Assembly: GCA_017411805.1 (NCBI GenBank)
Contig: JAFQPI010000062.1
Coordinates: 1-64,000 of the forward strand
DNA length: 64,000 nt
Direction of reading: 5' to 3'
Origin: Clostridia bacterium
GTDB lineage: Bacteria; Bacillota; Clostridia; Oscillospirales; CAG-272
Positions within the stretch are counted from its first letter, which is position 1. Every line of letters begins with the position of its first letter. Made by a program: the position numbers and the translations under genes. A model generated the notes under the pieces. That model ran no database searches and had not been told where the DNA came from. It worked only from the letters and a program-made list of their open reading frames with translations. This document shows positions 1 through 64,000 of the stretch, piece by piece.

Positions 1-1
1 A

Positions 2-247
2 GTTGCTCCCACATGCACTCAGACAGGACTTACGGAAGGCAAACATTGTTCTGTTTGTAATGCGGTATTGGTTTCGCAGAAAACAGTCAATGCGCTTGGC
101 CACACAGAGGTCATAGACAAGGCAGTTGCTCCCACATGCACTCAGACAGGACTTACGGAAGGCAAACATTGTTCTGTTTGTAATGCGGTATTGGTTTCGC
201 AGAAAACAGTCAATGCGCTTGGCCACACAGAGGTCATAGACAAGGCG
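2..247 (+). repeat. 123-bp tandem repeat, two near-identical copies
   Basis: Bases 2-124 and 125-247 are identical except for the last base (A versus G). Each encodes one 41-residue Cys-rich unit. A third, diverged unit begins at 248. The array probably continues to the left of the window. Confidence 0.95.
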
Positions 248-3088
248 GTTGCGCCTACTTATACAAATACAGGCTTGACAGAGGGATCTCATTGCTCGGT
301 ATGCGGTGTGGTAATCGTTCGGCAAAACATCATTCCGATACTTAGGAAATATGACGATCCCGAATCGTATAACGACGATTACGGTTATTCATATCTTGGA
401 ACTATGACGAAAGGCCGTTCACTTCAGAAATTCTACGATAAAATTGACGACATCGCCGAAGCATTTCATGCCAATAGCAGCGCAAATGCAAATAACAATG
501 TGGTTGGAAAGATTAATTTTGCATCATTGGGCTTGACCGATAAAGAAGCAATTTCTGTTTGGATCACTTATAAGAATGATCATCCGCTGTATTATTGGAT
601 ATCCGCTTCGGTTACGATCTCGGGTACAGAGTTGTGGCTTTTGACGGAGGATGAATATGCCAAAGGCTCAGACCGTGCAAAGTATAATGAGCTTATATAT
701 GATTCCGTTGAGGAATATGTAAGCTGTATCCTTCACGAAACGTCTGAATATCGCATAGCGCTTGCGCTTCACGATGCCATTATTTATGCTATTGATTATG
801 CATATGAGCCGGATGGATCCACACCCGAGGATGAGCTTTGGGCGCATAGTGTTTTGGGCGTGTTTGAAAAGCAGAGCGGTGTTTGTGAAAGCTATGCAAA
901 GACCTTCCAGATGCTTTTGAATTTCATGGGAGTGGAAAATGTTTTAGTAACCGGTCAATCAAAAGGTGGCAATCACGCCTGGAACCTTGCAAAAATGGAT
1001 GACGGCAAATGGTACTGGTTTGACTTGACCTGGGATGATACCCCAAATTGGATGTGGGGCATAAGATATAATTATTTTTGTGTCAATGATACGCAAGACG
1101 TAAACTGGAGGGATTTTGGGTTGAAATCCTCAGCTTCCTTCCTTGATAACCATACGATTTCTTTGCCAACCAATGAAGGTCCCGAATTTTTATATGATAT
1201 ACCCGCAAGATCAAGCACGAAGTATGAACCCGAAGAACCTCTTTTTAGGGAGAGGTTCAGTATCGGTGGACTTGATTATGCTATAGTCGGATACAATACC
1301 GCTGCATTGATCAAGATCAATATTGGAGGTAGAGTATCTATTCCCGAAAAAGTTAAGTATAATGGTACTGAGTATGAGGTTGTCGCCGTCTGCCATATGA
1401 GGGATGATTCAAAATTTGATCAAGGAAAAATGATTGACAACATATTTGAAGACACAATTATGACCGAAGTAACCATTCCAAAAACAGTGCGCTTTATTGG
1501 AGATCTCGCATTTGTGCATGCTTCACTGGAAAATATTATCGTGCATAAGGATAATCCGTATTTTGATTCGTTCGATGGTGTTCTGTTTACAGAAAACAAA
1601 TATTCGTTGGTTCAATATCCTTTAGCCAATAAGAGGACCGAGTATTATATTCCGAATGAAGTTGTAATAATTGCATATGGTGCTTTTGGACATAGAGATA
1701 TAGACCAATCTCGTTTGGAGGTGCTTACTATAGGCGCCAATGTTAAACATATCGGTATAGCAAGCTGGGGTACTAGCTATAATAATTTATATGCAATGGT
1801 AGATGGGCAATTAGGTCGAATATACAATTCATTGTCAGGGAAAAAGATAATCAAGGTAGATCCGAATAATAGTATATATGAGGTTTATGATCATGCACTT
1901 TATTCGCATTATGGTGATCATAGACTGCTTGTCGTGTTAGATAAGGATATTACAAGTATAACTATTCCAAATACTGTAATTTGGATAGCACAAAATGCGT
2001 TTGAAGGTTGTACACGTCTCACAAACGTTGCTCTTCCTAATGGAATAACCTACATTGGCCCATACACTTTTAGGAATTGCACAAGTCTTGTAAGCATTAC
2101 GATTCCTGATGGTGTTACAAGTATTGACGAAAGGGTATTCTCAGGTTGCACAAGTCTTGTAAGCATCACGATCCCAGATAGCGTTACAAGCATTGGTGAT
2201 GGGGCCTTCAGTGGTTGCACAAGTCTTGCAAGCATCAAAATTCCCGATGGTGTTTCAAGTATTGGTTATGTGGTGTTTCATGGTTGCACAAGTCTTACAA
2301 GTATCACGATCCCCGATAGCGTTACAAGTATTGGCAGAAGTGCATTCTCAGGTTGCACAAGTCTTGTAAGCATCACGATCCCAGATAGCGTTACAAGCAT
2401 TGGTGATGGGGCCTTCAGGGGTTGCACAAGTCTTACAAGCATCACGATCCCAGATAGCGTTACAAGCATTGGTGATTGGGCGTTCCTTGGCTGCACAAGT
2501 CTTGCGAGTATTATGATCCCCGATACCGTTACAAGTATTGGTGATAATGCATTCCAAGATTGTACAAGTCTAGCAAGTATTACGATTCCAATGGATGTTT
2601 TGAGCATTGGAGCTGCGACATTCCATAATTGCACAAGTCTTACAAGTATCACGATCCCGGATGGCGTGATAATTATTGATACGAGTGCATTCTCGAATTG
2701 CACAAATCTTGCAAGCGTCAAGATTCCCAATAGCGTTACAAGTATTGGCGATTGGGCATTCTATAATTGCACAAGTCTTACGAGTATTATGATCCCCGAT
2801 ACCGTTACAAGTATTGGTGATAATGCATTCCAAGATTGTACAAGTCTTACAAGCATCACGATCCCAGATAGTGTAACAAGCATTGGTGAGATGACATTCT
2901 ATAATTGCACAAGTCTTACAAGTATCACGATCCCAGATAGCGTTACAAGCATTGGTGATTTGGCATTCTATAATTGCACAAGTCTTGTTGACGTATATTA
3001 CGCAGGTACCATGGAAGAGTGGAATCAAATAATAATAGAATTGGGTAACGAAGATCTCAAGAACGCTACGATCCACTATAAAAGTTAA
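2..3088 (+). CDS. BspA-type leucine-rich-repeat surface protein with transglutaminase-like domain (5' end outside window)
   Basis: The frame is open from base 2, so the start and any signal peptide lie upstream; the first in-frame start-like codon (TTG at 68) sits inside a repeat and is not a believable start. Order of parts: Cys-rich 41-residue repeats (APTCTQTG ... HCSVCNAV), then a transglutaminase-like core at about 785-1080 with the Cys (GVCESYA), His (NHAWN) and Asp (DLTWDD) of the papain-like triad, then a linker, then 14 LRR_5 units of 23 residues (CTSLTSITIPDSVTSIGDGAF type), ending in a YYAGTMEEWNQI tail typical of these proteins. Probably exported and involved in adhesion or surface binding; the transglutaminase-like part could be a protease or cross-linker. 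Function is inferred from domains only. Confidence 0.9.
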   Translation, partial: VAPTCTQTGLTEGKHCSVCNAVLVSQKTVNALGHTEVIDKAVAPTCTQTGLTEGKHCSVCNAVLVSQKTVNALGHTEVIDKAVAPTYTNTGLTEGSHCSVCGVVIVRQNIIPILRKYDDPESYNDDYGYSYLGTMTKGRSLQKFYDKIDDIAEAFHANSSANANNNVVGKINFASLGLTDKEAISVWITYKNDHPLYYWISASVTISGTELWLLTEDEYAKGSDRAKYNELIYDSVEEYVSCILHETSEYRIALALHDAIIYAIDYAYEPDGSTPEDELWAHSVLGVFEKQSGVCESYAKTFQMLLNFMGVENVLVTGQSKGGNHAWNLAKMDDGKWYWFDLTWDDTPNWMWGIRYNYFCVNDTQDVNWRDFGLKSSASFLDNHTISLPTNEGPEFLYDIPARSSTKYEPEEPLFRERFSIGGLDYAIVGYNTAALIKINIGGRVSIPEKVKYNGTEYEVVAVCHMRDDSKFDQGKMIDNIFEDTIMTEVTIPKTVRFIGDLAFVHASLENIIVHKDNPYFDSFDGVLFTENKYSLVQYPLANKRTEYYIPNEVVIIAYGAFGHRDIDQSRLEVLTIGANVKHIGIASWGTSYNNLYAMVDGQLGRIYNSLSGKKIIKVDPNNSIYEVYDHALYSHYGDHRLLVVLDKDITSITIPNTVIWIAQNAFEGCTRLTNVALPNGITYIGPYTFRNCTSLVSITIPDGVTSIDERVFSGCTSLVSITIPDSVTSIGDGAFSGCTSLASIKIPDGVSSIGYVVFHGCTSLTSITIPDSVTSIGRSAFSGCTSLVSITIPDSVTSIGDGAFRGCTSLTSITIPDSVTSIGDWAFLGCTSLASIMIPDTVTSIGDNAFQDCTSLASITIPMDVLSIGAATFHNCTSLTSITIPDGVIIIDTSAFSNCTNLASVKIPNSVTSIGDWAFYNCTSLTSIMIPDTVTSIGDNAFQDCTSLTSITIPDSVTSIGEMTFYNCTSLTSITIPDSVTSIGDLAFYNCTSLVDVYYAGTMEEWNQIIIELGNEDLKNATIHYKS
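2009..2974 (+). repeat. Fourteen 69-bp leucine-rich-repeat units
   Basis: Exactly 14 x 69 bp, each one 23-residue LRR_5 unit starting at its Cys codon. Bases 2505-2571 and 2781-2847 are identical over 67 bp, exactly four units apart, so units are being copied within the gene. Confidence 0.9.
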
Positions 3089-3101
3089 ACAACTATAACA
3101 A

Positions 3102-3136
3102 GAGCGCCATCGTTTTTTGATGGCGCTCGGCTTTTG
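3102..3136 (+). terminator. Intrinsic terminator after the LRR gene
   Basis: 10-bp stem GAGCGCCATC/GATGGCGCTC with a 7-nt loop, followed by GGCTTTT. Confidence 0.85.
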
Positions 3137-3180
3137 GTTGAGTTCATCTCTGAAATTGCGGTGGTTGAAAAAATTAAAAT

Positions 3181-3209
3181 GATAAAAGGAGCTTCCTTGA
3201 GAAGCTCCC
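3181..3209 (-). terminator. Intrinsic terminator after the DUF4364 gene
   Basis: Read on the minus strand: GGAGCTTC, 5-nt loop, GAAGCTCC, then TTTTATC. It lies just past the stop codon at 3217. Confidence 0.85.
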
Positions 3210-3216
3210 GTTATTT

Positions 3217-3768
3217 TTAATCAAAAAGGAAGTTGACGTTGCCCGCCATCAGCGCGGTAAATCCGCGGTAGATGACCTCGGGGCGGTCGTCGAAGTTTGC
3301 TTTCATACGGCGCGCGCGGTCGATACTGTCAACGACGAGCGTTGCCTCGAAAATGACCTTTTTCTTCTCGGTGAGAGAGCAGTAGACGTTGCATTTTCCC
3401 GTCTTGGGGTCAACGCTTTCGATACGGCATTCCGCGTAGATCCCTCGCTTTGTAAAGTCGAGATAGCGCAGAGCCGCGGTCATCGCGGAGTCAAGCACCG
3501 ATGAAAGGACGTCGCTTTTGAGTGCCTGAGCCACGATCCTGCCCTTATCGCTGACCTGATAAAACGTATTGCCGTTCTCCTCAAAGCTTTCTATGAGAGC
3601 ATCGTCGACCATTTCGTTGAAGCTCTCGGCAAAGTCGAGGAACATGACGTAATCTGTCTGCATGACGATGTCGTTGATGGTGCAATATTCGAGCGGATAA
3701 TTTATATTTTCAAGAAGATAGAGCACGAATATCTTTACCGTGCGCTTGCTTCCGATGGGTGATGACAT
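3217..3768 (-). CDS. DUF4364 family protein
   Basis: 183 residues, matching the DUF4364 family found across Clostridia in length and layout. The N-terminal half (about 10-85) looks like a winged helix: YLLENINYPLEYCTINDIVMQTDY followed by ALIESFEENGNTFYQVSDKGR, the wing. The C-terminal half is an alpha/beta region of unknown role. No signal peptide or membrane segment, so it should be cytoplasmic. The start is fixed by AAGGAGA about 8 nt upstream. It is transcribed divergently from hom. The family is predicted to regulate transcription, but no target is known and none is visible here. Confidence 0.85.
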   Translation of the reverse strand: MSSPIGSKRTVKIFVLYLLENINYPLEYCTINDIVMQTDYVMFLDFAESFNEMVDDALIESFEENGNTFYQVSDKGRIVAQALKSDVLSSVLDSAMTAALRYLDFTKRGIYAECRIESVDPKTGKCNVYCSLTEKKKVIFEATLVVDSIDRARRMKANFDDRPEVIYRGFTALMAGNVNFLFD

Positions 3769-3802
3769 GTAACGATCTCCTTAAATAAACTTGTGTATAT
3801 AA

Positions 3803-3831
3803 ATATTATCACAAAACGGGAATTTTTTCAA
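3803..3831 (-). promoter_or_regulatory. Sigma-A type promoter for the DUF4364 gene
   Basis: Minus strand TTGAAA (3831-3826), 17-nt spacer, TAATAT (3808-3803). Confidence 0.65.
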
Positions 3832-3840
3832 TAGTTTTTA

Positions 3841-3869
3841 TTGCTTTTTTTGAAAAAATGTGATATTAT
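3841..3869 (+). promoter_or_regulatory. Sigma-A type promoter for hom
   Basis: TTGCTT at 3841-3846, 17-nt spacer, TATTAT at 3864-3869; an overlapping TATAAT lies at 3867-3872. It is back to back with the DUF4364 promoter. Confidence 0.55.
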
Positions 3870-3909
3870 AATGAGTAATACAATTATATCGCAAAGGAGT
3901 CCCAAAAAA

Positions 3910-5106
3910 ATGTTGAATGTTGCGCTTATGGGCTACGGCGTTATCGGAAGCGGCGTTGCCAAGGTTATCGAAGAAAATAAAAAGCTTATCGCTTCCCGCC
4001 TCGGCGAGGAGATTTATCTTAAATATATTCTTGAGATCAAGGATATGTCGTCGACTCCTTATGCCGACCGCGTGGTCACCGATCTGAATATTATCCTGAA
4101 CGACCCCGAGGTCAAGGTGGTAGTCGAGGTTATGGGCGGTATCCATCCCGCATCAGATTTCACACGTTCCTGCCTTGAGGCGGGCAAGAGCGTTGTCACC
4201 GCAAACAAGGCTGTTGTTGCCGATTGCGGAGACGAGCTTCTTGCGCTCGCGAGAGAGAAGGGTGTCCGCTACCTCTTTGAGGCGAGCGTCGGCGGCGGTA
4301 TCCCGATCATCCGTCCGCTTATCAATGACCTCGCATCGAACGAGATCGAGGGCATCTGCGGTATCCTCAATGGTACTACAAACTATATTCTCACCCGTAT
4401 GACAAACGAGGGCTGTACCTACGAGGAGGTCCTCAAGGACGCGCAGAAGCTCGGCTATGCAGAGGCAAATCCCGCCGCAGACGTCGAGGGCACCGATGCT
4501 CTCCGCAAGATCGCGATCCTCGCGGCTCTTTCTTACGGCAAGCTTATTCCTATGGATATGCTGAAAGCGAAGGGTATTACCGAGGTGTCTCTCACAGATA
4601 TTGCTGTTGCAGAGTCTTTTGGCTGCTCGGTCAAGCTTATCGGCCGTGCGGGCAAGCTCGATGACGGCCGCATCTACGCAACCGTTTCTCCCGAATTTGT
4701 TGAAGATTCCTGCCCTATGGCACATGTCAACGACGTTTTCAACAGCATCCTCGTTCGCGGCAATATGCTCGGCGATGCTATGTTCTACGGCAAGGGCGCG
4801 GGCAAACTCCCGACAGCGGGCGCAGTTGTTGCCGATGTTATCGATGCGCTTGAGACCAAATACGCCGCTCCCGCAAGACTTTTCTGGGAGAAGGCGGATA
4901 TAAACGATGTTCTCCCCGCAGATGATGTCATCGGAAATGTGGCGAAGAAGTTCTGCCATATCTTTGAGGATGGAGAGGCTCTGAAAAAGGCTGTTGAAGG
5001 AAAGATCGATATTTCATTTGTCTCCTGCAGCGGTGATATCCATGCAGTAATGTGTTCCGAGCCCGTGCTCGAAGGAAGTGTGAAAACCTATGCAGTCCTC
5101 AGCTAA
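3910..5106 (+). CDS. hom: Homoserine dehydrogenase
   Basis: Reduces aspartate semialdehyde to homoserine with NAD(P)H, the branch point to threonine and methionine. The N-terminus has the Rossmann motif GYGVIGSGVAKV, followed by VTANKAVVA, GGGIPIIRPL and the family signature around ILNGTTNYILTRM with the catalytic-domain stretch AEANPAADVEGTDALRKIAIL. ATG at 3910 is chosen because AAAGGAG stands 11 nt upstream; an upstream in-frame start at 3841 would overlap the promoter. At 398 residues it is shorter than classical Gram-positive enzymes (about 430) and I see no complete C-terminal ACT domain, so threonine feedback may be weak or absent. Its last 17 bases overlap the next gene. Confidence 0.95.
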   Translation: MLNVALMGYGVIGSGVAKVIEENKKLIASRLGEEIYLKYILEIKDMSSTPYADRVVTDLNIILNDPEVKVVVEVMGGIHPASDFTRSCLEAGKSVVTANKAVVADCGDELLALAREKGVRYLFEASVGGGIPIIRPLINDLASNEIEGICGILNGTTNYILTRMTNEGCTYEEVLKDAQKLGYAEANPAADVEGTDALRKIAILAALSYGKLIPMDMLKAKGITEVSLTDIAVAESFGCSVKLIGRAGKLDDGRIYATVSPEFVEDSCPMAHVNDVFNSILVRGNMLGDAMFYGKGAGKLPTAGAVVADVIDALETKYAAPARLFWEKADINDVLPADDVIGNVAKKFCHIFEDGEALKKAVEGKIDISFVSCSGDIHAVMCSEPVLEGSVKTYAVLS

Positions 5107-6214
5107 GATCAAGGTCACGCATATTCTGACCGATTCGAATATCGGCGGAGCAGGCAGACTTCTTCGCTATCAGCTCGAGAAGGCAGACCGCGAGAGATTC
5201 GAATACAGCGTCATCCTCCCCGAGGATGCGGCGCTGATCCCCGAGATCGAGGCGCTCGGCATCCCCGTCATTACCGTCTACGGTATCGCCGACAGATCCA
5301 CCGCGCCCGATATGAAGGGAATCCTTACCGAAAAGATAAAGTCGCTCGCGCCCGATATTCTGCATACCCATTCCTCAAGAACGGGCAGATTTGCGGGAGT
5401 TGCGGCGGGCGTACCGAAAATAATCCTCTCCAAGCATTGCTCGGACATGCCGCCCGCGCAACTTATGAAGTTCCCCTATAAGCAGATGCTCGTAAGGGAA
5501 TGGAAGAAGACGCTCCACGGCGCGATCGCGACCGATGACAGCGCGGCTGATTCGATCGCGGCAGAGGCACTTTCCCGCGATAAGATCACGGTGATATACA
5601 ACGGCGCCCCCGCGCTCCCCGTTTTATCTGACGGGGAAAAGAGCTCGCTTAAAGCCGAGTTCGGTATTCCCGAAAAATCATTTGTCGTTGGTATCTTTGC
5701 GCGCATCGAGCCCGTCAAGGATCACGATAAGTTTCTTGATATCGCAACAGAATGCATCGAGCGCGGACTTGATGACGTATATTTCCTCATAGTCGGTGAC
5801 GGAAGCAAGAGAGATTACGTCGAGGACTATATCAAGGATAGCGAATACGAGGGAAGGATCAAGACCACGGGATTTGTCCCCGATATTGCGCCGCTTATGA
5901 ATATCTGCGACGTGAACGTAAATTGCTCGGTCGGAACCGAAACGTCAAACCTCGCACTCATCGAGGGCATGAGCCTCGGAGTCGTGCCCGTGGTGTCCGA
6001 TCTCCCCGGTAACGAAAGAATTGCCGAAGGTTGCGGAATCGTCTGCGACCGAAACGATTACGAGGAGTTTGCCGATGCTATCGAGAGCCTTTACCGCGAC
6101 AGAGAAAAGCTTTCCGCGCTTTCAATTGCCGCAAAGGAAAAGTATCTTGCAAAATACACCTCCGAGAGATTCGCGCGCGAGGTTGAGGAATACTATCTTC
6201 AGTTAATGAAGTAA
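5090..6214 (+). CDS. Family 4 glycosyltransferase (GT-B fold)
   Basis: 374 residues. N-terminal acceptor domain starts with VTHILTDSNIGGAGRLL, a glycine-rich loop typical of GT4 enzymes; the C-terminal donor domain has GIFARIEPVKDHDKFLDIA, FLIVGDGS and the ExxxxxxxE-like segment NLALIEGMSLGVVPVVSD. It should transfer a sugar from a nucleotide-sugar to a lipid, protein or polysaccharide acceptor; the substrate cannot be read from sequence. No signal peptide; likely cytoplasmic or membrane-associated. It starts 17 nt inside hom in another frame, so the two are probably translationally coupled. The 3' end overlaps the convergent symporter gene by 16 nt. Confidence 0.85.
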   Translation: MQSSAKIKVTHILTDSNIGGAGRLLRYQLEKADRERFEYSVILPEDAALIPEIEALGIPVITVYGIADRSTAPDMKGILTEKIKSLAPDILHTHSSRTGRFAGVAAGVPKIILSKHCSDMPPAQLMKFPYKQMLVREWKKTLHGAIATDDSAADSIAAEALSRDKITVIYNGAPALPVLSDGEKSSLKAEFGIPEKSFVVGIFARIEPVKDHDKFLDIATECIERGLDDVYFLIVGDGSKRDYVEDYIKDSEYEGRIKTTGFVPDIAPLMNICDVNVNCSVGTETSNLALIEGMSLGVVPVVSDLPGNERIAEGCGIVCDRNDYEEFADAIESLYRDREKLSALSIAAKEKYLAKYTSERFAREVEEYYLQLMK

Positions 6215-7530
6215 TTCATAGTTTCCTTACGTATCCTTTGCCTTTCAAGAATAAGTACCGAAATATTTATCAAGGTCATAATTCCGATAGAAAGATCGGC
6301 AAGCCCCCATACAGACCCCGGCGGCGTTCGTGATGCTACGATCGCCGCCGTTCCGTATGCGACCGTCAAAAGCACCTTCGCGGCTTTGCTTTTTGTCAGA
6401 TAAGAAAGACACTCCTGACCGTAAAAGCATTGGCAAAATACCGTTGCAAGCCCGAAAAGGAGCACAAGTCCGCACATCACGGGATCTGCCCAATCTCCGA
6501 GTGCTTCGGAATACGCCGAGACCGTCATCATCACGGAATTGTCGCCGAAACGCTCGACCTCGGGATAGCTTACGAGTATGACGAGAGCGGTCAGCGTGCA
6601 GAGAAAGACCGTGTCGATCAGAACCTCGATTATGCCGAGAAAGCCTTGTTCTACCGGTGAATCGGTCGATGACGTTGAATGAGCCATGGGAGAGGTTCCC
6701 GCACCGGCTTCGTTGCTGATAAGACCGCGCATAACTCCGAGCCGCACGCTCTTTGATATGAAAAAACCGCCGACACCGCCGAAAATGCTTGAGGAACTAA
6801 AATCAAATGCAGACTCAATGATCTCCGCGATCGCGTTCGGTATCCTCTCCGATCTGATGATAAGTGCGGCAATGGACAGAAAGCAAAACAGAATGGTCAT
6901 AAAGGGAACGATCCTGCTTGTCGCGGCCGATATCCGCTTGAGTCCGCCCGAGGAGACGACTATCATCAGCAGAGCACAGACGGATCCCACGATCAACGGA
7001 TCGATATTCAGAATATCATCGCAAACTCCGACCATAGCGTTGACCTGAATTATGCACCCGAGCGAGAGCGAATTGACAAGGCAGAGAATGGCAAAGATCA
7101 CGCCGAGAAATGCACCGATATGCGGATGTCTCCTTTCGGCGAGCGAATCCTTTATATAGTCTGAGGTGCAGGACGGATGATTCTTCTTTCTTCGCGAGAG
7201 GGCAAGAAGCGTTTCCGCATACTTTAAAATTGCCGCTATGGCGGCTGAAGCGCACATCCAAAATACAGCCCCCGCACCGCCGAAAAAAATTGCGGAAGAA
7301 ACGCCGACGATGTTACCTACTCCGAGAACACCGCCGAGAGCAAGCCAAAGCGCGGATCGTGGACGTACGTTGCCTCTGCCATTTGATTCGTTTTTCAAAA
7401 ACGGCGCGATTATCGCAAGCGGTCGTAATAAAGGTAAGCCGTTCATATATATAATAAAGAACAGACCTGTTCCGATCAGAAATACGGGCAAAACGCTGCC
7501 GATAATAACGGAATTTATAAATTCCAGCAT
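6199..7530 (-). CDS. Alanine/glycine:cation symporter (AGCS family)
   Basis: 443 residues with about ten membrane segments. AGCS hallmarks: ALGGVLGVGNIVGVSSAI near residue 65, GGAGAVFWM, and RGLISNEAGAGTSPMAHS. The family imports small neutral amino acids (Ala, Gly) with Na+. It is shorter at the C-terminus than many family members but the core is complete. AAAGGGGTGAT about 6 nt upstream supports the start. It stands alone and converges on the glycosyltransferase gene with a 16-nt overlap of the two 3' ends, with no room for a terminator between them. Confidence 0.9.
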   Translation of the reverse strand: MLEFINSVIIGSVLPVFLIGTGLFFIIYMNGLPLLRPLAIIAPFLKNESNGRGNVRPRSALWLALGGVLGVGNIVGVSSAIFFGGAGAVFWMCASAAIAAILKYAETLLALSRRKKNHPSCTSDYIKDSLAERRHPHIGAFLGVIFAILCLVNSLSLGCIIQVNAMVGVCDDILNIDPLIVGSVCALLMIVVSSGGLKRISAATSRIVPFMTILFCFLSIAALIIRSERIPNAIAEIIESAFDFSSSSIFGGVGGFFISKSVRLGVMRGLISNEAGAGTSPMAHSTSSTDSPVEQGFLGIIEVLIDTVFLCTLTALVILVSYPEVERFGDNSVMMTVSAYSEALGDWADPVMCGLVLLFGLATVFCQCFYGQECLSYLTKSKAAKVLLTVAYGTAAIVASRTPPGSVWGLADLSIGIMTLINISVLILERQRIRKETMNYFIN

Positions 7531-7632
7531 AATATCACCCCTTTATAGAATATATGCTCGAAATTTGTTGGCAATTCCTTTTTTGTGTGCTAAAAATTAT
7601 GTGAACAATATGTTAATTTGAGGGAAAAGTAC

Positions 7633-7660
7633 TTGATTTTTTGAGATTTTGTAGTACAAT
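7633..7660 (+). promoter_or_regulatory. groESL promoter
   Basis: TTGATT (7633-7638), 16-nt spacer, TACAAT (7655-7660). The CIRCE element begins 12 nt downstream, overlapping the expected transcript start and leader. Confidence 0.75.
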
Positions 7661-7672
7661 TATAGACGTGAG

Positions 7673-7698
7673 TTAGCACTCGGACAAAAGAGTGCCAA
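7673..7698 (+). promoter_or_regulatory. CIRCE operator (HrcA site) with 8-nt spacer
   Basis: TTAGCACTC (7673-7681), GGACAAAA, GAGTGCCAA (7690-7698). The left arm is perfect, the right arm has one mismatch to GAGTGCTAA, and the spacer is 8 rather than the usual 9 nt. It should place groESL under HrcA heat-shock repression. Confidence 0.85.
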
Positions 7699-7752
7699 AA
7701 ATATAGTAAATTTTTGGGCGGAAACGCCTTTTACCCTTAAGGAGGAAGAAAA

Positions 7753-8040
7753 ATGAACATCAAACCGCTTGCAGACAGAGTTGTTATCAAGCTCGTTGAA
7801 GCTGAAGAAAAGACCAAGAGCGGCATCATCCTTACCGCAACGGCACAGGAAAAGCCCCAGATCGCAGAAGTAGTTGCAGTCGGCCCCGGCAAGAAGAACG
7901 ACGACGGAGTTCTCATCCCCGTTGCTCTCGAGGTTGGACAGAAGGTCATCGCGGCTAAGTACTCGGGCACCGAGGTCAAGCTCGACGGTGTTGAATACAC
8001 CATCATCGCAGAGAAGGATATTCTCGCTGTTATCGAATAA
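7753..8040 (+). CDS. groS: Co-chaperonin GroES
   Basis: 95 residues, the normal length. N-terminus MNIKPLADRVVIKLVEAEEKT and the mobile loop KSGIILTATAQEKPQ are typical; C-terminal EYTIIAEKDILAVIE matches the family. It caps GroEL and encloses the folding chamber in the cytoplasm. TAAGGAGG about 7 nt upstream. First gene of a two-gene operon behind a CIRCE-regulated promoter; groL follows 20 nt later. Confidence 0.98.
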   Translation: MNIKPLADRVVIKLVEAEEKTKSGIILTATAQEKPQIAEVVAVGPGKKNDDGVLIPVALEVGQKVIAAKYSGTEVKLDGVEYTIIAEKDILAVIE

Positions 8041-8054
8041 TCGAAAGGAACTGA

Positions 8055-9698
<1,644 letters not shown>

Positions 9699-9713
9699 TC
9701 CCGACGCGTCGAT

Positions 9714-9811
9714 AAATCCCCCAATGCTTCGTTGCTCCTCGGCTCATCCCTTGACTATCCCTGTGATAGCCTTCGGGAATCGCCTCCGGTGCGCCTTGCC
9801 TTGGGGGATTT
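9714..9811. repeat. Inverted-repeat element downstream of groL
   Basis: Ends AAATCCCCCAA (9714-9724) and TTGGGGGATTT (9801-9811) are perfect inverted repeats around a GC-rich centre that contains CTATC...GATAG. This resembles a small palindromic intergenic repeat; copy number elsewhere cannot be seen. The stretch 9699-10219 holds no gene: this element, a terminator, and the second inverted repeat account for most of it. Confidence 0.6.
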
Positions 9812-9855
9812 CTCTCGGTCGGTCAAATGCAAAATGCTAAATGCAAAATGAAAAC

Positions 9856-9882
9856 CAAGGGAGTCGAGTTTCGGCTCCCTTG
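9856..9882 (+). terminator. Probable groESL terminator
   Basis: CAAGGGAG/CTCCCTTG stem extended inward by TCGA pairing; the T-tract is weak (ATTCTATT). Confidence 0.55.
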
Positions 9883-9948
9883 ATTCTATTGTAATAATAA
9901 TCAAATATTTGAACGAGGACTGAATGGAATAACAATATTATTTATATT

Positions 9949-10104
9949 ACGAGTCCGTAGGGACCGACGTCCCCGGCGGTCCGAGCCCAATGATATTATT
10001 GCTGTGCATTCTATCAAGGAAATATAATCATAGTTTCTGAATTTTACCAACTATATAATTTAGTGCCTACGGACCGCCGAGGACGTCGGTCCCTACAGAC
10101 TCGT
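9949..10104. repeat. MITE-like long inverted repeat
   Basis: Arms 9949-9983 and 10070-10104 are inverted copies matching at 33 of 35 positions (core GTAGGGACCGACGTCC), separated by 86 bp of AT-rich sequence. AACAATA-type sequence occurs outside both arms. No ORF inside. It fits a miniature inverted-repeat element or its remnant. Confidence 0.65.
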
Positions 10105-10219
10105 GCTATATTTTTATTGTTTTATTCAATAATCGCTTCGTTTTATAAGTCAACATAAGTTCTTCGTTTCTTGACTTTTTTATTATGATATGGTATAATG
10201 ATGAAAAAGGAGGTGCGGG

Positions 10220-10762
10220 ATGAAGAATAATGTTCTGAAATTAAACGGATTTGCAAAGCTGTTGCGCCCGATATCGATAGTTGAGGCTTTAGGGTTTATA
10301 GTGCTATTCTTGATTTTTTTCACAGAAAAACGTGGATTTGATCCGATTTACCTTTTATCTTGCTTCTGTGCTCTGGTATTCTTATATCCGCTTTTCTCGC
10401 TTTTGGGATTTACCAGATCTACCCGAAAGATACAGCTTGGTAAAGGCATGATGCAATTTACCCATTGGCAAAAACTCGAGTCGCCCGGAGGATTGGGCGA
10501 AGGTGCAATCCGTACGAGAGGATTTACTCCGAAAGCTAAAGTGAAATATACCGTTACAGAAATTGAAAACCTCAAGTTTGAGCAAAACAAGCTTGAAAAG
10601 CTCTTTAATTGCGGTCATTTTTCTTTTGAAGGAAATACAGTATACGAAACTGATTCCGACTGTGTTGTTCCCAAAACCTCATTCACCTTCTATGGTGTGA
10701 CTCATTTCCGTCAGACCAAAAAAGAAATTTGCGACGTTCTCGGTGTAAACGAAACTGAATAA
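10220..10762 (+). CDS. Small membrane protein of unknown function
   Basis: 180 residues. Two predicted membrane helices at about 18-35 and 43-63 are followed by a soluble domain that is rich in beta-strands (TRKIQLGKGMMQFTHWQKLES, KVKYTVTEIENLKFEQNKLEKLF). The layout is like bacterial PH-domain membrane proteins, but I do not recognise the family. AAGGAGG 6-8 nt upstream of the ATG. It stands alone between the repeat-rich gap and a bidirectional terminator. No partner is evident. Confidence 0.75.
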   Translation: MKNNVLKLNGFAKLLRPISIVEALGFIVLFLIFFTEKRGFDPIYLLSCFCALVFLYPLFSLLGFTRSTRKIQLGKGMMQFTHWQKLESPGGLGEGAIRTRGFTPKAKVKYTVTEIENLKFEQNKLEKLFNCGHFSFEGNTVYETDSDCVVPKTSFTFYGVTHFRQTKKEICDVLGVNETE

Positions 10763-10763
10763 A

Positions 10764-10803
10764 AAACACGGATATTTGAGCATCTGCTCCAATATCCGTG
10801 TTT
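10764..10803. terminator. Bidirectional intrinsic terminator
   Basis: A long stem (AAACACGGATATT paired with AATATCCGTGTTT) with an inner GAGCA/TGCTC stem. T-rich on both sides, so it serves the membrane protein gene and the convergent lipoprotein gene. Confidence 0.85.
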
Positions 10804-10858
10804 ATTATTTCAAATAATTACTTCAGCAAGAATCTGCCGTCAAATAGAAATTTTTCTA

Positions 10859-12367
10859 TCAGTCGTAGTATTTTGCAAGTCCGTTCAAGAAATTCTCTAT
10901 GCTCTTGCTTGAAGTTTTGGAAGCGGTCTTGATTGCGGAAACTACACCGCCGGTATTGCCGGCTTTTGCCTGAGACCAGATGTTGCTCTCGAGACCTGTG
11001 AGCTTTGCAGCCTGGTCAAGGTCAAACGTCTTGGAATCGAAGAAGATATCAAGCATCTGTGTGTCCTCGGGAGAACGTGCAAGACGGTAGTCAGCGAGAA
11101 CGTAGTAGAAAGCATCGCGAAGGCTTGCGTTGGATTCGGAAATGGTGAATCGCGAGTAGTATGTAATAGCCTCGGTTACGAGCATTGCGTTCTCAACGTC
11201 CTTGAGGTTGGAGGGGAAGGAAAGAGGATGGTGGTTACCACCGGATACGTAGCAGTAGTACTCGTTGCTCTCGCCGTCATTCGGAACGGGAAGGATACCG
11301 TAATCTGCTGTCATCTCAAGAAGACCGTTTACAGAGGAGAGCGCGCAGGAACGGAAGAGTGCGTTGCCGCTCTTGAATACCTTGGTTGCATTGTTCCAAA
11401 CGTCATTTCCGCCAAACCATTCGCCGTTATTTACGATCATAACGTCGGGATTCTTTGCGAGCTGAATGGTCTTCTGGAGCGTGTTGGATACCGATTCGGA
11501 TTCGATATTTACTGTGAATTCTCCGCGATTGTTGGTGACGGTCTTTTCACCGTGACCAAGGAAGAAGTAGTAGGGAGCGGAAACTTCGCTTACCATACCC
11601 CACATGCCTTCCTCGCTTGCGGGCTCGGAGGTAACGCCCTTGATCATCTCGATAAGGGTGTCGTACGTCCACTTGTTGCTTTCAACAAGATCGTAGGGAG
11701 TTCCGTAGAGAGTGTTGAAATTGTAATTGTTGTAGAGTTCCTTGTTGAATATTACGCAGATGGTACGAAGCTCGTCAAGCATGTTCATATCGCCCTCAAG
11801 GGTGAAGAGATGATCGCCGATGAGATATTCTTCCTGAATACGCTGGTCCCACCAGGGCTGTTCGAGTTCAAGACCTTCAAGGTCCATGATGTCAAGAACG
11901 TAGCCTGTGGTAGCCGCTTTGATCGTGTCGGTTCCGGGAAGATAAAGAGCTTCGCAAAGATCGGTTCCGGTAGAAACGTGGTTTCCGAGAGTCTGGAGTG
12001 CCTTGGAGTCGATAGTGTACTCAAGCTTGCATCCGTAGGTCTCTTCGATGAATGCTTCGCGGCGGTAAAGAGCGTCATCGATAACGTTGCCGTTCTGCTC
12101 GCCCTCTTCGTTGAAATGCACGGGCATCCACATTGTGTTGCTTACAACAAAAACGCGATAGGTGTAGCCGGAGAGATCCTTGATCTCGGGCGTGGGAATA
12201 GAAGTGGTGACTTCATCGGTCACACCGCCCGAGGTTGTGGCATTACCTTCGGGCTCATTTGTTTGGGCATTGCTTTCAGTGGGATCGATCGGCGTTTCCG
12301 AGCATGCAACGATCATGGGCAGAAGCACGAGAAGAGCGCAGATCAGGGAAATGATGCGTTTTTTCAT
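10859..12367 (-). CDS. Extracellular solute-binding lipoprotein
   Basis: 502 residues from the ATG at 12367, chosen because AAGGAG lies 9 nt upstream and it begins a proper lipoprotein signal (MKKRIISLICALLVLLP, lipobox VAC-S). The longer in-frame extension upstream is inside the preceding gene. After a Thr/Glu linker comes a two-lobe periplasmic-binding fold of the family 1 sugar-binding type: YTYRVFVVSNTMW, VIDDALYRREAFIEETYGCKLEY, WWDQRIQEEY. It probably binds a sugar or oligosaccharide at the outer membrane face. No ABC permease or ATPase is nearby. Second gene of an operon behind the mutarotase-like gene (31-nt gap). Confidence 0.85.
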   Translation of the reverse strand: MKKRIISLICALLVLLPMIVACSETPIDPTESNAQTNEPEGNATTSGGVTDEVTTSIPTPEIKDLSGYTYRVFVVSNTMWMPVHFNEEGEQNGNVIDDALYRREAFIEETYGCKLEYTIDSKALQTLGNHVSTGTDLCEALYLPGTDTIKAATTGYVLDIMDLEGLELEQPWWDQRIQEEYLIGDHLFTLEGDMNMLDELRTICVIFNKELYNNYNFNTLYGTPYDLVESNKWTYDTLIEMIKGVTSEPASEEGMWGMVSEVSAPYYFFLGHGEKTVTNNRGEFTVNIESESVSNTLQKTIQLAKNPDVMIVNNGEWFGGNDVWNNATKVFKSGNALFRSCALSSVNGLLEMTADYGILPVPNDGESNEYYCYVSGGNHHPLSFPSNLKDVENAMLVTEAITYYSRFTISESNASLRDAFYYVLADYRLARSPEDTQMLDIFFDSKTFDLDQAAKLTGLESNIWSQAKAGNTGGVVSAIKTASKTSSKSIENFLNGLAKYYD

Positions 12368-12398
12368 GATTTTTCTCCTTGTTTGAAGTATTATATTT

Positions 12399-13262
12399 TT
12401 ATTTAAAAATAAACGCACAATTGAAGCAATAGGATTTGCCGGGAGCGAGCTCAATAAAGCCCTTCCTTTCGGAGATCTCATCTGCAGGCGTTCCTTCGGG
12501 GGCATCGGAAGCGGGTAGGGACTGCCAAGGCTCAATGCAGAGGAATGGGGCATCGGTGTTCATCGGCTGCCAGAAGCCAACGTAATTTGCATCGGGAAAG
12601 CTTACCGTAACGCTTCTTTCTGAATCGGGAGATTCGAGCGTTGCAGTCTTAATTCCCGATAGGATGATTGCATCGTTATCAAAAAGCGAATTATCGATTT
12701 CAATGTATCTACCTTCGCTGAGCGGGTAAGGCTCGGTTTGGTCCGCCATAAAAAAGCGGGGAGAGAGAAGCTGACGCTCAGGCTGATCCGAACATTCAAG
12801 CGACAGGCGGGCGCGTCCCTCGGGAAGCATGAATCCGGGATGGAGTCCTATACCGAAATAAATGTTTCTGTCATCGGTATTGGAGACAGTGACGGTTTCA
12901 AGCAGCGCGTTTTTTGCAAGCTTGAAGCGGCGTCGGAGGGAAAAAGAATAAGGATAAGATTCATGTGTCTCGGCATTATCCTTAAGGGTAAATTCCGCAT
13001 AATCGCGAAGTGCTACGGCAGACATTTTCTGATGTCTTGCAAAGCCGTGGGTACCCATGGCGAATGATCTGCCTCCGTCCGTCCACTCGCCTCCGCGAAG
13101 TCTTCCGACCGCGGGGAAGAGCAAGGGCGCGCTTGACTTCCAATACGCGGGATCGCGATGCCAAAGATATTCATGACCGTTCATGACGATAGATATCGGT
13201 TCTCCGCCGATTTCGGATAGCTTTACCGTAAGATAATCATTACTGATAGTATATATATTCAT
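12399..13262 (-). CDS. Aldose 1-epimerase family protein (LacX-like)
   Basis: 287 residues with the galactose-mutarotase beta-sandwich features of the LacX subgroup: NGHEYLWHRDPAYW, FPAVGRLRGG, HGFARH (catalytic-site His), GLHPGF and FLCIEPWQSLPAS. It probably interconverts alpha and beta anomers of a hexose. No signal peptide, so cytoplasmic. GGAGGT lies 9-10 nt upstream of the ATG. It is first in an operon with the solute-binding lipoprotein, which suggests both handle the same sugar. Exact sugar unknown. Confidence 0.9.
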   Translation of the reverse strand: MNIYTISNDYLTVKLSEIGGEPISIVMNGHEYLWHRDPAYWKSSAPLLFPAVGRLRGGEWTDGGRSFAMGTHGFARHQKMSAVALRDYAEFTLKDNAETHESYPYSFSLRRRFKLAKNALLETVTVSNTDDRNIYFGIGLHPGFMLPEGRARLSLECSDQPERQLLSPRFFMADQTEPYPLSEGRYIEIDNSLFDNDAIILSGIKTATLESPDSERSVTVSFPDANYVGFWQPMNTDAPFLCIEPWQSLPASDAPEGTPADEISERKGFIELAPGKSYCFNCAFIFK

Positions 13263-13282
13263 AGTTATTGTACCTCCAAACT

Positions 13283-13311
13283 ATTTTACCATATTATCGC
13301 GAATAAATCAA
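13283..13311 (-). promoter_or_regulatory. Promoter of the mutarotase/lipoprotein operon
   Basis: Minus strand TTGATT (13311-13306), 17-nt spacer, TAAAAT (13288-13283). Confidence 0.6.
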
Positions 13312-13359
13312 TAGCTTGGGGAGAAAATATATTGTGAAAAATCAATTTTGGAGTGAAAA

Positions 13360-14394
13360 ATGGAATCCAACAGACGAATAATTGACACAAAGGGCGCGGT
13401 GATAATTTCCTCGTCGAGCGTTGTCGGCGGAAAGGAGTTCGAAGGACCTCTCGGAGGCTGCTTTGACTTCCATGATCCGTCCGACAGATTCGGTCAAAAG
13501 ACTTTCGAAAAAAGCGAGGGCGAGATGCAGAGGCTCTCTCTTGCTTCGGCTATAGGAAAGATAGGCGCAAGGCCCGAGGATATAGATGCTCTGTTTGCGG
13601 GAGATCTGCTGAATCAATGCGTTTCCTCGGCTTACGGTCTGCTTGAATACGATATACCCTATTTCGGACTTTACGGTGCGTGTTCAACGGCAGCAGAGGG
13701 CTTGATGCTTGCATCTGTGTTCGTTTCGCGGGGTATAGCGCGTCGCGCTGCCGCGGTAACCTCTTCACATAATGCGGCAGCGGAAAGACAATACAGAAAT
13801 CCGCTTGAGTATGGAGGACAACGTACGCCGACGGCACAATGGACTGTAACGGGTGCGGGAGCTTTTGTGGTTGCGAACGAGAAGGAGGTTACGCCCGATA
13901 CCGTCTTGGCTTCTGTGGTGGAAGCTTTTCCCGGGATTGTGGTTGAAAAGGGAATAACGGATGCGGCAAATATGGGTGCCGCAATGGCACCTGCGGCTGC
14001 GGATACTCTGTTGAACTTTTTTGCAGCAAGCGGTAGCTCTCCCGATGATTATGATATGATCATCAGCGGTGACCTCGGGAAAGAGGGAATGTCCATCCTC
14101 GGTGAGATACTGTCGGCATCGGGAATAGACGCTTCCGAAAAGCTTGCCGATTGCGGCACGATGATATATGATCTTGAGGCGCAGGACGTTCATTCGGGCG
14201 GCTCGGGCTGCGGATGCTCTGCGGTAGTTCTTGCCTCTCATATCCTTCCGCAATTGAGACGGGGCGAGCTTTCGGATATTCTGATATACGGAACGGGAGC
14301 CATGATGAGCCCGTCAAGCTTAAAGCAGGGCTTGGCTATTCCTGCCGTGGCGCATCTGCTTCACTTGCGCTCCCCCGAAGCAAAGTATAAATGA
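13360..14394 (+). CDS. spoVAD: Stage V sporulation protein AD
   Basis: 344 residues, full length. The thiolase-like fold of SpoVAD is clear: GDLLNQCVSSAYGL, FGLYGACSTAAEGL, TSSHNAAAERQYRNPLEYGGQRTPTAQWT segment and DVHSGGSGCGCSAVVLASHI. SpoVAD binds dipicolinic acid and works with other SpoVA proteins to load it into the spore core. GGAG is 9 nt upstream of the ATG. A weak sigma-G-like promoter (GAATA at 13301, AAATATA at 13325) is possible. spoVAE follows after 9 nt. spoVAC, normally the gene just upstream, is missing here. Confidence 0.96.
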   Translation: MESNRRIIDTKGAVIISSSSVVGGKEFEGPLGGCFDFHDPSDRFGQKTFEKSEGEMQRLSLASAIGKIGARPEDIDALFAGDLLNQCVSSAYGLLEYDIPYFGLYGACSTAAEGLMLASVFVSRGIARRAAAVTSSHNAAAERQYRNPLEYGGQRTPTAQWTVTGAGAFVVANEKEVTPDTVLASVVEAFPGIVVEKGITDAANMGAAMAPAAADTLLNFFAASGSSPDDYDMIISGDLGKEGMSILGEILSASGIDASEKLADCGTMIYDLEAQDVHSGGSGCGCSAVVLASHILPQLRRGELSDILIYGTGAMMSPSSLKQGLAIPAVAHLLHLRSPEAKYK

Positions 14395-14403
14395 GGTGAT
14401 CGA

Positions 14404-14772
14404 ATGAGCGGAGTTTTACCCTACGTATGGGCTTTTACAGTTGGCGGCGGATTATGCGCTGTGGCACAGATATTGATAGACAGAACGCGCCTTACTCCCG
14501 CGCGTATCCTTGTCGGATACGTTGTTACGGGCGTATTTTTGGGCGCGATAGGAGTTTATAAGTATATTGCCGAATTCGCGGGCGCGGGTGCTTCGGTCCC
14601 CTTGACGGGCTTTGGATATCTTATATCAGAGGGGGTACGCAAGGCTGTGGACGAGAGGGGACTTCTCGGCGCGCTTACGGGCAGCCTGACCGCGGCGGCA
14701 GGAGGTACGACCGCGGCGTTGTTATTCGGACTTATCGCGGCTTTGTGCGTAAGAAGCAAGCCTAAGCGTTAA
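14404..14772 (+). CDS. spoVAE: Stage V sporulation protein AE
   Basis: 122 residues, with three or more membrane helices and the SpoVAE pattern of VGGGLCAVAQILIDRTRLTPARILVG, GFGYLISEGVRKAV and a C-terminal helix ending in CVRSKPKR. It is part of the inner-membrane channel that moves dipicolinic acid into the developing spore. It lies 9 nt after spoVAD, preceded by GAGGTGATCG, and is surely co-transcribed. No further spoVA gene follows. Confidence 0.93.
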   Translation: MSGVLPYVWAFTVGGGLCAVAQILIDRTRLTPARILVGYVVTGVFLGAIGVYKYIAEFAGAGASVPLTGFGYLISEGVRKAVDERGLLGALTGSLTAAAGGTTAALLFGLIAALCVRSKPKR

Positions 14773-14808
14773 CAAGATGTAAAAGTTTTTCCGAGATCGG
14801 CAAACAAC

Positions 14809-14838
14809 TTGCAAAAATGAAAGTAATATGTTATAATT
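14809..14838 (+). promoter_or_regulatory. Promoter of the Ig-like surface protein gene
   Basis: TTGCAA (14809-14814), 18-nt spacer, TATAAT (14833-14838) with an extended TGT before the -10 box. Confidence 0.65.
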
Positions 14839-14894
14839 AAAACGTTATGCAGATATTTCGACATGTAAGGCGTTTGCCGAAAGGATAATCATAT

Positions 14895-17042
14895 ATGAAT
14901 TTAAGAAAATATAAAATAATTGCCGGAGCGATAGCCCTCCTGCTTGTTTCACTATTGCTTGCTATCGGTGTATATGCCGATGACGAACTTCCTCCCGTGC
15001 CGATCGATCCGAATCAGAAGCCGATTTCGATCAGTATTTCAAGTCAGCCAAAAAAGACGCTATATCTTGTCGGCGAGGAACTTGACGTTTCGGGCGCCGG
15101 GCTTGAGCTTAAATATGAAAGCGGACAGCTCCTGTTCGACGTTATCAAGACCGAGTGGTGCTCCGGCTTTGATTCAAAGACGGTCGGAATAAAGACGGTC
15201 ACAGTTACGTATCCCGGAACCGACAAGACCGCAAGCTTTACGGTCGAGGTCGTTACGGAGGATGAGCTGAAGATAGTAAAGCCGCAAAAGCTTGTATATT
15301 TCGTCGGCGATAAAGAGGACAGAGGCGGTCTTTCCGTCTCGGTCGTTTACAGCAACGGAAACACGGCTTTGCTTGAATCGGGGTATACCGTTTCGGGCTT
15401 CAGCAGTAATACGATAGGCGAGAAGACTATTACGGTAAAATACAAAGATCTTAAGGCGACCTATAAGATCAACGTGATCGAGCCGGCTCTTGTTGATATC
15501 AGTATAGATAAGAAGCCGAATAAGCTTTTCTACTATATCGGCGAAGAGCTCGATCTGACGGGAATTAAGGTCACGGCGAAATACGAAAACGGAGTCGTTG
15601 CGGAGATAACCTCCAAGATCGTTGTAAACGGAGATATTTCATCTTCCGGTAAGAAAACAATTACCGTCGTATACACAGAACGTGACTTTATTATGAAAGA
15701 ATCTTTTGAGGTCACGGTCACGGACGTACAGATCAAGAGTATAAAATTTGCAACCTATCCGAAAAAGACTGTCTATACCGAGAATGAGGTCTTTGATCAA
15801 ACGGGTATTTCGATCACGGTCACATATAACAACGGTGACGTAAAAACCGTATCCGAGGATCTGCAATTTACCGGTTTTGAAACGAACACCATCGGCAAGA
15901 AGACAATTACCCTGCATTACTACGGATATCAGTTGAATTTTGAGGTTGAGGTAATCGTCTCTGCTTCGCACGTTCACAAGGAGAGCGAATACGTTCAAAC
16001 CAAAGCCCCCGCTTGTACGGTGAACGGCGAGGAAGCTACCACCTGCCTTGTTTGTTTTGAAATTGTTTCAAAAAGACCGATCCCCGCTAAGGGTCACGGT
16101 GCCGAGAGTATGCCGGTTCAGACCAAAGCGCCTACCTGCACGGAGGCGGGACAAACAGCCACGTATTGCATGATATGCGGTGACGCGGTTACTATCGGAG
16201 ATATTTTCCCGCTCGGACATACCGACGGCGAGGTTCAGATCATTCTTGCTCCCACTTGTACCGAGATTGGCATTTCCAAAATATTCTGTACCGTTTGCTC
16301 AGCCGAGGTTTCGGTGTTTGAGATCGATGCTCTCGGACATAAGTTCGGCGAGTGGAGTATTACCCTTGAGCCGACGGGAGAGGCGGAAGGCAAGGAGGAA
16401 AGAAGCTGTACGGTATGCGGCTTTGTCGAGTCAAATCCTCTTCCAAAGCTTGAAAAAAACCTGTCAAGCGGTGATTTCTCCGCAACTCTGAATTCTGACG
16501 ATGCGTATTTCCCGTATTTGTCCGTATTTGCCGGCGAGAAGATCACGGATAAGCTTACAAACGAGGAGATTGCTGCCCTGATCGAGGGTATGGATATCGA
16601 AAAATACTGTGTTATTGACGTATTTGAGTTTGTATTTACCAATGCAAGCGGTGAGCCGTTCAATCCTATCGGGGAAGTGACTTATACCGTGAATTACGCT
16701 CTGCCGGGCACGCAATACGCTTCCTTCATGATCTATGACGGATACGCAGTCGCGGAGTCGGAAAACGGCTTCAGCTTCAGCGTTGAGGGTTCGGGATTAT
16801 TCGTGCTCGTTGGGGAAATGATCCCCGAGCCTACCGAGACCGATCCCGAGACAAGCGCGGATGACACCACGGAGGAAGTAACTCCCGGCTCTTCTTCGGA
16901 TATTACGACCGACCTGCAGGTTTCTGCTCCGCCCGTTAAGGGTACGTCGGCGGTCGTTATGTCGCTTGTGATAATTGCAATTATCTTGATCGTAATAATC
17001 GGCGCTTTGCTCTATACTTATATTTTCAAAGAATATTATTAA
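14895..17042 (+). CDS. Surface protein with four Ig-like domains, Cys-rich repeats and a C-terminal membrane anchor
   Basis: 715 residues. Signal peptide at 1-28 (hydrophobic, cut near VYA-DD). Four bacterial Ig-like units of about 80 residues follow (each with a KKTLYLVGEELDVSG-like start and a VGIKTVTVTY-like end). Next come Cys-rich repeats (APTCTEAGQTATYCMICGDA ... LGHTDG) of the same type as those at the left edge of the window. A Thr/Glu-rich linker and one hydrophobic helix (about 689-708) with a short KEYY tail anchor it. Likely a cell-surface binding protein; ligand unknown. Good AAAGGAT site upstream. Confidence 0.88.
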   Translation: MNLRKYKIIAGAIALLLVSLLLAIGVYADDELPPVPIDPNQKPISISISSQPKKTLYLVGEELDVSGAGLELKYESGQLLFDVIKTEWCSGFDSKTVGIKTVTVTYPGTDKTASFTVEVVTEDELKIVKPQKLVYFVGDKEDRGGLSVSVVYSNGNTALLESGYTVSGFSSNTIGEKTITVKYKDLKATYKINVIEPALVDISIDKKPNKLFYYIGEELDLTGIKVTAKYENGVVAEITSKIVVNGDISSSGKKTITVVYTERDFIMKESFEVTVTDVQIKSIKFATYPKKTVYTENEVFDQTGISITVTYNNGDVKTVSEDLQFTGFETNTIGKKTITLHYYGYQLNFEVEVIVSASHVHKESEYVQTKAPACTVNGEEATTCLVCFEIVSKRPIPAKGHGAESMPVQTKAPTCTEAGQTATYCMICGDAVTIGDIFPLGHTDGEVQIILAPTCTEIGISKIFCTVCSAEVSVFEIDALGHKFGEWSITLEPTGEAEGKEERSCTVCGFVESNPLPKLEKNLSSGDFSATLNSDDAYFPYLSVFAGEKITDKLTNEEIAALIEGMDIEKYCVIDVFEFVFTNASGEPFNPIGEVTYTVNYALPGTQYASFMIYDGYAVAESENGFSFSVEGSGLFVLVGEMIPEPTETDPETSADDTTEEVTPGSSSDITTDLQVSAPPVKGTSAVVMSLVIIAIILIVIIGALLYTYIFKEYY

Positions 17043-17045
17043 TTC

Positions 17046-17091
17046 AATAACGAAAAGCCGATACGGATTTCCGTATCGGCTTTTCGTTATT
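17046..17091. terminator. Bidirectional intrinsic terminator
   Basis: 22-bp perfect inverted arms (17046-17067 and 17070-17091) with core AAAAGCCGATACGG. Lies between two convergent genes. Confidence 0.9.
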
Positions 17092-17099
17092 ATAATTGT

Positions 17100-18992
17100 T
17101 TAGGGCTTTGTCTTAATAATGGAAGTGATGGAATTGACATCGCCGTTGTAGGGCAGAGGAACGATATACTGGCTATTGCTCCATCCCGCAACGTAGAGTT
17201 CCTGGAAGTTCTTGTTAGTGCCGTCCCAAAGAACCTTGTTATAGGACTTTTCTTTGTAATTCGGGAAAGCAGTTGAGCCCTGAGGCCAAAGAACGATCTC
17301 GGGAGACATGTATCTGTATGCGGTTGCCATAGCGGAGTCGTTACCCCAAGTGGTGTAGCCGTGATGCGCAACCTGAACGATCTGGGATCTCATATCGGTT
17401 CCGTACATCTTATTGCAGATAGCCATTGCGGGACCTGTGCAGTCGCCCATTACCATGGTGGAGGTGGAGTTGCCCTTATCGTCGGTGGTGATGGCACGAA
17501 CGAGGATAGTGGAGGTGTTGAGAGCGTTAACAACGGTAGGACCGTAGCTTTCAACGGTGTAGAGGATCTCGAATACGGTGTCGGCGAAGAAGAAACGCTG
17601 ACCAACGTGGCATGTAACGAAATCTGCGCCGAGTGCTGCTGCCGCATTTCTGGTCCTGTCGTCCGAGTCACCCTCGGTACCCTTTGAAGACCAGTTTCCG
17701 CCGTAGGAGGATGCCATGGATCTCTGACGCTCTTCGTCGGTCATGAAGTTAGCGATTACGCGCTCGACGGTGAACTTCTTGAAAGCATTTGTCTGGCCGA
17801 TAAGCGCGCCGTTGTGGTCGCCGTGTGCGTGGGATACGAACCAAGCTGCAATCTTGATGTCCTTGCCGGTTGCGTATTCCTTAGCCTGCTCGGTGATAGC
17901 ATTTACGAGGTTGTTGGCGTTCTCGGATCTGTTGAATGCGCCGTCAACGACTACGAAACGACCGTCAGCAAGTCTGAACAGAAGGGTAAGTCCGTTACCA
18001 ACGTTCTCGGAGCCGTTATAATACTCGTTACCGATCATGGTGACCTGAGTGGTGGTAACTGCAGTATACTTGTTGTCAGCCTCGGTACCGATGAGAGTTT
18101 CGTCACCGAAGGGCTCCATGATGATACGGCACTGGTCGTTGTGCTTATAGTAACCAACGTTGAGGGTGTAGTCCTTGTTGTAAAGGGTAGTGAAGAGGTT
18201 GCCGCTGAGATCGCTGCTTGTGTATTTGGTGTAACCTGCGGACTCAAGCTTTGCGATGTAAGCGTTGTAGGAATCTACGGTTGCGTCGTCAAGGATGATC
18301 TCGTCGCAAGCAATGTTGGACTGATAAGTAGAGAAGAAGGTAGCGCCGTCATATGCGGGAAGGATGGAAAACACCTTGGAGCCGCTGTGTGTACCCGAAA
18401 TATTGAGTGCTTCAACGGGGATAGAGAGGTTAACAGTGTCGTTTTCCTTGTTTGCATATTCTTCAACGATCTGGGAGAACTTATTTACTGCATAATTGAT
18501 TGCGCCCTCGGTAAATCCGAAGATAACGATCTTGTTGCCGACAGCCTTGACAGTGTAATCACCGTACTTAAGATCCTTGATAGCTTCCGCTACCTGGGGA
18601 TGATCTGTATTGCCAACAAGGATCTCAACCTTGGAATGGTCGTATTCCTCGCTTGCCTTCTTGAAGTCGTCGCCCATGTTGAACTTTACGGACGTAACGT
18701 CCTCAAGCTCGTTACGGACTTTTACTGCAGCGGCAACCATGGGGTTGTCGGAATTGAGATCTGCGGGACGGATGATCTTTACGGTGGTTTCACCGTTTAC
18801 GATAAGATCAAACGCGGTGCGCTCTCCGGACTCGGGAGCCGTAGTTCCTTCGCCGCCCTGTTCGGTGGATTGATCTGCACCGCTGCCGGGCTCGGTCTCT
18901 GCGGGAGGGATAATCTCGTCGCATGCTGCGAAGATGCCCAAGACCATGATCATAGAGAGCAGGAGGGCGATAAGACGAATGTTAAGTTTCAT
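17100..18992 (-). CDS. Metallo-beta-lactamase-fold lipoprotein
   Basis: 630 residues from ATG 18992 (AAAGGAAG 9 nt upstream); the upstream in-frame extension has no signal. Lipoprotein signal with lipobox IFAAC at about 24. Residues about 60-190 form an alpha/beta domain (VEILVGNTDHPQVAEA, DYTVKAVGNKIVIFGFTEGAINYAV) also found in the alkaline phosphatase lipoprotein at 22338. The C-terminal half is a metallo-hydrolase with FVSHAHGDHNGAL (HxHxDH metal site), a GDC segment and VAHHGYTTWG. It resembles the ComEC-type branch of the fold. Extracellular hydrolase; substrate unknown. Confidence 0.85.
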   Translation of the reverse strand: MKLNIRLIALLLSMIMVLGIFAACDEIIPPAETEPGSGADQSTEQGGEGTTAPESGERTAFDLIVNGETTVKIIRPADLNSDNPMVAAAVKVRNELEDVTSVKFNMGDDFKKASEEYDHSKVEILVGNTDHPQVAEAIKDLKYGDYTVKAVGNKIVIFGFTEGAINYAVNKFSQIVEEYANKENDTVNLSIPVEALNISGTHSGSKVFSILPAYDGATFFSTYQSNIACDEIILDDATVDSYNAYIAKLESAGYTKYTSSDLSGNLFTTLYNKDYTLNVGYYKHNDQCRIIMEPFGDETLIGTEADNKYTAVTTTQVTMIGNEYYNGSENVGNGLTLLFRLADGRFVVVDGAFNRSENANNLVNAITEQAKEYATGKDIKIAAWFVSHAHGDHNGALIGQTNAFKKFTVERVIANFMTDEERQRSMASSYGGNWSSKGTEGDSDDRTRNAAAALGADFVTCHVGQRFFFADTVFEILYTVESYGPTVVNALNTSTILVRAITTDDKGNSTSTMVMGDCTGPAMAICNKMYGTDMRSQIVQVAHHGYTTWGNDSAMATAYRYMSPEIVLWPQGSTAFPNYKEKSYNKVLWDGTNKNFQELYVAGWSNSQYIVPLPYNGDVNSITSIIKTKP

Positions 18993-19077
18993 CTGAAATC
19001 TTCCTTTCTTTTGGTGAGGTGTGTTTTGCTTTGATGCCTTGCGGCGGATGCGCAAAGCACGTCAAATACTGAAAACA

Positions 19078-19106
19078 ATTATACCATTTTTTTATACTGA
19101 ATTCAA
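19078..19106 (-). promoter_or_regulatory. Promoter of the metallo-hydrolase lipoprotein gene
   Basis: Minus strand TTGAAT (19106-19101), 17-nt spacer, TATAAT (19083-19078). Confidence 0.7.
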
Positions 19107-19154
19107 CAGTTTTTTGAAAATTTTCACAAATCATTAATACAATAATTTTCGTTA

Positions 19155-19838
19155 TTATTCGTTTCCGAGTGCTTTTCGAAGCTTTTCAAGCGCGGACTTT
19201 TCGATCCTGCTTACGTATGAGCGCGATATTCCCAGAAGAGAAGCGGTTTCTTTTTGAGTTTTTGGCTTTTTTCCTCCGATTCCGTAGCGGAGGAAAATGA
19301 TCTGACGTTCGCGCGGGAGCAGGATCGTTTCGGCATAGGAAAGTGCACGTTCGGCAAGCATTCTCCGGTCAAGATCCTCCGCCATGTTTTCATCTGTGCT
19401 TATTATATCCTCGTATGTGAGAGGATTGCCGTCTTTGTCCGTGTCGATCGCGTCGTTGATAGATACCTCGTTCTGCAGCTTGCGCTGGGAACGGAAATGC
19501 ATCAGAATCTCGTTCTGTATGCATTTTGCCGCGTAGGTCGCAAAGCGTGCGCCGTGAACGGGATCGAAGGAGTCCACCGCTTTGATAAGTCCCAAGGTGC
19601 CGAGAGACACAAGATCCTCCTGGTTCTTTGCCGTGGAATAGTATTTTCGGACGATATGGGAAACGAGTCTGAGATTGTGTACTATAAGCTTTTCGCGCGC
19701 GGCGGCATCTCCCTGCTTGGATCTTATAAATGCATCGTATTCTTCCTTCTTTTCAAGCGGAGGAGGAAAATTGTTCGGAGTCGATATACCGAGCATTACG
19801 TGAAGCAGCCGCGACAAAATCGATAAAAGATTGAACAT
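19155..19838 (-). CDS. sigK: Sporulation sigma factor SigK
   Basis: 227 residues. Typical SigK/SigE start (NFPPPLEKKEEYDAFIRSKQGD), region 2 (HNLRLVSHIVRKYY, LVSLGTLGLIKAVDSFDP, FATYAAKCIQNEILMHFR) and region 4 (PRERQIIFLRYGIGGKKPKTQKETASLLGISRSYVSRIEKSALEKL). SigK drives late mother-cell genes. The hydrophobic N-terminal pro-sequence (MFNLLSILSRLLHVMLG) suggests it is made as an inactive precursor that must be cleaved. The gene is intact and not split by a skin element. SigE is the closest alternative; the FPPPL start favours SigK. Confidence 0.88.
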   Translation of the reverse strand: MFNLLSILSRLLHVMLGISTPNNFPPPLEKKEEYDAFIRSKQGDAAAREKLIVHNLRLVSHIVRKYYSTAKNQEDLVSLGTLGLIKAVDSFDPVHGARFATYAAKCIQNEILMHFRSQRKLQNEVSINDAIDTDKDGNPLTYEDIISTDENMAEDLDRRMLAERALSYAETILLPRERQIIFLRYGIGGKKPKTQKETASLLGISRSYVSRIEKSALEKLRKALGNE

Positions 19839-19978
19839 ATCATACCTCTTTGACAGTAATACTCGATTATATTCATTCTCTTAAACAATTTTGCATGTCC
19901 TCAGAGGGAATCTTTTCCGTAATTATTTGCCTCTTATGAACAGAAGATGCCCTTATATGTAAATTTTGGCGACACCCC

Positions 19979-20008
19979 TTGACAAGTAACGATAAAAGAT
20001 GATAAAAT
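19979..20008 (+). promoter_or_regulatory. Promoter of the SH3-domain secreted protein gene
   Basis: TTGACA (19979-19984), 18-nt spacer, TAAAAT (20003-20008). Confidence 0.6.
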
Positions 20009-20065
20009 AACAATAATAAACAGCTTATCATTTTTTATTGCCTTTATCTTACGGAGGAAAACAAA

Positions 20066-22285
20066 GTGTCCGCGAACAAACGGAATAATATATTGCAAAT
20101 TACAAAAAAGAGATTTTCACGAATCGTGGCTTTCGCGCTTTGTGTTTGTATGCTCATGCCAACGATGATGTTGCCTACGTATGCCGAGGTCGAGATCCCC
20201 ACGGGAGCCGATCTCGTTGACAGGATCGAGTATACTTATGCCTGGGCAAAACGCTATACGGGTTATTCGACCTTCAAGAATTACTGCGCGCATTACGTGA
20301 ACACTCAGCTTCTCCTGCTCGGCATAAATACGCGCTACGTCGGCGGCAACGGAAACGACGAATATGATAATTACAAAAACTTATCGTATACCGGCGGAGG
20401 AAGAAAGATCCACGATTATCCCGCAACGAACGATACCTTCAAGGAAACGCTCGAAAAGATCGCCGCCCAGGGAGACGTCGTTACCGACGTTCTCGTCGGC
20501 TTCCAATGGACAAGCACGACAGCGGGAAAAAAATACGGTCATTCCTTCCTTATACACGGAATAATCGACGGTTACGTTTATTTTTCGGACAGCTTCAATC
20601 TCACTCTCGGAGGCAAATACTACAAGGAAGGCTCCGCGATCAAGTGTACGATAGATCAGCTTGTATCCTATTACGGCAGAAAAAGCGCGTATACTCTCGA
20701 GGGGCTTATATGGTTTGAGGACGAGGAGCTTACCGCAGCCATGGGAGGCGGCGTTGAGGACGAGCCGACTCCGAGCGTTTCAACGAAAGGTATATATGAG
20801 ATAACTTACGAATCCGGCATGCGCCTGCGCAGCGGACCCGGTACAGGCTATTCCTCGCTTGACGTTATGCCGAGAGGCACTCAAATGTACGTCACCGAGA
20901 TCAAAGGGGATTGGGGATACACTACGTATAACGGCAAATCGGGATGGTGCTGTCTGCCTTCATATACCAAGAGGATCGGGGATCTTCCCGAGTTCCTCGT
21001 TGACAAATACGAAGGAAGCAAGTTAATCTCCAGAGTGGCGTACACAAGTTTTTCGGACGCCGTTGCTTCTGCTTCGGATACCGAAAAATATAATTATACC
21101 GTACTTGCACAACGCGACGTTAAACTTTCCTCGGATATAGAGCTTGGCGCGGGAATAACGCTTTCGCTCTACGATTATTCGCTGGATATCGGAAAATACT
21201 CTTTGATCCTCAACGGAGGAATCGTGCGCTCCTCGCTTCCCGTCGAATCGCTGAAAAACAACGGACTTGTCAGCGAAACTGTCAGCGGCGGCGAGTATAT
21301 ATACGCCGCGCATACGGTAGATATGCGATTCTTATCGGTGGGCCTCTTGCTGAAGGATAATATTGCGCTGAAATTTACTGCGCAGGTGGATGATCTATCC
21401 TCGCTTAAGGACGCTGAAGTCGTGATGATCGCGGAGGACGCCGCGGGGAATTACAGCGAATATTCTCCCGATTCCGAGAATGCCGGAATATACGTTTTTA
21501 CAACCGACGGTATTCCGTCAAGAAAGATGGGGGACGCGCTTTCCGTTCAGATTTGTATAAGGTCAAGCTCTTTCGGGGCTGTCGGTGAGCTCAGAAGCAA
21601 CGCGCTCTCCTATTCGCCTGCCGATTATGTCAGGGCGAGCTACGGAAGCGGAGAACTGTTTGATAACCTGCTTTCTTCGATGCTGAATTACGGAAGCGAG
21701 GCACAGGAGTATTTCAAGTATAATTCCTCATTCCCCGTTAATTCCGTTCTTCCTGAAGACAAACGAGGACTCGGGGGCGATAACTCGGTGCTGATCAGGG
21801 CAAATGCCGCTCCCATAGTTAATTGTAATTCTACGATACATATAACTACTGCTCAGCTTGTTTTGCTTGATAACGTCGCGCTTCGTTTGCATGCGGAGGG
21901 AAACGTTGGCGGCTCGGATCTTTCGCTGCTCGTGTGGACCGATGCCGACTACCGCGCGCTCAAGGCGAAGGCAGAGGCTACGGGTAAGGATATATCTTCT
22001 TTGATGGTTAAAGGAAACGAATCCTTTGTTCTTAAGGACGAGGAGGGAACCTTCACTCTTGACGAGATCTCCGCAAAGAAATTCGCAGATACTTATTATT
22101 TCAGACTTTGCCAGACTGACGGAGGCAAGGTAAGCTACGATTACGTAATATCCTATAGCGTAACGGAATATTGTGCATATAAGCTTTCGGACGGGGTGGA
22201 GGAGGATATAGATCCGCTTTGCCGGGCAATAGCTCTTTATTCCGCCGCAGTCAGAGAATACTTCGGTTATAAAGTGAACGGATAA
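20066..22285 (+). CDS. Secreted cysteine-hydrolase-like protein with SH3 domain
   Basis: 739 residues from GTG 20066, fixed by GGAGGA 7 nt upstream. Signal peptide to about residue 36 (LMPTMMLPTYA). Residues about 45-215 resemble an amidase/papain-like domain: FKNYCAHYVNTQLLLLGI gives a candidate Cys, KYGHSFLIHGIIDGYVYFSD a candidate His. An SH3b domain follows (YESGMRLRSGPGTGYSSLDVMPRGTQMYVTEIKGDWGYTTYNGKSGW split in strands). The C-terminal 400 residues contain two related beta-rich units (SVGLLLKDNIALKF and AQLVLLDNVALRLH) of unknown role. It may act on peptidoglycan; catalysis is inferred. Confidence 0.8.
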   Translation: MSANKRNNILQITKKRFSRIVAFALCVCMLMPTMMLPTYAEVEIPTGADLVDRIEYTYAWAKRYTGYSTFKNYCAHYVNTQLLLLGINTRYVGGNGNDEYDNYKNLSYTGGGRKIHDYPATNDTFKETLEKIAAQGDVVTDVLVGFQWTSTTAGKKYGHSFLIHGIIDGYVYFSDSFNLTLGGKYYKEGSAIKCTIDQLVSYYGRKSAYTLEGLIWFEDEELTAAMGGGVEDEPTPSVSTKGIYEITYESGMRLRSGPGTGYSSLDVMPRGTQMYVTEIKGDWGYTTYNGKSGWCCLPSYTKRIGDLPEFLVDKYEGSKLISRVAYTSFSDAVASASDTEKYNYTVLAQRDVKLSSDIELGAGITLSLYDYSLDIGKYSLILNGGIVRSSLPVESLKNNGLVSETVSGGEYIYAAHTVDMRFLSVGLLLKDNIALKFTAQVDDLSSLKDAEVVMIAEDAAGNYSEYSPDSENAGIYVFTTDGIPSRKMGDALSVQICIRSSSFGAVGELRSNALSYSPADYVRASYGSGELFDNLLSSMLNYGSEAQEYFKYNSSFPVNSVLPEDKRGLGGDNSVLIRANAAPIVNCNSTIHITTAQLVLLDNVALRLHAEGNVGGSDLSLLVWTDADYRALKAKAEATGKDISSLMVKGNESFVLKDEEGTFTLDEISAKKFADTYYFRLCQTDGGKVSYDYVISYSVTEYCAYKLSDGVEEDIDPLCRAIALYSAAVREYFGYKVNG

Positions 22286-22291
22286 CAAAAA

Positions 22292-22328
22292 ATCGGGATG
22301 ACTCAATGAATCATCCCGATCGTTTTTT
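22292..22328. terminator. Bidirectional intrinsic terminator
   Basis: ATCGGGATGA/TCATCCCGAT stem with a 9-nt loop, CGTTTTTTAT on the plus side and a T-run on the minus side. Confidence 0.85.
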
Positions 22329-22337
22329 ATAATTGAA

Positions 22338-24182
22338 TTACGAACCGAAGTTGTTGTTGCCGAAGATCTTTGCGAATGCTTTCGGAATATCGGTATTGTC
22401 GATAACGTCCTTGTTGATAAGCTCAGCCGCGCCGTCGCCGAGAGCAAATACGGGAACGTTCTTGTTGGTGTGGTTTGTAGCGTTGTAAATGTAATCGCCG
22501 TTTGGCTTCTTGGAAAGGTTTCCGCAGTCGTGGTCAGCGGTGATAACGAGCATAACGTCGCCGCGAACCATTGTGTAAGCGATGCAGTATGCGATAACGT
22601 CGTTGTAGATCTTAACGCTCTTTGTGGTCTTGGTGAGATCGTTGTTATGCGAGTTCTTATCGATGTAAGCTTCCTCGATCATGATGAAAAAGCCCTTGTC
22701 GCTGTCGGAGATAACAGAGAGTGCCTCGCGAGCGAACTTAGTGAGGTCTGCGCCGTTGTTGGAAGCTGCTCCGTACGTATAATCAACGAGTCCGTTCTTC
22801 TTAAGATTGTCGATCTGGCTCTGAAGTTGAGCGGTAGCGTCACGGTCGGGGTAGTGGCAGAGGTAGCCGGAGGGAGTTGCGCCGGTGATCTTATCTGTGG
22901 TTACTACAGCGGTCTTTGCGCCGAATTCGTGAGCAAGCTCGCGGATGTTCTGCTTTTCCTGCTTCTTGGGGTTAACGCCAACGTAGCCGTTTACGGTCTT
23001 GTAACCGCTCGAGAGAGCAGTTGCGGAAGCGGCGGAGTCAGTGTATGCCTTGCCTGAATGGATAACGGAATAGGAAGCTGTAGTGCATTCTGCCTTGTAG
23101 GGAAGGGTATCTGCAACAAACTCGGGAATGACGCCTGTGTCGATCGCTGCTGCGAAGTGAACTGCGCTCATACCGTCACCGATCATCATGATGCCCGAGG
23201 TTGCCTTCTTGAAGGTGAACTCAGCTGCAGCGGGAGCGGTGGGAAGATTGGTTACGTCAACGTCCTTGCCGTCAAGTCCGAAGTAGGTGTTGATGAGAGT
23301 GCTTGCGGCTGCGCCTACCATGCGGTAATCGCCCTGCATTACTACCTTACCCTCGGAGATAGAGAGGGAGTACTGATCTGCGGAGAGGCTAATGCCGATA
23401 TTGGAAGCCGAGCGGTTGGTGTCGCCGACGAGAAGCTCATATGCGGTCTCAGCCTTACTGTCGTCGATGACCTCAAGCTTATAGCCTGCGTTATTGAAGA
23501 TGTAATCGGAGATAACTTCTGCGGTGTAGTAGGTGATGAGATCGCATTTCTTGGGACGGACGATCTTGTACTCTCTGAGGGAAACGCCGTTGATCGAGAT
23601 ATTGCCCATGGGGTAATTAAACGCTACAACGTCAAGCATATGCTCGGTAAGAGAGATCTTCTTGTTTGCTGCGTCGATATAATTCTCGATAAAGTAGTCA
23701 ACAGCCTTTGCGCAAGCATCATCGGTTCCGCCGGTGATAATGATACGGTCGTTTTCAAACGCGATCGCATAATCCTTTGCTTTGATCGAAGCGATAATGT
23801 TCTGAGCCTCGGTGCGGTTTGTCTTACCTACGAGGATCTCCTTTGCTGTTTCGGGCAGTCCTTCGGACTTGTTGTACCAGTCGTCGAGAAGCTGGACGTC
23901 AACGCCGAGCTCGGATTTGATAGATTCGCGGAGCTTCTTGGCAGCCTGAATGCTTGCTTCAATGCTTTCATTCTTGACGTTTTCGGGTCTGCGTATAACG
24001 TATTCCGCGAGAAGTTCGGCAGTCAGCTCAATGGGAGCCGCTTCGGGCTGGGTCACATCGCCGCTTGTACCGTCTTGATTATTTGAGTCTGCGGTGGAAT
24101 CGGTGCTGCCGGCGGGCTGGCAGCCGACGAGCGCGAAAATTGTGATGAGCGCCAAAAGAAGCGCTGTGATTCTTTTTAACAT
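22338..24182 (-). CDS. Alkaline phosphatase lipoprotein
   Basis: 614 residues. Lipobox LVGC at about residue 21, then an acidic linker. Two alpha/beta domains follow (EILVGKTNRTEAQNI ... DRIIITGGTDDACAKAV; then LLVGDTNRSASNIG), related to the N-terminal domain of the lipoprotein at 17100. The C-terminal half is alkaline phosphatase: MMIGDGMS (metal Asp), TDSAASATAL (nucleophile Ser), EEAYIDKNSHNND, ITADHDCG and a final metal-site segment NHTNKNVPVFALG. It should hydrolyse phosphomonoesters outside the cell. GGAGGTG 7 nt upstream fixes the start. Confidence 0.92.
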   Translation of the reverse strand: MLKRITALLLALITIFALVGCQPAGSTDSTADSNNQDGTSGDVTQPEAAPIELTAELLAEYVIRRPENVKNESIEASIQAAKKLRESIKSELGVDVQLLDDWYNKSEGLPETAKEILVGKTNRTEAQNIIASIKAKDYAIAFENDRIIITGGTDDACAKAVDYFIENYIDAANKKISLTEHMLDVVAFNYPMGNISINGVSLREYKIVRPKKCDLITYYTAEVISDYIFNNAGYKLEVIDDSKAETAYELLVGDTNRSASNIGISLSADQYSLSISEGKVVMQGDYRMVGAAASTLINTYFGLDGKDVDVTNLPTAPAAAEFTFKKATSGIMMIGDGMSAVHFAAAIDTGVIPEFVADTLPYKAECTTASYSVIHSGKAYTDSAASATALSSGYKTVNGYVGVNPKKQEKQNIRELAHEFGAKTAVVTTDKITGATPSGYLCHYPDRDATAQLQSQIDNLKKNGLVDYTYGAASNNGADLTKFAREALSVISDSDKGFFIMIEEAYIDKNSHNNDLTKTTKSVKIYNDVIAYCIAYTMVRGDVMLVITADHDCGNLSKKPNGDYIYNATNHTNKNVPVFALGDGAAELINKDVIDNTDIPKAFAKIFGNNNFGS

Positions 24183-24343
24183 TTTGCACCTCCAAAATGA
24201 GTCGATTAAAGATAAAATAATTATACATCAATCTGAATCAAAAAATGTGAACAAAAAGTAAAGAATGGATTTTTTGTTCAAAAAAATGAATTGCAGCTTC
24301 ATATTTTTTTATGCAATTGGATAAATTTAGCAAGCTGTCCAAG

Positions 24344-24377
24344 TTCGACCTTTTTTTCGCAATTTATATGTTATTAT
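24344..24377 (+). promoter_or_regulatory. Candidate Spo0A-controlled promoter of spoIIE
   Basis: TTCGACC (24344-24350) is a 6/7 match to the 0A box read on the opposite strand (TTCGACA) and lies 21 nt before TATTAT (24372-24377), the arrangement of Spo0A-activated sigma-A promoters. No TTGACA-like -35 is present. Confidence 0.45.
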
Positions 24378-24407
24378 TTTTTCAGTAACCGAAAAGGATG
24401 TGAAAAA

Positions 24408-26819
24408 ATGAAAAGCAGGCGTATACCCCGCGATAAAAAGGGAGTGCTTGTAAGATCTTTTGAAAGTATTGGCATTGCGGCAGAAAAAATTGCGAAAAAA
24501 GCCGCGGTTTTGAAAAGAGGATATAGTCCGCGAGCACTCTGCATAAATCTTGCTCTCGGCGGGGCGGGATTCTTGCTGTCGGGGGCAGAGATTTATTTTT
24601 CTGCCGCGCCTCTGGGGATAGCATGGCTTTGTGCCAGCCCGGCAGGGATGCCTTATATAATAACAGGCGTGCTTCTTTCCGCTTTGACGCGCGGAGACGA
24701 AGCACTTGTGTTTTCTTTGAGTGCGCTTTTTGCCTTGGGACTGCGCGTTCTTGTCAGATGCGCGATAGAGCCTCCGAAGAACGAACGCATATCGGAGGCT
24801 CTATTTGGCGAAAGCGCGTATCTTCGCATGGCAACAGCCGCAGTTGCGGCGTTTGCTATAGGATTTTACAGAGCATTCGTAGGCGGTTTTTATCTATACG
24901 ATCTCGGCGGTTGTATTACGTCAACCGTAGTTGCACCCGTGGCGACCGCACTTTATATGCCGCTGTTTGAAGGAAATCGGGAGCAGCTTCCCGAGGCCGA
25001 TTCGGCTCCGGGAAAGCTTTTGCGCGAAGCCGCGTATTTCATTCTGCTGTTTTCTCTGACCGTGGCGGCAGCGGGATTCGAATTTACCGGTCTCTCCCCG
25101 GTACACATTGCGATTACAGCCTCGATCCTGTACACGGTTCGCACTCGCGGAGCAGCAAGAGGCATTGCCGCCGGAGCACTTTGCGGTATAGTTGCGGGAT
25201 TTGACTATGCTTTGCTGTATGCTCTCGGTGCGGCGGGAGCCGCACTTTTTATGAATCTTTCCATTCTTGCAGCGGCAACCTCGATACCGATAAGCGGAGC
25301 TTTGCGTTCACTGTTTTATTCTGATGCGGACGGATTTATAACGCTCTTTCCCTCGCAGGTTGCGGGGCTCGCTGTTTTTTGCTTGATATCTCTGTTCGGA
25401 GAAAGACTTGAGTTTTCAGCCGAAAACGCCGCCGAGGCAGAGTCCGCTCCGGCAAAACCCGCAGGAAGCAGAGAAAGGATGCGTGAGCTTTCCGAGGCGT
25501 TTGCAAAACTTGCCGACAGCTTTTCCGAGCTTGCGAGGACGCGCCGACGACCGACGGAGGGTGAACTCCGCGCGGCTTGCGACAGCGTTTGCGATAAGGT
25601 TTGTTTCAAATGTCCGAACAGAAATCTGTGCTGGAATCTCGAATACGCATCAACGCTTGATATAATATCCAAGGTTTGCTCAGCGGTATTGAGTAAGGGC
25701 TACGTTGAAACTTCTGACCTTCCCGAATATATGCAAAAACGCTGTCCTTTCCTTGACGAAATAACCGACGGTGTTAATACCGCAGCCACCGAGCTTATCC
25801 GTGAATGCCTTGAGGACGGCAGATTGTCTGGGTTTTCCGCAGACTACCGTGCCGTTTCCGCCGCGCTCGCCGAGGCTGTCTCGGAGGATCAGAATGAGAA
25901 TACCGAGGATATGGAGCGCACGGAACGCGTAAAAAGAATACTTCGCGACGCGAGCATAAGATTCTCTTCTCTCAGTGTGGTTGGAAAGAGAAGGACGGTT
26001 ATCAGGGCGGAAAATGTAAATCTCGCGCGTTCAACGCTGAAGGCGGCGGAGTTGAGAAAGAGCCTCGAGAAGGCAGTGGGCTGTCTGCTCGGACCTCCCA
26101 TGCTCTTTCCTTCGGGCGGGGGTACCTGCCTTGAGTTTGTTACAAGACGCCGTTTTTCCGTTAACTTCGGCGCGGCGCGTTCAGCCGCCGAGAAGGGAGA
26201 CCCATGCGGCGACAATATTTGTCGGATTGATAACAGCGAGGACTATTTTTACGCCGTTATCTGTGACGGAATGGGTCAGGGAAGCCGCGCGGCGTTTGCC
26301 TCGGGCGTTTCGATAGGATTTCTCAAACAGATGCTCGAAGCGAAAATGAGCGTTGAGACCTCACTCTCTGTGCTCAACGCATGGCTTCGCGCCGATCGCG
26401 AGGAATGCTCGGTCAGTATAGATATTCTGAAGATAGATCTTCTTACCGGCAAAGCCGCGATCTACAAGAGCGGCGCGGCGGCAAGCTATCTGCGCCGCGG
26501 TAGAGAGATCTTTCCGATAGAATCCGAAGGCTTCCCCGTCGGGATACTGAAGCAGATCGCCGCGATAAGAACCGATATCGACCTCTGTGCCGGCGACGTA
26601 ATTATGATGGGCTCGGATGGAATCGATCCCGAATGCAGGATCGCGCGCGGAGCTGAGGTCTGGCTTCTTGATCTGCTCGAGACTGTTGACTCGGAAAAAC
26701 CCGAATCAACGACTCAAGCCGCCAAGCGTACCGTCAGCGCAGCAAGGCAGGCGGGCAGCGGCGACGATATCGGCGCGCTTTACGTTTCGGTCTCAGCCGA
26801 GCCCTTTGAAACGGAATAA
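24408..26819 (+). CDS. spoIIE: Stage II sporulation protein E (PP2C-type phosphatase)
   Basis: 803 residues from ATG 24408 (AAGGATGTG upstream); the longer in-frame version overlaps the promoter. The N-terminal third is hydrophobic with about ten helices (from LCINLALGGAGFLLSGAEIYF). A central region has a Cys cluster (CDKVCFKCPNRNLCWN). The C-terminal PP2C domain includes FYAVICDGMGQGSRAAFASG, the metal-binding Asp segment, and VIMMGSDGIDPE. SpoIIE dephosphorylates SpoIIAA to release sigma-F in the forespore and sits at the polar septum. Single gene with a possible Spo0A box upstream. Confidence 0.94.
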   Translation: MKSRRIPRDKKGVLVRSFESIGIAAEKIAKKAAVLKRGYSPRALCINLALGGAGFLLSGAEIYFSAAPLGIAWLCASPAGMPYIITGVLLSALTRGDEALVFSLSALFALGLRVLVRCAIEPPKNERISEALFGESAYLRMATAAVAAFAIGFYRAFVGGFYLYDLGGCITSTVVAPVATALYMPLFEGNREQLPEADSAPGKLLREAAYFILLFSLTVAAAGFEFTGLSPVHIAITASILYTVRTRGAARGIAAGALCGIVAGFDYALLYALGAAGAALFMNLSILAAATSIPISGALRSLFYSDADGFITLFPSQVAGLAVFCLISLFGERLEFSAENAAEAESAPAKPAGSRERMRELSEAFAKLADSFSELARTRRRPTEGELRAACDSVCDKVCFKCPNRNLCWNLEYASTLDIISKVCSAVLSKGYVETSDLPEYMQKRCPFLDEITDGVNTAATELIRECLEDGRLSGFSADYRAVSAALAEAVSEDQNENTEDMERTERVKRILRDASIRFSSLSVVGKRRTVIRAENVNLARSTLKAAELRKSLEKAVGCLLGPPMLFPSGGGTCLEFVTRRRFSVNFGAARSAAEKGDPCGDNICRIDNSEDYFYAVICDGMGQGSRAAFASGVSIGFLKQMLEAKMSVETSLSVLNAWLRADREECSVSIDILKIDLLTGKAAIYKSGAAASYLRRGREIFPIESEGFPVGILKQIAAIRTDIDLCAGDVIMMGSDGIDPECRIARGAEVWLLDLLETVDSEKPESTTQAAKRTVSAARQAGSGDDIGALYVSVSAEPFETE

Positions 26820-26834
26820 ATTTTTTTCGATTTA

Positions 26835-26863
26835 TTGACAATTATCTCCGAAAATGATATAAT
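26835..26863 (+). promoter_or_regulatory. Consensus promoter of the isomerase/beta-helix operon
   Basis: TTGACA (26835-26840), 17-nt spacer, TATAAT (26858-26863). Confidence 0.85.
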
Positions 26864-26901
26864 GATGTAAATACATTATTTATTCTCAAAGGAGAAAGAT
26901 C

Positions 26902-27798
26902 ATGATCATTTCAACCGACAACAGCGTCATGCGTTATGCTTACGGCGACAAGGAGTCCATCAGAATGTGTAAGGAGGCGGGTTTCGACGGAATCGACTAC
27001 TCACTCTTCAAGATGCAGCCCGATAACGATATCCTCAATCTTCCCGACGAGGAGCGCAAGGCTCTGGCTTACGATCTGCGCAACTACGCGGAAAAGATCG
27101 GCATCTGCTTCCCGCAGGCTCACTCGGATTTCGAGACACGCTACGGAGAAATCGGCAATTCGGTTCATTACAATAATCTCCTGCGCAGCCTTGAGTTCGC
27201 ATCATGGATGGGCATCCCCCAGATCGTCGTACATACCGTAAAGTACGGTATTCCCGAGGACGAGAGCTTTGACGTTTATGAATACAACCGTCCCTTCTTC
27301 TCGGATCTCATTCCAATTGCCGAGAAGCTGAACCTCAAGATCGGTATGGAAAATCTTTTCATAAAGAAGAAAAACGGCGACTTCAACTATATCGGCGTAC
27401 TCGGAACCGCAGATGAGATGAACGCTTACCGCGATTCCTTCAATTCCGACGTTTTCGTGACTTGCTGTGACATCGGACACGCCGCAGTCGTCGGCGTTGA
27501 TCCCGCAGAATTCATCCGCGGAATGTCGAAGGACAAGCTGACCATGCTCCACGTTCAGGACACCGATTTCAAGGGTGACCGCCATTGGCTCCCTTACGTC
27601 GGGAAGCACGATTGGAACTCGGTCACATCCGCTCTCGCAGAGATCGGATACGAGGGCAATATGAACCTCGAGGTGCTCCATTTCTACGACAGATTCCCCA
27701 CAAAGGAACTTATGCAGTCGGCGCTCGGACACGCCGCAAAGGTAGCCCGCCACCTTGCAGACGAGGTCGAGGCGAAGAAAGCGGCTCTCGCAAAGTAA
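26902..27798 (+). CDS. Sugar phosphate isomerase/epimerase (TIM barrel)
   Basis: 298 residues of the xylose-isomerase-like (AP endonuclease 2) barrel family. Segments: CKEAGFDGIDYSLF, FPQAHSDFETRY, IVVHTVKYG, LKIGMENLF (metal Glu), CCDIGHAAVVG (Asp and His), MLHVQDTD and NMNLEVLHFYDRF (last metal Glu). These carry the usual Glu-Asp-His-Glu metal site. It should isomerise or epimerise a sugar or sugar acid in the cytoplasm; substrate unknown. AAAGGAGA upstream. The next gene starts 4 nt after its stop, so both are co-translated and probably serve one pathway. Confidence 0.88.
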   Translation: MIISTDNSVMRYAYGDKESIRMCKEAGFDGIDYSLFKMQPDNDILNLPDEERKALAYDLRNYAEKIGICFPQAHSDFETRYGEIGNSVHYNNLLRSLEFASWMGIPQIVVHTVKYGIPEDESFDVYEYNRPFFSDLIPIAEKLNLKIGMENLFIKKKNGDFNYIGVLGTADEMNAYRDSFNSDVFVTCCDIGHAAVVGVDPAEFIRGMSKDKLTMLHVQDTDFKGDRHWLPYVGKHDWNSVTSALAEIGYEGNMNLEVLHFYDRFPTKELMQSALGHAAKVARHLADEVEAKKAALAK

Positions 27799-27802
27799 AG
27801 AT

Positions 27803-28933
27803 ATGATCTACGGAGACGGCGAGCATAACGATACCCTTGAAATACAGCAGTTGCTTGACGCGCGCGGTATTGTCACGATCGACAAGCCGGGTACCTATCT
27901 TATCAGCAAGCCTCTGATTATTCACTCGAATACACGCTTCGTTTTATCCCCCGGAGCAAGACTTCTTGCCGCCCCGCTTTCACGTTGTGCTCTTATTGAG
28001 AACGAGCATTTCGCGGGCGGAGGCAGAGATGAGAACGTCGAGATCTTCGGCGGTATCTGGGACGGCAATTGCGATGCGATGGGGCTTGACGGCGAATACG
28101 AAGCCCGCCACCGCCTTGACGATCCCTACAGCCCCGAGCTATTCAAGGGAAAGCTTATGCGGTTTGCGCATATCGACCGCATAAAGCTTGAGGGACTCAC
28201 GGTAAAGGATCCCGTCAGCTATGGCGTACAGATCGGCGACGTCCGCGGATTTGTAACACGAGATCTGTTCTTTGACTACAATTGGCATTTCGGCACTACC
28301 GACGGCGTGCATATCAACGGTCCCGCACGCGACGGAGTTATCGAAAACCTTTGCGGCACAACGAACGACGATATGGTCTCGCTCACCACGTACGACGAGC
28401 CGCATGCTGAGGTTTCTCTCGGCAACATCGAGAACGTGTACATTCACAATATCACCGCTGCCAACGGATTTTCGGGAGTCAGATTACTCTCGGGCGAAGG
28501 ATATAAGCTTTGTAACGTCCGCGTTGACGGTGTTTACGGCGATTACCGCCATAATGCCATCGTCATCTCAAATCACAATAAACGTCCGGGCGAGGTATGG
28601 TTTGACAACGTCACGCTTGAAAATTTCGGAGCGCGCAAAAGCTATACTCCTCTCGGAGAGGGATGCTTTCGTATGTGGGAAAAGAACGTCGACTTGCGCG
28701 CGATCATCGAGTTTGAGTGCGGCGCGCGTTGCGGAAACGTCGTTCTGCGCAATATCCATCGCCGCGAGGAACAAGCAACCGCAGCGCCTCTTTTGAAGAT
28801 CAGCGCGGATACCGTTATTGACCGCCTCGTGCTTGACAACGTAAGCCAAAGCGCCGCAGACGGAGTGACTCTTGCCGCGATTGAGATATACGGAGACGTG
28901 AAGGAACTCGTCAAACGCGACGAGACAGAATAA
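27803..28933 (+). CDS. Right-handed beta-helix protein (polygalacturonase-like, GH28 type)
   Basis: 376 residues from ATG 27803; the longer frame runs into the previous gene. DGEHNDTLEIQQLLDARG at the N-terminus is the pectate-lyase superfamily signature; then NVEIFGGIWDGN, HFGTTDGVHINGPARDGVIENL, and TTNDDMVSLTTYD, matching the GH28 pattern with candidate catalytic Asp residues (TDGVH; NDDMV). No signal peptide, so it would act on imported oligosaccharides. It follows the isomerase by 4 nt. Pectin-type substrate is a guess from the family; other beta-helix enzymes are possible. Confidence 0.82.
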   Translation: MIYGDGEHNDTLEIQQLLDARGIVTIDKPGTYLISKPLIIHSNTRFVLSPGARLLAAPLSRCALIENEHFAGGGRDENVEIFGGIWDGNCDAMGLDGEYEARHRLDDPYSPELFKGKLMRFAHIDRIKLEGLTVKDPVSYGVQIGDVRGFVTRDLFFDYNWHFGTTDGVHINGPARDGVIENLCGTTNDDMVSLTTYDEPHAEVSLGNIENVYIHNITAANGFSGVRLLSGEGYKLCNVRVDGVYGDYRHNAIVISNHNKRPGEVWFDNVTLENFGARKSYTPLGEGCFRMWEKNVDLRAIIEFECGARCGNVVLRNIHRREEQATAAPLLKISADTVIDRLVLDNVSQSAADGVTLAAIEIYGDVKELVKRDETE

Positions 28934-28937
28934 AACA

Positions 28938-28973
28938 AAAAAGACAGAGAATGATTGGATTCTCTGTCTTTTT
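28938..28973. terminator. Bidirectional intrinsic terminator
   Basis: 15-bp arms with core AAAGACAGAGAAT / ATTCTCTGTCTTT and a 6-nt loop; T-runs on both sides. Confidence 0.9.
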
Positions 28974-28992
28974 GCTTTAATTATTCGGGATT

Positions 28993-29880
28993 TTAATTGA
29001 TCTCAAACTCTGCCCAAAGCAGGCAATGGTCAGAGTAGCTCTTGCTTACGTAACCCGAAGAGACTTCCTTGAAGGCATCCGAATAGATGATATTATCGAT
29101 AGGACTCTTGTTCGAGGGGAAGGTGGGATAGTTGCGGATATCGTTGTTGATGAGACTGCCCGAAATGACTCTGAATTCACTGAAGTCGGCAGTGTTGAAG
29201 TCGCCGGTGACTATGTAGTTTTTGCAGGCATCGGTCTTTTCGGAGACCTCAAGGAACTGAAGTCCGCGGAGGCTCTTGTCCTCAAAGGAAAGATGTGTGT
29301 TGAAGAAATCGAGCTGCATGCCGCCGAGGTCGATTACGGCATGACCGAGGGATCTTCCTTCCTTGTCCCAGGATTCAAGCGGAATGACCTCCGAGGATAC
29401 GATCGGATACTTCGAGAGAATGAGAGTACCGTACTGACCGCCCTGATAGTCGATAGCGCGTACGAAAACGTAGTAGGGCATATCTGCCGCCTCGGCGAGC
29501 ATTCTGGGCTGATCGATGTAGTTCGAACGCTTGGTTCTCTTATCGACCTCCTGCAGTCCTACAATGTCGAGATTCTGCGCTTTGATGACCTCTGCGATGG
29601 TATTGAGGTTGAGATTTGCATCTGCGGCGTGCTTGATGTTGTAGCTGCCGATTCTGATCGTCTTGGGCATTGAAATTTCCTCCTTGGTTGTTTCGGGCGC
29701 GGATGTTGTGATCTCCTCCGTGGTTACCTCGAGGGTAGTTTCCTCGATCTCGGACGACTCGGGAGCGGGAGCTTCGGTCGTCGTGTCCGAGGTCTCGGGA
29801 GCCTCTGTCTTCTCGCAGGAGCAGAGAAGAGCGGTGAGCGAGAGAAGGAGAAGGGCAAAAATGATAGAAATGCGTTTCAT
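28993..29880 (-). CDS. Endonuclease/exonuclease/phosphatase family lipoprotein
   Basis: 295 residues. Lipoprotein signal with lipobox LCSC at about 20, then a Thr/Glu linker to about residue 70. The rest is the EEP fold with all key motifs: RIGSYNIKHA (Asn), IVGLQEVDK (metal Glu), YGTLILSKYPI, FFNTHLS, VTGDFNT (Asp/Asn) and the final SYSDHCL (Asp-His). It is a metal-dependent phosphodiesterase or phosphatase outside the cell, perhaps a DNase or a phospholipid enzyme; substrate unknown. AAAGGACGG upstream. It shares a short divergent promoter region with the FAD oxidoreductase gene. Confidence 0.9.
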   Translation of the reverse strand: MKRISIIFALLLLSLTALLCSCEKTEAPETSDTTTEAPAPESSEIEETTLEVTTEEITTSAPETTKEEISMPKTIRIGSYNIKHAADANLNLNTIAEVIKAQNLDIVGLQEVDKRTKRSNYIDQPRMLAEAADMPYYVFVRAIDYQGGQYGTLILSKYPIVSSEVIPLESWDKEGRSLGHAVIDLGGMQLDFFNTHLSFEDKSLRGLQFLEVSEKTDACKNYIVTGDFNTADFSEFRVISGSLINNDIRNYPTFPSNKSPIDNIIYSDAFKEVSSGYVSKSYSDHCLLWAEFEIN

Positions 29881-29911
29881 ATTGTCGCCGTCCTTTTGTT
29901 ATTCTGCTGTT

Positions 29912-29940
29912 ATTATAGCTTACCGAAGCGTTTTTGTCAA
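29912..29940 (-). promoter_or_regulatory. Promoter of the EEP lipoprotein gene
   Basis: Minus strand TTGACA (29940-29935), 17-nt spacer, TATAAT (29917-29912). Confidence 0.85.
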
Positions 29941-29947
29941 GTCATTA

Positions 29948-29976
29948 TTGACTTTTTCTTCCGCGGGTGGTATAAT
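29948..29976 (+). promoter_or_regulatory. Promoter of the FAD oxidoreductase gene
   Basis: TTGACT (29948-29953), 17-nt spacer, TATAAT (29971-29976). Its -35 box is 7 nt from that of the divergent promoter, so one bound factor could affect both. Confidence 0.85.
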
Positions 29977-30010
29977 TAAGATGATATAACACGTTTACAA
30001 GGAGAGTAAA

Positions 30011-31345
30011 ATGGCTGATTGTATTACTTATCAGAGCAAGGTACCCGTTGTACGCGAATGCGACGTTCTCGTTGTAGGTGCGGGACCCGCGGGCGTATGC
30101 GCCGCCGTATCCGCGGCAAGAGAGGGAGCAAAGGTTATTCTTTGCGAGCGTTACGGCTCGGTCGGCGGTATGCTGACTATGGGCAACGTCGATCCCATCC
30201 TCGGCGAGGTCGGCGGAGGAACCTATTATGACGAGATAGTAAGAAGACTTTCCGAGATAGATAAAGGCACCGTTCCGACTACGGGAACGAGGATCGGACG
30301 CGAGGTGCCGGTCAACCGCGAGGCTGCAAAGATCGTCCTCGACAGAATGATATCCGACGCGGGAGTTGAGCTTTGGGTAGGCGCGGCGTTCGTTGATTCG
30401 CTCGTTGAGAACGGTAAGGTGACAGGCGCGATATTTGCAACGCAAAACGGTCTGCGTGCAATCCGCGCAAAAGTGACGGTCGACTCCACGGGTGACGCTT
30501 GTGTTGCCGCCGCTGCGGGTGCCGAGATCGAGATCGGACGCGAGAGTGACGGCGGACTTCAGCCAATGACACTTGAGTTTACCGTGACAGGAGTTGACGA
30601 GAGCATTGCCATCAGCGTCTGGGGCGGAAGCGACCCGATAAAGATCCCCGCGGGCGAGTTTGCGGGTCTGGAATACCGTGAGCTTTGCAAGCAGAAGAAC
30701 CGCGAGGGCGAGCTTCCCGAGTTCGTTACGATCGTAAGACTTCACAGAACGTCACGCCCCGGCGAGCGTTCCGTCAATGCAACTCAGGTCAACGACCTTT
30801 CTCCCCTCGATCCCTCGGATATGGGCAAGGCAGAGCTCGAGCTCCGCGACCAGATCAAGAAGTGCGTCGACTTCCTTCAGAAATATATCCCCGGATTTGA
30901 GAATTGCGCGATAAGGGCATCTGCAGACACCGTCGGCGTACGTGAATCGAGAAGAGTGCGCGGCGTTGAATATATAGTTGATAGCGACGTTGAGAACGGA
31001 CGCCACCGCGATGACGGAATCGTTCATAACGCGTGGTTCCTCATCGATATCCATAATCCCAAGGGTGGCGGACAGGCAGAGGGGTACTCGAAGCCCGCAC
31101 AGCCCTACGACATTCCCTACGGCGCGATCGTTCCGATAAAGACGAACGGGCTTCTCATAGCCGGTCGTCCTATCTCGGGCACTCACCGTGCGCATGCTTC
31201 TTGGCGAGTCATGGCAATATGTATGGCAATGGGCGAAGCCGCGGGAATTGCCGCTTCCAAGTGCGTCGCTCTCGGAGTTGAGCCCCGCGAGCTTGATCCC
31301 GCCGAGATCCGTAAGGTACTTGCCGCAAGAGGCGTTGAACTTTAA
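30011..31345 (+). CDS. FAD-dependent oxidoreductase
   Basis: 444 residues of the FAD_oxidored family. The N-terminal Rossmann motif is CDVLVVGAGPAGVCAAVSAAREGAKVILCER; then GSVGGMLT, VTVDSTGDACVAAAAGAE and a C-terminal FAD contact segment TNGLLIAGRPISGTHRAHASWRVMA (split over strands). Cytoplasmic flavoprotein of unknown substrate; relatives are often found near sugar catabolism genes. AGGAGAG is 8 nt upstream of the ATG. Single gene behind a strong promoter that is divergent from the EEP lipoprotein. Confidence 0.88.
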   Translation: MADCITYQSKVPVVRECDVLVVGAGPAGVCAAVSAAREGAKVILCERYGSVGGMLTMGNVDPILGEVGGGTYYDEIVRRLSEIDKGTVPTTGTRIGREVPVNREAAKIVLDRMISDAGVELWVGAAFVDSLVENGKVTGAIFATQNGLRAIRAKVTVDSTGDACVAAAAGAEIEIGRESDGGLQPMTLEFTVTGVDESIAISVWGGSDPIKIPAGEFAGLEYRELCKQKNREGELPEFVTIVRLHRTSRPGERSVNATQVNDLSPLDPSDMGKAELELRDQIKKCVDFLQKYIPGFENCAIRASADTVGVRESRRVRGVEYIVDSDVENGRHRDDGIVHNAWFLIDIHNPKGGGQAEGYSKPAQPYDIPYGAIVPIKTNGLLIAGRPISGTHRAHASWRVMAICMAMGEAAGIAASKCVALGVEPRELDPAEIRKVLAARGVEL

Positions 31346-31352
31346 GATAAAA

Positions 31353-31392
31353 ATAATACCGCGTCCTGCCGTTTGGCGGGGCGCGGTATTAT
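31353..31392. terminator. Intrinsic terminator between convergent genes
   Basis: ATAATACCGCG/CGCGGTATTAT stem with an inner GC hairpin. The T-run (TTTTTATC) is on the minus side, so it mainly serves the TIR gene. Confidence 0.75.
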
Positions 31393-31420
31393 CGTTAACG
31401 GTATTATGCAGGCGTTGTTT

Positions 31421-33538
31421 TTACCAGCCCGACATCATACGCTGAAAGAGATCGTTTGTTTTGAATGTTTCGATTTTGTGCTCTGCCCACTCACGAGCCT
31501 TTTTATAGCGGTCAATGTCAGGATATTCCGAAATCAATAAATCGTATATCTTAAGTGTCTTCTCCGCGTATTTGTCTTTTTTCAAAGTATAGTATGCCAT
31601 CATGCAATGCGTGGCAAGCTGATCGTATTCATCTTCAAAACCGTTCTTTTGTACCGCTTCTTCGAATACCCGCAGGTGTTCGTCGAAATAATACTCCGCG
31701 CCGTCAAGATCGTTGCTCGATTGTTTATGGTATGCAACGGAGCGGTAAGCGAACGAAAGCTCTTTCATTGAATCAACCGATCCGTTTTCTTCGGCTAAGC
31801 TTTGCAGAATTGAGATGTGTTTGGAAAAAAACTCATCGCTCGAATCGTTCGTCCAGACACCCATATCGTAATAAATTTCCGCAAGATCATATTTTGCCGA
31901 GACTGTATCATATTCGTCGGCGAGCTCTTCGAATATCTTAGTTGCTTTCAGATAGTAATTGTTTATTACTTTGTAGCCTTTTTCATCATAAAAGCGTGAT
32001 GAGAGCTCGTCTGCGTAGCTTTTATATATGATTCCGAGATTGCGTTTGGTGCTTCTGTTGCTTGTGCTTTTTATAAGCTTTTCTGCGGTTTTTATTGCCT
32101 GCAGGTAGTATTTTTGGATTTTGCCGTGTTTTACTTTATCATCAAAGAGATTCAGCTGCTTGGCATAGTTTATATAACTTTTTGAAAGATAAAAGGCAGA
32201 CCGAGACTTTTTGAATCTGAGATTAATTCTTTTTCCTGTCTTAAGTACGTCCTCATAAATCTCTTTGAGGATTCCGTGTTCTTCTTCCTGTTCTTCATTA
32301 GTGAATTCTCTGAAATAGTAATAGTCATAAAGCTCGCCGAAGTAACACAGTTCCTTCAAATACCGATGAGCCGAGTCTTCGTCTCTTTTTTTCAGATAAA
32401 TCTTTTTTAGATGGTCTGTCAATCTCTTTTGCCATATTAATGCCGTTTTGTAACAGCCCGATCTTTCGCTGTAAACAGAAACCAACTTTTTCATTGCTTC
32501 GGGAAGCCCCGCTTCCGCGGCGGAGGTTATCAGAGAAAGCGCGCGCTCAAAGTCTTTTTCAACGTCGATGCCTCCAAGATAAGCGAGTCCGATAAAAAGA
32601 TTATGCTCGGGATCTTTGTCATTCTCACGAACGGCAATATTTGCAAGAGCGTTTGCCAACGATGAGGAAAGCTGATTGTCATCATGAGCGTCAATGCAAT
32701 CGGGAATATCGGGATATTTTTCGGAAAGCTCGGAGAGGTCGGTCTTGATAAGCTCTGCGGGAATAATCGGTTTGTTTGCACCGCGAGCCATCGGATATTC
32801 CACAGACATTATGTAGTTGCTTTCGCTCACAAGATTTGGTGTGACTGCAAGCGTGAAGAGCTCGCTCTTTTCGATAGCCGCCTTGATGGAATCATTGAAA
32901 TTATCGCCGGGAGTCAGAAATTCATCGTACCATATCGCGATGTCGCGGCAAAAGTCGTTCTTGTGTATAAGCCGCATTAGTTCCTGAGCGTAAACTCGAT
33001 CCTTTTTGCGGTAGCTGAGGAAGATATACGCATCAAATGCACGGCGGATCTTTTCGTAAAGCTCATTGTCAATGAGATGGGACGACAGATAATCCGCAAG
33101 CTTTTCTTTATAAGGAATCGCCGTAATATCTTTCGAAGTAGTATCGAGATATTGCAGATTGCCGCATTTTTCATTGAATGCATCGTTCAGCTCGGGTTCC
33201 AATATTATGGGCAGGACCGTGATATCATTGTTAACCGCAAAGCGGAAATCAGAATCAAGAGCAGGATTTGGCGTATTCAATAGCTTGTACGTTACCGGCA
33301 TAACGAACAAGTCCATCTCCTTTAGATCAAAGAAAAAATCTTCATCGCGTTCGGCGGCAGGGTCTTCGAGATATAATAAGGCGCAACTTGTATTGCCTTC
33401 GTCCTCAAGGGTGTTCAGAATGTCATTCTTGATCCTTTCAAAATACAAGCTGTAATCGCGAGGATGTGCGCAGAAATATATTTTTTGCTTACCCTGCAGA
33501 GTTAGTTCTCCTTTTGTTTTATAATTGAAAACTGCCAT
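31421..33538 (-). CDS. Double-TIR protein with SEL1/TPR repeats
   Basis: 705 residues. Residues about 18-125 form a diverged TIR-like domain (KIYFCAHPRDYSLYF, DLFVMPVTYKLL). Residues about 168-275 are a clearer TIR domain: DAYIFLSYRKKDRVYAQELM, WYDEFLTPGDNFNDSIKAAI, FTLAVTPNLVSESNYIMSVEYPMA, with Glu247 at the position of the NADase catalytic Glu. SEL1-like (LGGIDVEKDFERALSL) and TPR-like helices fill the rest. No signal peptide or membrane helix. TIR-repeat proteins can be NAD-degrading immune or signalling proteins; here this is inference, and no known defence partner is adjacent. AAGGAGACGGCAA precedes the ATG. Confidence 0.8.
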   Translation of the reverse strand: MAVFNYKTKGELTLQGKQKIYFCAHPRDYSLYFERIKNDILNTLEDEGNTSCALLYLEDPAAERDEDFFFDLKEMDLFVMPVTYKLLNTPNPALDSDFRFAVNNDITVLPIILEPELNDAFNEKCGNLQYLDTTSKDITAIPYKEKLADYLSSHLIDNELYEKIRRAFDAYIFLSYRKKDRVYAQELMRLIHKNDFCRDIAIWYDEFLTPGDNFNDSIKAAIEKSELFTLAVTPNLVSESNYIMSVEYPMARGANKPIIPAELIKTDLSELSEKYPDIPDCIDAHDDNQLSSSLANALANIAVRENDKDPEHNLFIGLAYLGGIDVEKDFERALSLITSAAEAGLPEAMKKLVSVYSERSGCYKTALIWQKRLTDHLKKIYLKKRDEDSAHRYLKELCYFGELYDYYYFREFTNEEQEEEHGILKEIYEDVLKTGKRINLRFKKSRSAFYLSKSYINYAKQLNLFDDKVKHGKIQKYYLQAIKTAEKLIKSTSNRSTKRNLGIIYKSYADELSSRFYDEKGYKVINNYYLKATKIFEELADEYDTVSAKYDLAEIYYDMGVWTNDSSDEFFSKHISILQSLAEENGSVDSMKELSFAYRSVAYHKQSSNDLDGAEYYFDEHLRVFEEAVQKNGFEDEYDQLATHCMMAYYTLKKDKYAEKTLKIYDLLISEYPDIDRYKKAREWAEHKIETFKTNDLFQRMMSGW

Positions 33539-33575
33539 TTGCCGTCTCCTTTTATAAGATAAATAAGGTGATTAA

Positions 33576-33604
33576 ATTATACAATAATTCTAACTTAATG
33601 TCAA
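33576..33604 (-). promoter_or_regulatory. Promoter of the TIR gene
   Basis: Minus strand TTGACA (33604-33599), 17-nt spacer, TATAAT (33581-33576). Confidence 0.85.
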
Positions 33605-33753
33605 GAATAATTGCAGTTCATTTTGATAGATGACGCATTTATCAATTATTTTGGTTAACAAATATTAAGAATTGATACACAAAATATTTAACTGAACTAA
33701 ACACTTGAGTGTTATAATAAATTGAATATTTCTTACCTTCGGGAGGAACTGCT

Positions 33754-35049
33754 ATGAATGCATTGACATTAAAAGAAAATATACTTTCGCGCGCGCTCGA
33801 CGTCCGCTTTGCAAAGCTATACGGCTCGGATGAGTCTGCACTTGCGCATCAGAGAGCAAGATACGCCGCTCTTATCGACGAATTTGCTTCGCGCTACGGC
33901 GAGGACCGCGATATCGCTCTTTTCTCGGTTCCCGGCAGAAGCGAGCTTTCGGGTAACCACACCGACCACAACCACGGTTGCGTGATCGCGGGCAGCATCG
34001 ACCTTGATATTATTGCCGTGGCGGCAAAAAACGAGGACAGCGTCATCCGTATCAAGAGCGAGGGCTTCCCCGAAGACGTGGTAAATATTGATACTTACAA
34101 TACTCCGGATGAATCGAGATTCGGCAAGTCGGACGCACTTATCGCGGGTGTTGCGGACGGATTCAGATGCCGCAGCTTCCGCACGGGCGGCTATGACGCT
34201 TGCACGACCTCGAGCGTTCTCAAGGGCTCGGGACTTTCCTCGTCCGCGGCTTTTGAGAATATGGTAGGACTTATCCTTTCCCATTTCTATAACTCGGGTG
34301 AGGTTGATTTTGTCACTCTCGCACAGATTTCTCAGTATTCCGAGAACAAATTCTTCGGCAAGCCATGCGGTCTTATGGATCAGGTTGCTTGCGCCGCGGG
34401 CGGTATCGTTTCTATCGATTTTGCAGATACGTCTGCTCCCTGCGTTGAAAAGGTCGATTTCGATCTTACCAAGGCGGGTTATTGCCTCTGCATCGTTAAC
34501 ACCGGCGGAAACCACGCCGATCTCACGCCCGATTACGCCGCTGTCCCCGCAGAGATGAAGGCTGTTGCGGCTGAGCTCGGTGCAAGTGTTCTGCGCGAGA
34601 CCGACCGCGAGGCTCTTATCAAGGCTGTTCCCGCGCTCCGCGAGAAGGTCGGCGACCGAGCTATCCTCCGTGCCTTCCATTTCTTTGCCGAGAACGACCG
34701 CGTAGCTGAGCAGAAGAGCGCTCTCAAGTCAGGAGATATTGAAAAATATTTCTCTGGCGTTCTCGCTTCGGGAAGATCCTCCTTCTGTTATCTTCAGAAC
34801 GTATATACCACCGCAAACGTGTCCGAGCAAGGCCTTTCCCTTGCGCTGAACCTCTGCGAGAGCTATCTTTCGTCGCTTGACCAACCGACCGCTTGGCGTG
34901 TTCACGGCGGAGGCTTTGCCGGAACTGTTCAGGCATACGTCCCCGTGTCTGCCGCAGAAGGATTCGTATCTCTGCTTGAGAGCGTATTCGGAAAGGGCTC
35001 CTGCTATCTGCTCAAGATCAGACTTTCGGGTGCCGTAAGAGTATTTTAA
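33754..35049 (+). CDS. galK: Galactokinase
   Basis: 431 residues, GHMP-kinase fold. The signature PGRSELSGNHTDHNHG is a variant of the family's PGRVNLIGEHTDYNGG; ATP loop VLKGSGLSSSAAFE, then KPCGLMDQVA and the C-terminal WRVHGGGFAGTVQAY. It phosphorylates galactose at C1 with ATP, first step of the Leloir pathway. Asn and Ser replace the usual Ile-Gly-Glu of the signature, so the preferred sugar may differ (a related aminosugar is possible). GGGAGG 8 nt upstream; TATAAT at 33713. No galT or galE here. Confidence 0.88.
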   Translation: MNALTLKENILSRALDVRFAKLYGSDESALAHQRARYAALIDEFASRYGEDRDIALFSVPGRSELSGNHTDHNHGCVIAGSIDLDIIAVAAKNEDSVIRIKSEGFPEDVVNIDTYNTPDESRFGKSDALIAGVADGFRCRSFRTGGYDACTTSSVLKGSGLSSSAAFENMVGLILSHFYNSGEVDFVTLAQISQYSENKFFGKPCGLMDQVACAAGGIVSIDFADTSAPCVEKVDFDLTKAGYCLCIVNTGGNHADLTPDYAAVPAEMKAVAAELGASVLRETDREALIKAVPALREKVGDRAILRAFHFFAENDRVAEQKSALKSGDIEKYFSGVLASGRSSFCYLQNVYTTANVSEQGLSLALNLCESYLSSLDQPTAWRVHGGGFAGTVQAYVPVSAAEGFVSLLESVFGKGSCYLLKIRLSGAVRVF

Positions 35050-35074
35050 TCCATTTTTGAAAGGAACGTCCGCC

Positions 35075-35482
35075 ATGAAAAAAGGACAAAATTCACAACA
35101 CCAAAGCGTATCCGAGGCTGTAAATGCCTTTAATTGGAAGCGCATGCTTCTTCTCGTGCTGTTTTGCGCGATCTCGCTTGGTTTATATTTCTATCTTATC
35201 AACTTCACCTTCTGGAAAGTCGTTGTTATCGGATACGTAGCAATTGCTTCGGTACTGATTATTGCGTATTTTATCATCAACCGTGCCTTTACGGGCAGCG
35301 GCGTAACTTACGAGATGCTCCCCGATACGATGACTCATGACGAAAAGGAAGAGTATCTTGCCGACGTTGCCGATCGCGAGCGCCGTTCAAGACCCCTTCT
35401 TATGATCATTTTTCCCGTAATAGTCACGCTTCTTGTTGATCTTTTCCGCCTTTTTGTGATCGATGGATTTCTCGGCAAGTGA
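35075..35482 (+). CDS. Small membrane protein of unknown function
   Basis: 135 residues from ATG 35075, fixed by AAAGGA 10 nt upstream. Three predicted helices at about 23-42, 47-68 and 110-130, with a charged middle segment (HDEKEEYLADVADRERRSR). I do not recognise a family beyond uncharacterised Clostridia membrane proteins. Its stop overlaps the walJ start (TGATG), so the two are translationally coupled and it may assist WalJ or simply share its expression. Confidence 0.75.
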   Translation: MKKGQNSQHQSVSEAVNAFNWKRMLLLVLFCAISLGLYFYLINFTFWKVVVIGYVAIASVLIIAYFIINRAFTGSGVTYEMLPDTMTHDEKEEYLADVADRERRSRPLLMIIFPVIVTLLVDLFRLFVIDGFLGK

Positions 35483-36252
35483 TGAGCGAGCTGACGATCG
35501 GAACACTTTGCTCGGGCTCAAAAGGAAATTGTACCCTTATTAAGTATCGCAATACCGCGATCCTTGTAGATGCCGGACGCTCGACAAAGTACATAAAAAA
35601 CGCGCTTGCTTCGGTTGGGATCATGCCTGAGGATATTTCCGCAATTTTCCTCACCCATTCGCATAGCGACCATACCTCGGCTCTCAAGGTTTGGAGCTCG
35701 CATTATCATACTCCCGTGCATGCCAGTGCGGCAGTTTGCGCAGATCTCGAGAATAAATGCTGTGAGGTACTCGTTGAGCATCCCATAGTTTTTGAAGAGA
35801 CTGTCGGTGAGATAAACGTGAAAAGCTTTCCCACCGACCACGATTCCTTCGGCTCGGTCGGATACCGCTTTGAAGTCGGAGAAAGAAGCGTAGGCATTGC
35901 TACCGACCTCGGCCACGTGACTGAGCGAGTCCGCGAGGGGCTTTGCGGATGTGCGGCGGCAGTTATCGAGTCGAATCATGACGTCGATATGCTTCTCCGC
36001 GGTCCGTATCCTCCCGAGCTTAAGCAGAGAATACTTTCGCGGTACGGTCATCTTTCCAATGAAAGCGGAGCGGAATTCGCAAGATTCCTTGCAGATAACG
36101 GAACCTCACAGCTTTTGCTTGCGCATCTTTCCGAGATCAATAATACTCCCGAGCTTGCTGTCCGTGCCTCAACCGCGGCGCTCCTTGACGTAATGAACAA
36201 GATTGAGCTTGCGGTAGCCGAGCCCGCTGTTCCCGTGCTATTCAATCTTTGA
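35482..36252 (+). CDS. walJ: MBL-fold metallohydrolase WalJ/YycJ
   Basis: 256 residues. SGSKGNCTLIKYRNTAILVDAG is the YycJ-type start, followed by the metal site LTHSHSDH, FPTDHDSFGSVGYRF, IATDLGH, IESNHD and the closing GHLSNESG and LAHLSEINN. The family is a 5'-3' exonuclease-like enzyme tied to DNA replication and cell-wall control in Firmicutes. ATG 35482 in the TGATG overlap is preferred to the GTG three bases earlier. rlmH follows after 13 nt, the same order as in Bacillus, except that the htrA gene between them is absent. Confidence 0.9.
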   Translation: MSELTIGTLCSGSKGNCTLIKYRNTAILVDAGRSTKYIKNALASVGIMPEDISAIFLTHSHSDHTSALKVWSSHYHTPVHASAAVCADLENKCCEVLVEHPIVFEETVGEINVKSFPTDHDSFGSVGYRFEVGERSVGIATDLGHVTERVREGLCGCAAAVIESNHDVDMLLRGPYPPELKQRILSRYGHLSNESGAEFARFLADNGTSQLLLAHLSEINNTPELAVRASTAALLDVMNKIELAVAEPAVPVLFNL

Positions 36253-36265
36253 TGAGGAAATAAAA

Positions 36266-36745
36266 GTGATCAATCTGAAATTTATCGTTCTGGGCAATAT
36301 TAAGGAGCAGTATCTGCGAGATGCCGCTGCCGAATATATCAAACGTCTCGGAGCGTTTGCCAAGGTCGAGCTTTGCGAGCTGAAGGAAGCGCGTCTTCCC
36401 GATAATCCATCGCAAAGTCATATAGATGCCGCGCTCGAGGACGAGGCGCAGAGAATTCTCGCCGCCATTCCTCCCCGTTCGCACGTTATCGCGCTCGCCG
36501 TTGAAGGGCGGCAGATGTCAAGCGAGGATTTTGCGGAGCATATCGAAAACGTGACGCAGATATCTTCTGCGATCTGTCTGATAATCGGAAGCTCCCACGG
36601 ACTTTCGCAAAGAGTAAAGGCTGCGGCAGACTATAAGCTTTCGTTGTCAAAGATGACTTTCCCTCATCAATTGTTCCGCGTTATGCTGCTTGAATCCGTC
36701 TATCGCGCGTTCAATATAATCAAAGGTACTAAATATCACAAATGA
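36266..36745 (+). CDS. rlmH: 23S rRNA pseudouridine-1915 N3-methyltransferase RlmH
   Basis: 159 residues, SPOUT fold, normal length. INLKFIVLGNIKEQYLRDAAAEYIKRL at the N-terminus, VIALAVEGRQMSSEDFA, then the SAM-binding knot CLIIGSSHGLSQRV and the C-terminal SKMTFPHQLFRVMLLESVYRAFNIIKGTKYHK in pieces. It methylates pseudouridine 1915 in helix 69 of 23S rRNA. Starts with GTG at 36266, preceded by GAGGAAA. Last gene of the galK-side cluster. Confidence 0.97.
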   Translation: MINLKFIVLGNIKEQYLRDAAAEYIKRLGAFAKVELCELKEARLPDNPSQSHIDAALEDEAQRILAAIPPRSHVIALAVEGRQMSSEDFAEHIENVTQISSAICLIIGSSHGLSQRVKAAADYKLSLSKMTFPHQLFRVMLLESVYRAFNIIKGTKYHK

Positions 36746-36774
36746 TATTCAACATATAAATTTTGGAGAAAAAC

Positions 36775-39312
36775 ATGCGTTTGTTTAATGAGATCGCAAA
36801 AAGAGGAGTTGCCTTTCTGCTTTTGGCGGCAACTGCTTTTGCAACAATAACATACTCTCTCGGATACTATGAGCTTTCCTTCATAAAGCGTGGGGAAGAG
36901 GAGTATGATGACGAAACGTTACAGGATATACTCGGATCTCTTGGGACGGGAACTAATATTTCCGATTTCACGGGAGATATCAATGATATCACTCAGCCCC
37001 CCTCAACTTCATCGCCGTCTTCCGGCACTTTGGCACCCGAGTCGTCATCATCCGAATCATCCGGAGTACCCGGAACGACTTCTCCCGACGCAACAACGGG
37101 AAGTGATGATCCCGAATATCCGAAGGGACCCTCTACACTCGCCGAATTCCTTGCCGCGGGATACAAGATCACGTGGTCGGATTATAACCCCGAGATGCAG
37201 CTTGCGGAAGTCATCCTTGATGCGGACGAGCTTGATCAGTATTCCTTGGGTAGTTACAAGAGAGTACGAGTCAAGATGAAGATGAATTACGGCGAAGCTC
37301 ACCGTGAGATCAGCTATTTTGCTACGCAGAGCCGTGAGCGTCCGACGCTTGAGCTTTATATGGGATATATCATCATTGATTCCGACATAGGAGACGTAAC
37401 TTCGGGTATAACCGGACGTGATTATTCTGATGAGGAACGTGTAAGCATCTATAAATCGGACGGTACATTTATCGGTGAATATCCCGGATTCGAGGTTATT
37501 CCGGCTTATACTCGCGATAAAGCCGACCGCCCCGTGTTCTACTTCAATAACGTCTATTATTATCTCGATGAAAGCACGGGAAAATTCGAGATCTCGGATT
37601 TCAATCCCGATTGCGACAGCCGCGGATTGTATTTCGACTACAATCCCGATTTCGGTAAATCTGACTGCAAGTATCAGATATACAGCACGTGGCAGATGAT
37701 CACCGAGACTTATACTCTTGATACGACAAGCTATTATACCAGATACGGTGTTGACGCCCGTCTTGCCGAACAGCTTTATCTGTATTATCCTAAGTTTGCG
37801 AAAGACGTAGCGGTTATTACGGACGAGGGAAAATATTATAACAGATTGTTTGCGGAGAAGCTGCAAGAGATTATCAAGGGAGTTGAATCCGGCGATATAA
37901 CAAGACCTCCCGAGACCACGGTTGAACCCGAGACTACGGTTGAACCCGAGACCACGGTTGAACCCGAGACCACGGTTGAACCCGAGACCACGGTTGAACC
38001 CGAGACCACGGTTGAACCCGAGACCACGGTTGAACCCGAGACCACGGTTGAACCCGAGACTACGGTTGAGCCCGAGACTACGGCAGAGCCCGAGACTACG
38101 GTTGAGCCCGAGACCACGGTTGAACCCGAGACTACGGTTGAACCCGAGACTACGGTTGAACCCGAGACTACGGTTGAACCCGAGACTACGGTTGAACCCG
38201 AGACTACGGCAGAACCCGAGACCACGGTTGAACCCGAGACTACGGTTGAACCCGAGACCACGGTTGAACCCGAGACTACGGTTGAACCCGAGACCACGGT
38301 TGAACCCGAGACCACGGTTGAGCCCGAGACTACGGTTGAGCCCGAGACCACGGTTGAGCCCGAGACCACGGTTGAGCCCGAGACCACGGTTGAACCCGAG
38401 ACCACGGTTGAACCCGAGACGTCCGCGCCTGTGGAAGAAAATACTCATGTGATCACCGAGGAGACGATTATTAATCCTTTGTTGTCGAGATCGATTATTT
38501 CCGAATCGAAAGACGATAAGAACAAAGACGGCGTTCCCGATAAGATCACGCTTGACGTCAGCTACGGCGCTTACCGTTTTACTTATCGTTCCTCAAAACC
38601 GAAGGTAGATCTCTCCAAGACTATTACAAATAAGTATACCTACAATTCTTATATTACCCAGACCATAAGCTGGAAGACCGATTTCAAATATGCCAAGGCA
38701 TATAATTTCAGCGAGGATCGCGCATATACTGTAGATGCAAACGGTATCGTTAAGATCATCAATACCAGCGGAAACAGCGCAGCATATCTCTATGATACAT
38801 ATCTGTCGGGAAGCGGTGACGGTGAGCATTGGCGCTTCAAGTATTATACCGAGCCCTTTAAATGCGACGAGTACATGCTCGGACACTACTTCTACGATGA
38901 CGGGCTTATCAGAATGCGCGTCGTTGAAAGACGTCCGCATAACCTCAATACTTATGAGGATGATTACGAGGTTCTCATTGACAAGAACGGCAAAGAGGTA
39001 TCCTTGATCCCGGACGGTTACAAGCTCGTATCATACTCTGACAGCATATTCCTTCTTGAACGTAACGGCAGATACGGCTACTACCACCGCGACGGCTATT
39101 GGGTCGCTCAGCCTATCTACACCTATGCCGCACCCTTCATCGAGGGACTTGCGGTACTCGGCTTCCAGGGCGGTAATAAAGGTGTTATCGATACCGACGG
39201 AAATATTGTTATAACCTTCAATTATACGTCTATCTCGAATGCCTCAACGGGTCTCTTCGCTTGCTACAGCGATGAGAAAGGTTGGCAGGTGTTCGCCAAG
39301 GTTTCAAAGTAA
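36775..39312 (+). CDS. Exported protein with (PETTVE) repeat and WG-repeat domain
   Basis: 845 residues from ATG 36775; GGAG 7 nt upstream decides against the TTG at 36763. A single N-terminal hydrophobic segment ([18 protein letters not shown]) acts as signal or anchor. A first Ser/Pro linker, a folded region (about 100-375), then 28 tandem PETTVE hexapeptides and a second folded region ending in WG-type repeats ([40 protein letters not shown]). The hexapeptide array would be a long, acidic, O-glycosylatable stalk through the cell wall. Function unknown. Follows rlmH by 29 nt. Confidence 0.85.
37909..38412 (+). repeat. 28 tandem copies of an 18-bp unit (PETTVE)
   Basis: CCCGAGACCACGGTTGAA with third-position changes (ACC/ACT, GAA/GAG); two units carry GCA (Ala) for Val. 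28 x 18 = 504 bp, then a partial unit. Slippage by whole units would keep the frame. Confidence 0.95.
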
Positions 39313-39344
39313 TTCCGTAATTGAGAATCTGTATAAAACAAGAC

Positions 39345-39379
39345 AAAACCCGCGTTTTTATCCGAAAAGCGCGGGTTTT
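39345..39379 (+). terminator. Intrinsic terminator after the PETTVE gene
   Basis: AAAACCCGCG/CGCGGGTTTT with an inner T/A stem; TTTTATATTTTG follows. Confidence 0.85.
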
Positions 39380-39412
39380 ATATTTTGTTTAAAAATAAAA
39401 GCTTATTTTGTC

Positions 39413-39441
39413 TTGACTTGTCGAAAATAATAGGGTATAAT
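39413..39441 (+). promoter_or_regulatory. Promoter of the OB-fold lipoprotein gene
   Basis: TTGACT (39413-39418), 17-nt spacer, TATAAT (39436-39441). Confidence 0.85.
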
Positions 39442-39476
39442 AGTCGGGTCAAATAAAAACCGAAAGGAAAAGAGAA

Positions 39477-41969
39477 ATGAATTTCAAGAGAATCACGTCG
39501 CTTATGCTGATCCTCGTTATGGCAATTTCCATGTTCGCCGCATGCGGACCCGACGTTGCTCCCGAGGCTACAACAGACGCGAACAACACATCTGCTCCCG
39601 ACGTTACGGTTGAGTCTACAGACCCCGCCCCCGATGAGACGACAGACGCCGTCACCGACGAGGTGACCGATGCACCCGATGAGACAACGGGCGAGGCTGT
39701 GAAATATCCTACTATCACAATCGCGGAGGCTCTTGCTCTTTGCGAGCAGTTCGTAGAATCCGCGTCTTCCGAGAGATACTACATCCGCGGTATCGTCAAG
39801 GAGATCCAGAGTGAGACCTTCGGTCAGATGATCATTGAGGACGCTACCGGCTCCATTATGGTCTACGGCACCTACAGCGAGGACGGAAGCATCCGTTACG
39901 ACGCTATGACCAAGAAGCCCGTAGTAGGCGACGAGGTGCTCCTCCACGGTACTCTTCAGAATTATAAGGGCAATACCAAGGAGATCCAGAACGGCAGACT
40001 TATCGAGCTCAAGCAGAACGGCTACGTTCCCGAGACTCCCAAGCTTCCCGAATTCGGAAAAACTCTCACGATTGCCGAAATGCTTGCGCTTCCTCTTTCC
40101 TCAAATCAGGTGACAGAGGGCAGATACTACGTAGAGGCTACCGTTGATTCGGTAACAAACGCGGCATACGGCGCAATGTATATCAGCGATAAGACGGGCA
40201 CTATTTCTGTTTACAACAGCAAGAACGCTGACGGCACAGTTGATTACGCAGCTATGGCAGATAAGCCCGTCAAGGGTGATACCGTCAAGCTTTACTGCAC
40301 CGTACAGAATTTCAACGGCACATTCGAGATCAAGAGTGCGTATATCGTTGAGTTCAAGCACAACACCATCGACGAGTCGGCTTACACCGCAATGTCCATA
40401 GCAGACGCACGCAAGGCTGCAGAGGGCGCAAAGATCAAGGTCGAGGGCGTTGTAGCAAAGATCACGTATGCAACGGGAATGGTCCCCTCGGGCGTTATCC
40501 TCGTTGATGCGACAGGCTCTATCTACGTTTACGACGGCGACCTCGCAGCTTCGGTTTCCGAGGGCAACAAGATCACCGTAGCGGCAGAGAAGACCTGGTG
40601 GATCCTCGAGACCGAGCAGGCTAACGCGCAGAAGTTCGGCTACAAGGGATGCAATCAACTTGCAAACGCCTGGATCCTTGCAAACGATAAGGCAAAGAAC
40701 GATTTCGATAAGACCTGGATCACCACCACTACCGTCAAGGATATCCTTGACACTCCCGTAACCGAGGACATCAGCACCGTTATCTACAAGGTAACCGCGC
40801 TCATCAAGGAAGTTCCCGGCAGCGGATTTACCAATTATTACATCAACGATCTTGACGGTACTACCGGTACCTATTCCTACTCTCAGTGCAACGGCGGCGA
40901 CTTTGAGTGGCTCCGCGCATTCGACGGCAAGATCTGCACCGTTTACGTAATGGCTCTCAATGCAAAGTCCACCGCTTCCGATTGCTTCTGGAGATTCCTC
41001 CCCATCGCGGTATTCGACGAGGGCTTTGACAAGACGAGCGTTAATCCCGCTGAGTTCGCTGTCAAGTACCACGGCATTCCTCAGTTTACAGCAACCACCT
41101 TCACGGGTGACCCCGCTATCGAGCTTCTCGCAACCGTTTCCTCCGATCTTCTCGGATTCAGCGGCGTAAAGCTCAGCTACACCTCCGATAACACCGCTGT
41201 CGTTTCGATCAGCGAAGAAAACGGCAAGCTCGTTCTCCATTGCCTCGGAACAGGTAGTGCAAACGTGACCGTTACCGCGGAATATAACGGCAAGAGCTAC
41301 AGCGATACTGTCAAGTTCACCGTTAACGCTTCCGAGAATATAGAGTCGATCACAGTCAAGGAGGCAATCGACGCGGCACTTGACAGCAAGGTTACCGTCA
41401 AGGGTATCGTCGGTCCTTCTCTTGTAAACCAGTCGGGCTTCTACCTCATCGACAACACAGGCATCATCGCTGTTCTCTGCGATAAGGCAGTATTCGACGG
41501 CATCGAGATCGGTAACGAGGTCGTTATCGAGGGTAAGAGATTCCATAAGACCAAGGGCGGCGACACATACTTTGGTCAGTCTGCTATCGACGGCGGTAAA
41601 GTCGTTGCAAATTACTATGGCAGCCACGATTACTGCACCGATTTCTTCGTAACCGATAAGAGCGTTGCCGAGTTCTACGCGCTTGATGCAAAGGTTGACT
41701 ACTCTACCACAGTATTCGTTCTCAAGGCAACCGTTGAGTTCACCGGCGGCGGATATTCCTCCGGTGTAAGCCTCGCTTCGGGCGGCGATAAGATCACCCT
41801 ATACTGCTCCGGCGCAGGACAGTACGAGTGGCTCCGTCAGTTTGAGGGGCAGGAGGTGACCCTCGAGGTCGCAGCCTGCAACTGGAACTCCAAGACCTAC
41901 TGGCGCGGATGCGTTCTCGCAGTTCGTACCGCTGACGGCAAGGTCGTCAACGAGCTTAATTTCAATTAA
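39477..41969 (+). CDS. Lipoprotein with multiple OB-fold domains and an Ig-like domain
   Basis: 830 residues. Lipobox MFAAC at about 22, a Thr/Asp linker to about 75, then at least four OB-fold-like units that each read as a short helix, a YYIRGIVKEI strand and an IIEDATGSIMVYG strand pair (also YYVEATVDSVT/MYISDKTGTISVY, IKVEGVVAKIT/VILVDATGSIYVYD, VTVKGIVGPSL/FYLIDNTGIIAV). A Big_2-like Ig domain lies before the last OB units. Such units occur in secreted nucleases, where they bind nucleic acid, but no nuclease domain is visible. Probably a surface binding protein. Confidence 0.85.
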   Translation: MNFKRITSLMLILVMAISMFAACGPDVAPEATTDANNTSAPDVTVESTDPAPDETTDAVTDEVTDAPDETTGEAVKYPTITIAEALALCEQFVESASSERYYIRGIVKEIQSETFGQMIIEDATGSIMVYGTYSEDGSIRYDAMTKKPVVGDEVLLHGTLQNYKGNTKEIQNGRLIELKQNGYVPETPKLPEFGKTLTIAEMLALPLSSNQVTEGRYYVEATVDSVTNAAYGAMYISDKTGTISVYNSKNADGTVDYAAMADKPVKGDTVKLYCTVQNFNGTFEIKSAYIVEFKHNTIDESAYTAMSIADARKAAEGAKIKVEGVVAKITYATGMVPSGVILVDATGSIYVYDGDLAASVSEGNKITVAAEKTWWILETEQANAQKFGYKGCNQLANAWILANDKAKNDFDKTWITTTTVKDILDTPVTEDISTVIYKVTALIKEVPGSGFTNYYINDLDGTTGTYSYSQCNGGDFEWLRAFDGKICTVYVMALNAKSTASDCFWRFLPIAVFDEGFDKTSVNPAEFAVKYHGIPQFTATTFTGDPAIELLATVSSDLLGFSGVKLSYTSDNTAVVSISEENGKLVLHCLGTGSANVTVTAEYNGKSYSDTVKFTVNASENIESITVKEAIDAALDSKVTVKGIVGPSLVNQSGFYLIDNTGIIAVLCDKAVFDGIEIGNEVVIEGKRFHKTKGGDTYFGQSAIDGGKVVANYYGSHDYCTDFFVTDKSVAEFYALDAKVDYSTTVFVLKATVEFTGGGYSSGVSLASGGDKITLYCSGAGQYEWLRQFEGQEVTLEVAACNWNSKTYWRGCVLAVRTADGKVVNELNFN

Positions 41970-41987
41970 TAATTTGAACAATAATAT

Positions 41988-42023
41988 AAAGCCCCTTTGC
42001 ACCAAAAAGGTCAAAGGGGCTTT
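41988..42023. terminator. Bidirectional intrinsic terminator
   Basis: AAAGCCCCTTTG/CAAAGGGGCTTT, 12-nt loop, between convergent genes. Confidence 0.85.
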
Positions 42024-42027
42024 GTGT

Positions 42028-43461
42028 TTATTGGGAAACGATTCTCGTCTTCGACATATTGAATCTGCTGAAATATATCAGCAAAGTAGTCGCGCAGGCG
42101 AGCCATCCGAGGGGATATGACATGCCGACGGGAACGAGAGTGTTTGAAATGTAATTTGAGATAACGAAGAGGCAGACCTGTCTGAAGCCAACGAAGGTCG
42201 AGAGCATGATGACCATCGGCGCCGTTGTGTTTCCCGAGCCGCGAAGAGCCGCGGAGACGACCTGATTTACACAGCAGCAAACGTAGAAGGGCGAGATGAA
42301 CCGCAGCAGTATCGCGGAGTTGGCCACGACCTCGGGCGTATCACTGAATATTGAGGACCAGAAGGGAGCGAAGATGATTATCGGGATGATAATAGCAACC
42401 GCGGATATGCCCGCCATAAGAAGTCCGACGTAAGTGCCCCTCTTTGCGCGTTTTGTGTCGTTTACGCCGAGATTCTGACCGACAAAGGTAGTGACTGCGA
42501 GACCGATAGACTGTATCGGCAGGAAGATGAATTGGTCGATCTTGGAATATGCCGTCCAGGATGCAAGAGATACGGTTTGCATCTCCTTTGGCGAAAGCGC
42601 AAGACCGGGGATGGTCGCTTTGCTAATGTAAGATTGAACAAATACGTTAGAGAATGAAGTGATAGCCATCTGGATCGCCGCGGGGAAGCCGACCTTTATG
42701 ATCTTCATAAGATGATCCTTATCAATGCCGATCTGTTTTATATGAAGCTTGATGCAGGTGTTGCTTCGGAAGAGCGTGATGAGCGTAAGGATCGCGGAAA
42801 GCGTCTGCGCTATCACGGTCGCAAGCGCAACGCCCGCAACTCCCATTTCAAATACGAATACAAAAAGAAGGTCGAGAGCGGTATTGGTGATCGCTGCGGC
42901 AATAAGGAAATAGAAGGGTCTCTGCGAGTCGCCGATCGCGCGCAGAAATCCCGCGCCCATATTATAGATCATAAGCGAGATAACGCCCGAAAAATAGATC
43001 GTCAGATAGGTCTTGGCTTCGTTGAATACCGATGCCTCGCCCGCAGACGCTTCGCCTCCGAGCATCAGCTTCAGAACGAGGGGAGTCATGGTCACGCCGA
43101 GAATAGTGAAGACGACCGCCATAACGAGCGTCAGAGCCATTCCCGTATGAACCGTCTTGCTCGCGGATCTTTCATCCTTTGCGCCGAAGTATTGGGATAT
43201 GATTACTCCCGCTCCGCTTGAAAATCCGAGGAAGAATCCGATCAGTATATTGATGATCGGTCCGACACTTCCTACAGCCGCAAAAGCCTCGTCGTTGCCC
43301 GTTTGACCTATGACCCACGTGTCAACAAGATTATAAAGTTGTTGGAAAAGATTTCCGACGAGGAGTGGGAGGGCAAAGAGCAGAATATTCTTTGCAATAC
43401 TCCCTTGCGTCATATCCATCGTATTCTTTTTTCTGAATCCGATATGTTTCATTGCTTCCAT
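42028..43461 (-). CDS. MATE family efflux transporter
   Basis: 477 residues with twelve membrane helices. MTQGSIAKNILLFALPLLVGNLFQQLYNLVDTWVIGQ (in parts) is the classical MATE start; the second half repeats it with KVGFPAAIQMAITSFSNVFVQSYI. It belongs to the NorM/DinF-type Na+- or H+-driven exporters and may expel cationic drugs or metabolites. GAGG lies 7 nt upstream of ATG 43461; a second ATG three codons in is possible. Lies alone, convergent with the OB lipoprotein gene. Confidence 0.92.
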   Translation of the reverse strand: MEAMKHIGFRKKNTMDMTQGSIAKNILLFALPLLVGNLFQQLYNLVDTWVIGQTGNDEAFAAVGSVGPIINILIGFFLGFSSGAGVIISQYFGAKDERSASKTVHTGMALTLVMAVVFTILGVTMTPLVLKLMLGGEASAGEASVFNEAKTYLTIYFSGVISLMIYNMGAGFLRAIGDSQRPFYFLIAAAITNTALDLLFVFVFEMGVAGVALATVIAQTLSAILTLITLFRSNTCIKLHIKQIGIDKDHLMKIIKVGFPAAIQMAITSFSNVFVQSYISKATIPGLALSPKEMQTVSLASWTAYSKIDQFIFLPIQSIGLAVTTFVGQNLGVNDTKRAKRGTYVGLLMAGISAVAIIIPIIIFAPFWSSIFSDTPEVVANSAILLRFISPFYVCCCVNQVVSAALRGSGNTTAPMVIMLSTFVGFRQVCLFVISNYISNTLVPVGMSYPLGWLACATTLLIYFSRFNMSKTRIVSQ

Positions 43462-43490
43462 TGTTCAGCCTCGTTATTTTTGATATTGTT

Positions 43491-43519
43491 ATTATATCAT
43501 GTAATAAAGCAAAATGCAA
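43491..43519 (-). promoter_or_regulatory. Promoter of the MATE gene
   Basis: Minus strand TTGCAT (43519-43514), 17-nt spacer, TATAAT (43496-43491). The gap 43462-43848 otherwise holds the divergent promoter and leader of the beta-helix gene; no gene is seen in it. Confidence 0.65.
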
Positions 43520-43665
43520 ATATAATTTATATAATAAATAAAATAATATATGGAATTTTTCGATAGTTTTTGTAAAAAACAAGAAAAAAGAGTAATAAAG
43601 TATGCCGGAGTGGAACAAAAAGTAAAAGAATAGACCCCGATAATGTGGAAATTCTCCCAAAAAGG

Positions 43666-43694
43666 TTGACAAATCGTAAGGTTTGTTGTATAAT
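43666..43694 (+). promoter_or_regulatory. Promoter of the first beta-helix surface protein gene
   Basis: TTGACA (43666-43671), 17-nt spacer, TATAAT (43689-43694). It gives a leader of about 150 nt. Confidence 0.85.
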
Positions 43695-43715
43695 TTTATA
43701 AAGATAATGTATCAT

Positions 43716-43762
43716 TGTGAGTCGAAAGAGCATTAACCGTATGACTCGCATTTTGTATTTTT
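43716..43762 (+). terminator. Terminator-like hairpin in the leader (possible attenuator)
   Basis: TGTGAGTC (43716-43723) pairs with GACTCGCA (43743-43750), one G-U pair, 19-nt loop, then TTTTGTATTTTT. It sits between promoter and coding start. Confidence 0.5.
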
Positions 43763-43848
43763 ATGTACATAATTATTATTTGGTTTTTTGCCGCTTGTTG
43801 TCTCGGCTGAAAATAAATCATTTATTAATGAAAGGTTAGGTATTTAAA

Positions 43849-45420
43849 ATGAAAAGATTTACCTCAATTGTCATTGTTTGGGCAATGCTTGCATCTATGA
43901 TGATGATCATGATCCCTTCAGCATCCGCTGTATGGGATGGTTCTTCTGTTTCCGCCTCTCTTATTGGCTCCGGAACAGAGTTCGATCCTTATCTCATTTC
44001 GAGTGAAAACGATCTTGCTTTCGTTGCAAAGCAGGTTAACGACGCTGTCACCGGTTACGAGGGTGAGTTCTTCAAGCTCACGGTAGACCTCGACCTCGGA
44101 AATAATCTTTGGACTCCCATCGGAGTTGCGAAGAACTACTTCCGCGGTACCTTTGACGGCGACGGCCATACCGTTTCAAATCTGAACGTAAAGACTGATC
44201 CTGCAAATTCCTCGGAACAGTACGGCGGACTCTTCGGAAGAGTTGCCGACGGCTTTATCAAGAATCTCACTATCGACGGTGCAAAGGTAATATCGCTCAA
44301 GTATGCGGGCACGGTTGCCGGTCTTCTTTCCTGTACTGCTGAAACAGGCGCTGCTGCAATCATTAATTGCCGAGTAATGAATTCCGAAGTGTACGGTACT
44401 CAGCCCGGCGGTATCGTAGGACGTTGTGCCACCACGAAGGCGACAAAGGGACAGCTCAAGCTCATTGGTTGCTCGGTAGAAAATCTTTACATCGGTCAGG
44501 TATCTCCCGATGATTATCCCGCAGCAGAGTTCGAGAACCACTATGTCGGCGGTATCGTAGGCTGTGCGGGTGCCACCTCTATCCAGGGTTGCTCTGTAAA
44601 GAACTTCACTGCTGATATTTCCGGTACCGGTTTTGCGCCCGCAGGCGGAATCGTTGGCTGCCATGGCGCAAGCAGCGTTGCAAGCGACATTAACAACTGC
44701 TACGTTATCGGCGTAAATTTCAAGGCAACGGCAGAATGCCACCCCGAAAAGACCGCTCTCGGCGGACTTATCGGTAAAGCTGCTCACGTATCTGTTATGG
44801 CGGGTGATACCAATAAAGAGGGTAACGTATTCAACTGCTTCGTAGCTGACGTAACCGTCTCGAACGCCACCTCGAACGGCCGCGACGGAATGGTAGCGGG
44901 CTGGGTGAACGATACCATCATCTTCAATGATATTTACTATGTTGCTCAAGATAATCTCCCCTCTTACGGAGTAGATACATATTATGCAGAGTGGCCCTTC
45001 ATGGAAGTTACTTCTCTTGCAGACATTAAGGTAGAGAACCTCAACAAGGGCAACAGTACCGCTGTATGGAGCTTTGATACCGTTGTAGGTCATCCCGTGA
45101 TCGACGTTGATGCCGTTATCGCAAACGAGCCCAAGTTTGTTGACTACTATGTTGAGCATGCTGACGAGACTACCGCTGAGGAAACAACGGAGAAGCCCGA
45201 GGATACGACGGCAAAGCCCGAAGAGACCAATGAACCCACCGCTGAGACCACTACCGAGGCTTCAGTTGAGTCCACCAAGGCTCCCGAGGCAAACGTAACA
45301 GATGCTCCCGGCACTCAGGCTCCCACTAAGGAAGAGAAGGGTTGCGGCGGTATGCTCGCAAGCGGCGCGATCGTTATCGCTCTCCTCGGCACTGCGGTTG
45401 TGTTCAAAAAGAAAAAATAA
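43849..45420 (+). CDS. Beta-helix (GLUG-like) surface protein A
   Basis: 523 residues. Signal peptide cut near PSASA-VW. Residues about 30-385 form repeated beta-helix coils with YGGLFGRV, YAGTVAGLL, PGGIVGRC, VGGIVGCAG, AGGIVGCHG and GGLIGKAAH, the GLUG-type repeat. A Thr/Glu/Pro linker (about 435-495) leads to GCGGMLASGAIVIALLGTAVVF and a KKKK tail, a Cys-Gly-Gly plus membrane helix plus basic end that looks like a C-terminal sorting signal. Probably a surface adhesin or carbohydrate-binding protein. It is a tandem paralogue of the next gene (39-nt gap). Confidence 0.87.
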   Translation: MKRFTSIVIVWAMLASMMMIMIPSASAVWDGSSVSASLIGSGTEFDPYLISSENDLAFVAKQVNDAVTGYEGEFFKLTVDLDLGNNLWTPIGVAKNYFRGTFDGDGHTVSNLNVKTDPANSSEQYGGLFGRVADGFIKNLTIDGAKVISLKYAGTVAGLLSCTAETGAAAIINCRVMNSEVYGTQPGGIVGRCATTKATKGQLKLIGCSVENLYIGQVSPDDYPAAEFENHYVGGIVGCAGATSIQGCSVKNFTADISGTGFAPAGGIVGCHGASSVASDINNCYVIGVNFKATAECHPEKTALGGLIGKAAHVSVMAGDTNKEGNVFNCFVADVTVSNATSNGRDGMVAGWVNDTIIFNDIYYVAQDNLPSYGVDTYYAEWPFMEVTSLADIKVENLNKGNSTAVWSFDTVVGHPVIDVDAVIANEPKFVDYYVEHADETTAEETTEKPEDTTAKPEETNEPTAETTTEASVESTKAPEANVTDAPGTQAPTKEEKGCGGMLASGAIVIALLGTAVVFKKKK

Positions 45421-45459
45421 TTACAATGTTAATAAAATGAAAGGTAAGGTAATGTAATT

Positions 45460-47028
45460 ATGAAAAAAACCATGTCAATCATCCTTGTAGCGATCATGCT
45501 CGCTTCAATGATGACCATGATGATCCCTACAGCATCCGCTGCATGGGACGGCACATCTGCTTCCGCAACTCTTATAGGATCGGGAACGGAAGCGGATCCC
45601 TATCTCATTTCGAGTGAAAACGACCTCGCACACGTTGCAAAGCAGGTCAATGACGGAACGACTCATTACGAGGGCCAGTATCTCAAGCTTGCTGTAGACC
45701 TCGACCTCGGCGGTAAGGAGTGGAGCCCTATCGGTGCACTCAAAGCTAACTACTTCAGCGGCCACTTCGATGGCGACGGACACACGATCACCGGTCTTTT
45801 TGTTAAGACTATAGACGACTCCGCTGCCTACGCAGGCGTTTTCGGACGAATTCTTGACGGTTCCGTAAAGAATCTTAACGTTGACGGCGCGGTCATCAGC
45901 TCTGCTAAGTACGCAGGCGCTATTGCGGGCGTTCTTAATGTAACTGCAGGCACAGGTTTTGCATCTATCACAAACTGCCATTCTTCCAACTGCTCCATCC
46001 GCGGTCTTCAGCCCGCAGGTATTGTTGGACGTTGCAGCACAAAGGAGGCTACCAAGGGTCAGATCGAGGTTACGGGATGTTCTTCAATCAGCAACACCAT
46101 GGGATTTATCACAGGTGAGGAATATCCTGCTGCAAGCCTTGCCAACTTCTACATGGGTGGTATCGTAGGTGCTTCCGGTGTAGCTATTATTTCCGGATGC
46201 TGGGTTGAGAACGCTGTTATCAACGCTCACGGTACCGGTAACCCTTGGATCGGTGGTCTTGTCGGTGTTCACGGCGCGGACTCGGTATCTTCCGATATCA
46301 ACAACTGCTACGTTAAGGGTGTTACAATCAACGTAGATCCTGTCTGTAGCCCCACAGCAGGAAGCTACGGCGGACTTATCGGTAAGGCTGCACACGTTGC
46401 GGTATACGAAGGCGATGCCAATAAAGAGTCTTCGATATTTAACTGCTTCGCTTCCGACGTAACCATCAATAACCCGACAGATTCTACATATCTTGGCGTT
46501 CTTATGGGTCTTGTCAACGACACCTTCTTTTTCAACGATATTTACTACGTTGCTCAGACCAATCTCCCTTCCTTCGGATATGACAAGTACTATGCAGAGT
46601 GGCCCTTCATGGAAGTTACTTCCGTTGGTGATCTTAACGCAGATAACCTCAATAAGGGTAACAGCACTACTGTATGGAAATTTGATGCTGTAGCAGGCCA
46701 TCCTGTAATCGACGTTGATGCCGTTATCGCAAACGAGCCCAAGTTTGTTGACTACTATGTTGAGCATGCGGACGATACTACCGCTGAGGAAACAACGGAG
46801 AAGACCGAGGATACGACGGCAAAGCCCGAAGAGACCAATGAACCCACCACTGAGACCACTACCGAGCCTTCCGTTGAGTCCACCAAGGCTCCCGAGGCAA
46901 ACGTAACAGATGCTCCCGGTACTCAGGCTCCCGCTAAGGAAGAGAAGGGTTGCGGCGGTATGCTCGCAAGCGGAGCAATCGTTGTTGCTCTCCTTGGTAC
47001 CGCTGTTGTCTTCAAGAAGAGAAAATAA
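45460..47028 (+). CDS. Beta-helix (GLUG-like) surface protein B
   Basis: 522 residues, same layout and near-identical C-terminal third as the previous gene: signal peptide (MMIPTASA-AW), GLUG-type coils (YAGVFGRI, YAGAIAGVL, PAGIVGRC, MGGIVGASG, IGGLVGVHG, YGGLIGKAAH), Thr/Glu/Pro linker, GCGGMLASGAIVVALLGTAVVF and a KKRK end. A recent tandem duplication: the linker DNA is almost identical while the coil region has diverged. GGTAAGGTAATGTAATT precedes the ATG. Ligand unknown. Confidence 0.87.
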   Translation: MKKTMSIILVAIMLASMMTMMIPTASAAWDGTSASATLIGSGTEADPYLISSENDLAHVAKQVNDGTTHYEGQYLKLAVDLDLGGKEWSPIGALKANYFSGHFDGDGHTITGLFVKTIDDSAAYAGVFGRILDGSVKNLNVDGAVISSAKYAGAIAGVLNVTAGTGFASITNCHSSNCSIRGLQPAGIVGRCSTKEATKGQIEVTGCSSISNTMGFITGEEYPAASLANFYMGGIVGASGVAIISGCWVENAVINAHGTGNPWIGGLVGVHGADSVSSDINNCYVKGVTINVDPVCSPTAGSYGGLIGKAAHVAVYEGDANKESSIFNCFASDVTINNPTDSTYLGVLMGLVNDTFFFNDIYYVAQTNLPSFGYDKYYAEWPFMEVTSVGDLNADNLNKGNSTTVWKFDAVAGHPVIDVDAVIANEPKFVDYYVEHADDTTAEETTEKTEDTTAKPEETNEPTTETTTEPSVESTKAPEANVTDAPGTQAPAKEEKGCGGMLASGAIVVALLGTAVVFKKRK

Positions 47029-47058
47029 TTTCTATTTCCACTTTTGAGGTTAATTAAA

Positions 47059-48558
47059 ATGAAAAGATTTATCAGAATCATCGCCCTTGTAATGGCGATC
47101 ATGACTCTTGCGGGTGCCTTTGTTGCATGCGCAGAAACGAACACTCCCGAAGTTACTACCGAGGGTAATTCCGGTGCTGCAAGCACCACAGCTCCCGGCG
47201 ACGACGTTACACAGGCAGAAACCGAATACGAAGAAGACGATCTCGCAGATTCCTATAATTTCGATACCACCGTTACCATCTATATGTGGTCCGACTACAC
47301 CATGATGGAGTTCTACGCAGAGGAATCCGGTGATATCATCGACGACGCAATCTTCAACCGTAATAATGACGTTGAGAACAGACTTGGCATCACCCTCGAG
47401 TTCGTTGAGGAGCCCGGCTCCGCTAAGAAGATGACTCCTTGGATGACCAGAGCTGAAAACGACTGGCAGGCTGATAACGAGTACGATATCTATGCAGGCT
47501 ACAGCCGTTGCGCTCCTCAGATGGTTCTCAAGGGCATGACCGCAAACCTTCTTGAGCATGAAGCTTTCAGCGTTGAGAAGTCCTGGTGGCCTAAGGCACT
47601 CACTACAGAGTGTACCATCAACGATAAGCTCTTCTTCTGCTCCGGTGATATTTCCACCAACCTTCTTTGGATGATGACCGGTACCTTCTACAACAAGGAA
47701 CTCTATGAGAAGTACTATGCAGGCGAGAAGTCTCCCATGGATATGGTTGAGGCTAACGAGTGGACCATGGAGAAGCTCTTCTCTATAACCAAGGACATCT
47801 ATACCGATGACGGTAACAACAAAAAGGATACTGCTGATACATTCGGATACGTTCTTTACCAGACCAATATTGACGCATTCCAGACCGCAGCAGGCATCAC
47901 CTCTCTTGAAAAGGATGAGGACAAGGGCCTCAGACTTGCAGACGCATTCCTTGACCAGCGCTGTGCTGACGTATGCGATCTTGTAGGTACTTTCGTTAAG
48001 TCCGAGGGTGTTCTTTACAATGAAAGCACGAGCATCAGAAACATATTCTATGAAGAGCGCGCTCTCTTCATCACCGACCGTACCTTTATCGTTGCCGGTA
48101 AGGATACTACCGAGACCAATAAGATCGAGTTCTCTTACGGTGTAGTTCCCCAGCCTAAGTACGATACCGATCAGGAGACCTTCCTTACCAACGTAGGTCA
48201 TCCCTTCACAATGTACGCGGTCAACTCCAAGACCAAGGATATCGAAGCTGCTGTAACCACTCTTGAGGCTATGGGCTCGGCTAACCACCGCACCGTTACT
48301 CCCGCAGTTTTCGAGGTTGCTATGAAGGTAAGATATAATGACGACCCTCAGGCGTCCAGAATGTATGATATTCTCCGTGAGAACATCTCCTTCGACGCAG
48401 GCCGTCTCTATTGCGATATGCTTGGCAAGAGCACCGCAAACGTATTTACCAACACCGCTCTCTCCGGCAACCCCTCCGGTATTCTCTCCAATATCGACAA
48501 GAATAAGAGAGTTATCGAAGCAGGTATCAAGGATATCATGAAGTTCTACGCTGACTAA
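47059..48558 (+). CDS. Extracellular solute-binding lipoprotein (tandem copy 1)
   Basis: 499 residues from ATG 47059, chosen over TTG 47044 because TGAGGT lies 8 nt before it and it starts a clean lipoprotein signal (lipobox FVAC). After a short Thr/Ala linker: TIYMWSDYTMMEFYAEESGD, IIDDAIFNRNNDVENRLGI, DWQADNEYDIYAGYSR, and SANHRTVTPAVFEVAMKVRY near the C-terminus. A two-lobe sugar-binding type fold. It follows beta-helix gene B by 30 nt and may be in its transcript. Its nearest relative is the next gene. No transport genes are present. Confidence 0.85.
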   Translation: MKRFIRIIALVMAIMTLAGAFVACAETNTPEVTTEGNSGAASTTAPGDDVTQAETEYEEDDLADSYNFDTTVTIYMWSDYTMMEFYAEESGDIIDDAIFNRNNDVENRLGITLEFVEEPGSAKKMTPWMTRAENDWQADNEYDIYAGYSRCAPQMVLKGMTANLLEHEAFSVEKSWWPKALTTECTINDKLFFCSGDISTNLLWMMTGTFYNKELYEKYYAGEKSPMDMVEANEWTMEKLFSITKDIYTDDGNNKKDTADTFGYVLYQTNIDAFQTAAGITSLEKDEDKGLRLADAFLDQRCADVCDLVGTFVKSEGVLYNESTSIRNIFYEERALFITDRTFIVAGKDTTETNKIEFSYGVVPQPKYDTDQETFLTNVGHPFTMYAVNSKTKDIEAAVTTLEAMGSANHRTVTPAVFEVAMKVRYNDDPQASRMYDILRENISFDAGRLYCDMLGKSTANVFTNTALSGNPSGILSNIDKNKRVIEAGIKDIMKFYAD

Positions 48559-48570
48559 TTTCAGCACATA

Positions 48571-48610
48571 CCGAATAACCCGCATACTTGCGGGTTATTC
48601 GGTGTTTTAA
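48571..48610 (+). terminator. Intrinsic terminator between the two binding-protein genes
   Basis: CCGAATAACCCGCA/TGCGGGTTATTCGG, 4-nt loop, TGTTTTAAAA after it. It would allow the second copy to be expressed at a lower level or on its own. Confidence 0.85.
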
Positions 48611-48637
48611 AATATTATCATAATAAGGAGAGTTAAT

Positions 48638-50134
48638 ATGAAAAAGAGCATACGAATTTTTTCATTGATTTTATCGCTTATGACCCTTCTTGGTATTTTT
48701 GCATCCTGCGCGGAGGCAGGTGAGGGAACAACCACAACAGGTTCGACACTTACCAACGCTCCCGGTGAAAGCGGCGACGCAACGACAGTAGCCCCCGACA
48801 CTCTCTATGAAGAGGATGATCTCGATGACAAGTATGAATTTAACGAAACCATTACGATCTATCTGTGGTCTGATTACCGTATGAGAGAATTCTATGCGGA
48901 AGAATCGGGCGACGTTATCGATGATGCTATCTACCACCGCAATATTGCCGTTGCGGACAGACTCGGAATTACCTTCGAGTACGTTGAAGAGCCCGGAGAA
49001 GACAGCGTTTATAAGTCCTGGGTCCAGAAGGCTGAAAACGACTGGCAGGCTGATAACGATTATGATATCTACGCGGGATACAGCCGTGCAGTTCCCGTTC
49101 TTTCTCTTAAGGGTATGACTACCAATCTGCTTGAGCATGAGTCTTTCAGCGTTGAAAAGGCTTGGTGGCCCGAGGCACTCACTACCGAGTGTACGATCAA
49201 CAACAAGCTCTTCTTCTGTTCCGGCGATATCGCTACCAGCCTTCTCTGGTACATGGACGGTATCATGTACAACAAGGAGCTTTATGAATCCTATCTCGGC
49301 TCAGATTCCAATCCCATGGACATGGTTGAGGCTGACAACTGGACCATCGACGTATTCTTCACTCTGATCAAGGATATCTATACCGATGACGGAAACGCAA
49401 CCAAGGACCAGAACGACTTCTTCGGTGCTTCGCTCTATTCTACTGATATCGACGCGTTCCAGATCGGCGCAGGCATTACCTCGCTTGAAAAGAACGCTGA
49501 CGGTGAGCTTCAGATTTCCGAGTCATGGAACAGCGAACGCTGCGCAGACGTTTGCGAGCTTGTAGGTAACTACGTTGCTTCCGAGGGCGTTTATGCTGCT
49601 ACAAGTAAGTCCAGAACCGTATTCTATAATCAGCAGTCCATCTTCCATCTTGACCGTATCTTTATCATTCCCGGTACAGATACTTCCGAGGGAAGCAACG
49701 TTGAATTCGCTTATGGTATAGTTCCCGTTCCGAAGGCTGACAAGACTCAGGAAAATTTCAAGACCAATCTTGGCAACCCCTTCACGATGTATGCTGTAAA
49801 CTCCCAGACCAAGATCCTCGACGCAGCTGTTACAACGCTCGAGGCAATGGGCTCGGCTAACCACCGTACAGTTACTCCCGCAGTATTCGAGGTAGCTATG
49901 AAGGTAAGATATACCGATGATCCTCAGGCGGGAAGAATGTTTGACATCATGCGCGCGGGTATCTCCTTTGACCTTGGCCGCCTTTATGCATATCAGTTCG
50001 GAAGCACAACTGCGGCTCTCTTCAGAAACACCGCAACCTCCGGTAACCCCTCCGGTTTCCTTACCTCTCTTGGAAGAAGTATAAGAATACTTGAGAAGTC
50101 TATTGGAACAATTATGGACGCATATAACGATTAA
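48638..50134 (+). CDS. Extracellular solute-binding lipoprotein (tandem copy 2)
   Basis: 498 residues. Lipobox FASC at about 22; AAGGAG upstream. Same fold as copy 1 with matching TIYLWSDYRMREFYAEESGD, VIDDAIYHRNIAVADRLGI, DWQADNDYDIYAGYSR and SANHRTVTPAVFEVAMKVRY. The C-terminal 100 residues and the middle are the most conserved between copies; the linker and some loops differ, so the two may bind different sugars. No own promoter is obvious, and the terminator ahead would have to be read through. Orphan: no permease nearby. Confidence 0.85.
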   Translation: MKKSIRIFSLILSLMTLLGIFASCAEAGEGTTTTGSTLTNAPGESGDATTVAPDTLYEEDDLDDKYEFNETITIYLWSDYRMREFYAEESGDVIDDAIYHRNIAVADRLGITFEYVEEPGEDSVYKSWVQKAENDWQADNDYDIYAGYSRAVPVLSLKGMTTNLLEHESFSVEKAWWPEALTTECTINNKLFFCSGDIATSLLWYMDGIMYNKELYESYLGSDSNPMDMVEADNWTIDVFFTLIKDIYTDDGNATKDQNDFFGASLYSTDIDAFQIGAGITSLEKNADGELQISESWNSERCADVCELVGNYVASEGVYAATSKSRTVFYNQQSIFHLDRIFIIPGTDTSEGSNVEFAYGIVPVPKADKTQENFKTNLGNPFTMYAVNSQTKILDAAVTTLEAMGSANHRTVTPAVFEVAMKVRYTDDPQAGRMFDIMRAGISFDLGRLYAYQFGSTTAALFRNTATSGNPSGFLTSLGRSIRILEKSIGTIMDAYND

Positions 50135-50146
50135 TCCGATATATTA

Positions 50147-50187
50147 ACCGCCTGCCCTAAATAATATGGGGCGGGCGGTATTATTTT
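50147..50187 (+). terminator. Intrinsic terminator after the second binding protein
   Basis: ACCGCCTGCCC/GGGCGGGCGGT (one G-U pair), then ATTATTTTAT. Confidence 0.8.
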
Positions 50188-50200
50188 ATATGAATGCCTA

Positions 50201-50229
50201 TTGACAATCATATAAAAATGTGATAAAAT
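50201..50229 (+). promoter_or_regulatory. glyA promoter
   Basis: TTGACA (50201-50206), 17-nt spacer, TAAAAT (50224-50229) with an upstream TGA (extended -10). Confidence 0.8.
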
Positions 50230-50258
50230 AAATCATATTTTTCATAGGAGGAAATGAT

Positions 50259-51497
50259 ATGTTTTTTGAAAGAGTAAAGGATTTTGATCCCGAGGTTGGT
50301 GCTGCGTGCGGCAGAGAATTGAACCGTCAGCGCGGAAATATCGAGCTCATCGCATCCGAGAATATCGTCTCCGAGGCAGTGCTTCTTGCCGCAGGAGGAG
50401 TTCTCACAAATAAATATGCCGAAGGTTATCCGGGTAAGCGATACTACGGCGGATGCGAGTTTGTTGACGAAGTAGAGGAAATTGCGCGTCAGCGTGCATG
50501 CAAGCTCTGGGGAGCAGACCACGCAAACGTACAGCCTCACAGCGGAGCAAACGCAAATCTTGCGGCATTCTTCGCTCTTCTCAATCCCGGTGATAAGGTG
50601 CTTTCCATGAACCTTGCACACGGCGGACATATCTCTCACGGCTTGCCCATCAATATTTCGGGTAAGTATTTCACAATATATCAGTACGGCGTTGACGCAG
50701 AGACGGGACTTATCAACTATGATGAGGTTCGCCGCATGGCTCTTGAATGCCGTCCCAAGATGATCCTCGCGGGCGCAAGCGCATACCCGAGAATCATTGA
50801 CTTCGCAAAGTTCCGCGAGATCGCGGATGAGGTAGGCGCATATCTTATGGTAGATATGGCTCATATCGCAGGACTTGTTGCCGCAGGCGTTCATCCCTCT
50901 CCTGTTCCCTATGCGGACGTCGTAACCACTACTACTCACAAGACTCTCCGCGGCCCCAGAGGCGGTCTTATCCTTTGCCGCGAACAGTTTGCTACCGCTA
51001 TTGACAAAGCCATCTTCCCGGGCACACAGGGCGGTCCTCTGATGCATATTATTGCCGCAAAGGCGGTTGCACTCGGCGAGGCACTTCGCCCCGAGTTCGT
51101 TGACTATCAGAAGCAGGTTGTCGCCAATGCCGCAAGACTTGCAAAGGGTCTTATTGAGCGCGATATCAAGCTTGTTTCGGGAGGTACAGAGAACCATCTT
51201 ATGCTTCTCGATCTCCGCAACACAGGTATGACGGGCCGCGAACTTGAGGTAAATCTCGATAAGGTGCACATCACCGCGAACAAGAACGCGATCCCCAACG
51301 ACCCCCAGAAGCCCGCTTACACTTCGGGTCTCCGAGTAGGTACTCCCGCAGTAACCACCCGTGGCTTTGGTCTTGAGGAAATGGACAAGATCGCCGGATT
51401 TATTTCAGACGCAGTCTATGATTTCGAAAACAAGAAGGCCTCTATCGCCGAGGGCGTTGCAGAGCTTTGTGCAAAGTTCCCAATCTATGTAGGTTAA
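50259..51497 (+). CDS. glyA: Serine hydroxymethyltransferase
   Basis: 412 residues, fold type I PLP enzyme. [75 protein letters not shown] and [18 protein letters not shown] with the PLP-binding Lys. It converts serine and tetrahydrofolate to glycine and methylene-tetrahydrofolate. AGGAGG 8-9 nt upstream. Single gene with its own promoter and terminator. Confidence 0.98.
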
Positions 51498-51502
51498 TAT
51501 TC

Positions 51503-51539
51503 AAAGACAACGGACAAGCCCTTGCCCGTTGTCTTTTTT
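51503..51539 (+). terminator. glyA terminator
   Basis: AAAGACAACGG/CCGTTGTCTTT then TTTT; 12-nt loop. Confidence 0.9.
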
Positions 51540-51601
51540 ACTAAAAATGTATGGGAATATATGTGAATTATTAACAAAAAATCAGATCAAATTAATTTTG
51601 G

Positions 51602-51630
51602 TTGACAATCTCAACACAATGTGTTATAAT
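51602..51630 (+). promoter_or_regulatory. Promoter of the third beta-helix surface protein gene
   Basis: TTGACA (51602-51607), 17-nt spacer, TATAAT (51625-51630). Confidence 0.88.
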
Positions 51631-51664
51631 ATAAAATACCAATAATATAAAAAGGAGAAAAACA

Positions 51665-53656
51665 ATGAAGAGATTTATTTCCGCTCTTTTAACCATTGCT
51701 ATGGTTGCCGCTCTCGCAATTGGTGTCGGTGCTGAAAAGGAAGCGTATACTCCCGATGCAAACGCTGTTGCCATTACCGATCAAGCGGGTTTCCTTGCTA
51801 TGGATCCTGCAGGTAGCTACTACCTTGCAAACGATCTTACCCTTACCGCTACTTATAGCGGTGATTTCGCCGGCACTTTCGACGGTAACGGCAAGACCAT
51901 CACTCTCAGTGCTCCCGTTTTTGCAACCGTTAACGGTGCAACAATCAAGAACCTTAACGTAAAGGGTGCAATTACCACCGCAGAGAAGACTGCATTCGTA
52001 AATGAGAATGATCACGACTTCATCGCGGCAGTTGCTGTTATTACAAGCGGTAACTCTGTATTTACCAACATCACCTCCGATGTTGATATTTCCGCAACCG
52101 GCGGAAACACCAGAGGTGCGGGTATCGTTGCTTTCACAAATGCAGAAGGTACTGTCACAATGACCGATTGCGTAAACTACGGTGATGTTTTTATGCATTA
52201 CTCCGGCGGTATTTACGGTTGGACCGATAAGGCTGTAAATGCTACTTTCACCAATTGCGTAAACTACGGTAATATTAGTTCAACCACAGGTTACGTAGGC
52301 GGTGTTGTTAACCGTGTTTCCGCAAAGGCTGCAACAAATGTTTTTGTTGGATGTGAAAATCACGGTGAAGTAAGCGGCACAACTCAGGTTGCGGGTATTG
52401 TTGCTTATGCATCGGGTAATCTTTCTTTCGACGGATGTCTCAATACCGGTAAGATTATCAATGTTGAAGGTAAGAACACCCATGCCGCAGGTATCATCGG
52501 TACCAATCAGGCTAATGCAGGTACTACTACATTCATTAAGAATTGTGTGAACACCGGAGATATTACCGGTTATTCCGTAGACGGTGAGCATACCGCCGGC
52601 GGTATCGCAGGTTACATCAACGAGACAACTCTTATTATGGAATACTGCTATAACAGCGGTGACATTACAGGTACATTTGCTGTTGCCGGCCTTGCCGGCC
52701 GTGTAAGACATAAGGCAGCGGGAACAGTTGAGCCCAACACCCAGGCTGCTTTCCGTTACTGCATCAACACAGGTAACATCACTGCTGAACGCAGTGCTGC
52801 AGGTATCTCCGCAAGATGCGGTCTTACTAACGGTCTTGGCACCGTTGAGTTCACTAACTGCATCAACACAGGTAACATTTCGGTTGTAAATCTTCGCGAT
52901 GCTCAGGCAACAAACAATGACTGCGGTATCGCAGGTATTGCAGGACATGTTCGTGCAAAGGAATCCGAAGGTTCCAAGGTTGTAGTAACCAACTGTATTA
53001 CTACCGGTGATATTACCGTAGCTGCAGGTACTACCCGTATCCCCGCATTCCTTGTTGGTTTTGCAGGCGGCGGTGCTAACATTGAATTTAACAACAATAA
53101 GGTTAGCGGTAAGCTCATCAACGAAGACGATGCAACAAAGGTTGCAGGTCTCTTCAACAACAATTCCTACTACCTCCCCGACGGTGCTCTTAATACCACT
53201 GCAGTAACCGCTGATTACAGCTATCCCGCATCTCGCGAGAAGCTCGACGGCGCAGAGGCAGCTGATTACGTACAGCCGGGAACCAAGTACACCCTTGCTT
53301 CCTTTGATACCGCAGTACTCACAAGCGGCGAGGCTATCTATGAGATCAACCAGGCTTACAAGGCTGCTACAGGCTCTGAGGAAGATGTATTCTTTATGAC
53401 CATTGACGGTACCTTCAAGCCCACTACTGTTGCTACAGGCGAAAATTCAGTGCTCAAGATCGACGGCGGATATGCAAATAAGCTCCCCGAAGTTCCCGAA
53501 TCTACCGAACCCGCACCTGACACAACAGAGCCCGCTCCCGACACAACAGAGCCAGGCTCTTCCTCCGAAACCGGAGACAGCTCGATCGTTTTCATCGCTC
53601 TCGTTGTAATTTCTGTTTCTACTCTTGCAGTAGTTTCCAAGAAGCGCAAAAACTGA
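51665..53656 (+). CDS. Beta-helix surface protein with TGD-type C-terminal anchor
   Basis: 663 residues. Signal peptide cut near GVGA-EK. Beta-helix coils over about 45-500 with many C-x-N-T/Y-G-D/N repeats (CVNYGDVFMHYSGGIYG, CLNTGKI, CINTGNI) and AGGIAGY/AGIAGH turns. Pro/Thr/Glu linker (PAPDTTEPAPDTTEPG), then ETGDSS, a hydrophobic helix and KKRKN, which resembles a sortase-type anchor with TGD in place of LPXTG. AAAGGAG 8 nt upstream. Probably wall-attached, with a binding role. Confidence 0.86.
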   Translation: MKRFISALLTIAMVAALAIGVGAEKEAYTPDANAVAITDQAGFLAMDPAGSYYLANDLTLTATYSGDFAGTFDGNGKTITLSAPVFATVNGATIKNLNVKGAITTAEKTAFVNENDHDFIAAVAVITSGNSVFTNITSDVDISATGGNTRGAGIVAFTNAEGTVTMTDCVNYGDVFMHYSGGIYGWTDKAVNATFTNCVNYGNISSTTGYVGGVVNRVSAKAATNVFVGCENHGEVSGTTQVAGIVAYASGNLSFDGCLNTGKIINVEGKNTHAAGIIGTNQANAGTTTFIKNCVNTGDITGYSVDGEHTAGGIAGYINETTLIMEYCYNSGDITGTFAVAGLAGRVRHKAAGTVEPNTQAAFRYCINTGNITAERSAAGISARCGLTNGLGTVEFTNCINTGNISVVNLRDAQATNNDCGIAGIAGHVRAKESEGSKVVVTNCITTGDITVAAGTTRIPAFLVGFAGGGANIEFNNNKVSGKLINEDDATKVAGLFNNNSYYLPDGALNTTAVTADYSYPASREKLDGAEAADYVQPGTKYTLASFDTAVLTSGEAIYEINQAYKAATGSEEDVFFMTIDGTFKPTTVATGENSVLKIDGGYANKLPEVPESTEPAPDTTEPAPDTTEPGSSSETGDSSIVFIALVVISVSTLAVVSKKRKN

Positions 53657-53665
53657 TAAAAGATA

Positions 53666-53704
53666 AATACAACCCCGGGTTCAATCCGAACCCGGGGTTG
53701 TATT
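53666..53704. terminator. Bidirectional intrinsic terminator
   Basis: Perfect 17-bp arms (53666-53682, 53688-53704) with core ACAACCCCGGGTTC, 5-nt loop, between convergent genes. Confidence 0.9.
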
Positions 53705-53724
53705 TGTTTGTTATGATAAATAAA

Positions 53725-54789
53725 TCAATAAACTTCCTTTTCGAACTTCTTCCAGGGTACTTCAATTCCTGTCTCGTTGTCGAGAAGTCTGCCGATGTGG
53801 TAGAGAAGGGGAAGATCGTCAGCCTTGATAACACCCATGGACTCAAGGGTCTTAGCTGCTTCAACTGTTCTGCCTGCGATAGCGATGGACTCGAGGGTAA
53901 CACCCTTGAGAGCTTCCATAGCATCCTTGAAGCTCATGCCTGTGCCAAGAAGAGTACCGATCTTACGGGTTCTGCCGCCGAATACGGTAACGTAAAGGTC
54001 GCCGGCTCCAAGCTCGATGTTGTCGGGATGTCCGCCGCAGAGGTCGAGAAGAACTCTCATCTCGCGAACTGCCTGACCGAAGAGAGCTGCCTGGGAGTTG
54101 TAATGCTCAAACTCGCGGCCCTCGCGCTTGTAGGACATACCGATCGCGAGAGATACGCCGAGAGCGTATGCGTTCTTGAGAGCAACTGCGCACTCAACGC
54201 CGCGAACGTCGGTGGAAAGGCTTACGTGGTAGTAGGGAGCCTCGAAGAGATCGCGGATCTCGCGGAGAAGCTCGATCTTGCGTCCGCAGAAGGTTACGCA
54301 AGAGGGGTCGAGGTCTGCAAGCTCATAGCTGGTGCAGGGGCCGCCAACTGCGCAGAAGTCGATGTTCTTCTTACCGCAAGCAGCAGCAACCTCTTCCATT
54401 CTTTCGGGATAGGAGATCATCTTACCTTCGCCGAGGTGGATCATACCCTTGGAGATAGAGAGAACCGGAACTCCGTCGGGGAGGCGCGGAATTACGTAAT
54501 CGAGATACCAATCAAGACCGAAGCTCGATACGCCGCAAATGGAAAGATCAGCTCCCTCGAGAGCTTCTTTGAGCTGGTCAACTGTGTAGTACTCGGTGCC
54601 TGCGGGAATGGGACGCTTTAGGGTCAGGTGCTCGCCTGTAGCGCGCGCGTGTGCGATGATCTCGCCGTCAAGGGGAGAACCTACGAAGCGGATCTTGCAG
54701 CCGTTGTATGCTGCTGGCCAGGTGATGGCGGAGCCCATCATACCGCAGCCGACAACTGTGATAATGGGATGTTCGGACTTGTTTCTCAT
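53725..54789 (-). CDS. NAD-dependent glycerol-3-phosphate dehydrogenase family protein
   Basis: 354 residues. ITVVGCGMMGSAITWPAAYNG is the NAD-binding loop (GxGxxG variant); then VLSISKGMI, the GPC/S motif at AVGGPCTSYELA, and DVRGVECAVALKNAYALG with the catalytic Lys (ALKN) of the GpsA family. It is more distant from classical GpsA than usual (Pro and Trp in the first helix), so the substrate could be another phospho-sugar or hydroxy acid. AAAGGAAG upstream fixes the start. Single gene. Confidence 0.82.
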   Translation of the reverse strand: MRNKSEHPIITVVGCGMMGSAITWPAAYNGCKIRFVGSPLDGEIIAHARATGEHLTLKRPIPAGTEYYTVDQLKEALEGADLSICGVSSFGLDWYLDYVIPRLPDGVPVLSISKGMIHLGEGKMISYPERMEEVAAACGKKNIDFCAVGGPCTSYELADLDPSCVTFCGRKIELLREIRDLFEAPYYHVSLSTDVRGVECAVALKNAYALGVSLAIGMSYKREGREFEHYNSQAALFGQAVREMRVLLDLCGGHPDNIELGAGDLYVTVFGGRTRKIGTLLGTGMSFKDAMEALKGVTLESIAIAGRTVEAAKTLESMGVIKADDLPLLYHIGRLLDNETGIEVPWKKFEKEVY

Positions 54790-54828
54790 TTTTTTCTTCC
54801 TTTATGTAATATTTTTTTACCGTATATA

Positions 54829-54857
54829 ATTATACTACAAAAATAGGTTGATTTCAA
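54829..54857 (-). promoter_or_regulatory. Promoter of the glycerol-3-phosphate dehydrogenase-like gene
   Basis: Minus strand TTGAAA (54857-54852), 17-nt spacer, TATAAT (54834-54829). Confidence 0.75.
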
Positions 54858-54933
54858 TAGTTTTTAAAGCTTTTTGAAAAAAACGGCATTATGTTGAGTT
54901 TTGATAATGTAATAAATGATTTTTTATTGCAAT

Positions 54934-54966
54934 ATGAAAAAGCACCTGCCCGAAGGCAAGTGCTTT
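54934..54966 (-). terminator. Intrinsic terminator with TTCG loop
   Basis: Minus strand AAAGCACTTGCC-TTCG-GGCAGGTGCTTT then TTCAT; a very stable UUCG tetraloop closed by C-G. Confidence 0.9.
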
Positions 54967-54977
54967 AATCTTGAAAA

Positions 54978-56477
54978 TTAACCAAGAGTCTTGATTATGT
55001 TACCCAGACCCTTATCCCAAGCTCTGTAGTTGGAAGCGTAGTAAGTGCTCCAAGAGGTGCTGCCGTCTGCGCGAGCAGCCTGACGGAATGCTGCGAAGCA
55101 GTTGAGCTGGTCAGCAAAGAGTCTGCCGGGATCGAATACGAGAGTATCATGGAGAAGGTCAAACATTCTTGCGTTCTCGGGAGTGTCAAGGTAGCGGTAC
55201 TGGAAGGACTCCTGATAGAGAACGGGAGTCAGATAACGGTAACCGTAAGAGGAGAGACACTCAAGAACAGCGGAGGACATGGAAGGATCGTTTGCATTAG
55301 CAGGGATGGAGAACATACTTACCCAATAGCTTGTGATGGTGTAGTAGTCTTCCTGATCCTTGTCATAAAGCGGGAAGGGAAGAACGGCAAAGTCGAAGGA
55401 TACGTCCTGGAGATAGTTCTGAACATCGGAGATACCGCCGCAATGGAAGAGAACGTTTCCGGAGGTGAAGCCGTTTGCGCCGTTGACAGCAAGAATCTTA
55501 ACGTCATCATTGTCAAAGAGGAAGCTGCGGCAAGTCTGGAACCAAGTTTCAAGACGGTCGTCGGTAAGATCCTCGGACATTACGAGGTTGTCGTTATCAT
55601 CGTGCTCAACAAAACGGAAGCCTGCGCCGTAGAAAAGGCTGTCGTATTCAACGTCGTTGGGGAATGTAACGTTGGTAGCTGTGGTGCCGTCGGGGTTAAT
55701 ACCCTGGACAGTGCCGAGAGAAAGCTCAGCGAACTTATCCATGGTCCATTCCTTGTTGTCAACGAGGTCGTAAACGTTGGGGAGATTGTAGTTTTCCGCG
55801 ATGTCGAGGTTGCAGAGGATCGAGTGAATGTTACGTACAAGGGTACCGGTGATATCACCTGTGATGAAGTATACGCTGTTGTTGATATGGCAGGATTCCT
55901 GAATATCGGAGGGCCACCAAGGTCTTTCCCAATCGAGGTATTCAACCTCAGTAAGGTCGAGATAGAGGTTCTTCATAGCTCCGATGGGGGCTGCGGGGGT
56001 GTACTGACCTACAAGGTCAAATGCATCCTTAGCGCCTGCACCAACGTTGGCTTCAACGGTGGTGATAAAGGAGTTTCTGTTATTCCAGTCACCTGTCTGC
56101 TTAGAGATAACGAACTTGATGCCGAGACGCTCCTCGGTACGAACCTGGCGGTCATAAATAGCGTCATGGATCTTTTCGCCGTTGGTCTGACCGTCCTCAT
56201 TCCACTCCCACATAACCTGGTTTGACCAAGTGAAGAGGATGAATTCCTCATCCTTGTAGTCAAGTTCGGGGAGACGGTCGAGCTCGAAGCCGTTCTCGTC
56301 GACGGGATAGGTGGTCTCTTCGGGAGCGGTTGTTCCGGCAGGATCGTTGGATACTGTTGTGGATGCATTGTTGCTGCTGTCGGAGGGATCACCCGTGGGG
56401 GTTTCCGCGCAAGAAGCAAAGCAAAGCACCAACATGAGCGTTGCCATAAGTAATGCTGCCAAACGGATTTTCTTCAT
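54978..56477 (-). CDS. Extracellular solute-binding lipoprotein
   Basis: 499 residues from ATG 56477 (AAAGGAAT upstream; the ATG six codons earlier has none). Lipobox FASC at about 22, then a Ser/Thr linker. Fold as the other binding lipoproteins: EFILFTWSNQVMWEWNEDGQ, IHDAIYDRQVRTEERLGI, WERPWWPSDIQES, and a C-terminal YGYRYLTPVLYQESFQYRYLDT. The WWPSDIQ segment links it to the 10859 protein and the final domain to the tandem pair. No permease is nearby. Upstream lies a nested palindrome that may be an operator. Confidence 0.85.
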   Translation of the reverse strand: MKKIRLAALLMATLMLVLCFASCAETPTGDPSDSSNNASTTVSNDPAGTTAPEETTYPVDENGFELDRLPELDYKDEEFILFTWSNQVMWEWNEDGQTNGEKIHDAIYDRQVRTEERLGIKFVISKQTGDWNNRNSFITTVEANVGAGAKDAFDLVGQYTPAAPIGAMKNLYLDLTEVEYLDWERPWWPSDIQESCHINNSVYFITGDITGTLVRNIHSILCNLDIAENYNLPNVYDLVDNKEWTMDKFAELSLGTVQGINPDGTTATNVTFPNDVEYDSLFYGAGFRFVEHDDNDNLVMSEDLTDDRLETWFQTCRSFLFDNDDVKILAVNGANGFTSGNVLFHCGGISDVQNYLQDVSFDFAVLPFPLYDKDQEDYYTITSYWVSMFSIPANANDPSMSSAVLECLSSYGYRYLTPVLYQESFQYRYLDTPENARMFDLLHDTLVFDPGRLFADQLNCFAAFRQAARADGSTSWSTYYASNYRAWDKGLGNIIKTLG

Positions 56478-56515
56478 TGTTATGATTCCTTTCAAATATA
56501 ATTATGTATGATATA

Positions 56516-56545
56516 ATGATACCATGACATAAGCCCCGTTGTCAA
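56516..56545 (-). promoter_or_regulatory. Promoter of the binding lipoprotein gene
   Basis: Minus strand TTGACA (56545-56540), 18-nt spacer, TATCAT (56521-56516). Confidence 0.75.
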
Positions 56546-56552
56546 TGCTTTT

Positions 56553-56570
56553 TTGTAAATTAATTTACAA
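56553..56570. promoter_or_regulatory. 18-bp perfect palindrome upstream of the -35 box (candidate operator)
   Basis: TTGTAAATTAATTTACAA, 7 nt upstream of the -35 hexamer. It resembles the Rex box of Clostridia (TTGTTAANNNNTTAACAA) but differs at the fifth base of each arm. Outer arms 56530-56540 and 56589-56599 (TAAGCCCCGTT type) form a second inverted repeat around nearly the same centre. Confidence 0.45.
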
Positions 56571-56610
56571 AATTAACAAAAAAGAATTAAACGGGGCTTA
56601 ATATGGTAAT

Positions 56611-58305
56611 TTATTTGGAAGGTTCGAAGGCGGTTTTCAGATTTTTATACTTTAAATCCGCGGATTCGCGATCGGGTGCGCATACACAGTAATAGAACTT
56701 GCATTTTGGCTCTGTTCCGCTTGGACGAACGGCTACCCAGCATCCATCCTCAAAGATGAAACGAAGCACGTCAGAGGTGGGGAATCCTGCAGCCTTGGTT
56801 TCTTCCGAAAGATAATCTTCAGTCTTGATGATTCGGACACCGCTAACCTCGGAGGGTGCGGAGCTTCTCAGCGAGCCTGTCAGAGCGGATATCTTTTCCT
56901 TGCCTTCAAGACCGGGGAAATAGAAGCTCGATTGAGCGTCAAGGAAATAGCCGTGCTCGGAGTAGATCTTTTCGAGTACGTCAATGAGCGTCATACCGTA
57001 ATTTTTGTAATATGCTGCCGCTTCACAGAGCATGAGGGATGCCTGGACACCGTCCTTATCGCGGACAAAATCCGAAATGAGACAGCCGTAGCTCTCCTCG
57101 TATCCGAAAACGAATCCGTAATCGCCCGCGGCGCGGTGCTTGGCAATTTTCTCGCCGATAAATTTGAATCCCGTCAAGGTCTTTTCTACCTTGACACCGT
57201 ACTTATCGCAAATGCGGTCTCCGAGGTCGGAGGTGACGATCGTGGTCAGCATATAAGGATCGGAGTGCAATGAATTGTCGGCAGTTCTGCGTGAGAGAAT
57301 ATATTCAAGAAGAACCGCGGCGGATTGGTTGCCTGTCATGAGAGTCATTTTGCCCGACTGATCAAGAGCCGCAACGCCGAGACGGTCGCAATCGGGGTCC
57401 GTGGTTATAACGATATCGGCAGAGGTTTCTTTGGCGATCTTCAAAGCTTCTGTATAAGCCTTGGGAGACTCGGGATTGGGGGATTCGGTGCCCGAAAAAT
57501 CGGGATCAGGCTCGCATTGCGAAAGAACGGGGATCACGTCATATCCGCAATCCGAAAGAACACGGCGAACCGGGATGTTTCCGGTTCCGTGCTGAGGGGA
57601 GTAGATTACCTTAAGCTTTGCGGCACTTTCTCTGTCGCGTGCGATGGAAATGTTTTCAACGCGCATTGCGTATTCGTCGTCGATCGAGGGATCAAGCGTA
57701 ATGATCATGTCGCCGGCATCCTCAAGCTTGAGGCAGGGAACGCGGAGCTCATCCTTGATTTTGGAGACGAGAGAAATGACCTTCTCGCTTTCTTCAATAG
57801 AAAGCTGACAACCTTCGGAATCGTATATTTTGTATCCGTTGTATTCGGGAGGGTTATGCGAAGCCGTGATCATGACGCCACCTGCCGCACGCAACTTGCG
57901 AACAGAGAATGAGAGCATGGGTGTGGGGCGGAGTGAATCAAAGATATAAGCCTTTACTCCCGAAGCAGCGAAAACACCCGCAGTAGCAAGCGCAAATTCT
58001 CGTGAGCAACGGCGGTTATCGTGCGAAATAACAACACCTTTTTTTGCGGCGTCCGCGCCGAGACTCTTGATATATTCGGCAAAGGCAAGGCTTACACGCA
58101 TAACGGTATAGATATTCATTCTTCCTATACCCGCGCCGAGTATACCGCGCATACCGCCCGTGCCGAATCCAAGCTCGGCGGCAAAACGCTCTGCGATCGC
58201 CTTTTCGTCGTCCTTTATTGAGATCAGCTCGGACTTCAAGGACTCGTCAAGACCCTCGAAATCAAGCCAACGCTTGTAATCATTCATGTATCTTTCGGAT
58301 GACAT
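56611..58305 (-). CDS. pgcA: Phosphoglucomutase/phosphomannomutase
   Basis: 564 residues. All four family motifs: the phosphoserine loop GGVMITASHNPPEYNGYK, the metal loop TTDPDCDRLG, the sugar loop GYEESYG and the phosphate loop VRPSGTEPK. It interconverts glucose-1-phosphate and glucose-6-phosphate, linking galactose and glycogen use to glycolysis and to sugar-nucleotide synthesis. Length fits the long PgcA/ManB type of Firmicutes. AGGAGT 8 nt upstream of ATG 58305. Single gene with its own promoter. Confidence 0.95.
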   Translation of the reverse strand: MSSERYMNDYKRWLDFEGLDESLKSELISIKDDEKAIAERFAAELGFGTGGMRGILGAGIGRMNIYTVMRVSLAFAEYIKSLGADAAKKGVVISHDNRRCSREFALATAGVFAASGVKAYIFDSLRPTPMLSFSVRKLRAAGGVMITASHNPPEYNGYKIYDSEGCQLSIEESEKVISLVSKIKDELRVPCLKLEDAGDMIITLDPSIDDEYAMRVENISIARDRESAAKLKVIYSPQHGTGNIPVRRVLSDCGYDVIPVLSQCEPDPDFSGTESPNPESPKAYTEALKIAKETSADIVITTDPDCDRLGVAALDQSGKMTLMTGNQSAAVLLEYILSRRTADNSLHSDPYMLTTIVTSDLGDRICDKYGVKVEKTLTGFKFIGEKIAKHRAAGDYGFVFGYEESYGCLISDFVRDKDGVQASLMLCEAAAYYKNYGMTLIDVLEKIYSEHGYFLDAQSSFYFPGLEGKEKISALTGSLRSSAPSEVSGVRIIKTEDYLSEETKAAGFPTSDVLRFIFEDGCWVAVRPSGTEPKCKFYYCVCAPDRESADLKYKNLKTAFEPSK

Positions 58306-58340
58306 TCAAGTACTCCTGTTCAAAAAAATAATACTCTAAT

Positions 58341-58369
58341 ATTATACTACATTGCAGAAGAATTTTCAA
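58341..58369 (-). promoter_or_regulatory. Promoter of the phosphoglucomutase gene
   Basis: Minus strand TTGAAA (58369-58364), 17-nt spacer, TATAAT (58346-58341). Confidence 0.7.
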
Positions 58370-58455
58370 GTGGTAGAAAAAGAAAAAATACAGAATCGAC
58401 CGCAGGATGGGACAAAATGGGATGAAAAATGACAAAAACAAGATTTGCATATATA

Positions 58456-58495
58456 AAACAAGGGCAACCCGAAGAATTTCGGATTGCCCTTGTTT
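58456..58495 (-). terminator. Intrinsic terminator at the left end of the hairpin region
   Basis: AACAAGGGCAA...CCGAA pairs with TTCGG...TTGCCCTTGTT, one mismatch; on the minus strand TTTTATAT follows. The gene-free stretch 58306-58856 holds this, the hairpin array and two more hairpins. Confidence 0.7.
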
Positions 58496-58562
58496 GCCTA
58501 TGTGCTACAAAAAAGATATTTTTGCTGTTTTTGCGTATGAATTCGAACTCTTGCAGAAAATG

Positions 58563-58761
58563 AAATCCTTGCTACGCAAGGATGAAATAAGCTGACGCTG
58601 ATGAAATCTTCGGCTTTGCCTCAGATGAAATTAAATCCACCCATCCGCCGTCGAGGCGGATTTCATCCAACGAAGTTGGATTTCATCGTCGAAGACGATT
58701 TCACCCACCCGCAAGGGTGGATTTAGTTGAAAAACCGACAAGTCGAAACTCGTCGGTTTTT
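58563..58761. ncRNA. Multi-hairpin structured element with two competing pairings
   Basis: A row of stems, each opened by GAAATC- or TTTCATC-type sequence: ATCCTTGC/GCAAGGAT (58565-58583), an ATCT..GGC/GCC..AGAT stem (58606-58626), ATCCGCC/GGCGGAT (58643-58661), ATCCAAC/GTTGGAT (58665-58681), ATCGTC/GACGAT (58685-58699), CCACCC/GGGTGG (58705-58720). AAATCCACCC at 58633-58642 can also pair perfectly with GGGTGGATTT at 58715-58724, enclosing three hairpins and replacing the last one. An intrinsic hairpin AAAAACCGAC/GTCGGTTTTT (58730-58761) ends it. Either strand could be the functional one. Role unknown; could be a mobile-element RNA or a conserved intergenic repeat. Confidence 0.6.
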
Positions 58762-58762
58762 C

Positions 58763-58773
58763 TGGTGCGAGTG
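58763..58773 (-). other. Acceptor-end-like tRNA fragment (CGCACCA) joined to a terminator
   Basis: Minus strand CACTCGCACCA directly followed by the AAAAACCGAC terminator hairpin. It has the end and position of the fuller copies at 60211, 61296 and 62688 but lacks the T-arm. Confidence 0.5.
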
Positions 58774-58784
58774 TTCATAACGAA
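58768..58784 (+). repeat. 17-bp inverted repeat, left copy
   Basis: CGAGTGTTCATAACGAA; the exact reverse complement is at 60191-60207. The pair flanks the HTH-TPR regulator. Confidence 0.8.
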
Positions 58785-58797
58785 AGTCAAGAATCGC

Positions 58798-58849
58798 CTT
58801 CGTGCCAATACGGCACGAAGCTTTGAAAAAGCCCCGCACGAGGCGGGGC
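58798..58849 (-). terminator. Hairpin pair after the regulator gene, including its terminator
   Basis: GCCCCGC/GCGGGGC (58831-58849) followed on the minus strand by TTTTTC; next to it CTTCGTGCC/GGCACGAAG (58798-58820). Confidence 0.8.
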
Positions 58850-58856
58850 GAAAGTG

Positions 58857-59855
58857 TTATCGTCTTAAGTTTTGAATTTCTCTTTTTGCCCAATCTACAC
58901 ACTCACCGTCTTTTATACCGTAGTCATCGGCAAGAGCTTTTATAATATTCTCCCACATTTGAATCGCCTTTTCTTTTATGCCGATGTTAGTATACAAAAA
59001 CGCCAGTGCATACAGAGGATCCATTTCTTTAGGAGAAGGAGCAACTTCATAGGACTGCTGATATAATTTCAATGCAGTTTCTGTATCATTGATTTTGTTG
59101 CATCTTTCTGCAATTTCAAAAAGAAGATGGCTGTCATTATAATTGGCTAATGCAGCAGAAGCCCAAATGCTTTTGGCACTTTCTTTGTTTCCAAATGCAA
59201 GCTCGATATCTCCTTTATAAACATCGAAAATAGTTTCTTTTTTGGATGAGCTCATCAAATTAGTCGCATTATCATACTTTCCATATTTAATGTAAACGGA
59301 TATTAATGCATCGATTACAGCAATATTTTGGATGTACTTTGAATATAGAGTTTCAAGAAATTTTATAAGACGATCTGCTTCGTTTCGCTTTTCTCTGATA
59401 CGTGTTAGTTTGCCAATTAGAGCAATATTGGATGGCTCGATTAACAATCCTTCTTCGCAAAGACGTCCACCTGCGAGCGAATCTCTGTTTTCTCGATGCT
59501 CATACAATTCCACAAGTAAAGTACGTGCAGTGTTATTTTGCTTTTCTTCGCTAAGCAATCCCTTCAAATACCTTTCAGCCCATACAAAGTTTTCGGGAGT
59601 GATCGAATACTCGTCACGAATCATTTTGCTGATTCTTTCTATATAGTCATCTTGATTCATAGAAAACAATGCGTCCATACTGACGCCGAAAAACAATGCA
59701 AGTTGCGGAAGGATGGCAATATCCGGTGTGGTTGTGTTTGTTTCCCACTTGGAAACTGCTTGATAAGAAACACCCATTTTGTTCGCGAGTTCTTCTTGCG
59801 TTATCCCTCGCTCAGTACGAAGCTTTTTTATAATTGTACCCAATTTAAGTTCCAT
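58857..59855 (-). CDS. XRE-family regulator with C-terminal TPR repeats
   Basis: 332 residues. HTH_3 domain at about 7-62 (LGTIIKKLRTERGITQEELANKMGVSYQAVSKWETNTTTPDIAILPQLALFFGVSMDALF, split in helices), then about ten TPR-like helical pairs (ENFVWAERYLKGLLSEEKQN ... PLYALAFLYTNIGIKEKAIQMWENI). Such regulators may bind peptides with the TPR part. GGAG lies upstream of the ATG. It has its own strong promoter and is enclosed by 17-bp inverted repeats. Target genes cannot be read; the neighbouring accessory genes are candidates. Confidence 0.9.
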   Translation of the reverse strand: MELKLGTIIKKLRTERGITQEELANKMGVSYQAVSKWETNTTTPDIAILPQLALFFGVSMDALFSMNQDDYIERISKMIRDEYSITPENFVWAERYLKGLLSEEKQNNTARTLLVELYEHRENRDSLAGGRLCEEGLLIEPSNIALIGKLTRIREKRNEADRLIKFLETLYSKYIQNIAVIDALISVYIKYGKYDNATNLMSSSKKETIFDVYKGDIELAFGNKESAKSIWASAALANYNDSHLLFEIAERCNKINDTETALKLYQQSYEVAPSPKEMDPLYALAFLYTNIGIKEKAIQMWENIIKALADDYGIKDGECVDWAKREIQNLRR

Positions 59856-59899
59856 AAGGATATCTCCGTATTACAAATATTTTATCAGCTGACAACCAT

Positions 59900-59928
59900 A
59901 TTATACTCCTTACGTCAGTGCAGGTCAA
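59900..59928 (-). promoter_or_regulatory. Promoter of the regulator gene
   Basis: Minus strand TTGACC (59928-59923), 17-nt spacer, TATAAT (59905-59900). Confidence 0.8.
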
Positions 59929-60019
59929 TAACTGCGTATTAGAAATGACTCGCCCCCTAAGCGAATTTTTCTTTGTTATTCAACCATATATATCAATATT
60001 TGAGAAAGGAAGTGATCCA

Positions 60020-60067
60020 ATGAACATCGGTTACTCCGAAAGTGGCGGATTTCGTCCGATACTGTAG
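60020..60067 (+). CDS. Possible 15-codon leader peptide
   Basis: ATG-to-TAG frame coding MNIGYSESGGFRPIL behind AAAGGAAGTGAT. Two hairpins follow (AAACG/CGTTT with GGC/GCC at 60078-60097; CTTTGC/GCAAAG at 60103-60116). No plus-strand gene follows, so a leader role is not supported by context; it may be chance or a relic. The 59856-60210 gap otherwise holds only the regulator promoter. Confidence 0.25.
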   Translation: MNIGYSESGGFRPIL

Positions 60068-60169
60068 CAATCATAGCAAACGTGGCTACGCCCGTTTACC
60101 GTCTTTGCACGCAAAGGCACTTTAGGAAAGTCTCTCTAATACCCTCGTTTACAAACAGAGAAATAAAAA

Positions 60170-60209
60170 ATCGAGTGTCCATAACTCAAATTCGTTATGA
60201 ACACTCGAT
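60170..60209 (-). terminator. Intrinsic terminator after tRNA-like copy 1
   Basis: Minus strand ATCGAGTGTTCATAAC, loop, GTTATGGACACTCGAT, then TTTTTTATTT. Its arm contains the right copy of the 17-bp inverted repeat (60191-60207). Confidence 0.85.
60191..60207 (-). repeat. 17-bp inverted repeat, right copy
   Basis: Reverse complement of 58768-58784; forms one arm of the terminator at 60170-60209. Confidence 0.8.
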
Positions 60210-60210
60210 A

Positions 60211-60286
60211 TGGTGCGGGTAACAGGACTTGAACCTGCACCTCCTTGCAAAGACTAGAACCTGATGGTAACGTCACCTCGGTGAAA
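60211..60286 (-). other. tRNA-Leu 3'-half-like element, copy 1
   Basis: Read on the minus strand, 76 nt from TTTCACCGAGG to CGCACCA. The last 55 nt (60265-60211) match a tRNA-Leu from the anticodon loop on: ATCAGGT, TCTAG, variable arm CTTTGCAAGG, T-arm GTGCAGGTTCAAGTCC, acceptor strand TACCCGC, ACCA. The first 21 nt do not supply the D-arm, 5' acceptor strand or 5' anticodon stem, so it is not a complete tRNA. It starts 5 nt after the stop of the YitT-like gene and ends against a terminator. It differs from copy 3 by one base. Confidence 0.75.
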
Positions 60287-60291
60287 TGTTT

Positions 60292-61176
60292 TTAAACACG
60301 CCGCTTGAAATTTCCAAAGACCTCACTTACCTTTTCAAAGCTGGCAAAGGTGTCGGGATAGCTTTTTATGATCTTCATCATTTCACCGATTTGGCGCTTA
60401 TTTATGATACATACCAGCATATATTTGTCTGTATTCGAATACATTCCATGTACTTGTATGTTCGTAACACCGTGATGCAATCGATTTATAAGATCTTTGG
60501 ATAACTGTTCGGGATTATTTGTAACGATTTCAAACTTATAACCGTTTTTAATTCCACTCAAGCCGTGGTCTACGATGACGTTGGCAATAAACAAATTCAA
60601 CAAGGTGCATATAACAGGGGTAATTTTCATTCCGTAAACAAAGAACGCAATAAGTACTACGCTGGTGTCCATAATGAAAGAAACATAGGCGATATTCATT
60701 TCGGGTCTCATTTTTTTGATCAATGCGGATATGCCGTATGTACCGCCGCTTGCACCAAAGCGCTTCAACATTAAGGAAAAGCCAAAACCCGATATAACTC
60801 CCGTTGCGATACAGGCAAAAACGATATTGAAATCACCTTGGTTATTTGCTAAACTGTAGGGCTTTGTACCAATTATTTCATAAAGGCGGGGTATGAAGGA
60901 TTGAACAATCATATACAGACTCAAAATTGCGCCAAGTTTTTTGTTAATAAAGGCACTGACTAAAATAAAAATTGGCAAATTGAAAGCAACCATTAAAATT
61001 GACCAACTGACTTTGTCCGCAAATAAGTAGTGTGTGATAGTTGCGAGTCCCCCAACACCTCCGGGGGCAAAACCGTTGCTGTTTTGAAAAAAATAATATG
61101 CGCTACCGACAATTATTCCTGCCGTTATTGCATAAAGCATATCAAATATAAGAACCTTTAAGTATCTTTTTTTCAT
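60292..61176 (-). CDS. YitT family membrane protein
   Basis: 294 residues. Five or six membrane helices (LKVLIFDMLYAITAGIIVGSAYYFF, GFAPGGVGGLATITHYL, GFGFSLMLKRFGASGGTYGISALI) then the cytoplasmic DUF2179 domain (YKFEIVTNNPEQLSKDLINRLHHGVTNIQVHGMYSNTDKYMLVCIINKRQIGEMMKII, in parts). Family members are widespread in Firmicutes with no settled function; some affect spore germination or transport. GAGGAA upstream and a consensus promoter. It is followed 5 nt later by the tRNA-Leu-like element. Confidence 0.9.
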   Translation of the reverse strand: MKKRYLKVLIFDMLYAITAGIIVGSAYYFFQNSNGFAPGGVGGLATITHYLFADKVSWSILMVAFNLPIFILVSAFINKKLGAILSLYMIVQSFIPRLYEIIGTKPYSLANNQGDFNIVFACIATGVISGFGFSLMLKRFGASGGTYGISALIKKMRPEMNIAYVSFIMDTSVVLIAFFVYGMKITPVICTLLNLFIANVIVDHGLSGIKNGYKFEIVTNNPEQLSKDLINRLHHGVTNIQVHGMYSNTDKYMLVCIINKRQIGEMMKIIKSYPDTFASFEKVSEVFGNFKRRV

Positions 61177-61211
61177 TTTTAATTCCTCGCAAATGTTTTT
61201 TGGTGATTGTT

Positions 61212-61240
61212 ATTATAGCATTTGTATGTAAATTTGTCAA
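61212..61240 (-). promoter_or_regulatory. Promoter of the YitT-like gene
   Basis: Minus strand TTGACA (61240-61235), 17-nt spacer, TATAAT (61217-61212). Confidence 0.85.
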
Positions 61241-61256
61241 TAGGATATAACAATGG

Positions 61257-61295
61257 CCCAAAGCCTAGAAAACGTAGTGTTTTCAAGGCTTTGGG
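61257..61295 (-). terminator. Hairpin after tRNA-like copy 2
   Basis: CCCAAAGCCT-GAAAAC pairs with GTTTTC-AGGCTTTGGG, one mismatch, 5-nt loop. The T-tract is weak, but it holds the same place as the terminators after the other copies. Confidence 0.65.
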
Positions 61296-61391
61296 TGGTG
61301 CGAGTAAAAGGACTTGAACCTGCACGGAGGTAACCTCACTAGGACCTGATGGTTGTGTCACTTTAGCGACACGTCATCATACTCGGTGAAA
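61296..61391 (-). other. tRNA-Leu 3'-half-like element, copy 2
   Basis: 96 nt on the minus strand, again starting TTTCACCGAG and ending in ACTCGCACCA. From ATCAGGT it reads CCTAG, a clean variable arm GAGG-TTA-CCTC, T-arm GTGCAGGTTCAAGTCC and the acceptor strand. The 5' part is longer and holds a hairpin GTGTCGC-TAAA-GTGACAC in place of GGTGACGTTACC. It begins 3 nt after the stop of the decayed gene at 61395. Confidence 0.75.
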
Positions 61392-61394
61392 GGT

Positions 61395-61562
61395 TTAGTC
61401 TTTTCCGTCGGGATAGTTGCTTACTGAGATCTCTCCCGTTTCAATATTTACCGAAGTAATTTCAAGATGCTCGTGATAGCTATTGATTGCCGCCTCATAC
61501 ATTTCCATAGCGATCTCGGACTCTGTAATATGTGTATCGGTGGTATCGTTTGCGCGATCCTT
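61395..61562 (-). pseudogene. Remnant of a lipoprotein gene related to the one at 62767
   Basis: About 55 codons open to a TAA at 61395 with no start and an in-frame TAG just upstream. The N-terminal part (HITESEIAMEMYEAAIN) matches residues near 50-70 of the intact protein (SISEAEKAMQMYEAAIN), and the end (TSVNIETGEISVSNYPDGKD) matches its C-terminus (LVNASTGKIREYVETEVDGKG). About 200 codons between these parts are missing, so it looks like a start-less, internally deleted copy. Confidence 0.7.
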
Positions 61563-61636
61563 CTAAATCGAGTCAGAAGGGGGATTCTCGTTTTGTGACG
61601 GAGCATAGGTGGAAAAAACGGTGTGTTACAATATCA

Positions 61637-62485
61637 TTAAAGTTTTTCAAAAAAAGCCCTGGTTTTCCCGTAAAGATCAAAGGAATGCCACGCGATGGCA
61701 ATGTTTTCATTGTAATTTATATAAAGACATTGCCCCCTCATTCCGCCTTTTGCATATCCTTTTCCTTTTTTACTGAATTCATAACCGCGATCCAGTACAA
61801 GGTCGATCCATTCTTGTGATAGGATTCTTTCTCCGTTCCATAAGCCGTTATTCAAATAAATACGCCCAAGCTTTACTACGTCCTCTGTGCGCAAATAAAG
61901 TCCGGTTGCTCCAACAGGATAGTTTTTGGGGCATTTTGACCACGCAACTTCACGACAGCATATTTTATTAAAAAGACGATCCATAAGAAACTCATCAAGC
62001 TTCTCGCCGCATATTTTGGTTACGATACGGGAAATAAGATAGTATGCGGCATCCGAATAAACCCTGATCGTTCCTGGATCATACGTTAACTCGTGGTCAA
62101 GTACAATAAATAGAAAATCATCCGTAGGGTAGGTTGTAATGTCTTCTGTGTCAATATCGAGAAAGCCTTTGGAAAAGCCAATTTCATGACGCAAAACATG
62201 ATCGATCGTAACATGTTCCCATTTTTTTTGAGGAATTCCATACTGCTTTAGCTCATCAGCAAAAATATCCGCGATCGTTGTATTTGTTGAGAGCTTCTTT
62301 TCGTCAAAAAGCATTCCAATTGCCGTTACGCAGAAAACCTTGGCGACTGAATAACAGTTTTGGCAAGGATTTGCCGGTATTCTTTCAAGAGTCTCGATTC
62401 CTTTTTCTGTAGAAACACTAAAACAGTATGTATTTATATCATCTTTTTGGGCAATATTATTAAGCTTTGTCAGTATATCTAACAT
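61637..62485 (-). CDS. Serine hydrolase of the beta-lactamase fold
   Basis: 282 residues from ATG 62485 (GGAGAAAAA upstream; the TTG five codons earlier is inside that site). Class C-like motifs: YSVAK (SxxK) near residue 50, YSDAAY (YxN-like, Asp for Asn) near 155, and a C-terminal GKGYAKGGMRGQCLYI / IAWHSF region where the KTG-like strand lies. No signal peptide, so cytoplasmic; probably an esterase or peptidase rather than a resistance enzyme. It is not followed by a tRNA-like element in the window. Lower GC than the left part of the window. Confidence 0.85.
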   Translation of the reverse strand: MLDILTKLNNIAQKDDINTYCFSVSTEKGIETLERIPANPCQNCYSVAKVFCVTAIGMLFDEKKLSTNTTIADIFADELKQYGIPQKKWEHVTIDHVLRHEIGFSKGFLDIDTEDITTYPTDDFLFIVLDHELTYDPGTIRVYSDAAYYLISRIVTKICGEKLDEFLMDRLFNKICCREVAWSKCPKNYPVGATGLYLRTEDVVKLGRIYLNNGLWNGERILSQEWIDLVLDRGYEFSKKGKGYAKGGMRGQCLYINYNENIAIAWHSFDLYGKTRAFFEKL

Positions 62486-62550
62486 TTTTTCTCCAATCAA
62501 GTAAGTGTGATTATTGTATCGATGTGGCAGAGATGCTTTTTATCATTTAC

Positions 62551-62579
62551 AGTATAGCATAAAAGAAAGGGAAAAGCAA
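62551..62579 (-). promoter_or_regulatory. Promoter of the serine hydrolase gene
   Basis: Minus strand TTGCTT (62579-62574), 17-nt spacer, TATACT (62556-62551). Confidence 0.65.
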
Positions 62580-62649
62580 GGGAAATGCGCAAACATTGCC
62601 TGCTATCAACTTCTTGCGTTGGGAAATTTCTGCGAGCCGATCACTCAGA

Positions 62650-62690
62650 CCAAAACAATAGGGACGGCTTTGCCGTCCCTATTGTTTTGG
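62650..62690 (-). terminator. Perfect 19-bp hairpin after tRNA-like copy 3
   Basis: Arms 62650-62668 and 62672-62690 (core CAATAGGGACGGC), 3-nt loop. The CCA of the tRNA-like element is the first base group of the stem. Confidence 0.8.
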
Positions 62691-62763
62691 TGCGGGTAAC
62701 AGGACTTGAACCTGCACCTCTTTGCAAAGACTAGAACCTGATGGTAACGTCACCTCGGTGAAA
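62688..62763 (-). other. tRNA-Leu 3'-half-like element, copy 3
   Basis: 76 nt, one base different from copy 1 (variable arm CTTTGCAAAG). It begins 3 nt after the stop codon of the lipoprotein gene and runs straight into a perfect hairpin. Confidence 0.75.
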
Positions 62764-62766
62764 GGT

Positions 62767-63762
62767 TCATCCTTTTCCGTCAACTTCAGTTTCTACGTAT
62801 TCTCTAATTTTTCCCGTAGAAGCGTTCACTAATAATTGCTTATATATTCTAATTTTATGAGGTGAATTACTTTCCCACCCATCATAAACGTGTGAAGAGT
62901 ATTCAAGTTGCAAAGCAATGCGATAATAATTCGTATCCGAATTCGGCGTATCGAGTAACACAACCTTGCTAATAATAGTTGTTCCAGCCGCCCCCTCTAC
63001 GCGACAATCTGCATCATTCCAATATGTGTTTGCCAGATTCCATGCTTGATTCGCTGTTATAGGATAAGAACAAGTCAACTCAAACGGAGAAAATGACATT
63101 CTCGTTTTGGGGTTGTAGTTGTAATAACTCAAAAATTCATCTCTGGTAACAGATTCTCCGCCCATGTAATATGCATCGATTTCTGCGGTTAAATATTGAA
63201 TACTGTAGATGTTTTTTATAGTTAGCGTTTCTCCCTCAAAGATAATTTTGTTTAATCCGACTTCACAATTACCTGCTACGGAAGAGTCTTTCCAATAAAA
63301 AGTTCCGTCTGTGTTTAAATTATAAAAATTGCTGATACCAAAGCCATAACTATAAACTTTGTCGTCATAATAATGTAAAACAATACAATCGTTATCGGGC
63401 GATTTAATAACATATTCATTGACTCCGTCCTGATCCAAATCCAAAATGGCTTTCGCAAGTAATTTACACTCATCTATCCTTGCGTTATTGCTTGGAAAGC
63501 GGCAGGCTTTCAGCTTGATCTCGCCCAAATGTTCATCAATAACGCAGATTTTATCATTGATCGCCGCTTCATACATCTGCATAGCCTTTTCAGCTTCGGA
63601 GATTGACGGATTAACATTATCATCGTTTGTATTACCATCATTAACATCGGATACACCGCCATTTTCGTTTGACGATAGATCATCTTTATCATCATTAAAA
63701 TTACACGAAATCAGCGATAGTATCATTATCAGGCACAGCAAAAAAGCTATATATTTTTTCAT
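62767..63762 (-). CDS. Lipoprotein of unknown function
   Basis: 331 residues. Lipobox LISC at about 20, then an Asn/Asp-rich linker (DDKDDLSSNENGG) and a folded domain with ILDLDQDGVNEYVIKSPDND, a calcium-loop-like DxDxDG segment, and aromatic strands (LQLEYSSHVYDGWES). I do not recognise a family; the LDLDQDGVNEYV part is like FG-GAP/VCBS-type propeller repeats, and one repeat is too little to name it. AAGGAG upstream, consensus promoter. It precedes tRNA-like copy 3 and has a decayed relative at 61395. Confidence 0.82.
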   Translation of the reverse strand: MKKYIAFLLCLIMILSLISCNFNDDKDDLSSNENGGVSDVNDGNTNDDNVNPSISEAEKAMQMYEAAINDKICVIDEHLGEIKLKACRFPSNNARIDECKLLAKAILDLDQDGVNEYVIKSPDNDCIVLHYYDDKVYSYGFGISNFYNLNTDGTFYWKDSSVAGNCEVGLNKIIFEGETLTIKNIYSIQYLTAEIDAYYMGGESVTRDEFLSYYNYNPKTRMSFSPFELTCSYPITANQAWNLANTYWNDADCRVEGAAGTTIISKVVLLDTPNSDTNYYRIALQLEYSSHVYDGWESNSPHKIRIYKQLLVNASTGKIREYVETEVDGKG

Positions 63763-63794
63763 TAAAAGTCTCCTTGTTTTTATCTCTCAATGCT

Positions 63795-63823
63795 ACTATA
63801 CCATATCAAAAAAACGATGTCAA
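63795..63823 (-). promoter_or_regulatory. Promoter of the lipoprotein gene
   Basis: Minus strand TTGACA (63823-63818), 17-nt spacer, TATAGT (63800-63795). Confidence 0.8.
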
Positions 63824-63887
63824 TATGGTGGGGAAAAGTTTGTTTAAAAGGCACTTTTTGAGGTCAAAGTGGTGAAAAAATCCTAAA

Positions 63888-63932
63888 AAGCAAAAAAGGA
63901 GCGAAAGCTCCTATTTTGCTGGTGCAGGGAAC
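63888..63932 (-). other. Acceptor-end-like fragment plus terminator
   Basis: Minus strand GTTCCCTGCACCA (63932-63920) followed by the hairpin AGGAGC-TTTC-GCTCCT (63912-63897) and TTTTTGC. A reduced copy of the element-plus-terminator unit. Confidence 0.5.
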
Positions 63933-63967
63933 AAAAAGAAATCCGAACCTTTTGGGTTCGGATTTCT
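63928..63967 (-). terminator. Intrinsic terminator after the copy at the right edge
   Basis: Minus strand AGAAATCCGAACC, 5-nt loop, GGTTCGGATTTCT, then TTTTGTT. Confidence 0.85.
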
Positions 63968-63973
63968 ACTGTT

Positions 63974-64000
63974 TGGTGCGTGTAACAGGACGTGCCCCTG
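63974..64000 (-). other. tRNA-Leu 3'-end-like element, copy 4 (cut by window edge)
   Basis: Minus strand ...GTCCTGTTACACGCACCA, same acceptor end as copies 1 and 3 but with an altered T-loop (GGGGCACGTCC). The rest lies outside the window. Confidence 0.6.

Follow-up and report, generated by a model that had tools for sequence, protein, structure and literature searches.

Repeated tRNA-Leu 3' Halves in the Window

The window, a stretch of 64,000 nucleotides at the start of contig JAFQPI010000062.1 of a Clostridia bacterium, ends in a series of minus-strand units that resemble one half of a tRNA-Leu. The question raised by this locus is what these units are and how they come to be repeated behind different genes. 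Comparison with related genomes makes it most likely that they are attR scars, left where small elements entered the anticodon loop of a single tRNA-Leu(CAG) gene one after another. Each element is predicted to bring a complete replacement tRNA-Leu(CAG) and to be inserted by a large serine recombinase (LSR).

As the initial annotation had read them, the three complete units each cover the tRNA between its anticodon loop and CCA, with a hairpin and T run of their own behind them (Table 1). The fourth, partial copy is completed beyond the window end, and a degenerate further unit lies near position 65190, at the contig end. Each unit has the form of an attR hybrid, in which a 21-nt conserved mobile-element arm, TTTCACCGAGGTGACGTTACC, is joined at ATCAGGT to a tRNA-Leu(CAG) 3' half. 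The attR junction is placed inside TCAGGT because the intact tRNA-Leu(CAG) reads TTCAGGT. In the earlier reading of a tRNA-Leu starting at ATCAGGT, the leading A is not tRNA sequence.

ARAGORN finds no tRNA genes in the 64-kb window. In an Rfam scan of positions 58000-64000 the units are unmatched, and the sole match above the cut-off is a nearby Gut-1 RNA. The copies do not each have a complete 5' half next to them that would yield a normal tRNA-Leu; one intact tRNA serves a whole array. Past unit 1, the helix-turn-helix/TPR gene is possibly the array's distal cargo, and CTCGCACCA may be what is left of the oldest tRNA 3' end.

Table 1. Coordinates of attR units, cargo genes and neighboring features in the window.
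Feature	Position	Strand	Details
CTCGCACCA, then hairpin	58763..58771	-	sequence; possible tRNA remnant
Helix-turn-helix/TPR protein (first gene past unit 1)	58857..59855	-	may be distal cargo
Hairpin and T run directly behind unit 1	60173..60208	-	identified by eye
attR unit 1	60211..60286	-	arm 60266-60286, core ATCAGGT 60259-60265, tRNA-Leu 3' half, CCA at 60211
Cargo, YitT-type membrane protein	60292..61176	-	PF02588, PF10035; unit 1 begins 5 nt after stop
attR unit 2	61296..61391	-	internal insertion in arm; core ATCAGGT 61344-61350
Stretch 98.9% identical to L055 (another genus)	61344..62705	-	1350/1365 columns; stops at core
Cargo, beta-lactamase-family serine hydrolase	61637..62500	-	PF00144; cassette common to window and G270
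attR unit 3	62688..62763	-	arm 62743-62763, core 62736-62742
Cargo, putative lipoprotein	62767..63762	-	no Pfam match; unit 3 begins 3 nt after stop
attR unit 4, 3' part	63974..64000	-	rest runs to 64050 of contig

attL, attP and the Intact tRNA in Relatives

The intact tRNA-Leu(CAG) absent from the window is present in relatives, where 14 fetched loci share the order of intact tRNA, cargo and unit. This order supports the initial suggestion that insertions were serial, or that gene cassettes share a 3' site derived from a tRNA, with the units most likely being attR scars. The mirror site, attL, consists of the tRNA 5' half, TTCAGGT and the inverted arm. Its pattern is matched in 5 of 295 family genomes, and it is visible at only part of the 14 array loci. 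Two attL sites are stacked before the intact tRNA in L108, L178 and L180. Between the ousted 5' half and the intact, putatively donated tRNA, the acceptor strand differs in L109, L155, L176 and L180 and the anticodon stem in L054. Locus L128 contains a 44-nt arm-core-arm palindrome, which matches the attP predicted from attL and attR.

The inverted ends, together with TCA at both junctions, would also suit a DDE-type transposon, with the arms as terminal inverted repeats from GGTAACG, TCA as a short target duplication and the tRNA gene as a hot spot. This is very unlikely: repeat and TCA are separated by an extra A at just one of the two ends, the ORF lists of the head elements show no transposase, and the association with LSR genes is left unaccounted for.

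Classical tyrosine-integrase accretion of islands at the tRNA 3' end, the picture raised by the initial annotation, is more doubtful still. It would make the repeated 3' halves direct-repeat att sites, and the anticodon loop is a common tyrosine-integrase subsite (PMC4383910). However, attP contains no tRNA half and shares only about 6 bp with attB, the common core being TCAGGT. The arms, which already weaken this picture, are unrelated to tRNA sequence; the intact tRNA stands separately, behind its own leader; the head elements lack a tyrosine recombinase in a phmmer screen; and the linked recombinase is an LSR.

Two layouts count against the serial-insertion model. No circularity is found in the L128 contig, and an attP junction inside a linear contig is unexplained. 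In L146, a unit lies upstream of the intact tRNA, on the wrong side, and position 11023 holds a second, decayed tRNA copy; this layout would not be expected from simple nesting.

Spread and Variation of the Units

With as many as 3 mismatches allowed, the 28-nt block plus core is found in 18 of 295 family genomes, including the window's own, and in 10 of 71 genera. The backwards-sequence control gives zero matches; the block-plus-core matches are not due to chance. Viral contigs contain no match to the exact unit, attL or degenerate unit patterns. Seven viral stretches match the attP-core pattern, but the arms are absent and these were discarded as chance.

Across 47 distinct sites, the attR arm is conserved and the sequence upstream of it is near random. 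In 19 of 51 related sites, an ORF of 100 aa or more has its stop codon no more than 15 nt ahead of the block's CACC. Placement directly after stop codons is therefore common, as first noted, but not general. It had been taken to favor more than a passive scar; it is explained by the arm being the right end of the element, just past the last cargo gene.

That placement, and the CCA followed by a hairpin in many units, would fit a functional tRNA-like 3' end on mRNAs, acting in RNase Z/CCA processing or stability and spread by duplication. This mimic, also proposed in the initial annotation, is the least probable of the alternatives. Of 48 units, 28 contain the T-loop motif GTTCAANTCC and 30 contain GCACCA, and in units of L143 and L098 the T-loop is broken up by palindromic repeats. 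Unit 2 and its L055 partner have an identical arm but different 3' halves, and no such role would apply to attL sites. A restored acceptor pairing in unit 2 was also considered and rejected, since the L055 partner breaks the pairing.

For 17 of 22 units, the tRNA of the same locus fits as well as or better than 23 others. The remaining 5 are better matched by the tRNA of another genome, which counts against the attR-scar explanation. Where a lineage has a different anticodon stem, the unchanged arm is followed by that different stem. The 3' half of the unit follows the host.

A Candidate Integrase

The likely integrase of these elements is a clade of LSRs. The L059 LSR, used as a query, matches in 3 of 295 family genomes. 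Its own locus ends in an attR with an arm 2 mismatches from that of the window, and in the other two genomes the LSR lies beside attL and tRNA-Leu(CAG). The L156 LSR matches in 9 of 394 order genomes. Clade LSRs occur in 11 genomes in total, with a tRNA-Leu 0.08-5.6 kb away in 9 (within 1 kb in 6) and attL in 7, and these associations span several families. L179 and L182 have a clade LSR and tRNA-Leu(CAG) with no attL visible; the L183 sequence is too short to judge. Resolvase, Recombinase and Zn-ribbon domains are present in all clade members tested (L059, L155, L156, L174, L178, L179, both of L180, L181 and L182). The truncated L141 LSR was left out. Among the loci examined, no LSR element has both ends on one contig.

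None of the 14 head elements, the newest of each array, contains a recombinase in the phmmer screen, so the clade LSR would have to act in trans. The window's genome (assembly 84.7% complete) has no clade LSR at E 1e-80, with 4 of 10 first-look candidates scored.

The lack of an LSR in the head elements is also what would be seen if insertion and tRNA replacement were real and another enzyme responsible, a tyrosine recombinase or Xer in trans, with the LSR genes as passengers or same-site targets. All 32 array genomes searched for PF00589 encode such proteins, PF07508 was found in 28 of 34 and not in the other 6, and the L128 attP has a tyrosine recombinase 7 kb away. The recurrence of clade LSRs with attL and tRNA-Leu across families argues against this, and a palindromic attP with a short shared core suits serine integrases (PMC3783163); we consider the alternative unlikely. 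The PF00589 and PF07508 protein lists are insufficient alone to name the integrase.

In L023, an LSR of a different clade also adjoins a tRNA-Leu, which counts against the main explanation. The L058 LSR, 1 kb before a unit, was dropped because it belongs to a different clade. Two short ORFs that also scored against it (L055 15985-16353 and L144 179-439) are taken for putative cassette-start sequence read in frame.

Proposed Cycle and Known Systems

In the proposed cycle, a circular element would hold attP, a leader, a whole tRNA-Leu and cargo. Its insertion, with the clade LSR as putative catalyst, would split the resident tRNA in the anticodon loop. Transcription from the old promoter would then run across the attL scar to reach the donated tRNA. 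This tRNA would restore function and serve as a fresh attB for the next element, while old 3' halves and cargo would accumulate downstream. Cassettes without a recombinase would be moved in trans by a putative LSR helper. With somewhat less confidence than for the scars themselves, we think this is probably a helper-dependent cassette system of gut Clostridia. A trans-acting serine integrase would use one tRNA-Leu anticodon loop that each cassette destroys and recreates by whole-tRNA donation, making one-way integration repeatable without limit, building integron-like arrays and replacing the host CUG-reading tRNA with foreign copies.

If so, a serine-integrase lineage attacks tRNA genes, contrary to the generalization in PMC4383910 that serine integrases are not known to target them. 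An irreversible integrase could simply build arrays, since each insert supplies the next target, and one could trace how mobile DNA replaces a host tRNA. Natural attP/attB pairs would also be made available. A literature search of titles and abstract openings, with few subscription papers, gives no description of such a system. In the portions available, PMC12904643 and PMC10654092 report no serine integrase in a tRNA gene, and 'tRNA' is not found in the large LSR survey PMC10083194.

Like LSR integrative mobilizable elements, this system has a three-domain recombinase, a pseudo-palindromic attP (44 nt; about 50 bp is standard, PMC3783163), an attB unlike attP except for the short core, and hybrid attL and attR. 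Known LSR elements also integrate in one direction, with reversal dependent on a directionality factor. A relaxase (PF03432) lies beside the LSR in L156 and L059, a pairing that the small array cassettes lack. The differences are the target, a tRNA anticodon loop, and the predicted donation of a whole tRNA. Tyrosine-integrase tRNA islands of the Islander type likewise use a tRNA gene as attB, have an intact tRNA at one end and a fragment at the other, and form tandem arrays. In those islands the split gene is made whole again by a tRNA fragment within attP (PMC4383910), whereas here the arms are non-tRNA and both tRNA halves stay in place as remnants. A possible parallel is found in CIMEs and tandem accretion, where recombinase-less cargo elements are stacked between att sites at one target (PMC5704250), but here each insert would renew the target with its own tRNA. 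The array head elements are 0.5-9.6 kb, often with one gene. By analogy of working, integrons, which are marked by an IntI integrase and attI/attC sites, also form promoter-gene-site cassette arrays with a recombinase probably from elsewhere; here the site is a tRNA gene and the youngest insert lies next to the tRNA. Tycheposons are small cargo elements at tRNA genes as well, but have a tyrosine recombinase and a restored tRNA 3' end, in contrast to the whole-tRNA replacement predicted here.

Cassette Transfer between Genera

The near-identity of the window cassette to L055 ends exactly at the core. Between the same genera, the housekeeping gene pgm is 65-66% identical. This comparison points to single-gene cassettes passing from one genus to another among gut and rumen Clostridia.

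Units in the window and their spread

The assembly that contains the window comprises 2.46 Mb and is 84.7% complete; the window is part of its contig C60, which has 65,229 bases. Within each unit, a 21-nt block leads through the core ATCAGGT into the 3' half of a tRNA-Leu with a CCA end, and every unit has a different hairpin behind it.

Units in contig C60
Unit	Position	Strand	Remark
1	60211-60286	minus	
2	61296-61391	minus	21-nt block with insertion
3	62688-62763	minus	
4	63974 to 64050 of contig C60	minus	

In the same assembly, contig C25 breaks off within a tRNA-Leu (GCGGGTATGGCGGAATTGGCAGACGCGCTAGATTC) whose acceptor and anticodon strands can form stems with the units' 3' half. We infer an assembly break at the insertion point of the array. 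Two Gut-1 RNA matches (RF01706; window 58558-58729), of which one passes the family cut-off and the other falls short of it, adjoin the distal end of the array, and a similar stretch is located after tRNA-Leu(TAG) in contig C47.

The block and core, with up to three mismatches, occur in 18 of 295 same-family genomes, representing 10 of 71 genera; a control with the pattern reversed gives no hit. With a degenerate unit pattern, genome_contigs yields 33 stretches. Every one of them comes from a metagenome-assembled genome, with Clostridia, Clostridiales, Oscillospiraceae, Ruminococcus or Mageeibacillus as title. In 14 loci fetched from relatives (L052-L057, L060, L061, L063, L064, L068, L135, L143 and L146), an intact tRNA-Leu(CAG) is followed by 0.5-9.6 kb of cargo and a unit, sometimes with further cargo and units, all on the strand of the tRNA. 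The units are found only downstream of the tRNA in 13 of these loci. L146 also has one upstream of the intact tRNA, together with a decayed tRNA-Leu copy (3913, 11023), contrary to simple nesting. The cargo genes in L054, L061, L063 and L132 include those for a Fic protein, a peptidyl-arginine deiminase, a DNA methylase and, together with the adjacent gene, a toxin of AbiEii type. Such genes are frequent in mobile elements.

Attachment sites and the proposed donated tRNA

By their sequence, the units are most likely attR sites. Across 47 distinct sites, the arm (the 21-nt block) and core are conserved; farther than 6 nt upstream of CACC, no position exceeds 0.3 bit. The unit 3' half follows the host tRNA. 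For 17 of 22 units, none of 23 other tRNA-Leu(CAG) sequences matches better than that of the same locus; for the remaining five, another one does. A different anticodon stem in the host tRNA recurs in the unit, behind an unchanged arm. Palindromic repeats of approximately 85 nt lie within the T-loop part of attR units in L143 (11714-11870) and L098 (3705-3862, 5255-5412).

The mirror site, attL (tRNA 5' half, TTCAGGT and inverted arm), is found by pattern search in 5 of the 295 family genomes. In L108, two consecutive attL scars precede an intact tRNA, and the sole promoter-like sequence seen by eye is upstream of both. The attL and attR anatomy predicts a palindromic attP, which is present in L128 as ATCACCGAGGTGACGCTACC-ATCA-GGTAATGACACCTCGGTGAT, with an intact tRNA-Leu(CAG) 74 nt further on. 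This attP-like palindrome (1663-1706) belongs to a linear contig of the chromosome and follows a hipA-like gene.

The element probably supplies a tRNA of its own. The 5' half ousted in L109 begins GCGGGTA, and the adjoining intact tRNA begins GCGGGCA and ends TGCCCG. The acceptor strand also differs between ousted half and intact tRNA in L155, L176 and L180, and in L054 the two differ by one anticodon-stem base. Several loci have a leader in common (CCTCGGAG...CTCCGTGTAAAAATTAAA), which separates the inverted arm from the tRNA. In L055, L056, L063 and L108, hairpins in which the tRNA 5' strand is combined with its inverse (GCGGGTAT...ATACCACGC or similar) lie between promoter and tRNA-Leu(CAG); they are repeated in L063.

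If one element inserted into two different resident tRNAs, near-identity should break at the core. Window 62705-61344 aligns with L055, from a relative of another genus (G270), over 1365 columns, of which 1350 are identical and three are gaps. The alignment stops directly after ATCAGGT, beyond which the 3' halves and terminators differ. The pgm gene beside the array in the window aligns with G270 over two stretches, at 65-66% identity.

Proposed mechanism

In its simplest form, the circle would read attP-leader-tRNA-terminator-promoter-cargo. A candidate serine integrase would join attP to the tRNA anticodon loop and split the resident tRNA, leaving promoter and 5' half as a leader scar (attL) and the 3' half as a scar behind the cargo (attR). 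The donated tRNA, predicted to be functional, would serve as the new attB, and repeated insertion would build an array with the youngest insert beside the tRNA. The scars would be stable because recombination between attL and attR by a serine integrase requires a helper factor, as stated in PMC3783163.

PMC5704250 describes CIME accretion and states that site-specific serine IMEs disrupt dispensable genes. Serine targets of streptococcal ICEs in the excerpt of PMC4701971 are rumA, mutT, traG and hsdM, and tRNA sites are given solely for tyrosine integrases in that of PMC10654092. The titles and abstract openings returned by a literature search contain no description of such a tRNA-renewing cassette system.

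Recombinases

No recombinase is detected between the tRNA and the next unit in any of the 14 loci (phmmer, nine serine and tyrosine recombinases). The small cassettes would be mobilised in trans. In L059, a unit closes an element carrying a relaxase and a large serine recombinase (LSR). This LSR has matches in at least 3 of the 295 family genomes at E 1e-80 (itself, L155 and L156; up to four candidates scored per genome), and in L155 and L156 the matching gene adjoins attL and tRNA-Leu(CAG). The L156 LSR has matches in at least 9 of 394 order genomes, a lower bound with up to three candidates scored per genome. The order in L156 is attL-leader-tRNA-hairpin-LSR-relaxase. The examined genomes are fragmented or incomplete, and no LSR element is seen whole in them.

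These LSRs form a clade at a single fork with support of 100/100 (15 rows, 13 distinct). The LSR is 79, 109, 169, 190, 403, 975, 2209, 3944 or 5627 nt from a tRNA-Leu in 9 of 11 distinct genomes. Seven of the 11 contain attL (L155, L156, L174, L176, L178 (two), L180 (two) and L181). No attL is visible in L179 or L182, L059 has attR only, and L183 (3,991 bases) has neither. The target in L180 and L181 is tRNA-Leu(TAG). These two genomes also contain paired adjacent LSR genes, the second one shorter (L180 8434-11390, L181 10355-13319).

Among 12 non-clade LSR genes in the fetched loci, 10 are without tRNA-Leu in the fetched stretch. The other two are 4.7 kb from the L179 tRNA and, in L023, a locus chosen for fetching because of its tRNA, 92 nt from tRNA-Leu(TAG). 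The L023 LSR (1160-3081) may represent another serine lineage that targets tRNA-Leu. In this locus, a short 5' fragment of a tRNA-Leu stands before the intact tRNA-Leu(TAG). In L058, the reading frame of a non-clade LSR gene (5326-6978) continues into the cassette start at GGTGCACCA.
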